IMG/VR virus record: IMGVR_UViG_3300020060_000157
Coordinates: 1 to 28,757 of that record
From: a virus
Length of the DNA: 28,757 nt
Reading direction: 5' to 3' (one strand)
Below the pieces are notes generated by a model that saw only the letters and a list, made by a program, of their open reading frames with translations, searched no databases and was not told the DNA's origin. Numbering within the stretch: the stretch's first letter is position 1; each line of letters opens with the position of its first letter. Shown in pieces: positions 1-28,757 of this stretch. The translations under genes were made by a program, and so were the position numbers.

Positions 1-42
1 TTAACCGGCAGGTTGTTGGTTCGAGTCCAACCGCGGGAGCCA
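1..42 (+). tRNA. 3' part of a tRNA gene, probably tRNA-Asn (5' part outside the window)
   Basis: Bases 15-19 (GTTGG) pair with 27-31 (CCAAC) around the T-loop TTCGAGT (20-26). The 3' acceptor strand is CGCGGGA (32-38), followed by discriminator G39 and an encoded CCA (40-42). Bases 5-9 fit the 3' side of the anticodon stem and 10-14 the variable loop. Bases 1-4 are then the end of the anticodon loop, giving anticodon NTT with its first base outside the window. G73 and the TTAA loop favour Asn (GTT) over Lys, but this is inferred. The 5' half should lie in host DNA to the left. Confidence 0.85.
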
Positions 43-52
43 CGCAGAAACC
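1..52. other. Left attachment junction (attL) of the prophage at the tRNA 3' end
   Basis: Phage-type genes begin directly after a tRNA 3' end, and a tyrosine integrase closes the other end of the window. This is the usual layout when such a phage integrates into the 3' part of a tRNA gene, with the tRNA restored at one junction. The exact core cannot be defined because the second copy, expected just beyond base 28757, is not included. No second copy of the T-arm/acceptor sequence was noticed inside the window. Confidence 0.65.
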
Positions 53-279
53 AGGCGCTGAACGGGAACGTTCAGCGCCTCTGCTATGCGCTGCACGTCC
101 TCTACGGTGATCTCGGTCTCGCAAGCGGAGATACGACGGTTGACCCACATCGAGGAGACGCCAAGCGCGAGCGCCAGCCTCCTGTTCGACAGCTGCTGCC
201 GTGCAAGCTCCGCGCGGATCTCCCGCGCGATGAGCTGAGACGGCGCGCCCCCCGAGGGCGCTACCACGGTGCTAGTCAT
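1..279 (-). CDS. Cro/C1-type HTH repressor, C-terminus encoded by tRNA antisense
   Basis: This 92-residue protein is the likely lysogeny repressor. Its helix-turn-helix lies at about residues 32-51 (core LALALGVSSMWVNRRIS), followed by helices typical of Cro/C1 domains and no separate oligomerisation domain. It diverges from a Cro-like gene that shares its recognition helix. Start ATG is at 279-277 with no convincing Shine-Dalgarno, so the mRNA may be leaderless or nearly so. Residues 80-92 (WLPRLDSNQQPAG) are antisense to the tRNA, and the TAA stop lies in the anticodon-loop sequence. The C-terminus is therefore set by the integration junction, and the product could differ before integration. 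The repressor role is inferred from domain and position. Confidence 0.8.
   Translation of the reverse strand: MTSTVVAPSGGAPSQLIAREIRAELARQQLSNRRLALALGVSSMWVNRRISACETEITVEDVQRIAEALNVPVQRLVSAWLPRLDSNQQPAG
53..80. other. Perfect 12-bp hairpin next to the attachment site
   Basis: AGGCGCTGAACG (53-64) is followed by GGAA (65-68) and the exact complement CGTTCAGCGCCT (69-80). It starts 10 bases after the tRNA CCA end and lies within the 3' coding part of the repressor gene. It has no T-run on either side. It could end tRNA transcription, bind integrase or protect the repressor mRNA 3' end; nothing here decides between these. Confidence 0.6.
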
Positions 280-378
280 AGCGACACTGTAACGGCGTCC
301 GGTTCACGGCGCTAGCGGCGATTTGTACTCAGAAAGATACTCCGAGTCGTTGCGCGGTTGACGTGGAACGCTAAGCGT
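271..378. promoter_or_regulatory. Candidate operator set in the repressor/cro divergent region
   Basis: Three inverted repeats share the half-site (C)GCTA/TAGC(G). They are GCTA-gtca-TAGC at 271-282, overlapping the repressor start codon; CGCTAGCG at 310-317; and ACGCT-a-AGCGT at 368-378. They lie in or next to the 113-base gap between the two divergent HTH genes, where operators for such proteins are expected. Another small palindrome, ACTC-c-GAGT (339-347), lies between them. Function is inferred. Confidence 0.4.
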
Positions 379-386
379 GCCAATCT
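358..386 (+). promoter_or_regulatory. Possible promoter for the Cro-like gene
   Basis: TTGACG at 358-363 is a near-consensus -35. A 17-base spacer leads to a weak -10-like CAATCT at 381-386, just upstream of the ATG at 393. The candidate operator at 368-378 lies in the spacer, so a bound repressor would block polymerase. The -10 is poor, so this is tentative. Confidence 0.3.
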
Positions 387-392
387 CCTGCC

Positions 393-623
393 ATGAGCAG
401 CGAAGCCAACCAGAATGTGGCAGCGGCAATCCGCGCCGAGATGGCCCGTCAGCGGGTGACCACCAGGCAACTCGCCAGCAAGCTCGGTGTCTCAGCGATG
501 TGGGTCTCGCGCAGGTTCTCCGGCGAGGTCGCCGCGACCGTTGGCGACGTGCACGACATCGCCACCGCACTCGGCATCGACCCGGACGTCCTGCTCGCCC
601 CGCGGCACTCGGCCGCTTCCTGA
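393..623 (+). CDS. Cro-like HTH DNA-binding protein
   Basis: This 76-residue protein has one Cro/C1-type helix-turn-helix at about residues 24-43 (core LASKLGVSAMWVSRRFS). About 20 of 31 aligned positions match the divergent repressor, including the MWV-RR recognition-helix core, so both probably bind the same operators. In temperate phages the divergent short partner usually acts as Cro and favours lytic growth. The start ATG lacks a strong Shine-Dalgarno. It heads the plus-strand early genes. Confidence 0.85.
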   Translation: MSSEANQNVAAAIRAEMARQRVTTRQLASKLGVSAMWVSRRFSGEVAATVGDVHDIATALGIDPDVLLAPRHSAAS

Positions 624-708
624 TCGTCGGGTCGGCCGCGGCCCCGGGGTGTTCTGAGTGCGCCCTGACCCGGTCGACCCGGCTCCGCCATCCCCAAGGA
701 GCCATCCC

Positions 709-1206
709 ATGAACCACCACCACCAGCCGGTACCGCCGGCCACGCAGTACCCGAAGTCCACCGCGGCTGCCAGGCGCAGCGTCGCCCGCACCAATGTCCC
801 TGCCCTGATCGTCGCGCTCTGCGTCCTGGCGATGCTCATGATCGTCGCCGGTGTCGTTGCGTGGGACGCGAACAGCGCGAGGGCTGGTGACACCGTGGCG
901 CACGTCGCCCCGCCCGCCTCGCAGCCTGGCCCGGCGGTCCCGCAGCCGGTCGAGAAGTCACCGCCCCTGCTCGAGAAGATCCCGGGTGACGGGACCTGGC
1001 TGCTCGGTGCGGAGATCAAGCGCGGCACCTACAAGTCGGCCGGCGGCTTCACCTGCTACTGGGCCCGGCTCGCGGACCTGACGGGCGAGTACGGCGCGAT
1101 CCTGTCGAACGGGTTCGCTCGGCCTGGCCCGCAGAAGGTCGCTCTCGGCCCTGAGGTTGCCGCGCTGGCGACGTCCGGCTGCGGCCCGTGGGAGCTGATC
1201 AAGTGA
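709..1206 (+). CDS. Single-pass membrane protein of unknown function
   Basis: The 165-residue product starts at ATG 709 behind AAGGAG (696-701), seven bases away. A cytoplasmic His/Pro-rich N-terminus leads to one hydrophobic segment at about residues 30-52. A Pro-rich linker (about 65-90) and a C-terminal domain follow, with the pattern GTY..CYWARL and a late GCGPW. C116 and C158 could form a disulfide outside the membrane. Small actinobacterial proteins with this C-terminal pattern are usually hypothetical exported proteins. As the first gene after cro it could act at the envelope, for example in superinfection exclusion, but that is only a guess. Confidence 0.8.
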   Translation: MNHHHQPVPPATQYPKSTAAARRSVARTNVPALIVALCVLAMLMIVAGVVAWDANSARAGDTVAHVAPPASQPGPAVPQPVEKSPPLLEKIPGDGTWLLGAEIKRGTYKSAGGFTCYWARLADLTGEYGAILSNGFARPGPQKVALGPEVAALATSGCGPWELIK

Positions 1207-1763
1207 GCACCGTCGACGGGCCTGTCGACCTGGCCGAGGAGATCTACCAGCGGCACCTGTGTCCCGACTGCAACACGTCGCCGTGCATCGCGGGCGACGG
1301 CACCAAAGGGTCCTGCGTCGAGCAGGGCAACCGGGCCAAGGCGATCGCTGCGCTGTACGAGCTGGCGTTGCTGCTCGAGAAGAACCCGGGCCTACCGGTG
1401 CCGCGGGAGCTCGCGGGCTCACTCCACGGCAACCACCTGAACATCCACCTGATGAGCTCGGCGGACCCGCGCGGCGACCTCGCGAGGATCGTCAAGATCC
1501 TTCCCGGGCCGATCGAAAAGCGGGTATGGGGTCACGGCGACACGTCGTACTTCGATGCCGTCGCGACGATCGGAGGCGTCATCGAGGTGCACGTCGGCGC
1601 GTACCGCGACCAGGTGTGTGAGCGCGTCGTCACCGGTACCCGCGAGGTGACGAAGACGGTCCCGGACCCGTCAGTGGTGGTCCCGGACGTCGAGGTGACC
1701 GAGACGGTCGAGGACGTCGAGTGGATCTGCGGTCCCCTGCTGGCTAAGGCAGTGACCACATGA
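1203..1763 (+). CDS. Hypothetical phage protein with Cys-rich N-terminus
   Basis: A 186-residue protein read from GTG 1203, which overlaps the upstream stop as GTGA, with GGAG about 10 bases upstream. Residues 20-45 hold a Cys cluster (CPDCNTSPC and a later C) that may bind metal. The last 50 residues are rich in Val, Thr and Asp (EVTKTVPDPSVVVPDVEV) and look like an extended beta strand region. I do not recognise the family. It is translationally coupled with both neighbours. Confidence 0.75.
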   Translation: MSTVDGPVDLAEEIYQRHLCPDCNTSPCIAGDGTKGSCVEQGNRAKAIAALYELALLLEKNPGLPVPRELAGSLHGNHLNIHLMSSADPRGDLARIVKILPGPIEKRVWGHGDTSYFDAVATIGGVIEVHVGAYRDQVCERVVTGTREVTKTVPDPSVVVPDVEVTETVEDVEWICGPLLAKAVTT

Positions 1764-2032
1764 GCCCCACCAAGGTCACCACCGCCGGCCGAGTAGCGGC
1801 CGCGTTCAACCGGCACGGCAGTTGGACCGCCCGGGTAACCGAGCACGACATGGCGGTCGAACTCCGCCACGTCGACAGCGGTGACTTCGCCACCACCGTG
1901 TGGCTGCCCGAGAACGGCCTGTGGATCTGGACCGGGCCCTTCCCGGCGGTCGAGCTGAACGAGCTCCCCGAGTCCGCCGGCCTCGCCGACCTGGTGAAGG
2001 CCGTCACCGAGTCACTTCCGGAGGAATCGTGA
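1760..2032 (+). CDS. Hypothetical small protein
   Basis: A 90-residue protein starting with ATGA overlap on the upstream stop. It is predicted to be mostly beta-strand, with several Trp residues (VWLPENGLWIWTG). No known domain is recognised. It belongs to the tightly coupled early gene string. Confidence 0.7.
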   Translation: MSPTKVTTAGRVAAAFNRHGSWTARVTEHDMAVELRHVDSGDFATTVWLPENGLWIWTGPFPAVELNELPESAGLADLVKAVTESLPEES

Positions 2033-2316
2033 GTACCGAGGTGGCCGAGCGGGTCCCCGGTCCGTACGAGGCGAAGCTGCCGCGCACCGGGTACAAGCCC
2101 GCGGTCGAGTACCTGACCGACGCACTGCAGGGCCAAGGCAAGGCGATCGCGAAGCACATCGACGCGCACCTGACGAACGAACGGGTGCTGGACCTGGCCG
2201 GCGCGATCGAGCGGGCTATCGCGAAGGCGCTGCGGGAGCAACTCGAGCAGGTCGCCGCGGACATCCTCGCGATGCAGGTCGGCGAGGTCGACTGCGAGGC
2301 GATCGAGCATGCCTGA
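2029..2316 (+). CDS. Hypothetical helical protein
   Basis: A 95-residue protein from GTG 2029, chosen because GGAGGA lies five to ten bases upstream and the GTGA overlaps the previous stop. Longer in-frame starts would overlap the neighbour heavily. It is mostly helical with alternating charges (residues 35-85) and no Cys-rich motif. Function unknown. Confidence 0.7.
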   Translation: MSTEVAERVPGPYEAKLPRTGYKPAVEYLTDALQGQGKAIAKHIDAHLTNERVLDLAGAIERAIAKALREQLEQVAADILAMQVGEVDCEAIEHA

Positions 2317-2554
2317 GATCGAGGTGGAGTCGACGCCGCCGATGCCCGAGCCTGCCGGGCTGTGGGCCGTCGTTGAGCACGTCTCGCCCGAGTACCCCGA
2401 CGATCGGAACTACCTGGTGAAGGGCCCAGGCGGGTTCGACGACGGTACGGCGTACTGGTTCTCGCTCGGCGGCGAGGACGGGTGGGGCTGGGAGCAGGTC
2501 CTCCGTTGGCCGGGGACGGTCCGGCTGGTCCGCGAGGGGGTCACCGATGCCTAA
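2309..2554 (+). CDS. Hypothetical small acidic protein
   Basis: An 81-residue acidic protein that overlaps its upstream neighbour by eight bases. It contains a Gly/Trp-rich stretch (SLGGEDGWGWEQVLRWPG) and probably folds as beta strands. Function unknown. Confidence 0.7.
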   Translation: MPEIEVESTPPMPEPAGLWAVVEHVSPEYPDDRNYLVKGPGGFDDGTAYWFSLGGEDGWGWEQVLRWPGTVRLVREGVTDA

Positions 2555-2684
2555 GCCGAAGCCCGAGCCCGATCCAAAGGCGGCCCGGAAGAAGACCGAC
2601 GAGGACCTGTCGAAGGCCCACAAGGGCGACAACGTCGGGGGCAGTCTGCGTGCGCTCGGTCGGCTGTTGGGCGGTAAGCGATGA
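2547..2684 (+). CDS. Hypothetical 45-residue basic protein
   Basis: A short ORF from ATG 2547 to TGA 2684, eight bases inside the preceding gene and overlapping the next start as ATGA. The N-terminus is Lys/Pro-rich (MPKPKPEPDPKAARKK) and the C-terminus Arg/Gly-rich (LGRLLGGKR). It fills an otherwise empty gap in a string of coupled genes, which supports its being real. Function unknown. Confidence 0.6.
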   Translation: MPKPKPEPDPKAARKKTDEDLSKAHKGDNVGGSLRALGRLLGGKR

Positions 2685-2995
2685 CGACACACGATCTGGT
2701 GCTCCCTCCCACCGAGGGGGAGCACCACGGCGCCGGGGACGGGGCCTCACACCAGCCCCCGGCGCCGCTCACCGCGGACGAGTACGACTCGATCGTCGGC
2801 ACGATCTGGAACGAGCTCGAGGACGACCTGGGCCGGTTCGATGACCTGCTGGCCGAGGCGCTCGGGTTCATCGCGGGGATCGCGCTGCACGAGGACACCG
2901 ACCCTCGCGAGGCCGATCGGGCGACCGCGGTACTCCGGTCGATGGAGCAGCGGGCCCTGTGGGGTCCCGACCACGAGACCGAGGACCACCGGTGA
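2681..2995 (+). CDS. Hypothetical acidic helical protein
   Basis: A 104-residue protein starting with an ATGA overlap. The first 35 residues are disordered-looking and His/Pro-rich. The rest is predicted as amphipathic helices rich in Asp and Glu (EYDSIVGTIWNELEDDLG). Function unknown. Confidence 0.7.
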   Translation: MTTHDLVLPPTEGEHHGAGDGASHQPPAPLTADEYDSIVGTIWNELEDDLGRFDDLLAEALGFIAGIALHEDTDPREADRATAVLRSMEQRALWGPDHETEDHR

Positions 2996-3231
2996 AGGCG
3001 GCCGAGCTCGTCGAGATCCGGGAGACGGTGAACGAGCGGCCGTGGCGTGACCCTGCCCGGTACCCGGAGTGCGTACAGATCGCGCTCGAGGCGCTCGGCG
3101 TCATCGCCCTGCTCTGCGACTGCGGAGAGCCGGAGTGCCCGTCGTACCTGGCCGAGCAGGCCTTGCGGGCGATGGCTCGGCGGGCGCACTTCGGCGGACC
3201 ACTAGACGAACCAACGGGGGAAATCCTGTGA
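2992..3231 (+). CDS. Hypothetical small protein with Cys pair
   Basis: A 79-residue protein read from GTG 2992, which overlaps the preceding stop as GTGA. It contains CDCGEPECP at about residues 41-49, a possible metal site, within otherwise helical sequence. It directly precedes the ERF gene and is translationally coupled to it. Function unknown. Confidence 0.65.
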   Translation: MKAAELVEIRETVNERPWRDPARYPECVQIALEALGVIALLCDCGEPECPSYLAEQALRAMARRAHFGGPLDEPTGEIL

Positions 3232-4304
3232 CCGAAACGCAAACCGCCGAGGTGGGGGGTAACAGCGACACCCGCACCTATGAGCCTGGCATCGGGCGCC
3301 TGGCGGCCGCGCTCGCCGCGGTACAAGCCGAACTGCCCCGCCTGGGCAAGGCAGAGACGGGCAAGGTGTCGGGGAAGAACAAAGACGGCGAGTTCTTCAG
3401 CTATGAGTATTCGTACGCCGACCTTGCCTCGGTCAGCCGGGCGATCATGCCGTTGCTCGGCGAGCACGGGCTGGCCTTCACGGCATTCCCGACAGTCGTA
3501 GAGCGCAACCTCGTACTGCGGTACCACCTGCTGCACGAGTCCGGCGAGCAGCTCGCCGGCGAGTACCCGCTCACCGGCTCGACAGCCCAGCAGCTCGGCA
3601 GCTCGATCACCTACGCCCGCCGGTACTGCCTGTGTGCCGTGACCGGAATCGCCCCGGACGAGGATGACGACGCGGCCGCGGCTGATGGAGCGAAGGCCGC
3701 ACAGCAGGCCCAGCAGCAAGCCGAGGTGGACGCCACGACGGCCGCCGAGCAGGCGCAGTACGCCAAGGATCGCGCGCACGGCATCGACGCTGTGCGGGGC
3801 GCGTGGGCGGCGCAGTACGGCGAGTTCAATGGCGCCAAGGCCGAGGAGATGTACAAGACCTGGTCCAAGGGCGGGACCGTCGATGGGGCCACACCGGCCC
3901 AGCTGCGGGCGTTCGCCGCGATGATCCACGCCCTCCCGAAGGTCGACGCCGGTGGTGACCCGGCCGAGGTGACGCTGCTCCCGCCGGCGGACCAGACCGA
4001 GCAGCAGCCGCTCACCGGCGAGGGCCCCAAGATGACCAAGCTGCAGCAGGGCAAGGTGTTCGCGCTGATGTCCGACCTGTCGCTGACCGAGCGGCAGCAG
4101 CAGCTGCGGTTCCTCTCGGATGCCGTTGGCCGGCCTTTGAAGTCGCGCGGCGAGCTGACCAAGGATGACGCGAAGGTCGTGATCGACATCCTCGAGGAAG
4201 CTCTCCAGAACGTCTCCGGGCCCGCCCCGGTCGCCCAAAGCGCGGCCGGTGAGACCGGTGTGCCTGCGGGCCCGGAGACCCCCGACTCGAGCGGCGGTGA
4301 GTGA
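3228..4304 (+). CDS. erf: ERF-family single-strand annealing recombinase
   Basis: The ERF protein anneals complementary single strands during phage DNA recombination and circularisation. The 358-residue product starts at GTG 3228 behind GGGGGAA. The ERF domain covers about residues 22-150: a helix rich in Ala/Leu, the YSYADLASV segment, a central strand region, and the hallmark STAQQLGSSITYARRY at about 118-133, followed by an acidic run (DEDDD). A long Ala/Gln-rich helix follows, and a helical C-terminal module (about 265-325) that may bind partners. No exonuclease partner is obvious nearby, although the RusA resolvase downstream acts in the same pathway. Confidence 0.9.
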   Translation: MTETQTAEVGGNSDTRTYEPGIGRLAAALAAVQAELPRLGKAETGKVSGKNKDGEFFSYEYSYADLASVSRAIMPLLGEHGLAFTAFPTVVERNLVLRYHLLHESGEQLAGEYPLTGSTAQQLGSSITYARRYCLCAVTGIAPDEDDDAAAADGAKAAQQAQQQAEVDATTAAEQAQYAKDRAHGIDAVRGAWAAQYGEFNGAKAEEMYKTWSKGGTVDGATPAQLRAFAAMIHALPKVDAGGDPAEVTLLPPADQTEQQPLTGEGPKMTKLQQGKVFALMSDLSLTERQQQLRFLSDAVGRPLKSRGELTKDDAKVVIDILEEALQNVSGPAPVAQSAAGETGVPAGPETPDSSGGE

Positions 4305-4612
4305 TGCCTCGCCGCCGCCGCTCGAGCACCATGCGCAGTACCGGTCCCGCCAGCTGCAGCGAGTGCGGCGCCCGGATCGTGTACGTCGTCATGACGTACT
4401 CGGGGAAGCGGGTGCCGTGCGACCCGATCCCGGTCGAGGACGGCAACGTGTCCGCGCGCCTGGTCGGGAACAACCTGCACGGCTACGTCATCTCGAAGGA
4501 GCACCCGCACGGGCCGCCGAACACGCGGTACGCCGCGCACTACGGCACCTGTCCCGACCGGCCTGAACCGAAGCCGAAACCCGAACCGCCACCAGCGCTG
4601 TTCGACCTCTAG
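4304..4612 (+). CDS. Hypothetical Cys-containing protein
   Basis: About 102 residues from ATG 4304, which overlaps the ERF stop as TGATG; GTG 4301 is an in-frame alternative one codon earlier. CSECG near residue 17 plus two later Cys (VPCDP and GTCPD) could bind zinc. The C-terminus is a Lys/Pro/Glu-rich tail. Similar short Cys proteins occur in actinophage early regions, but their function is unknown. Confidence 0.7.
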   Translation: MPRRRRSSTMRSTGPASCSECGARIVYVVMTYSGKRVPCDPIPVEDGNVSARLVGNNLHGYVISKEHPHGPPNTRYAAHYGTCPDRPEPKPKPEPPPALFDL

Positions 4613-4616
4613 TTTT

Positions 4617-4637
4617 CCCTGCCCACACAGGGCGGGG
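4617..4637 (+). other. Hairpin upstream of the secreted-protein gene
   Basis: CCCTGCCC (4617-4624) can pair with GGGCGGGG (4630-4637) across a five-base loop, with one T-G pair. It sits in the 50-base gap before the GTG start at 4663. A Shine-Dalgarno-like GAAGGA follows it. It may be a weak terminator or a leader structure. Confidence 0.35.
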
Positions 4638-4662
4638 ACCATCCCAACAGAAGGAAACCATC

Positions 4663-5376
4663 GTGCGTAAGATCCTCACCGCCCTCGCGGCGTCCGCCGT
4701 AGTCCTCGGGGGCGCCAGCACCGCCACCGCGGCACCGGTCAACCCGGACGGCATCGGCCGGCAGGCCGCAGTCGTCATCACCAACTCCAGCCAGGTCGCG
4801 CCGGACGCGCTCGACGGCACCGACATCAAGCCGCTGTGGGTGAGCGACTTCTCCGGCCCGGCATGGGCCCAGATCATCGGTGTGCCGTACAACACCGTGG
4901 GCAAGCCGCAGCTGAAGGCGGACGTCGCCGCAAAGCTGGAGCTGGGCACGGGGTCGGTCGTGAAGACGATCGCCCCGGCCGCGATCACGTACCTCGGCGG
5001 CCCGTACTTCGACCCGGCGCGCGGCTTCACGACGCTCGGTTCGTTCACGCTGCCCAAGGGCACGTGGCTGGTCAACACCAGCGCGAAGTTCCACCGCACC
5101 GTCGCAGGTGTGGCCGGGTCCCGCCCCCAGGTCGGTCTCCGGATCGGCCAGGGAACGGCTTCCCCGAACTGGGGCACCGAGGTCGGCACCGTGGGCGGCG
5201 CTGACATCAGCCCCGGGAACGGGCACGACCTGTTCGGTTCGGCGACCAAGGTCGTGACGGTTGCTGAAGACACCACGGTCGGCGTCTACGGCTTCGGCTA
5301 CAACGACGACACCGGTGTTGCCGGTAGCGGCGAGATCGAGGCGTCCGCCGAGATCACCGCCACCCTCATCGGCTGA
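4663..5376 (+). CDS. Secreted beta-rich protein of unknown function
   Basis: A 237-residue protein from GTG 4663 with GAAGGA eight to nine bases upstream. The N-terminus is a clear Sec signal peptide: basic MRK, hydrophobic core, then STATAAP with likely cleavage near residue 24. A linker region (about 55-105) carries a pattern such as VGKPQLKADV seen in repeat-bearing actinobacterial surface proteins. The C-terminal 130 residues look like a beta-sandwich (jelly-roll-like). A secreted protein among recombination genes is unusual and has its own gaps on both sides. It may be lysogenic-conversion cargo or an envelope factor; no function can be assigned. Confidence 0.8.
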   Translation: MRKILTALAASAVVLGGASTATAAPVNPDGIGRQAAVVITNSSQVAPDALDGTDIKPLWVSDFSGPAWAQIIGVPYNTVGKPQLKADVAAKLELGTGSVVKTIAPAAITYLGGPYFDPARGFTTLGSFTLPKGTWLVNTSAKFHRTVAGVAGSRPQVGLRIGQGTASPNWGTEVGTVGGADISPGNGHDLFGSATKVVTVAEDTTVGVYGFGYNDDTGVAGSGEIEASAEITATLIG

Positions 5377-5408
5377 CCCAGAACCCCCACTAGGAGCGAC
5401 GCACTGGG

Positions 5409-5579
5409 ATGGGTGGTCCGGTCCCGGCCCGTGGCCGCAGTACCGGCAGGCGCCAGCAGCCTAGAGAGCTGGTCCCAGTCGCTCCGACCGCAGAGAAAGG
5501 GTGGCGCCGTGCACACCACGGCTGGCACGGCGCCACCGCACCCAAAGGCCAACCCCACAAGGAGAACCGTGTCCACTGA
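5409..5579 (+). CDS. Possible 56-residue ORF in an otherwise empty gap
   Basis: An ATG at 5409 opens a 56-codon frame ending at TGA 5577-5579, overlapping the next gene start by 11 bases. AGGAG lies about 12 bases upstream, a long spacing. Composition is basic with His/Trp-rich sequence (GWRRAHHGWHGATAPKG). Codon bias is weaker than in neighbours, and another frame through the gap is also open, so it may not be translated. Confidence 0.25.
   Translation: MGGPVPARGRSTGRRQQPRELVPVAPTAEKGWRRAHHGWHGATAPKGQPHKENRVH
5500..5537 (+). other. Perfect 13-bp hairpin in the 5377-5568 gap
   Basis: GGTGGCGCCGTGC (5500-5512) is followed by a 12-base loop and its exact complement (5525-5537). It lies 31 bases before the GTG of the next gene, with no T-run after it. 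A Rho-independent terminator is possible in a high-GC host, but a structured leader or small RNA fits as well. The rest of the 192-base gap holds only the doubtful ORF at 5409. Confidence 0.5.
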
Positions 5580-5919
5580 AGTGAAGCTCGCCGGGCGGCT
5601 GCCCGCATCCCCCGAGAGCAACGGCATGCACTCGGTGCTCGCCGACCTGCTCCAGACCCCGAAGACACAGCGCCTGTACGTCGTCTGGGGCGACGTCCTC
5701 GAGATCAAACGGAACCTCGACACCGGCGACGAGATCCCGACGCTGCGGGTGCTGAAGATCGAGCCACTCGGCGAGGTCGACGAGGTGTCGCAGGCGATCC
5801 GCGAAGAGGTCATGCGGAAGGCCGAGGACCGGTTGGGGCACACGCCGCTGCCGTTCGACCAGCACGACCCGGACGGCGTGACCGTGCTGCCCGGCACAGA
5901 CGAGGAAGGCGACGACTGA
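5569..5919 (+). CDS. Hypothetical phage early protein
   Basis: A 116-residue protein from GTG 5569, preceded by AAGGAG (5559-5564). The frame is open further upstream, but no better start signal is seen. It has strand-helix alternation with a central QRLYVVWGDVLEIK segment and an acidic C-terminus. Its stop overlaps the next start. I do not recognise the family. Confidence 0.7.
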   Translation: MSTEVKLAGRLPASPESNGMHSVLADLLQTPKTQRLYVVWGDVLEIKRNLDTGDEIPTLRVLKIEPLGEVDEVSQAIREEVMRKAEDRLGHTPLPFDQHDPDGVTVLPGTDEEGDD

Positions 5920-6506
5920 TGGCCGAGTCCACCGAGCTCACAGCGAACGTGCCGGTCACCGTCAGCCTCGACATCAACGACCTGGTCAAGGCGTACGTCG
6001 GTGAGATCCCGACCTACACCGGCGACCCCGACGACGAGATGGAGCCACCGCCCCCGCTGTACGGCGAGATCATCGGCGCCGCAGCGCACATCGTGGCCCA
6101 GAGCGTCATCCGCGACGCCACCCGGTATCAGGGCCTGAAGAACCGCGTCGACGAGCAGATCGACGCAGCCCTGAACGCGGGGATCGTCGCCGAGCTCGAG
6201 AAGCCGTTCAAGCCAGTCGACTCGTACGGCCAGGTCGACCGGCACGCGGACCCGACGACCCTGCGGGAGCAGATCGGGAAGCACGCCACCGCGTGGATCG
6301 CGAAGGGGATGAAGGGCTCGACGAACGGCTATTCCAGCGACAACGGCGCCCTGTACCAGTACATCAACAAGGAACTCGACCAGCTGATCAAGACCGATCT
6401 GAAGGCGGTCGCGGACTCCGCCCGGGCCGCGGTCACCCAGAAGATCCAGAAGGAAGCGGCCACGGTCATCGCGGACATCATCACGAAGACCGCGGGGGTG
6501 AAGTGA
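5919..6506 (+). CDS. Hypothetical helical phage protein
   Basis: A 195-residue protein starting with a TGATG overlap. Apart from a strand-like start (VPVTVSLDIN) and a Pro-rich segment near residue 45, it is predicted helical. The C-terminal 60 residues could form a coiled coil (DLKAVADSARAAVTQKIQK). Similar helical proteins are common in actinophage early regions. Function unknown. Confidence 0.75.
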   Translation: MAESTELTANVPVTVSLDINDLVKAYVGEIPTYTGDPDDEMEPPPPLYGEIIGAAAHIVAQSVIRDATRYQGLKNRVDEQIDAALNAGIVAELEKPFKPVDSYGQVDRHADPTTLREQIGKHATAWIAKGMKGSTNGYSSDNGALYQYINKELDQLIKTDLKAVADSARAAVTQKIQKEAATVIADIITKTAGVK

Positions 6507-6733
6507 TGGCCCGGCAGATCCCGGTCGGTGACAAGGCCGTCGCACAGGTCGCGATGACCGCCCTGTTCACCGACGTCCTCGCCTCGCAGGTCACCGGCGA
6601 ACCCACACCCGACCAGTGCGCGCAACTGCTGCTCGACGCCGCCTCACGGGTCCAGTTCCAGCCCTCGACCCGGCGCCTGATCGTCACGTTCGACCTCGGC
6701 ATGTCCAGCGAGGACGAACCCACCACCCCGTGA
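6506..6733 (+). CDS. Hypothetical small protein
   Basis: A 75-residue protein from ATG 6506, overlapping the upstream stop as TGATG; GTG 6503 is an alternative. It combines a helical first half with a strand-rich second half (RRLIVTFDLGM). Function unknown. A strong hairpin follows it. Confidence 0.65.
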   Translation: MARQIPVGDKAVAQVAMTALFTDVLASQVTGEPTPDQCAQLLLDAASRVQFQPSTRRLIVTFDLGMSSEDEPTTP

Positions 6734-6738
6734 AGCAG

Positions 6739-6778
6739 GTGGCCACCCCCTCTGGCTACGGGGGGAGGGGGCGGCCAC
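6739..6778 (+). terminator. Strong intergenic hairpin, possible terminator
   Basis: GTGGCC (6739-6744) pairs with GGCCAC (6773-6778). After one mismatch, a further seven base pairs form (CCCCCTC with GAGGGGG), leaving an 11-base loop. It fills most of the 78-base gap before the next gene. There is no U-tract, which is common for actinobacterial terminators. An RNA-stability element is equally possible. Confidence 0.45.
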
Positions 6779-6811
6779 CACACCATCCCGAACACAAGGA
6801 GACCACACACA

Positions 6812-7177
6812 ATGGCAACCACACGCAGCATCACCGCCGAATGCGCCTCGGGCGACGGCGCCGAGCTCGAGGTGACAACCGCCGACCAGGCGGCCGACGA
6901 CGATGTCGTGCTGACGTTCAGATGTACCGACAGTGAAGGCATGGCGGCATCGGTGAGAGTGACCGCCGAGCAGCTCGACGAGATCACCCCGTTCCTGTAC
7001 CGCGAGCGGGAGGCGTACGAGGTCCGCCAGGAGGATGAGTTCACCGCCTGCGGACACTCCCTCGAGGGTGCGGATTGCGCCCTGGTCGACGAGCACGCCT
7101 CGGTCTTCGCGGTGCCCGCCGTTGCAACTCGGGCCCACGTCACCACCGCCGGCGTCACCTGGGTAGCCGAGGACTGA
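6812..7177 (+). CDS. Hypothetical small protein
   Basis: A 121-residue protein from ATG 6812 with AAGGAG about ten bases upstream. It is strand-rich with acidic patches and three Cys (FRCTD, TACGHSLEGADC). No family is recognised. It precedes the resolvase gene and overlaps it by one base. Confidence 0.7.
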   Translation: MATTRSITAECASGDGAELEVTTADQAADDDVVLTFRCTDSEGMAASVRVTAEQLDEITPFLYREREAYEVRQEDEFTACGHSLEGADCALVDEHASVFAVPAVATRAHVTTAGVTWVAED

Positions 7178-7635
7178 TGACCAGCTGGGCCGTCAAGGTC
7201 AACGGCACACCAGAACCGCAGGGATCGATGACCTGCAAGGCCCGGCACGTCACCAAACCGAACCTGCAACCCACCAACGGCCCCGACCTGAAGAAGTGGC
7301 GCGCCCGCGTCGAAAAGGCCGGCCGCGCCCTCGAGCTCCGGACGCTGGTGGGGCCGCTGTACGTCGTCGCGACCCACACCCTGCTACGCCCGGCCAGCAT
7401 CCCGCTGAGGGTCCGCGCCTGGCCCATGGTCGTCGGGTCGAAGGACGTCGACAAGCTCGGCCGGGCCCTCCTTGACGGCCTGGCCGACGCCGGTGTCTAC
7501 GGCAACGACGCGCAGGTCTGCGGGCTCATGACCTGGAAGCGCTACCCCGATTCCCCATCCGTCCCGTGGATCGACCGCCGCGATCACCTCGACCGGCCCG
7601 GCGTCGTCATCCGCATCTACCCCATAGGAGCCTGA
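7177..7635 (+). CDS. rusA: RusA-family Holliday junction resolvase
   Basis: RusA-type enzymes cut four-way DNA junctions as Mg-dependent dimers, resolving recombination intermediates before packaging. This 152-residue protein has the family start (VNGTPEPQGSM) and the catalytic block KDVDKLGRALLDGL followed by AGVYGNDAQV. D90, D92 and D111 match the three essential aspartates of Escherichia coli RusA. The start ATG 7177 overlaps the previous stop. With the ERF protein it forms the recombination set of this phage. Confidence 0.9.
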   Translation: MTSWAVKVNGTPEPQGSMTCKARHVTKPNLQPTNGPDLKKWRARVEKAGRALELRTLVGPLYVVATHTLLRPASIPLRVRAWPMVVGSKDVDKLGRALLDGLADAGVYGNDAQVCGLMTWKRYPDSPSVPWIDRRDHLDRPGVVIRIYPIGA

Positions 7636-7636
7636 C

Positions 7637-8101
7637 GTGAACAGCACCGACCTGCCGGTCACCGAGTGGTGGGATCCCGAGTGGGACCTGTACGACGTAC
7701 CGCTCAGCCCGTTCGACGACGGTGTCGACGTCGAGACCTGGTGGGCCGCGTACGAGCACCTCTGGATGCTCTCGTGGGTGATCCACGGCACCGAGGCATA
7801 CATCGACGTCCACTATCAGCACCAGCTGACCACCGGCATCCCTGAGGGCTGCACCTGCCGTGACGCGCCCGGCTGGTACCCCGGACGGCCCGCAGCAGCC
7901 CTCTGCCCAGTCCACGGCACCCACCGGAAGATCTGCCCCGCAGTACACCTCCTCGGCCGCTCGAAGCACCAGGAGGGCTGCGGGTGGCGCTGCCCCGACT
8001 GCGGAGCCACCTACACCCTCACCCGCATCCAAGAGGTCGACCCGGCCATCCGGCTCTACCCGACCCTCAAATGGATCCGCACCACACCAGAGGGGGCTTG
8101 A
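7637..8101 (+). CDS. Hypothetical zinc-ribbon-like protein
   Basis: A 154-residue protein from GTG 7637. The first half is Trp-rich and helical. The second half has CTC, CPVHG, a Cys/His spacer, and CGWRCPDCGATYTL at about residues 114-127, which resembles a zinc ribbon. It probably binds nucleic acid or protein, but its role is unknown. Confidence 0.7.
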   Translation: MNSTDLPVTEWWDPEWDLYDVPLSPFDDGVDVETWWAAYEHLWMLSWVIHGTEAYIDVHYQHQLTTGIPEGCTCRDAPGWYPGRPAAALCPVHGTHRKICPAVHLLGRSKHQEGCGWRCPDCGATYTLTRIQEVDPAIRLYPTLKWIRTTPEGA

Positions 8102-8103
8102 CC

Positions 8104-8310
8104 ATGGGTGAGCTTTTGAGCCGCGGCCACACCTGCAACCCGCCGAGCGCGAGCAGCCTGCAATACGGGGCGCTGTACCGGTGTGAGTGCGGAGTGCTCT
8201 ACGTGCTTCAGTCTGGCGACCGGTGGTACGGCTGCACCCCGATCGAAGAAGCACTCGTACTCCTGAACCACCGGATCGCCGAGGCCAAGCGGCAGCGGCG
8301 GGGGGTTTGA
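8104..8310 (+). CDS. Hypothetical small Cys protein
   Basis: A 68-residue protein from ATG 8104, two bases after the previous stop. Cys residues lie at HTC, YRCECG and YGC, so a small metal site is possible, followed by a basic C-terminal helix. Function unknown. Confidence 0.65.
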   Translation: MGELLSRGHTCNPPSASSLQYGALYRCECGVLYVLQSGDRWYGCTPIEEALVLLNHRIAEAKRQRRGV

Positions 8311-8312
8311 CG

Positions 8313-8498
8313 ATGCGCCGGCGGCTGGGGGCCGCCGCACGCAACCTCATGACGCTGTTCGATGACGGCTGCCCCGACGAGTTCCACGACCTCACCAAAC
8401 CCCAGCTCGAGACCAACGGCCGCGGTGACGTCCTCTCGTACCAGTACTGCCGGATCTGCGGCCTCAACGTCACCAAGCTCACCAGGGCCGGTGAGTGA
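8313..8498 (+). CDS. Hypothetical small Cys protein
   Basis: A 61-residue protein from ATG 8313, two bases after the previous stop. It has a basic N-terminus, then DDGCPDEFHDL and YCRICGLNV, the second a CxxC pair that suggests a small zinc finger. Function unknown. Confidence 0.6.
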   Translation: MRRRLGAAARNLMTLFDDGCPDEFHDLTKPQLETNGRGDVLSYQYCRICGLNVTKLTRAGE

Positions 8499-8728
8499 TC
8501 ACGATGGCGGACCTCACGTTCGAGGTCTTCCGTGGGCCCTGCCCGCACACGTCGAACGGCCAGGGCTGCCGGTACTACGCCGACCACGACCCGGTGCCAC
8601 ACACGTACGGCGGTGGGCTCGGCGACCCCGTCAGCAACCGCCACTGCGGGGCACAGCAGCCGCACATCTCGCACGCGTGGACCGACGAGAAGGCCTGGTT
8701 CAACTGCTCAGGGCGCGGGATCCGCTGA
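8495..8728 (+). CDS. Hypothetical small Cys/His protein
   Basis: A 77-residue protein from GTG 8495 (GTGA overlap); ATG 8504 is an in-frame alternative. Four Cys and many His (PCPHTSNGQGC, HCGAQQPHISHAW) suggest metal binding. Function unknown. It is the last of a run of four adjacent Cys-rich genes. Confidence 0.6.
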   Translation: MITMADLTFEVFRGPCPHTSNGQGCRYYADHDPVPHTYGGGLGDPVSNRHCGAQQPHISHAWTDEKAWFNCSGRGIR

Positions 8729-9144
8729 TGGGCGCCGAGCTCGTCGGCCTGGTCTACGCCGGGTACGCGGGCCTCCCAGGCAACCAGTTCAAGGCCCTGA
8801 CGTTCATGGCGTTGAAGGCGCTCGACTACCCCAGCCGCGGCAAGCCCGCCCGGATGTACACCGGCGGATGGGAGCCATTGTCGACCGCTATCGGACGCGA
8901 AATCCCGTACCTGTCAGGCGACCCCGAAGAACTGCAGAAGAAGCGCATCACATTGCGCCACGAAGTGTCGAAGATATGCACCGCATTGAAAAAGGCCGGG
9001 GCAATTCAGCCCACAGTCGGACACCCGCAAGCCGGGCAGCAACAGGCCTGGAAACTCACGCTGACGATGGCCGGCCAGCTCCTGCTACCTGTGGACAACC
9101 TGCCGCCAGAAGCCGGATTAGGTGGGACGAATCACCCCACCTAA
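8728..9144 (+). CDS. Probable replication initiator-like DNA-binding protein
   Basis: A 138-residue protein from ATG 8728 (TGATG overlap). It has a winged-helix-like pattern: helix FKALTFMALKAL, a short linker with TGGWEPLSTAIGREIP, then helix RHEVSKICTALKKAG and a strand. Actinophage and mobile-element proteins of this type often end in a repeat tail encoded by iterons, as here (GGTNHPT then stop). Four iterons and two DnaA boxes overlap or follow its 3' end, supporting an initiator role. Codon use in the middle is less GC-biased than in neighbours. An overlapping frame starting at 9144 continues the repeat, suggesting frameshift decay or coupling. Confidence 0.65.
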   Translation: MGAELVGLVYAGYAGLPGNQFKALTFMALKALDYPSRGKPARMYTGGWEPLSTAIGREIPYLSGDPEELQKKRITLRHEVSKICTALKKAGAIQPTVGHPQAGQQQAWKLTLTMAGQLLLPVDNLPPEAGLGGTNHPT

Positions 9145-9211
9145 TGGGGTCAAATCACCCCACCACTGGTGGGACGAATCGACCCCGAGTGGTGGGACGA
9201 ATCATCCCCCC
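9121..9211 (+). repeat. Four-unit iteron array
   Basis: Units at 9121-9141, 9144-9164, 9168-9188 and 9191-9211. Units 1, 3 and 4 begin GGTGGGACGAATC; unit 2 is a variant, ATGGGGTCAAATC. Unit 1 has inverted ends GGTGGG/CCCACC. The first unit is also coding (GGTNHPT) in the upstream gene. Confidence 0.85.
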
Positions 9212-9248
9212 CTATGAACCATATGAACCAAGAGCTGAACCAACCTGA
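9144..9248 (+). CDS. Short ORF continuing the initiator repeat tail in another frame
   Basis: ATG 9144 overlaps the initiator stop as TAATG and opens 34 codons ending at TGA 9246-9248. Its start (MGSNHPTTGGTNRP) repeats the GGTNHPT motif that ends the initiator, and its end reads PPYEPYEPRAEPT. This looks like the initiator's displaced C-terminal tail, either through a one-base frameshift or by coupled translation. It may not be an independent gene. Confidence 0.35.
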   Translation: MGSNHPTTGGTNRPRVVGRIIPPYEPYEPRAEPT

Positions 9249-9311
9249 CCCAACCGACTTGCCGTAGCGCCCACACCAGGGGCCCTGTGGATAACCCGAA
9301 TCGGAGACGAC

Positions 9312-9737
9312 GTGAACGCCCTGAAAGACACACGACCAATTGCACAAGCCGCCACACACCACGACCCGGACGGCTACGGCACCGGCGAGGGATTCGCACT
9401 CATCATTGCCCGCTTATTCACCCGATACCCCGACGTCGACATACCCACGATTCGACTCGAGACATGGGATAACCAGGGCAATGAATGGCTGCGCGTAACC
9501 GGCCGCGTCGGGCCCCTCACCCCAGACCCCGACTGTCCCAGCTGCCACGCACACGCCGGCCATCCCCACACCGAGTACTGCCAGCTCGCCAACTGGGCCG
9601 GCCACCGCGACAACTGCGCCCTCCAGTGGGGCAAGGACTGCGACTGCGAAGACCAGGCCGAGCAGCGGCCCGACGACGACCCGCCCGACCCCATCGTCTG
9701 CGACGGCCGCGACTGCGGAGGGGTGCCGCATGCGTGA
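9312..9737 (+). CDS. Hypothetical Cys-rich protein
   Basis: A 141-residue protein from GTG 9312 with GGAG seven to eight bases upstream. The N-terminal 65 residues look like an alpha/beta fold. The rest is Cys/His-rich (CPSCHAHAGHPHTEYC, CDCED, CDGRDCGG) and could bind several metal ions. Function unknown. It follows the putative origin and overlaps the next gene by eight bases. Confidence 0.7.
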   Translation: MNALKDTRPIAQAATHHDPDGYGTGEGFALIIARLFTRYPDVDIPTIRLETWDNQGNEWLRVTGRVGPLTPDPDCPSCHAHAGHPHTEYCQLANWAGHRDNCALQWGKDCDCEDQAEQRPDDDPPDPIVCDGRDCGGVPHA

Positions 9738-10008
9738 CCACGCCCGCTGGTGGATCCGCCAGCACCAGGACGCGGCCGCCTGGATCGTCGCCCTGGTCGT
9801 CATCGCCCTACTCGCCTGGGCCTACATCGCCCAAGGCGCCGACGCGTTCCTCATCGGCATGGTCACCGTCGCCTGCGCCCTCGTCGCAGGCGTCAACACC
9901 CTGGTTGGTGGCCTACGGCAACGCGTCGACGACCTCGAACAGCAGCTCGACGAACTGCTGCAGAGCTGGGATGACGCGGACGCACACGACAACCAGGAGA
10001 CACCGTGA
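9730..10008 (+). CDS. Small membrane protein with C-terminal coiled coil
   Basis: A 92-residue protein with two hydrophobic segments at about residues 18-35 and 39-60, followed by a coiled-coil-like helix (LRQRVDDLEQQLDELLQSW). Both termini may be cytoplasmic. Its place next to replication genes, away from the lysis cassette, argues against a holin. Function unknown. Confidence 0.7.
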   Translation: MRDHARWWIRQHQDAAAWIVALVVIALLAWAYIAQGADAFLIGMVTVACALVAGVNTLVGGLRQRVDDLEQQLDELLQSWDDADAHDNQETP

Positions 10009-10313
10009 CCAACCACCGAGCAGTGATCGTGATCGAGCTGAGCCTCGAGCACGTCGAGCAGATCGCCGAAGCCCTAACCGCGATCAACCCGCCGAGCATC
10101 CCCGCGTTCGCCGGCGCTGTCCGCGTCGCAGTCGGCGACGTCGCAACCGCGCTGGTCGAGTGGCTCGACGAGGACACGGGGCAGGAGCACATCGCAGTCA
10201 AACCCGCCCCCATCGACCCACCCCCCTCGCAGGAGGGCACCCCCACCTGCCCAGAGGCCGGCCAGCATCACCTCATGGTGCGCTGCGGCTCCTGCGGATA
10301 CCCCACCCCGTGA
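10005..10313 (+). CDS. Hypothetical protein with C-terminal Cys motif
   Basis: A 102-residue protein from GTG 10005 (GTGA overlap). It has an N-terminal strand-helix domain and a Pro-rich linker. A short C-terminal knuckle (CPEAGQHHLMVRCGSCG) could hold zinc. Function unknown. It is coupled to the HNH gene by another GTGA overlap. Confidence 0.65.
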   Translation: MTNHRAVIVIELSLEHVEQIAEALTAINPPSIPAFAGAVRVAVGDVATALVEWLDEDTGQEHIAVKPAPIDPPPSQEGTPTCPEAGQHHLMVRCGSCGYPTP

Positions 10314-10675
10314 CCACCCCCGGGGACCCACGTACCGGCAGGGCATGGGTCGCCCTCGCGCACTGGGTCATTGCCCGGGACAACGGCATCTGCTGGCGCT
10401 GCGGCAGGCCAGGAGCAGACACCTGCGGACACGTCCTCCCCTACAAGACCCACCCCCACCTAGCACTCGACACCGACAACCTCAGGGCCGAGCACGGCGA
10501 GCGCAGGACGGTAGCCGAGGACGGCTTCGACTGCATCGGGAACTACGCAGCAGGCGCCGACGCAGGACAGCTCGGCAACCAAGCAGAAGCGATCAAACTC
10601 GACGCCCAACGCCGCGACTGGCTCGGCAGCACACACGACAGGCCATCGCAGACCCTCGAAGAGCCGCACGCATGA
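10310..10675 (+). CDS. HNH endonuclease next to the terminase genes
   Basis: A 121-residue HNH nuclease from GTG 10310. C28-x2-C31 (ICWRCGRPG) and C39-G-H41 start the beta-beta-alpha-metal fold, with N57 (DTDNLRAEH) and H62 completing it. HNH proteins encoded beside terminase in cos phages are needed with the terminase for end cleavage, as shown for HK97-type systems, so this one probably helps cut concatemers. A non-coding region with cos-like features follows at once. Confidence 0.85.
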   Translation: MTTPGDPRTGRAWVALAHWVIARDNGICWRCGRPGADTCGHVLPYKTHPHLALDTDNLRAEHGERRTVAEDGFDCIGNYAAGADAGQLGNQAEAIKLDAQRRDWLGSTHDRPSQTLEEPHA

Positions 10676-10906
10676 ACCTCGAGCCAGCCAGCAGGGGTCG
10701 TTTTGGCCTGACGACCTTGGGCCCAGGAAGTCGCCGCTCTTCCAGTTCTCTCTCTCCGCCCCACCGGGCACGGCGCGACCGGAACCCGGGCCAGGATCTG
10801 CGTACGGGCCTCGGTGCAGGTCCCCGGGCCTCCGGGGCGGCTAGGGGCTCAGATCGGCGTACAGAGCCTCCCTGGGAACCCTCGACCTCCGGTTTACACT
10901 TCGGCC
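10676..10906. other. Non-coding gap, candidate cos region
   Basis: This 231-base gap between the HNH and small terminase genes holds no supported gene. GGTCGT (10696-10701) and ACGACC (10711-10716) form an inverted repeat around TTTGGCCTG. GC-rich tracts and a possible promoter follow. In cos phages with an HNH gene beside terminase, cohesive ends usually map here. The overhang itself cannot be placed from sequence alone. Confidence 0.4.
10895..10900 (+). promoter_or_regulatory. Possible -10 element giving a leaderless terminase mRNA
   Basis: TACACT at 10895-10900 fits the actinobacterial TANNNT -10. It lies six bases before ATG 10907, so transcription would begin at or very near the start codon. 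No good -35 is seen 16-18 bases upstream, and no Shine-Dalgarno lies before the ATG, which fits a leaderless message. Tentative. Confidence 0.3.
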
Positions 10907-11272
10907 ATGGCGACAGCGGCGCGGACTCGTGGGCGGACGGTCCGAGCGGCCGTTGCCGGCGCGATCCAGGCCGCTCGGGACGCTGGCCGGCTGAAGTCGT
11001 GGCACGAACCGCACGCCGCGGTAGCGATCAAGCTGGCGACCGCCCTCACCCCGGCGAAATTGCCCATCTCGGAGCTCGTTCGGCTGTCCTCGGAGCTCGA
11101 CAAGGCACTGAACCGCCTGCCGCTGGCGGAGGAGACGCGACCGGAACGGGGGAACGGTGACGGACCTGCTGCTGCCGCCGGTGGCCCCGGCCCGGTTGAC
11201 CCACGCACCCCTGGATTGGCGCTCGTCGTGGGGTCCACCCCCGAGGTGGGCGACACCGCGCTCCCCAGATAG
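10907..11272 (+). CDS. terS: Small terminase subunit
   Basis: A 121-residue protein that should bind the packaging site and load the large terminase. After a basic N-terminus (TAARTRGRTVRAAV) come helices (AIQAARDAGRLKSWHEPHAA, LSSELDKALNRLPL) typical of actinophage TerS proteins. It lies between HNH and TerL. Start ATG 10907 has no clear Shine-Dalgarno. Its last 116 bases overlap TerL in a different frame, and its Gly/Pro-rich C-terminus is probably disordered. Confidence 0.75.
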   Translation: MATAARTRGRTVRAAVAGAIQAARDAGRLKSWHEPHAAVAIKLATALTPAKLPISELVRLSSELDKALNRLPLAEETRPERGNGDGPAAAAGGPGPVDPRTPGLALVVGSTPEVGDTALPR

Positions 11273-12704
11273 GCCGACGTACGGCGGGCAGGTCGCCCGC
11301 GAGGCCGTCGAGCTCGGTTTCCCGCTGATGCCGTGGCAGGCGTACGTGCACGACGTCGCGAACGAGGTCGATCCGGTCACCGGCTGGTGGGCATACGACG
11401 AGGTCGTCATCACGGTCGAGCGGCAGGCCGGTAAGACCACGCTGAAGATCCCGCTCTACTCGCACCGGATGAAGATGCTGCCCGGCGGTGAGCTGTGGAT
11501 GACTGCGCAGAACGGCAAGAAGGCCGTCAAGCGGTGGGAGAAGGCGTCCGAGGCGATGCTGGCGATCCCGGAGCTGAACCCGCACTTGAAACGGTGGGTG
11601 ACTGTTGCCCGGGAACGGCTGCGGTGGAACCCGACCGGGGCTCTGCTGGTGCCGTTCGCGCCGGATGACGAGAACATGCACGGCGAGTCGCCGGACCTGG
11701 TTGACGTCGATGAGTGGTGGGCGTTCGACGCGATCGCTTCCGAGGGTCTGATCTCGTCGTACAGCCCGGGGTTCCTCACGAAGAACGCGCAGGCGTGGAA
11801 GACGTCGACGATGGGGACCGAGGCATCGGCCGGCTTGAACGCGGACGTGAAGAAGGGCCGCGCGGCGGTCGAGATGGACCGGCGTACCGGGATCGCGTAC
11901 TTCGAGTGGTCGCTCGAGGATGAGCCGGGCGGGATCCCGATCGAGGAGCTGACCGATGAGCAGCTGGTGCGGGAGTGCATCGCGATCCATCCGGCGATCG
12001 GGTTCCACCCGAAGGCGCCGGCGGAGAAGATGCGGCACCACATCGCGGGCGAGCTGAAGACGCTGGGCCGCCGCGAGTTCATCCGTGCCTACGGCAACCG
12101 TCTGCAGTCGTTGACGGGTGGCTGGAAGGTGATCTCTCAGCCTCAGTGGATTGCGGCGATGGCGTCGAAGCCGATCCCGCCGGGGGTGCCCGTGGGCCTT
12201 GGGTTCGAGGTGGACCCGGATGGCCGGGATGCGGCGATCGCGGTGGCGTGGCGTGGCCCGGACGGGTGCGCGGTGGGCGAGGTGCTGAAGGTGCAGGACG
12301 GCGCCGGGTGGGTCCGGAACGATGTGGTCACGCTGAAGACCCGGTGGGGTGCTGTCCAGGTCGCGGTGCAGAACTCGGGGCCGGCGCGGCACGTCGCGGA
12401 CAAGCTGATCACGGGCGGCACGGAGGTGCTGCGCATGTCGCAGATGGACTTTTCGGCTGCGTGCGCGCAGGTTCACGCCGAGATCACGGCGCCGCGCCCT
12501 ACCCTGAGGCACATCGGGCAGGCCCCGTTGAACTCGGCGGTCGAGCACGTCACGAAGCGGCGTACGGGACCGACCGGGGCGTGGGCGTGGCGGGTCGATC
12601 CGGACGTGTCGATCACCACGCTGGTCGCGTTCACGGCCGCACTTTGGGCCGTGGACCACCCGCAGGAGACCGAGCCCGACCTGGGCCGGTTCAAGATTCG
12701 ATGA
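11157..12704 (+). CDS. terL: Terminase large subunit
   Basis: The 515-residue packaging motor and nuclease. The ATPase domain has a variant Walker A (ERQAGKTT, 88-95) after PLMPWQAYVHD (57-67), a Walker B LVDVDE (181-186) and coupling motif TSTMGT. The C-terminal half holds a nuclease-like acidic strand FEVDPDGRD. GTG 11157 follows GGGGGAA and keeps the conserved N-terminal segment (LTHAPLDW), so the overlap with TerS appears real. Length and domain order are normal for phage TerL. Confidence 0.95.
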   Translation: MTDLLLPPVAPARLTHAPLDWRSSWGPPPRWATPRSPDRPTYGGQVAREAVELGFPLMPWQAYVHDVANEVDPVTGWWAYDEVVITVERQAGKTTLKIPLYSHRMKMLPGGELWMTAQNGKKAVKRWEKASEAMLAIPELNPHLKRWVTVARERLRWNPTGALLVPFAPDDENMHGESPDLVDVDEWWAFDAIASEGLISSYSPGFLTKNAQAWKTSTMGTEASAGLNADVKKGRAAVEMDRRTGIAYFEWSLEDEPGGIPIEELTDEQLVRECIAIHPAIGFHPKAPAEKMRHHIAGELKTLGRREFIRAYGNRLQSLTGGWKVISQPQWIAAMASKPIPPGVPVGLGFEVDPDGRDAAIAVAWRGPDGCAVGEVLKVQDGAGWVRNDVVTLKTRWGAVQVAVQNSGPARHVADKLITGGTEVLRMSQMDFSAACAQVHAEITAPRPTLRHIGQAPLNSAVEHVTKRRTGPTGAWAWRVDPDVSITTLVAFTAALWAVDHPQETEPDLGRFKIR

Positions 12705-12715
12705 GAGGGCAAGCA

Positions 12716-13183
12716 ATGGCGAAGTTCGAGGCAGGCAGCGACCCGGCGGACCACACGGTCGCCGAGGTCGTCGAGTTCCTGAAGAGCGACGAGATCACCG
12801 GCGACGAGTACGACCGGGTCGTGCAGGTCGAGCGGGAGGGCCGGAATCGGGTCGGGATCATGTCGGGGTCCGGCGTCGAGGATCCGCCGGCGGACCCCCC
12901 GGAGGCCCCGGCCGTTCTGGACCCGACGGCCGAACCGGCGGTGACACCCGACGAACCCGTGGACCCGGACGACGAGCCGACCACCGAGCAGGGAGCGCAC
13001 GACATGGCCATCGCGAACCTGTCGAAGGAGGCCTACAACGCGCTTCCGGCCGACCGGCGCGAGGGCAGTGACCCGGTGCGGGACACCCCGTTGACCGTGG
13101 AAGAGGCGCTTGCGGAGTCCTCGCGTCTTTCGGCGAGATGGGCCCGACCCGTCCGGGCCACCGAAACCACCGAGCTGTCCTGA
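12716..13183 (+). CDS. Hypothetical protein between terminase and portal
   Basis: A 155-residue protein from ATG 12716 behind GAGAGGG; ATG 12701 (ATGA overlap) is an in-frame alternative. Residues 1-48 form a helical module (HTVAEVVEFLKS, EGRNRVGIM) seen in several actinophage proteins. A Pro/Asp/Glu-rich linker (55-92) leads to a 59-residue C-terminal helical part. Met97 has GGGAG eight bases upstream, so the C-terminal part might also be made alone. Function unknown, perhaps head assembly given its place. Confidence 0.7.
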   Translation: MAKFEAGSDPADHTVAEVVEFLKSDEITGDEYDRVVQVEREGRNRVGIMSGSGVEDPPADPPEAPAVLDPTAEPAVTPDEPVDPDDEPTTEQGAHDMAIANLSKEAYNALPADRREGSDPVRDTPLTVEEALAESSRLSARWARPVRATETTELS

Positions 13184-13209
13184 CCCACCACGACTGACGA
13201 GAGGACGCT

Positions 13210-14391
13210 ATGTCGTCGCAGATCTGGCCGCCGGTGGTTGACCCGGCGACGCTGACCCGGCAGGTGTGGGACTCGGTCACCGCGCAGAACCTGCCGGCGG
13301 TCGGTCGTGCGATGGGCCTGTACGGCGGACTCATCTCGCAGTGCACGCTCGACGAGTATCGAGGGGCGGTGCCGACCGCGACCCGCGCACGGTTGCTCGA
13401 GCTCCCGGACCCGAATCTCAGGTCGCGGGCCGCGTTCGTCCGGGTCCACGTCGAGGACTACATCGTTCACGGCAACGCGCTGCACCTGGTCACGGGCAGG
13501 CACCCGAAGGGGCATCCGCTCGCAGGCTGGCCGTCGACGGTCCGATGGTTCCCAGCGGCCGAGTGGGGCATCGACGTGTCCCAGGGCCGCGGGTTCCCGG
13601 ACTACTACCTGAACGGGCGGAAGGTCGCCCGGCGGGAAGACGTCGTGCACACGCAGTGGGGGTACGCGCCCGGTCAGCCGGAGCGCGGCTGGGGGATCGT
13701 CGAGCGGTACCTGAACACGCTGAACCGGGCCGCGCTGCAGGAGGCGGCCGAGTCCGAGGCGTTGTCACATGGCGGCGTGCCCTCGGTCGCGGTAATCGCC
13801 CCGCAGAAGACGCTGACCGAGCCGGAACTCGACGCGGCGGCCGAGTCGTGGGAGAACAAGTTCGCAGGCCCCGGGCGGAAGCCGGGCATCTTCCCCAACG
13901 GCACAGTGATTCAGCCGCTGGCATTCTCCCCGCAGGCGCAGGAGGCGACGCTGGCCCGCCAGATGACGCTGGTCGACATGGCGAACCTGCTGAACCTCGA
14001 CCCGTACTGGGTCGGCGGTGTGTCCTCGAGCCACACCTACAAGTCGCCGGGACCGATGTTCCTGGTGCTGCAGCGGACCGCGCTCGAGCCGGTCATGGTG
14101 GACCTCGAGTCCGTCTGGGGGCTGTCGTGGACCGCACCGGGGAAGGATCTCCGGTTCGACCGGAACCAGCTGACCCGCGACGACTTCGCGACGTCGGTCA
14201 CGACCCTGCTCGCCGCGACCAAAGGCGGGCTGATGAGCGTCGAAGAGGCGCGGCAGTATCTCGGTTGGGCTCCCGAGCCGACCATCGGCGAATTGATCAC
14301 AGCTCCCGAACCGGCCCAGCTACCGGCCGGCCCCACCCTGTCGGTGCTGCCTGGCGGCGCCGGCGACACCGAGGAAGGTCAGACGGCATGA
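13210..14391 (+). CDS. Portal protein (HK97 type)
   Basis: A 393-residue portal, which forms the dodecameric ring for DNA entry at one capsid vertex. It starts at ATG 13210 behind GAGAGGA. Family features include VHVEDYIVHGNALHLV (about 77-92), DVVHTQWGYAPGQPERGWG, a helical segment ALQEAAESEA and the C-terminal VEEARQYLGWAPEP. It lies in the classic terminase-portal-protease-capsid order, and its stop overlaps the protease start. Confidence 0.93.
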   Translation: MSSQIWPPVVDPATLTRQVWDSVTAQNLPAVGRAMGLYGGLISQCTLDEYRGAVPTATRARLLELPDPNLRSRAAFVRVHVEDYIVHGNALHLVTGRHPKGHPLAGWPSTVRWFPAAEWGIDVSQGRGFPDYYLNGRKVARREDVVHTQWGYAPGQPERGWGIVERYLNTLNRAALQEAAESEALSHGGVPSVAVIAPQKTLTEPELDAAAESWENKFAGPGRKPGIFPNGTVIQPLAFSPQAQEATLARQMTLVDMANLLNLDPYWVGGVSSSHTYKSPGPMFLVLQRTALEPVMVDLESVWGLSWTAPGKDLRFDRNQLTRDDFATSVTTLLAATKGGLMSVEEARQYLGWAPEPTIGELITAPEPAQLPAGPTLSVLPGGAGDTEEGQTA

Positions 14392-15032
14392 GCAGGTTTC
14401 CGGAGGAGTGGCGCGCGGCAAAGCTCGAGCTGCGCGACGTCGAGGTGTCAAGCAACCGCGAGTTCCTGTCGGGGATCGCGGTCCCGTACAACGTCCGGGC
14501 GGACATCGGGTGGTTCACCGAGACGCACCTGCCCGGGTCGCTGGCGAAGTCGATCAAGGAGTCCGCGCGCGGCCTGCCGTTGCACGCGTTCCACGACGAC
14601 ATGACCGGTGCGGGTGAGGCGTCGTCGTGGCCGATCGGGGTCATGTCGGAGTGGAAGGACGACGCGAACGCGCTGCGCGGGGTGTGGAAGCTCGACGACT
14701 CGGAGAAGGCGCAGCGGGCCGCGCGGCTGGCCGAGCCGGACGAGAACGGGCAGTCCATGCTCGGGTACCTGTCGATCCGGTTCCAGCCGATCCGGTCGAC
14801 CTGGGAGGCCGCCGAGGACTTCAACCCGGACCTGGGCCCGGACTTCAAGGACCACGTTGACCGGGTCGAGTCGCGGCTCGTGTCGGTGGGTCTGGTGTCC
14901 GCGCCGGCGTTCGCTGACGCGGCGGTCGACTGGGTCCGGTCTGCGACGCCGCCGGGCCGGGAGAACGCCGGCGAGCGGCAGATCGAGGCGTGGCAGTCGT
15001 GGCTGGCTGAGGTGAAGGACGGCCCGCGCTAG
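14388..15032 (+). CDS. Prohead maturation protease (HK97 type)
   Basis: A 214-residue serine protease that trims the scaffold and capsid delta domain during head maturation. It starts with an ATGA overlap on portal. The N-terminal strand region has FLSGIAVPYNV; a His in LPLHAFHDD (H66 or H69) and the serine of GYLSIRF (S129) fit the catalytic His/Ser of this family. The C-terminus is a short helical tail. Its place between portal and capsid supports the call. Confidence 0.92.
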   Translation: MSRFPEEWRAAKLELRDVEVSSNREFLSGIAVPYNVRADIGWFTETHLPGSLAKSIKESARGLPLHAFHDDMTGAGEASSWPIGVMSEWKDDANALRGVWKLDDSEKAQRAARLAEPDENGQSMLGYLSIRFQPIRSTWEAAEDFNPDLGPDFKDHVDRVESRLVSVGLVSAPAFADAAVDWVRSATPPGRENAGERQIEAWQSWLAEVKDGPR

Positions 15033-15061
15033 GCTCCGCGCGTGATGATGTGACGACCGGC

Positions 15062-15104
15062 AGCGGCCCCCATCCCCGAACCTCACCGGGGATTGGGGGC
15101 CGCT
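15062..15104 (+). terminator. Long hairpin between protease and capsid genes
   Basis: AGCGGCCCCCATCCCCG (15062-15078) pairs with the segment ending at 15104 (complement with one bulged A), leaving a seven-base loop, about 17 pairs in all. It starts 29 bases after the protease stop in a 209-base gap. No U-run follows. It may end part of the upstream transcripts or protect the capsid mRNA 5' end. The rest of the gap shows only a TTGATA (15121-15126) without a matching -10. Confidence 0.5.
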
Positions 15105-15241
15105 GTCGTATCCTCTGGCCTTGATAGGCCGCGCCGTTCACCACGCCGGACCCCCGCCGCTCGTAGCCGGGCACTGGGGCCACCTGGGACGAACACCCGA
15201 CCGGAGATTCCATTCCGTCGAGTGCCCCAGGAGGGCCCACC

Positions 15242-16717
15242 ATGACGACCATTTTCCGGAGTCCGCTGGGGCTCCCGATCCACCCTCGTTCCGGCGCGAT
15301 CGCGCTCGGGTTCCGTGCTGACGGCCGGGCGATCTGGCCGATCCGCGGAGCCGACGGCCGTGCAGACGGTGCGACCGCGACCCGCTCCCCGATGCTCGAG
15401 CAGCTGTACACCGAGCGGGACGGCCTGGTCGACTTCATCGACCGGACCCTGGCGAACGCCGCCGAGGGCAAGCGCGACCTCACCGGCGCCGAGTCCGAGA
15501 CGCTGACCAAGCACCGCGACCGGATGAAGAAGCTCGACGAGCAGATCAAGCCGATCGAGGAGTTCGAGGCCGCGCGCGGTGCCGGCGACGACGCGGGCGC
15601 CCGCTACCACCGGCCGTCCGGTCAGGCCGACCCGACCCAGGTGCAGGGGCTCGGTCACACCCCGGCCCAGACCAAGGCCCGGATGGGTGACTACAAGACC
15701 CGCGGCGACATCATCGTCGACCAGATCAAGGCAGGCGGTTTCGCCGACCAGCGGTCGCAGGGCATCCCGGACAGCGCGGCCCGTGACCGGCTCATCGCCG
15801 CCGGCGTCGTCCCGCCGGGTGCGGGCGAGGTGCAGATCCGTGAGGCGTTCGCGAACGCCGCGATCCTCAAGACCGAGGCCCGCGTCACCCAGGTGTCCGG
15901 TGACACCCCCGGGATCATCCCGGTCCCGATCATCGGCGAGGTGATGAACGACGTCGATGCCGCTCGCCCGTTCATCAGTTCGGTCGGCGCGAAGCCGCTC
16001 AACTTCGCAGGGGAAACCTTCAAGCGCCCCGTCGTGACCCAGCACGTTGCCGTGGGCAAGCAGACCACGCAGGCGACGTCGACGGGGCTCGGGTCGCAGA
16101 AGATGACCATCGGCTCGGTCACCTTCACGAAGGAGACGTGGGGCGGCTGGCTCGACGTGTCGCGGCAGGAGATCGACTGGACTTCCCCGGCAGCGTGGGA
16201 CGCGATCCTGAACGACCTCACTGATCAGTACGGCCTGACCACGGAGAACGCGGCCGGTGACGCGTTCGCTACCGCGGTGGTCGCCGCGGTCGAGGTCGCC
16301 GGCACCGGCGCAGCTTCGACGCTGAAGGACTACATCACCGCGCTTTACGCGGCCGCGGCCCTGGCGTACGCCGGTGCGGGGCGCCTGCCCGACACGATCT
16401 GGATGTCGATGGACATGTGGGGCACGCTCGGGCCGCTGATCGAGTCGCAGGTTGCGATGCAGAAGAACGTCGGGGACACCGAGGTCGGGTCGTTCGACGG
16501 GAGCCTGCTGCGGCTGCCGCGGTACGTCGTGCCGTCATTCGCTGCGGGAACGCTGATCATCGGCGCGAAGCGGTGGACGGAGGTCTACGAAGAGCGCATC
16601 GGCCTGCTGCAGGCGGTGCTGCCGTCCGTGATGGGTGTGCAGATCGCGTACGGCGGCTACGTGGCCTACAACACGCTGAAGGCCGGGGCGTTCGCCAAGG
16701 TCGTCAACCTCGTCTGA
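15242..16717 (+). CDS. Major capsid protein (HK97 fold) with N-terminal delta domain
   Basis: A 491-residue capsid protein from ATG 15242 behind AGGAGG. Residues about 50-125 form a charged coiled coil (DFIDRTLANAAEG, RDRMKKLDEQIKPIEEFE), the expected delta domain removed by the protease. The later part has the HK97 core, with PVPIIGEVMNDVDAARPF, KETWGGWLDVSRQEIDWT and a C-terminal P-domain strand (LQAVLPSVMGVQIAYGG). The length fits a delta-domain-bearing capsid protein without separate scaffold. Confidence 0.93.
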   Translation: MTTIFRSPLGLPIHPRSGAIALGFRADGRAIWPIRGADGRADGATATRSPMLEQLYTERDGLVDFIDRTLANAAEGKRDLTGAESETLTKHRDRMKKLDEQIKPIEEFEAARGAGDDAGARYHRPSGQADPTQVQGLGHTPAQTKARMGDYKTRGDIIVDQIKAGGFADQRSQGIPDSAARDRLIAAGVVPPGAGEVQIREAFANAAILKTEARVTQVSGDTPGIIPVPIIGEVMNDVDAARPFISSVGAKPLNFAGETFKRPVVTQHVAVGKQTTQATSTGLGSQKMTIGSVTFTKETWGGWLDVSRQEIDWTSPAAWDAILNDLTDQYGLTTENAAGDAFATAVVAAVEVAGTGAASTLKDYITALYAAAALAYAGAGRLPDTIWMSMDMWGTLGPLIESQVAMQKNVGDTEVGSFDGSLLRLPRYVVPSFAAGTLIIGAKRWTEVYEERIGLLQAVLPSVMGVQIAYGGYVAYNTLKAGAFAKVVNLV

Positions 16718-17094
16718 TGGCTGCCTGGCTGACGGCTGGGCAGGCGGTCGCGCTGGTGGAAGCCAGCGTGACCGCTGACGACCCTGCCTGGGAGGGCGCG
16801 GTCGATGCCGCGACGGCGTACGTCGAGGAGAAGCGGGCCGACCTGTTCGTCCCGGCTCTGCCCGATCCGCCCGTGTTTACCCCGAACGCGTCGGTCAAGT
16901 TGGGCACGGCGATGCTCGCGAACCGCTGGTACAACCGGCGCGTGTCGCCGCTCGGCACCAGCCAGAACGTCGAATTCGGCGGGATCGATTTTCTCCGGCA
17001 GGACCCGGACATCGCGAAGCTGCTCGGGATCGGCCTCGAGGGGCCGTTCGTGTTCGGCGCCGCCCGGGTCATCACCACCGAGGTGGTCGTGTGA
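16717..17094 (+). CDS. Head-tail connector (gp6-like adaptor)
   Basis: A 125-residue protein overlapping the capsid stop by one base (TGATG). The N-terminal helices (AVALVEASVTADDPAWEGA), a later helix LGTAMLANRWYNRR and FGGIDFLRQDPDIAKLLG fit adaptor proteins that join portal and tail in HK97-type phages. Position directly after the capsid gene agrees. Confidence 0.75.
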   Translation: MAAWLTAGQAVALVEASVTADDPAWEGAVDAATAYVEEKRADLFVPALPDPPVFTPNASVKLGTAMLANRWYNRRVSPLGTSQNVEFGGIDFLRQDPDIAKLLGIGLEGPFVFGAARVITTEVVV

Positions 17095-17435
17095 CGGCCC
17101 GCGAAGACATCGCGGAAGCAGCCTCGACGGTTGCCGAGATCAACTGTTCGCCCTACTACCAGCTGGCCACGAAACCCGGGACCGCCTGGGTCGAGTGGGC
17201 CAGGGTCGACTATCCGAACAAGTTCGGCGGCGAGGCGTATTGGACCGTGTTCGTGGTCCTGCCGTCCGACGTGAAGGCGGCCGAGAAGTGGATCGAGAGC
17301 CACATCAACGCCCTGGTCGCCGCGCTCAACCGAGAACTGGTCGTGACGACCGTCCGGCCAGAGCAGATTCTGCAAAATGACGGCCCGATCTTGAAGGCCA
17401 TGGTCGTCGAAGGCCACCGAGAGCAAGAGGAGTAA
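17091..17435 (+). CDS. Probable tail terminator or neck protein
   Basis: A 114-residue protein from GTG 17091 (GTGA overlap). It shows a helix-strand-helix-strand pattern (TAWVEWARVDYP, AYWTVFVVLPSD, KWIESHINALVAALN), like the fold of tail terminator proteins that cap the tail tube before it joins the head. It directly precedes the tail tube gene. The exact neck role is inferred. Confidence 0.6.
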   Translation: MTAREDIAEAASTVAEINCSPYYQLATKPGTAWVEWARVDYPNKFGGEAYWTVFVVLPSDVKAAEKWIESHINALVAALNRELVVTTVRPEQILQNDGPILKAMVVEGHREQEE

Positions 17436-17440
17436 ACACC

Positions 17441-17860
17441 ATGGCAGGAGCGGGCACCCGGCTGTTGCAGCTGGTGATCGACGGCGATGAGGTGACCGCA
17501 CAGGTCTCCGTCGCGAAGGTCACCACCGGCGCGGCCGACAGCGATTTCGTCACGTGGGCGCAGGCTGCGGCCGGCGGGGCGCGGCAGTACAACCTGGAGA
17601 TGACCGCGGTGCAGGACACCGTCGCGGACACCGTCTGGGACAAGGTGTGGGCGGCGGCCGGTACCACGGTGCCGTGCACGCTGAAGCTGTACGGCAACGC
17701 CGTCGCGACGGTGGCGCAGCCGCACTTCACTTTCAACGCGGTGATCGCCGAGCCTGACGGCGACTTCATCGGTGGCGAGGCGGACGTCTCGACCACCGCC
17801 CGGTTGACCTTCGAGGTCGTCTGGCCGCTCGAGGCCAAGCCCACGAAAGTGACGGCCTGA
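17441..17860 (+). CDS. Major tail (tube) protein
   Basis: A 139-residue, strand-rich protein from ATG 17441 behind GAGGAG. Its patterns DTVADTVWDKVWAAAG, PHFTFNAVIAEPDGDFIGGE and LTFEVVWP match a compact tube protein type common in actinophages. The tube polymerises around the tape measure. Position upstream of the chaperone and tape measure genes supports this. Confidence 0.85.
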   Translation: MAGAGTRLLQLVIDGDEVTAQVSVAKVTTGAADSDFVTWAQAAAGGARQYNLEMTAVQDTVADTVWDKVWAAAGTTVPCTLKLYGNAVATVAQPHFTFNAVIAEPDGDFIGGEADVSTTARLTFEVVWPLEAKPTKVTA

Positions 17861-17862
17861 CC

Positions 17863-18210
17863 ATGCCTCAGCTCACAGTGCAAACGGGGCTGGTGGTCAC
17901 CCCGACCGCCAACCCATGCAACGTCGCCGGCGACTTCATCGTCCCCGGGTCCACTGGTCGCGTGGTGCTGCGGTTCGTCAACGGCGCCGGTGTGTCCCAG
18001 ACGGTCACGCTCGACGACGTCAACAGCACCACCCCGGAGAACGCGGCCGCGTTCAACCCGGACGTCGCGATCCCGATCCCGGCCGCCGGGGTCCGGTACG
18101 TCGTGCTGTCCGGTGCGAGGAAGGCCAGGTTCCTGGACACGATCACTGGCCGGATCTCGTGGACCTACAGCGCCGTTGTGACGCTGAACTGCGAGGTCGT
18201 CGGGTTCTGA
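17863..18210 (+). CDS. Small beta-rich structural protein
   Basis: A 115-residue protein three bases after the tube gene. It is nearly all beta strand (VVLRFVNGAGVSQTVTLDD, GRISWTYSAVVTLNCEV) and resembles short immunoglobulin-like proteins found in the structural regions of actinophages. It could decorate capsid or tail; the role is not known. Confidence 0.7.
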   Translation: MPQLTVQTGLVVTPTANPCNVAGDFIVPGSTGRVVLRFVNGAGVSQTVTLDDVNSTTPENAAAFNPDVAIPIPAAGVRYVVLSGARKARFLDTITGRISWTYSAVVTLNCEVVGF

Positions 18211-18596
18211 TGGTCAACCGCGTCGGGTTCAGGGTCGAGGGGTTGCGCGAGAAGGTGCGCGACCTCGAGGCGGTGGGCGTCGCGGTGGACGACCTGAAGG
18301 ACGCATTCGGGGCGATCGCGAAGGAAGGCGCCGCCCTGGTCCCGGGATTCATCCGGTCCCGGACCGGGCGGCTAGCCGGCACCGCACGAGGCAACCGGGC
18401 GAAGTCGAAAGCGGTCGTGACGCTGGGCCGGTCGTCGGTGCCGTACGCCGGCGTCTACAACTACGGCTGGCCGAGGAAGAACATCCCAGCCGCTCTGTCG
18501 ATGCAGAAGACCGACGAGCGGATGCAGCCCATCGCCGAGCAGCGGCTCGACGAGGAGATCGATAAGGCAATCAGGAAACGGGGACTGAACGCATGA
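18210..18596 (+). CDS. HK97 gp10-like neck / tail completion protein
   Basis: A 128-residue protein with a TGATG overlap. It has a helical N-terminus, then RSRTGRLAGTARGNRAKSKA and VTLGRSSVPYAGVYNYGWP, the pattern of HK97 gp10-type proteins, and a charged C-terminal helix. These usually lie before the tube gene; here it follows it. It may act at the head-tail joint. Confidence 0.7.
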   Translation: MVNRVGFRVEGLREKVRDLEAVGVAVDDLKDAFGAIAKEGAALVPGFIRSRTGRLAGTARGNRAKSKAVVTLGRSSVPYAGVYNYGWPRKNIPAALSMQKTDERMQPIAEQRLDEEIDKAIRKRGLNA

Positions 18597-19003
18597 GCGA
18601 GCAGGAAGAGCAGGAGCAGAAGTCCGACGCAGCCCGGGAGGCAGTGTCGGAGATGATCGGGTCGCTGACCGGGTTCGACGAGATCGCGATCGAGAAGGCC
18701 ACCGGCCACACCATCGAGTGGATGTCCGGCCACGATCACGAGATCCAGCTGATGCGGGCAGTAGCCGCGGTGCAGCTCGCTCGCGCCGAGGCAGGCCCGA
18801 AGTACGCCGACGCGTACCGGCAGGCGATGGGGATGAAGCAGTCCGAGGTGCTGTCGTACTTCGCGCCGGAGCCTGAGGACGCCATGCCCGACGACCCGGA
18901 CAGTGAAGTGGGAAAAGGAAACTCGCCGCACGTGAACGAGCCGACGATCTCGCAGCCTTCTGTCTTGTCACCGGAGTCGCCCCCGATCAGTACCCCCGCC
19001 TGA
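18593..19003 (+). CDS. Tail assembly chaperone, short form (G-like)
   Basis: A 136-residue acidic, helical protein from ATG 18593 (ATGA overlap), directly before the tape measure gene, as expected for the chaperone that coats the tape measure during tail assembly. The zero-frame C-terminus after the slip site is Ser/Pro-rich and looks non-structural. A slippery heptamer at 18910-18916 gives the longer form. Confidence 0.85.
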   Translation: MSEQEEQEQKSDAAREAVSEMIGSLTGFDEIAIEKATGHTIEWMSGHDHEIQLMRAVAAVQLARAEAGPKYADAYRQAMGMKQSEVLSYFAPEPEDAMPDDPDSEVGKGNSPHVNEPTISQPSVLSPESPPISTPA

Positions 19004-19056
19004 CCCGCCTCGAGCGGGAAGCGTTCATCCGGATAGCCAGACAGCGGAAGAGGTGA
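18593..19056 (+). CDS. Tail assembly chaperone, -1 frameshift form (GT-like)
   Basis: Ribosomes slipping one base back at GGGAAAA (18910-18916, read G-GGA-AAA) would resume at AGG 18916 and end at TGA 19054-19056, giving 154 residues. The T part reads RKLAARERADDLAAF and later LTRLEREAFIRIARQ, helical and conserved-looking, unlike the zero-frame tail. Programmed -1 frameshifting at this point is known for many long-tailed phages. The new stop is four bases before the tape measure start. Confidence 0.85.
18910..18916 (+). promoter_or_regulatory. Slippery heptamer for -1 ribosomal frameshift
   Basis: GGGAAAA is in phase X-XXY-YYZ with the zero frame: codons GTG GGA AAA begin at 18908. It lies about 30 codons before the short form's stop. 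A downstream pseudoknot was not worked out. Confidence 0.85.
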
Positions 19057-19060
19057 CGAC

Positions 19061-21169
19061 GTGGCGGGTCCTATCAGGATCGCGATCCTGGCTGACGGGA
19101 AGAAGGCTAGGGGCGAGTTCAATGACACCGCCAACGCCGGATCGAAGCTGGGTTCGTCGCTCGGGAAGCTGAAGGCACCAGCGATTGCGGTGGGGGTCGG
19201 GATCGCTGCCCTGGGCAAGGGACTGCTCGGCCTGGCGAAGGGTGCCAGCGAGGACGACGCGGCACAGAAGATCCTCGCGAAGACGCTGAAGAACACGACC
19301 GGCGCGACTGACGCGCAGGTCGCGTCGATCGAGGACTACATCGCGAGGACAGGCGTTGCTACCGGCATCACTGACGACGAGATGCGGCCGGCCCTGGCGA
19401 AGCTGGTCGCTGCGACCAAGGACGTCGGTAAAGCGCAGGGCCTGATGGGGTTGGCGATGGATGTGTCCGCAGGCACCGGTAAGGACCTCGGCACCGTCAC
19501 CGCCGCCCTGGCGAAGGCACAGAACGGTTCAGTGGGTGGCCTCGCGAAGCTGGGCATCGCGACCAAGGACGCATCGGGGAAGACGAAATCGTTCGCGCAG
19601 ATCCAGAAGGACCTAGCGAAGACGTTCGCCGGCCAGTCCGCGACTGCGGCCGACTCGACCGCCGGGAAGTACAAGCGATTCCAGCTGGTGATGGACGAGC
19701 TCGGAGAGACGATCGGCGGCGGCGTGCTCCCGGTGCTCGGTGCGATCGCCGGTTTCATGCTGTCGAAGGTGTTCCCGGCCGCAGCGAAACTGTCCGGCCT
19801 GTTCGAGTCGAAGGTGGTCCCGAAGCTGCGGGAGTTCGGCGGGTTCGTCCGGTCGCAGGTCGTCCCGGTGATCGTGCAGCTGGCGCAGAAGATCGCGAAC
19901 GGCGTAGTGCCGGTGGTGCGGAACCTTGTCGCCGCGTTCCTGCCTCTAGCACGGGACGCCGGCCCGAAGGTCGTCGCGGTCGCGAAGCTACTCGGCAACG
20001 CCCTCGGCGAGATGGGCAAGTTCATCACCGGCACTGTGCTGCCCGGCCTCGCGAAGTTCACCGGGTTCCTGCGGGACAACTCCACTCTTGTCGGTGCTGT
20101 TGCCGTGGGCATCGGTGCCATGGTCCTGGCGTTCAAGGCCTACCAGGGCGTGCTCCTGATCATCTCCGCGGCCACGAAAGCCTACGCCGCTGTGCAGGCC
20201 GCACTGAATCTGGTCATGGCTCTGAACCCAATCGGCATCGTGGTGCTGGCCATCGTCGGCCTTATCGCCGCGCTCGTGTACGCCTACAAAACCTCGGACA
20301 AGTTCCGCGCCATCGTGGACGGTGCCTTCCACGCCGTGCAGGCGGCGGCCTCGTTCGCGTTCAACTGGGTGAAGAAGAACTGGCCACTGCTGCTCGCGAT
20401 CGTCACCGGCCCCATCGGGCTCGCGGTCCTGCTGATCGTGAAGAACTTCGACAAGATCAAGAGTGTCGCCGGGACCGTGCTGAGCGCTATCACGAGCACG
20501 TTCGGCAAGGTGATCAGCTTCTTCCAGGACTTGCCTGGCAAGGTCAAGTCCGCGATCGGTAACGCCGCGTCCACGCTGGTGCAGAAGGGTAAAGACTTCA
20601 TCGCCGGGATCGTGTCCGGTGTCACAGGCAGGGTGTCGAGCCTCACCTCACTGGTGGGTTCGCTGCCCGGCAAGGCGCTCTCGGCGCTCGGCGACGTCGG
20701 TAGCCTCCTTTTCGACGCCGGGGCGAAGCTCATCTCCGGGCTGGCCAACGGCCTCACGTCGAAGCTCGGCGCAATCAAGGACGCGGCGGGCAAAGTCGCC
20801 GGCGCAATCAAGGACTTCTTCCCGGGCTCTCCGGTGAAGGACGGCCCGCTTCGTTCGTGGAACAACGGCGGCGCGGGTAAGCGACTCGTCGGGTTCCTGA
20901 CCGATGGTCTCGGCGCGAAGGTCGGCGCCACGCAGATCGCCGCCGCCCGGCTCGCTACCGCGGTACAGACCGGATTCGGTGACGCGGCCCTGAGGCCGTC
21001 AGTGGCTCTGGCCGGCGCCCTCGGCGGTAGCGGGGCTGGCGTCCCCGCGGTCAACGTCGGCGACACGATCGTTTACGTCACGATCGACGGCGAGCAGCTG
21101 CAGGGCCGGATCGACAACACGGTCCGGACCAAAAACCGTGAACTCAAGCGCACCGTGAAGGCGGGCTGA
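19061..21169 (+). CDS. Tape measure protein
   Basis: A 702-residue protein that sets tail length and probably enters the host envelope during infection. GTG 19061 follows AAGAGG. The first 250 residues are helical (FAQIQKDLAKTFAGQSA and similar). Hydrophobic membrane-like segments lie at about residues 345-362, 382-410 and 440-460. A Gly/Ala-rich C-terminal part with GKVISFFQDLPGKVKS and KDFFPGSPVKDGPL is typical of the family. By the usual 0.15 nm per residue, the tail would be roughly 105 nm. No lysozyme or peptidase domain is seen. Confidence 0.93.
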   Translation: MAGPIRIAILADGKKARGEFNDTANAGSKLGSSLGKLKAPAIAVGVGIAALGKGLLGLAKGASEDDAAQKILAKTLKNTTGATDAQVASIEDYIARTGVATGITDDEMRPALAKLVAATKDVGKAQGLMGLAMDVSAGTGKDLGTVTAALAKAQNGSVGGLAKLGIATKDASGKTKSFAQIQKDLAKTFAGQSATAADSTAGKYKRFQLVMDELGETIGGGVLPVLGAIAGFMLSKVFPAAAKLSGLFESKVVPKLREFGGFVRSQVVPVIVQLAQKIANGVVPVVRNLVAAFLPLARDAGPKVVAVAKLLGNALGEMGKFITGTVLPGLAKFTGFLRDNSTLVGAVAVGIGAMVLAFKAYQGVLLIISAATKAYAAVQAALNLVMALNPIGIVVLAIVGLIAALVYAYKTSDKFRAIVDGAFHAVQAAASFAFNWVKKNWPLLLAIVTGPIGLAVLLIVKNFDKIKSVAGTVLSAITSTFGKVISFFQDLPGKVKSAIGNAASTLVQKGKDFIAGIVSGVTGRVSSLTSLVGSLPGKALSALGDVGSLLFDAGAKLISGLANGLTSKLGAIKDAAGKVAGAIKDFFPGSPVKDGPLRSWNNGGAGKRLVGFLTDGLGAKVGATQIAAARLATAVQTGFGDAALRPSVALAGALGGSGAGVPAVNVGDTIVYVTIDGEQLQGRIDNTVRTKNRELKRTVKAG

Positions 21170-21171
21170 CC

Positions 21172-21990
21172 ATGGGACTCACCGCCACCTATGACCCGAT
21201 CCTGTCGAGGATCCGGCTCGCCGCGACAGCGCTCGGAGCCACCGCCGATCACGCGCTGGTGTGGCGTACGACGGACAACTACATCACCTACACGCTGATC
21301 CGCGGCGCGAACCCGGCAGCGATCTCCGGTGGTGGCGGCGTGCTGAACATCGACGATTACGAGTTCGTGCCGGGGGTCCTGCTCGGCTACCAGATCGCGT
21401 CGTACAACGCGGCCGGTGTCCTGCAGGCCAGCTTCACAACGACCATCACGCAGGACCTGACCGCGATCTGGATGAAGGTCCCGGCCGCGCCGTTCCTGAA
21501 CCGTGAGGTCGAGGCGTCGGTGCGGTTCCCGATCAGTCGGCGGGCCCGCAGTTCCCTGTTCGATGTGGTCGGCCGCACCATGCCGGTCGCGGTGTCCGAC
21601 ATCGGCAGCTCGAGGGAGTTCACGCTGCAACTCCGCACCGAGTCCGCGTCGGATGAGCGTGACCTCGACTACCTGTTCGCATCGGGCGAGGTGCTGCTCC
21701 TGCAGCGGCCGGCGGTGATGGACCAGTTCCCCGGTGGCTACTTCGCCCATGGCGACGTGAGCAGGGAGCCCGGGCCGGACGCGGAGTTCTACATGTTCCC
21801 GGAGCGCAGGTATTGGCAGGTCCCTCTCACTGAGGTTGCTATTCCGGGCCCGGCTGTTGTCGGGTCCGCGTACACGATCGCGTCGATGCTCGCCGAGTAC
21901 GCGACGATCACTGCCGTGCTGGCAGGGAACGCGACGATCGCTGCACTGCTGAACAGGACCGGGACACCCTCGGATGTGATCGTGCCGTGA
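21172..21990 (+). CDS. Minor tail protein, distal-tail (Dit) position
   Basis: A 272-residue beta-rich protein two bases after the tape measure stop. In this position siphophages encode the distal tail protein that opens the baseplate. Its central part (LNREVEASVRFPISRRARSS, DLDYLFASGEVLLLQRP) is typical of actinophage minor tail proteins. The C-terminus carries short Ala/Thr-rich repeats (EYATITAVLAGNATIAALL). Homology is judged by eye. Confidence 0.75.
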   Translation: MGLTATYDPILSRIRLAATALGATADHALVWRTTDNYITYTLIRGANPAAISGGGGVLNIDDYEFVPGVLLGYQIASYNAAGVLQASFTTTITQDLTAIWMKVPAAPFLNREVEASVRFPISRRARSSLFDVVGRTMPVAVSDIGSSREFTLQLRTESASDERDLDYLFASGEVLLLQRPAVMDQFPGGYFAHGDVSREPGPDAEFYMFPERRYWQVPLTEVAIPGPAVVGSAYTIASMLAEYATITAVLAGNATIAALLNRTGTPSDVIVP

Positions 21991-23129
21991 GGGCTGTCAG
22001 TGAACGGTTCCTTGAGACGCTCCGCGGGTCGCACACCGCGGTGTCCCGGGCCCGGGTGTGCACGTCGTTCCAGACGGGGACGAACCCGACCGGGACAGAG
22101 ATCGCTGTCACCGGCGGCGACGTCAAGGCGTCCGCGACTGCTGAGGTCCGGTCGACGCTCGACCTGACCACCACGCAGGCGTGGCCGATCCTTCAGACCG
22201 ACCTGATCACCCCGTACGGCAATGAGATCTACGTCGAGCGCGGCATTGCCTACGGCAACGGTCAGCGGGAGTTCGTGGGGCTCGGCTACTTCCGGATCGA
22301 CACCCCCGAGCAGGACGAGACCCCAGACGGCCCGGTCACCATCTCCGCGCAGGACCGGTGGGCCGGGATCGTCGACGCCCGGTTCCTGAGCCCGCGCCAG
22401 TTCTCCGGGGCTGCGGTCCGTGGCGCCCTGGTCGAGCTGCTGATCGAGGAGGTGTACCCCTCGGCAGTGATCGAGTGGGACGACACCGCGCTCCGTGACG
22501 GGCTGGTCGGCCGGACGGTGATCGCTGAGGAGTCCAGGTCGGCGACGCTGCGGGACTTCATCACGTCGCTCGGGAAGGTCGGCTACTTCGATCACCGGGG
22601 TGTGTTCGTGATCAAGACCCCACCGGCGATCACCGGTGACCCAGCGTGGACGATCGACGCCGGCCATGACGGGGTCCTGGTCCAGATGTCCCGCGGCCTG
22701 ACCAGGGAAGGTGTCTACAACGCGTACGTCGCCACTGGCGAGGCGGGCGACACGACGGCCCCGGCGCGGGGTGTCGCGTACAACCTCGACCCGGGCAGCC
22801 CCACCTACTACCTGGGCCGGTTCGGTCCGGTGCCCGGGTTCTACTCGAGCCCGTTCCTGACCACGAATCTGCAGGCCACGAACGCGGCTCGGGCTCTGCT
22901 CCGGCAACAGCTGGGGCTGCCGTACCAGGTCGACCTGTCGAGCATCGCGAACCCTGCCCTCGAGCCGTACGACGTCGTCTCGGTGCGGTACCCGAAGCGG
23001 GCTCGGAACCGGTCGCTGCGCACGGAGACCCACGTGATCGACAACGTGACGATCCCGCTGGTACCCGGCCAGCCGGTGACGTTGCAGACCCGGCAACGTC
23101 AAGACGACCTGATCGGGGACACGCCGTGA
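21987..23129 (+). CDS. Minor tail protein (DUF5047-like, tail hub position)
   Basis: A 380-residue protein from GTG 21987 (GTGA overlap). The start (FLETLRGSHTAVSRARV) and later RDFITSLGKVGYFDHRGVF and YPKRARNRSLRTETHVID fit the DUF5047-type proteins that follow Dit in many actinophages and probably form the tail hub. No peptidoglycan hydrolase domain is obvious. Confidence 0.8.
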   Translation: MRAVSERFLETLRGSHTAVSRARVCTSFQTGTNPTGTEIAVTGGDVKASATAEVRSTLDLTTTQAWPILQTDLITPYGNEIYVERGIAYGNGQREFVGLGYFRIDTPEQDETPDGPVTISAQDRWAGIVDARFLSPRQFSGAAVRGALVELLIEEVYPSAVIEWDDTALRDGLVGRTVIAEESRSATLRDFITSLGKVGYFDHRGVFVIKTPPAITGDPAWTIDAGHDGVLVQMSRGLTREGVYNAYVATGEAGDTTAPARGVAYNLDPGSPTYYLGRFGPVPGFYSSPFLTTNLQATNAARALLRQQLGLPYQVDLSSIANPALEPYDVVSVRYPKRARNRSLRTETHVIDNVTIPLVPGQPVTLQTRQRQDDLIGDTP

Positions 23130-23794
23130 TCACCGACGACCTGTCGACCCTGTTCGCTCCGGGCCCGGAGGCGGTCCGGTTCCGGCAGGGCACGATCACC
23201 GCGTGGAACCCGAACACCGGCGCGAACACGGTCAGCGTTGCCGGCGGGATCCTGACGGACGTTCCGATCCTGAACACCGGCGAAGCGATCGCGCTCAAGG
23301 CTGGGCACGTGGTGGGCCTGCTCGCGTTCGGGTCGACGTGGTTCATCCTCGGCCGGATCACCCCGACTGGCGATCCCAACTTCGCCGCGGCGTCCGTCGA
23401 CTTTGGGTCGGCCGGCGCGCAGGTGTTCAATTTCGCCACCTCGACATCGATGGTGGTCAAGGCCTCGTCGAACGAGCTGGTCGTGCCGGACTGGGCCGAC
23501 GAGGCGATCGTCCATGTCACCGGCGGCTGCTGTGTCGTGAACAACTCTGCGGTGATCACCAACGTCGCGATGGAAGTCGGCTGTTTCGGTGGCGTCGGCG
23601 GCGGGCTGATCCAGGACATCCCGATCGGCCGTATGGGCTCGGTGTCGGCGTCGTCGCGCAACCTATTCACGGGGCTGTCTGGCGGCGAGGTGCTGACCGT
23701 CACCGGCGCGGCTCAAGCCGGTGCAGCGTTCACCGCGGTCGGATCGAACTCGATGTTTGTCCACGCGACCGCGGTCTACAAGTCCAACATCTAG
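23126..23794 (+). CDS. Minor tail protein
   Basis: A 222-residue beta-rich protein from GTG 23126 (GTGA overlap). The N-terminal 90 residues contain an OB-like strand region (QGTITAWNPNTGANTVSV, VGLLAFGSTWFILGRI), seen in tail spike-base proteins. The C-terminal half is Gly/Ala/Val-rich and may form a fibre or head domain. It is likely part of the tail tip. Confidence 0.7.
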   Translation: MITDDLSTLFAPGPEAVRFRQGTITAWNPNTGANTVSVAGGILTDVPILNTGEAIALKAGHVVGLLAFGSTWFILGRITPTGDPNFAAASVDFGSAGAQVFNFATSTSMVVKASSNELVVPDWADEAIVHVTGGCCVVNNSAVITNVAMEVGCFGGVGGGLIQDIPIGRMGSVSASSRNLFTGLSGGEVLTVTGAAQAGAAFTAVGSNSMFVHATAVYKSNI

Positions 23795-23804
23795 GAGACC
23801 GATC

Positions 23805-24563
23805 ATGGCTGACGTAACCCCGCTGTACGGGTTCCCCTACCTCGAGCTGGGCGACCCGCCGGACCTCGCCGCCGGTACTGAGAACCTCGCGACTGCAGTC
23901 GAGACGAAGATCGCGGCAATGAACACCATCCCCACAGAGGTGTTGTTCACCGGCTCCGGCACCTGGACCAAGCCGGCCAATCTGAAGGCGGTCTGGGTGC
24001 GGGTCATCGGCGGTGGCGGTGGCGGTGGCGCGTGCGGTACCACCGGTGCGGCGCAGGGCTCGATCGGTGGCGGTGGCGGTGGTGGCGAGTACGCGGAGGC
24101 GATCATCCCGGCCGCGACGCTCGCCGCGACGGTCGCTGTCACATGCGGCGCGGGCGGCGCGGTCTCGGCCGGTGCGGGCGGTAACTCGTCGTTCGGTGCG
24201 CACGTGATCGCGAACGGTGGCGCGGGCGGCACGACCAGCGGCGTAGCTAACGCGCTCACCACGGCCGGCGGCGCGGGCGGCCCCGGCGGTGCCGGGTCGT
24301 TCGGCACGATCCTTCGCCGCGCTGGCCAGGCGGGCGACGTGGGTCGGGTTCAGGCCGGCGAGCCGATCCCGACCCGCGGTGGTTCGTCCGGTATGGGCTA
24401 CGGCGCCGGCGCGCAGCAGGCGGGCGGGATCCTCGCCAGCCCGGGCGTCGGCGGGTCCCCGTTCGGGGGCGGCGGGTCCGGCGGGTGCTGCCGTCCGTCG
24501 CAGTCCGCGCAGAACGGCGGCGGCGGCGGGTCCGGCGGCGTCATCGTTGTGAACCTCTTCTGA
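23805..24563 (+). CDS. Glycine-rich tail protein, probable receptor-binding adhesin
   Basis: A 252-residue protein from ATG 23805 behind AGGAGA. The first 45 residues (TPLYGFPYLELGDPPDLA) are a common tail-fibre attachment segment. After a strand region (SGTWTKPANLKAVWVRVIG) comes a domain with many Gly runs, including two stretches of seven or eight, and Gly/Ala/Ser repeats to near the C-terminus (GGGGGSGGVIVVNLF). Polyglycine domains of this kind can pack as PGII helices, as in the phage S16 adhesin. Receptor binding is inferred from place and composition. Confidence 0.75.
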   Translation: MADVTPLYGFPYLELGDPPDLAAGTENLATAVETKIAAMNTIPTEVLFTGSGTWTKPANLKAVWVRVIGGGGGGGACGTTGAAQGSIGGGGGGGEYAEAIIPAATLAATVAVTCGAGGAVSAGAGGNSSFGAHVIANGGAGGTTSGVANALTTAGGAGGPGGAGSFGTILRRAGQAGDVGRVQAGEPIPTRGGSSGMGYGAGAQQAGGILASPGVGGSPFGGGGSGGCCRPSQSAQNGGGGGSGGVIVVNLF

Positions 24564-24597
24564 CCACGGGAGCGGGTGCACGGGGAGATGGTGATCT

Positions 24598-24897
24598 ATG
24601 AACGACCTGCCAGCGATCATCGGTGCTGTCGCGCTGTTGATCGGTGGCGTCTTCACGGGTCTGATCGGGCTCGACCAGAAGCGGAAGCGGGTCGATGCCG
24701 AGACACTCGACGAGCTCGCCGACTACCACCGTTGGCATCCTCGGGTCCGGCGGGCCCTGGTGTTGCTCCGGGCAACGGTCGCCGACAGCCCGCAGGCGGA
24801 AGAGCCGGACGGGATCGACGATCTGATTCAATGGCCGCCGCCGAAGCCGAAGCACTCAAGACGTGGCGACGAGGTGACCGCTGATGACGCGGGATAG
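24598..24897 (+). CDS. Small single-pass membrane protein
   Basis: A 99-residue protein with one hydrophobic segment at residues 5-25 ([19 protein letters not shown]), then a basic stretch and a helical acidic tail. It lies between tail and lysis genes, where actinophages often have one-pass membrane proteins that may help lysis. The Shine-Dalgarno (GGAG) is rather far upstream. Role not proven. Confidence 0.7.
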
Positions 24898-25573
24898 CTG
24901 GATCTTCCGGGGTGTCGCGGTGGGCGCGTTCGTGGTGGCCGCGGCGTCGCTGGTCATCACGACCCTGCAGAAGCAGGACGCGCAGACCGGCGAGGACGTC
25001 GCGCAGTCCGAGCTCGTGTCGCTGGCGCAGGCGAACCAGGCGGCCTGCCAGCGTTTCGGGACTGTCGAGGCTGAGAAGGTGCTCGGTGCGGGGAAGTGTC
25101 AGCAGGCGAAAGAGATCGTGGAACGGCCGCCGGCCGAGAAGGGGGACCCGGGTGCTACTGGTGCTCGTGGCCCGCAGGGCGTCCAGGGCGCGGCGGGTCC
25201 GCAAGGCCCACGCGGCCCGCAGGGCACAGCGGGCGCGCAGCCGGGCTGCCTGATCCTCGTCAGCAAGTGCCAGGGACCCACGGGCCCGGCAGGACTCCGA
25301 GGGCTCACAGGGCCGTCTGGGGCCGCGGGCGACGCCGGGCCCGCGGGACCGTCCGGTCCGGCGGGTGAGGCCGGCCCAAAAGGCGAGCAGGGTTCCCAGG
25401 GAGCACAGGGGAACCAGGGCGACCAGGGGCCGGCCGGACCGCAGGGACCAGCTGGGCCCGCTGGGCCTTCCTGCGAGGCGGGTAGCACCTTGCAGAAGCT
25501 GCACGTCATGACCACCGAGGTCCCAACCGGCACGTGGATCCTCGCGTGCGTCCTCGACGACCAGAACCCCTGA
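24884..25573 (+). CDS. Membrane-anchored collagen-like protein
   Basis: A 229-residue protein with an N-terminal membrane anchor (about residues 8-28) and a helical neck. It has two collagen-like Gly-X-Y blocks: about 11 triplets, a break with two Cys (CLILVSKC), then about 22 triplets, and a Cys-led C-terminal cap of about 35 residues. It probably forms a trimeric rod outside the membrane. Similar anchored collagen-like proteins lie near lysis genes in some actinophages, but their role is unknown. It overlaps the preceding gene by 14 bases. Confidence 0.85.
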
Positions 25574-25585
25574 GAGGGGCCAGAT

Positions 25586-26350
25586 ATGGAGCTCTACTAC
25601 CCGGGCGCGACGAGGCGCCTCATCCCGCCGGGAACCAACGACCCGGCGATCATCCCGATCGGCATCATCTGGCACGTCGACGCCGGCGACAACAAATCCC
25701 TGTACGGCTACTTCAACGGGCCGTCCGGCGGCATCGAGTCGCACATGCACTTCCCGAAGATCGGCCACCCCGAGCAGTACCGCGACTTCGGACACGAGGC
25801 CGACGCGAACCTCAAGGCGAACAGCTTCGTCATCAACGGGAAGCGGTACGGGTTCATCTCCTGCGAGACGCAAGGCCTCGGCGCGGGCGAGTGGAACACG
25901 AACCAGCTGACCGAGATGAAGCTGTTCATGTTGTGGTGCCGGGCGAACCTGCAGATCGCGCTGTCGAAGTGCGTCGGCCCGTTCTCGCCCGGGGTCGGCT
26001 ATCACACGATGTGGGGCGCGCCGTCCGCGTGGACACCGATCGCGAAGGACTGCCCCGGCCCAGACCGCATCAAGCAGTTCAACAACGTGCTCGTCCCGTG
26101 GATGAAGTCGGTCACCAGCGGTGCCGGCGGATCGACGGGAACACCACCAGCAGGAGGACAGACCATGACGAAGGCAGACGTGCAGATGTTCCTCGACACC
26201 ATCATCAGGGCTGACGGGCTGACCGTCCGCCAGGCCCTGGCCGGCGCCGACTTCGCGAGTGACCAGCTCGCCGCGTCGGGCGACCTGCAGAAGCGAGTCG
26301 TGACGATCGCGCAGGACGTGACCACCATCAAGGGAAAGGTTGGAGCATGA
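25586..26350 (+). CDS. Endolysin, N-acetylmuramoyl-L-alanine amidase type
   Basis: A 254-residue lysin that should cut the amide bond between muramic acid and the peptide stem. Residues 1-180 form an Amidase_2/PGRP-like domain: H30 (IIWHVDAG), E94 (SCETQG), H140 (GVGYHTMWG) and the KDCPG motif at 154-158 fit zinc ligands and active site. A short Gly/Pro-rich linker leads to a 61-residue helical C-terminal module that may bind the wall or oligomerise. AGGAGG seven bases before in-frame ATG 26165 suggests the module is also made separately. No signal peptide, so holin-dependent release is likely. Confidence 0.88.
   Translation: MELYYPGATRRLIPPGTNDPAIIPIGIIWHVDAGDNKSLYGYFNGPSGGIESHMHFPKIGHPEQYRDFGHEADANLKANSFVINGKRYGFISCETQGLGAGEWNTNQLTEMKLFMLWCRANLQIALSKCVGPFSPGVGYHTMWGAPSAWTPIAKDCPGPDRIKQFNNVLVPWMKSVTSGAGGSTGTPPAGGQTMTKADVQMFLDTIIRADGLTVRQALAGADFASDQLAASGDLQKRVVTIAQDVTTIKGKVGA
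26165..26350 (+). CDS. Possible separate product: C-terminal module of the endolysin
   Basis: AGGAGG (26152-26157) stands seven bases before ATG 26165, in frame with the endolysin, at the start of the C-terminal module (MTKADVQMFLDTIIRADG). This is a better start signal than most genes here. Internal starts giving extra copies of the binding domain are known in other phage lysins. The 61-residue product could join the full enzyme. Confidence 0.55.
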   Translation: MTKADVQMFLDTIIRADGLTVRQALAGADFASDQLAASGDLQKRVVTIAQDVTTIKGKVGA

Positions 26351-26577
26351 AGCCGAGCGTCGGCCGGATCGTGCACGTGCTCGTGCACCCGGTTGAGAAC
26401 AACGGGACCGACGTCGCACCAGCGATCATCACCCGCGTGTGGTCGGACACCATGGTCAACGTCAAGGTGCTGCTCGACGCCGAGGCGAACGCCTGGCAGA
26501 CCAGCGTCAACCTGTACGACGCACGCCCCGGCGAGGACGTCACCCGCGCGGCGTGGTGGCCCGAGAGGACGGGCTGA
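26347..26577 (+). CDS. Hypothetical small phage protein
   Basis: A 76-residue protein from ATG 26347 (ATGA overlap). It is strand-rich (GRIVHVLVHPVENNG, APAIITRVWSDTMVNVKVLL) and ends with AAWWPE. Short proteins with this pattern are common beside phage lysis genes. Function unknown. Confidence 0.75.
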   Translation: MKPSVGRIVHVLVHPVENNGTDVAPAIITRVWSDTMVNVKVLLDAEANAWQTSVNLYDARPGEDVTRAAWWPERTG

Positions 26578-26578
26578 C

Positions 26579-26920
26579 ATGCCCCCGATCACTCCGGCGT
26601 CGCAGTCGAAGCCAGTCCGGCTTCTGGCATCCGTCGCAGCAGGCGCAACCGCGGCCACCGCCGGCCTCGCGATCATCCCCGGCGTACCCGGCTGGGTCGC
26701 CGGCGTCGTCGGCCTGGTCGGCCTCGTCCTCACCGCCGGCCTGTCCCGCTACACCGAGGGCGTCGTCACCCCCACCGAGAACGTCGCCGCGGTCCGCGAC
26801 GACAAGACCGGCGCCACCGTGGCCGGCCCCGCATCCGTCGTACCGGACGGCGTCAAGGTCGACGTCACCACCGCAGGCCCAGGCGACTACTTCCCGCCGC
26901 CCGTCGAGGAAACGGTCTAG
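26579..26920 (+). CDS. Holin-like membrane protein
   Basis: A 113-residue protein with two adjoining hydrophobic segments at about residues 14-31 and 35-55 (SVAAGATAATAGLAIIPG, VAGVVGLVGLVLTAGL). A Pro/Gly turn separates them, and a soluble charged C-terminus follows. Size, topology and place right after the endolysin fit a holin, which would permeabilise the membrane at lysis. Holins are too varied for certainty. It is the last gene before the terminator. Confidence 0.65.
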   Translation: MPPITPASQSKPVRLLASVAAGATAATAGLAIIPGVPGWVAGVVGLVGLVLTAGLSRYTEGVVTPTENVAAVRDDKTGATVAGPASVVPDGVKVDVTTAGPGDYFPPPVEETV

Positions 26921-26945
26921 CCTGAACAGACCCCCCGTGTAACAG

Positions 26946-26982
26946 CAGCAGCCCCCCGGACAACCAGTCTGGGGGGCTGCTG
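26946..26982. terminator. Bidirectional hairpin terminator between convergent genes
   Basis: CAGCAGCCCCCC (26946-26957) pairs perfectly with GGGGGGCTGCTG (26971-26982). The loop can add GAC/GTC pairs. It lies 25 bases after the holin stop and 15 before the end of the minus-strand gene. It probably stops late transcription from the left and the cargo transcript from the right. Confidence 0.85.
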
Positions 26983-26997
26983 TGTGACAACGAACTC

Positions 26998-27336
26998 CTA
27001 CTGTGCCGAGGCGATCGCCTGCCGGATCCGCAGCGCCGCCGCCTCGCCCTGTGCGTTCTTCACCTTGTACGCATGGACCGTCCCGGCGGTCGTCACGACC
27101 AGCGACCCGGGCGACCCCAACAGCCCCTTCTTCCACGCGACGTTCTGCACGTTGCGCAGCGGCACGCTCATGTCCGGCTCGGATCCAGCGAGTGCCGGCG
27201 CGATCATCAGCCGCCGATCAGTCAGCACCATCGCCGACGCAGCCAGGTTCGCCGACAGCACGACCGTCTCCCCAGGCATCACCTGACCCTCCAGGTTCTC
27301 CCTGGCCTTCCGGGTGATGCGGTCATTCAGGCCCAT
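26998..27336 (-). CDS. PH-like domain protein, probable lysogen cargo
   Basis: A 112-residue protein starting at ATG 27336-27334, with AGGGGGAA (minus strand) just upstream. A longer frame to 27399 lacks such a signal. Residues 20-105 resemble a bacterial PH-like fold: strands in GETVVLSANLAASAMVLTDR, MSVPLRNVQNVAWKKGLLG and SLVVTTAGTVHAYKV, then a C-terminal helix. Such domains are often membrane-associated or regulatory; no partner is known here. It runs against the late genes and is shielded by the terminator, as expected for a gene expressed in the lysogen. Confidence 0.75.
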   Translation of the reverse strand: MGLNDRITRKARENLEGQVMPGETVVLSANLAASAMVLTDRRLMIAPALAGSEPDMSVPLRNVQNVAWKKGLLGSPGSLVVTTAGTVHAYKVKNAQGEAAALRIRQAIASAQ

Positions 27337-27360
27337 GGTTCTTCCCCCTGCAAAGTGGTT

Positions 27361-27392
27361 GGAGCGTCGAATGCTGGCGCGTCCGACGCTCC
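27361..27392 (-). other. 9-bp hairpin between the two minus-strand genes
   Basis: GGAGCGTCG (27361-27369) pairs with CGACGCTCC (27384-27392) around a 14-base loop. It lies in the gap between the 79-residue gene and the PH-like gene. It could lower read-through from one to the other or stabilise mRNA. Confidence 0.45.
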
Positions 27393-27403
27393 CGGTCAAT
27401 GGT

Positions 27404-27643
27404 TCACTCGTCGGCCCTCGGGTCGTCGTGGCGTTCCCACGCGGTGCCCTCGGCGTTCAGCATCGGCCAGCCGTGTTCGTCGGTCGCGATCGGCCGCATG
27501 TCCGGCGGATCGGCCGGCGGATAGATCACCCGCCGGATCGCGAGCAGTGTCGCCTCGCACGAGGCAACACCGCGGTGTTGGATGATGTGCCCGATCTCGG
27601 CGACCTGCATTGCCGGGTCGGGGCTGGATAGGGTGTCGTTCAC
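27404..27643 (-). CDS. Hypothetical 79-residue protein
   Basis: A 79-residue protein from GTG 27643-27641 with a strong AGGAGGT six bases upstream on the minus strand. It is mixed helical with an acidic end (AWERHDDPRADE). No family is recognised. It heads a two-gene minus-strand unit that ends at the bidirectional terminator and is probably expressed in the lysogen. Confidence 0.7.
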   Translation of the reverse strand: MNDTLSSPDPAMQVAEIGHIIQHRGVASCEATLLAIRRVIYPPADPPDMRPIATDEHGWPMLNAEGTAWERHDDPRADE

Positions 27644-27896
27644 GGTCGGACCTCCTGTGTCCGGTCGAGGCCCCGGCCAGCGTTCCAGCGCTGCGTCCGG
27701 GGCCGCCTACTACCTGCAGTCGATGCGGCATTCCCTGCCGCCGGCACCTCCTTCCGGTCGAATAACCTGCCGGTTATCCGATCCGAACCCGGGCCGGACT
27801 TGAGCGTGCGGCATAACGGCCATGTCACGCGCCGTAACGTATTTACGTCAATCCGCGATGGTGGGGGAAACCGATTACCGCCGCCCCGGAGAGACG
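27644..27896. promoter_or_regulatory. Divergent region upstream of integrase with inverted repeats
   Basis: This 253-base region between the minus-strand unit and the integrase start holds two inverted repeats: ATAACC-tgcc-GGTTAT (27762-27777) and ACGTA-tt-TACGT (27837-27848). They may bind a regulator or the recombination proteins. TTGAGC (27800-27805) is -35-like, but no good -10 follows. No excisionase gene was found here. On the minus strand an unused AAGGAGGT (27753-27746) has no start codon at a normal distance. Confidence 0.4.
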
Positions 27897-28757
27897 ATGT
27901 GGACAGCCGAAACCAGACACTTCACCAAGTACCTGCAGTCCGCCGGCAGGTCCCCGCACACCATCCGCCTGCGCCTCCACTACGTGGGGCGCCTATCCCA
28001 AGCCGTCGACAGCCCGGACCCGTGGACCGTGGGCGTCGACCAGCTCGTCGACTTCCTCAGCTGCCCGACCTGGAAGCCCGAGACCCGCAAGTCCGCCAGG
28101 GCCAGCGTCTGCGCGTTCTACTCGTGGGGCGTGGACACCGACCGGATCGAGGAACACCGCAACCCGGCGAGGCGCCTGCCACATGTCACCGCGCCGAGGG
28201 CTCTACCCCGGCCGGCGCCGTCGATGGTGTTCCGGTGCGCCCTGTTGAGCGCGAACGACCGGGACCGGCTGTTCCTGCTGCTGGCCGGGTACGCCGGGCT
28301 ACGCCGGGCAGAGATCGCAGCCGTCCACCCCCGCGACATCGACCACGAGCGCCAGGCCCTGCGGGTGCATGGGAAGGGCGGCAAGGAGCGCGTCGTGCCG
28401 CTGCACCCGGTGCTCTATGCCGAGCTGGGCTATGAGCTCGAGCGTCGAGTGGCAGGCGGGTTCGGCAGCGGGTGGCGCTTCCACTCGTTGATCGCGCCGG
28501 ACAGCCACTTGTTCCCCGGGCGGAACGGGCACGTCGGGCCGGATGTCCCGGGCAAGGCGTTGGCGCGGCTGCTGCTCGGCGACTGGACGGGGCACACGCT
28601 GAGGCACCGGTTCGCGTCTGCGGCGTACGCGGTCGACCGCGATCTACGGGCTGTGCAGGAGCTGCTCGGCCACTCGAAGCCTGAGACGACCGCCCGGTAT
28701 GTCGCGACTCCGGACGGGGCTCTGCGTGCCGCTGTCGCGGGGGTGACCGCGGCGTGA
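27897..28757 (+). CDS. int: Tyrosine integrase
   Basis: A 286-residue site-specific recombinase that should integrate the phage at the tRNA. ATG 27897 is chosen because GGAG stands five bases upstream; in-frame ATG at 27822 or 27858 would add 25 or 13 residues. The N-terminal SAM-like core-binding domain spans about 1-95. The catalytic domain has R136 (YAGLRRAEI), K163 (GKGGKERVVPL), H233 and R236 (GHTLRHRFA), H259 (LLGHSKPE) and nucleophile Y268 (TTARYVA), a full set. It reads towards the right attachment site just beyond the window. The last residues are VAGVTAA; a terminal Ala-Ala can act as a ClpXP degron. Confidence 0.93.
   Translation: MWTAETRHFTKYLQSAGRSPHTIRLRLHYVGRLSQAVDSPDPWTVGVDQLVDFLSCPTWKPETRKSARASVCAFYSWGVDTDRIEEHRNPARRLPHVTAPRALPRPAPSMVFRCALLSANDRDRLFLLLAGYAGLRRAEIAAVHPRDIDHERQALRVHGKGGKERVVPLHPVLYAELGYELERRVAGGFGSGWRFHSLIAPDSHLFPGRNGHVGPDVPGKALARLLLGDWTGHTLRHRFASAAYAVDRDLRAVQELLGHSKPETTARYVATPDGALRAAVAGVTAA

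Follow-up and report, generated by a model that had tools for sequence, protein, structure and literature searches.

In mycobacteriophage BPs, integration shortens the repressor gp33 from 136 to 103 amino acid residues, and the long form was shown to be degraded, the short form to be stable and active (PMC4557955). Integration-dependent immunity was also described for Gordonia phages (PMC4929511, PMC5559632) and for the prophages of Bifidobacterium (PMC6109161) and M. abscessus (PMC8092301, PMC9934374). In the published layout, the integrase gene is either immediately downstream of the repressor gene or 3-5 genes away from it, and both genes are oriented in the same direction (PMC8092301).

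The DNA analyzed in this study, referred to as the window, is an IMG/VR virus record of 28,757 nt, whose two ends are the ends of two genes: the stop codon of a repressor gene at base 1 and that of an integrase gene at base 28757. The repressor matched HTH_3 at 1.1e-6, and its PHROG annotation was transcriptional repressor. Its C-terminus was WLPRLDSNQQPAG followed by the stop codon. Bases 1-42, TTAACCGGCAGGTTGTTGGTTCGAGTCCAACCGCGGGAGCCA, are the 3' part of tRNA-Asn(GTT), which begins with the second and third anticodon bases and ends with CCA. These 42 nt equal 13 residues and a stop codon; thus, residues 80-92 of the repressor and its stop codon are antisense tRNA, as an earlier note on this DNA had claimed. 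The stop codon TAA is the complement of the two anticodon bases and the next base. ARAGORN detected no tRNA in the 28,757-nt window, because the 5' half of tRNA-Asn falls outside it, and called tRNA-Asn(gtt) at the homologous Kribbella locus. Comparison of codons 1-79 with those of the homolog of K. catacumbae revealed 21 synonymous and 16 non-synonymous changes, and the differences at the three codon positions numbered 13, 8, and 30, respectively. Thus, the repressor frame is coding and under selection.

Similar to BPs, a divergent gene encoding a Cro-like HTH protein was adjacent to the repressor gene of the window (Table 1). The two genes were 71% identical at the DNA level over 78 bases. 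A promoter scan of the control region between both HTH genes gave no sigma-70-type match.

The 13-nt core repeat AACCTGCCGGTTA occurred twice in the window and in none of 100 shuffles. One copy was found on the minus strand inside the repressor gene and the other on the plus strand upstream of the integrase gene. Read in the repressor's frame, the latter gave CCT GCC GGT TAT CCG ATC CGA ACC CGG GCC GGA CTT GAG CGT GCG GCA TAA, which translates as PAG-YPIRTRAGLERAA-stop. Only 5 nt separated this stop codon from the ATG of the integrase gene. The tail ended with ERAA, a degradation tag as judged by sequence only. The deciding position was base 1 of the window, where the host provides TAA and the phage TAT (Tyr). 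Joined in silico, the repressor of the free phage should be 105 amino acid residues long with an ssrA-like tail ending with -AA. At the sequence level, integration shortens the repressor from 105 to 92 residues, by which 13 tail residues are lost. The attP core near the 3' end of the repressor ORF, the stop codon made at the junction and the -AA tag by sequence are all features of the BPs type.

These results bear directly on what the earlier note had proposed. Its placement of the attachment site inside the repressor gene agreed with the core found in the ORF and the half-site at 27764-27776, and the different C-terminus that it expected for the phage form was recovered as TAT for TAA followed by YPIRTRAGLERAA. 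The note had placed this C-terminus beyond the window, which was wrong, as positions 27764-27816 contain the phage-side half-site. It had also suggested rebuilding attP and translating the repressor from it; done in silico, this led to loss of the stop codon and gain of the -AA tail. Moreover, the core did not extend past base 1: the shared stretch covered bases 2-14, and base 1 differed.

Table 1. Features at the two ends of the 28,757-nt window.
Feature	Position	Strand	Basis or remark
Repressor gene, prophage form, 92 aa	1-279	(-)	HTH_3; PHROG transcriptional repressor; K. catacumbae homolog
tRNA-Asn(GTT) 3' part, tRNA-side attachment junction (attL)	1-42	(+)	Sequence; ARAGORN call at homologous locus
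13-nt stretch in common with 27764-27776	2-14	(-)	Crossover in or beside this stretch
Control region, repressor to Cro-like gene	280-392		Inferred from divergent gene pair
Cro-like HTH gene, 76 aa	393-623	(+)	Divergent from and related to repressor
Part of 79-aa gene and stem-loop, which follow integrase in K. catacumbae	27510-27709	(-)	82% DNA identity, plus/minus
54 bp at inversion junction	27710-27763		No counterpart in K. catacumbae
Integrase-side half of attachment core	27764-27776	(+)	13-nt repeat match
3' remnant of phage-form repressor, YPIRTRAGLERAA-stop, in repressor's frame	27775-27816	(+)	Sequence
Tyrosine integrase, 311 aa, C-terminus -AA	27822-28757	(+)	5 nt 3' of repressor remnant

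Among 38 Kribbellaceae genomes, the system was found in K. catacumbae only. The genome of K. catacumbae DSM 19601 contains an integrated prophage (NZ_AQUZ01000004.1, about 181145-205026) whose early genes are collinear with those of the window. The repressor of this prophage was 80% identical to that of the window and ended with ...WLPRMDSNHQPAG-stop inside a tRNA-Asn(gtt), which was intact according to ARAGORN. At the other end of the prophage, AACCTGCCGGT was followed by an in-frame NAGRLAMVA-stop and then by the integrase gene. The two prophage ends had only AACCTGCCGGT in common, and the sequence adjoining it at the other end is probably the original 3' end of the tRNA. The phage-form repressor of K. 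catacumbae is predicted to end with ...HQPAGNAGRLAMVA; its rebuilt tail ends with MVA, not AA. Similar to the window, this prophage has the stop codon of the repressor gene in tRNA-Asn, collinear early genes, a related integrase and the 79-aa gene. Different from the window, its integrase gene is codirectional with the repressor gene, and its tail is NAGRLAMVA. The intact tRNA-Asn of K. catacumbae and the tRNA-Asn 3' half of the window also match the BPs type, in which attB is commonly, though not always, a tRNA 3' end that is restored by a phage copy. In addition, paired changes between phage and host (TTGG/CCAA, ATGG/CCAT, and CTGG/CCAG) were observed in the T-stem of the tRNA copy at window bases 1-42 and at the attachment ends of K. 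catacumbae (L198 and L199). Given these paired changes, the ability to fold appears to be maintained in the half tRNAs that phages carry.

It is very likely that a BPs-type switch of integration-dependent immunity is encoded in the window, the host of the prophage being a Kribbella-like actinobacterium. Before integration, the reading frame of the repressor would continue through the attachment core into YPIRTRAGLERAA, with the integrase gene 5 nt further on. The -AA tail would send the 105-aa repressor to ClpXP-type proteolysis, and lysogeny would not be held. The integrase would recombine this core and the 3' half of the host tRNA-Asn(GTT), by which TAA would replace the phage TAT, and the tRNA would stay intact through the 3' end copy that the phage carries, as seen in K. 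catacumbae. Without its tail, the 92-aa repressor would be stable and active, and immunity would be established after integration only. That the long form is degraded and the short form stable and active is proposed by analogy with BPs (PMC4557955). The proposed switch is supported by the in-frame core repeat 5' of the integrase gene, the Tyr codon in place of the stop codon and the -AA end, as well as by both ends of the K. catacumbae prophage, the HTH repressor with its divergent Cro-like gene and an integrase of the BPs type that also ends with -AA. Further support comes from the 13 phage forms described below and from published systems whose layout and tags agree with those found here (PMC4557955, PMC8092301, PMC4929511). 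To the switch that the earlier note had suggested, our results add a degron-like tail that is removed on integration in the window, K. catacumbae and 11 further relatives; the part concerning stability and immunity is taken over from BPs.

By its sequence, the system of the window appears to belong to integration-dependent immunity, whose mechanism is already known. Similar to BPs, attP is inside the repressor gene, a C-terminal tail with an ssrA-like tag is lost on integration, the tyrosine integrase has a C-terminal signal and the Cro-like gene is divergent. Different from BPs, the tail is 13 rather than 33 residues long, the attachment site is in tRNA-Asn and the integrase block is inverted in the record. 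The M. abscessus prophages (PMC8092301) also have a stop codon that arises at the attL junction, tRNA sites and viral repressor tails and integrases that often end with -AA. Their integrase genes, however, are in the same direction as the repressor genes, and their attachment sites are in other tRNA genes or intergenic. Gordonia phage Obliviate (PMC4929511) likewise has attP within the repressor gene, a tRNA site and a tail ending with -DAA, but the site is in tRNA-Thr, and the repressor and integrase genes are both leftward. For the Bifidobacterium prophages Bb423phi2 and 689b-1 (PMC6109161), the viral repressor was also rebuilt in silico and carried a short tail of 18 residues that was ssrA-like. 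Different from the window, the site of these prophages is in tRNA-Met, and their integrase and repressor genes are at opposite ends in standard orientation.

Viral contigs were scanned for an antisense T-arm, which yielded 61 loci. At 26 of them, an HTH-type ORF ended with LPRLDSNQQP plus two residues, and HTH_3 was matched by 24 of the 27 proteins compared. The identities between these 26 HTH proteins and the window repressor were 26-42% with the tail included; thus, the proteins are poorly alike outside their tRNA-encoded tail. Nine of the 26 were found in attP form, with tails of 9-41 residues, and two further prophages (G004 and G011) had both ends visible. Together with the window and K. 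catacumbae, these gave 13 phage forms, all of which had lost the stop codon (13/13). Seven of the 13 tails ended with AA, compared with 23 of 615 control ORFs (3.7%; p = 1.4e-7), a figure that is rough because the control ORFs (at least 120 codons, from the same kind of sequence) were chosen mechanically. At two Gardnerella loci (L146 and L149, around 5572-6001), an HTH gene also ended in antisense tRNA-like sequence (...LFVAGHGFEPWTSGL); its layout was different, with a divergent integrase gene adjacent to it at the same end.

The attachment site might also be in a tRNA gene that merely happens to be under the 3' end of the repressor gene, in which case both forms of the repressor would work alike and the tail would have no role. 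The 3' ends of tRNA genes are often used by tyrosine integrases, and one relative, G013 (L047, 1-13555), encodes the same repressor C-terminus in both forms. Its core is at 3982-4010 (-), and TAA is kept in its apparent attP form because the core runs past the stop codon. Thus, attachment inside a repressor gene alone is no proof of a switch, and G013 may represent a natural control without one. Such a passive overlap is nevertheless improbable for the window, whose open tail continues the repressor's frame and is coupled to the integrase gene. With G013 included, the stop codon was lost in 13 of 14 phage forms, and AA ended 7 of 13 tails vs. the 3.7% expected. The immunity switch is the reading preferred here.

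The integrase of the window had its nearest relatives in G002 and K. catacumbae, and no close relative was found when viral contigs were searched. Relatives whose integrase is of this type have codirectional repressor and integrase genes. Compared with K. catacumbae, the 79-aa gene and the stem-loop of the window matched plus/minus, and the integrase gene matched plus/plus. Thus, the block consisting of the half-site, the repressor remnant and the integrase gene is inverted in place. Within this block, the integrase gene reads outward, and the repressor remnant directly precedes it in the same direction, an order that is usual and also seen in the relatives in attP form; the spacing of 5 nt also fits a phage form with the integrase gene 3' of the repressor gene. 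The earlier note had regarded the convergent integrase and repressor genes as a new variant. This was not supported: the order of remnant and integrase is standard, the closest prophage is codirectional and only this record is inverted. Three other records (G009, G016, and G025) with a convergent arrangement were also considered. Their integrases had no BLAST match at 1e-8 to that of the window, and no integrase-side core was visible; these integrases are of another type, and a convergent class is unsupported. In the record, the half-sites are inverted relative to each other; thus, their recombination would lead to inversion of the prophage, not to excision.

The block may have been inverted naturally by the integrase, acting at the right attachment site and at a secondary site near the integrase terminator. 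One breakpoint falls within the crossover stretch or next to it, a hint that the integrase was the cause, and the other coincides with the stem-loop found downstream of the K. catacumbae integrase gene; moreover, the remnant is still open, and hence the event looks recent. However, the 54 bp left of the half-site, which lie between the stem-loop and the inverted block at the expected place of the old tRNA end, are little like a core site. As a decayed tRNA end, these 54 bp gave scattered matches only and were rejected, and the short DNA matches that other Kribbella genomes gave near the junction appeared to be unrelated. The junction may also be a chimera from DNA amplification or assembly, the true prophage being codirectional like the relatives with BPs-type integrases, and the arrangement is known from a single record. 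A chimeric join, however, would meet the short crossover stretch by chance only and would leave the 54 bp unaccounted for.

It is rather unlikely that the integrase gene and the remnant came from another phage that had inserted in reverse orientation beside this prophage, which would have lost its own integrase gene. M. abscessus is known to have tandem prophages with this kind of immunity that were generated by integrase (PMC9934374), and the integrase is less conserved than the repressor (53% vs. 80% identity to K. catacumbae). The record, however, has one integrase gene only, the remnant is in the frame of the window repressor and the adjoining terminator is that found in K. catacumbae downstream of this type of integrase gene. 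Finally, it is highly improbable that the switch has a second layer in which the integrase inverts the block with its own gene and the degron remnant, acting at the attachment core and at a secondary site next to its terminator. If true, neither the unstable repressor nor the repressor-integrase operon could be restored by normal excision from the inverted state, and lysogeny would be locked until the block flips back.

Our results add a tRNA-Asn site and a Kribbella-like host to a lysogeny switch that is proven but has been little sampled. The same solution is found in at least 26 other HTH proteins, which have a common tRNA-encoded end peptide and a stop codon from the anticodon loop. Our survey also provides a rule for finding such switches, namely an HTH ORF that ends in antisense tRNA together with an in-frame remnant beside an integrase gene, and K. 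catacumbae is a cultured strain that carries the system.

Beside the integrase gene of the window are also two small leftward genes without Pfam match, at 26998-27399 (-) and 27404-27643 (-), of which the 79-aa gene is conserved beside the integrase gene in K. catacumbae. A collagen-like repeat protein (Pfam Collagen, 1.1e-16) is encoded at 24884-25573, between the tail and lysis genes.
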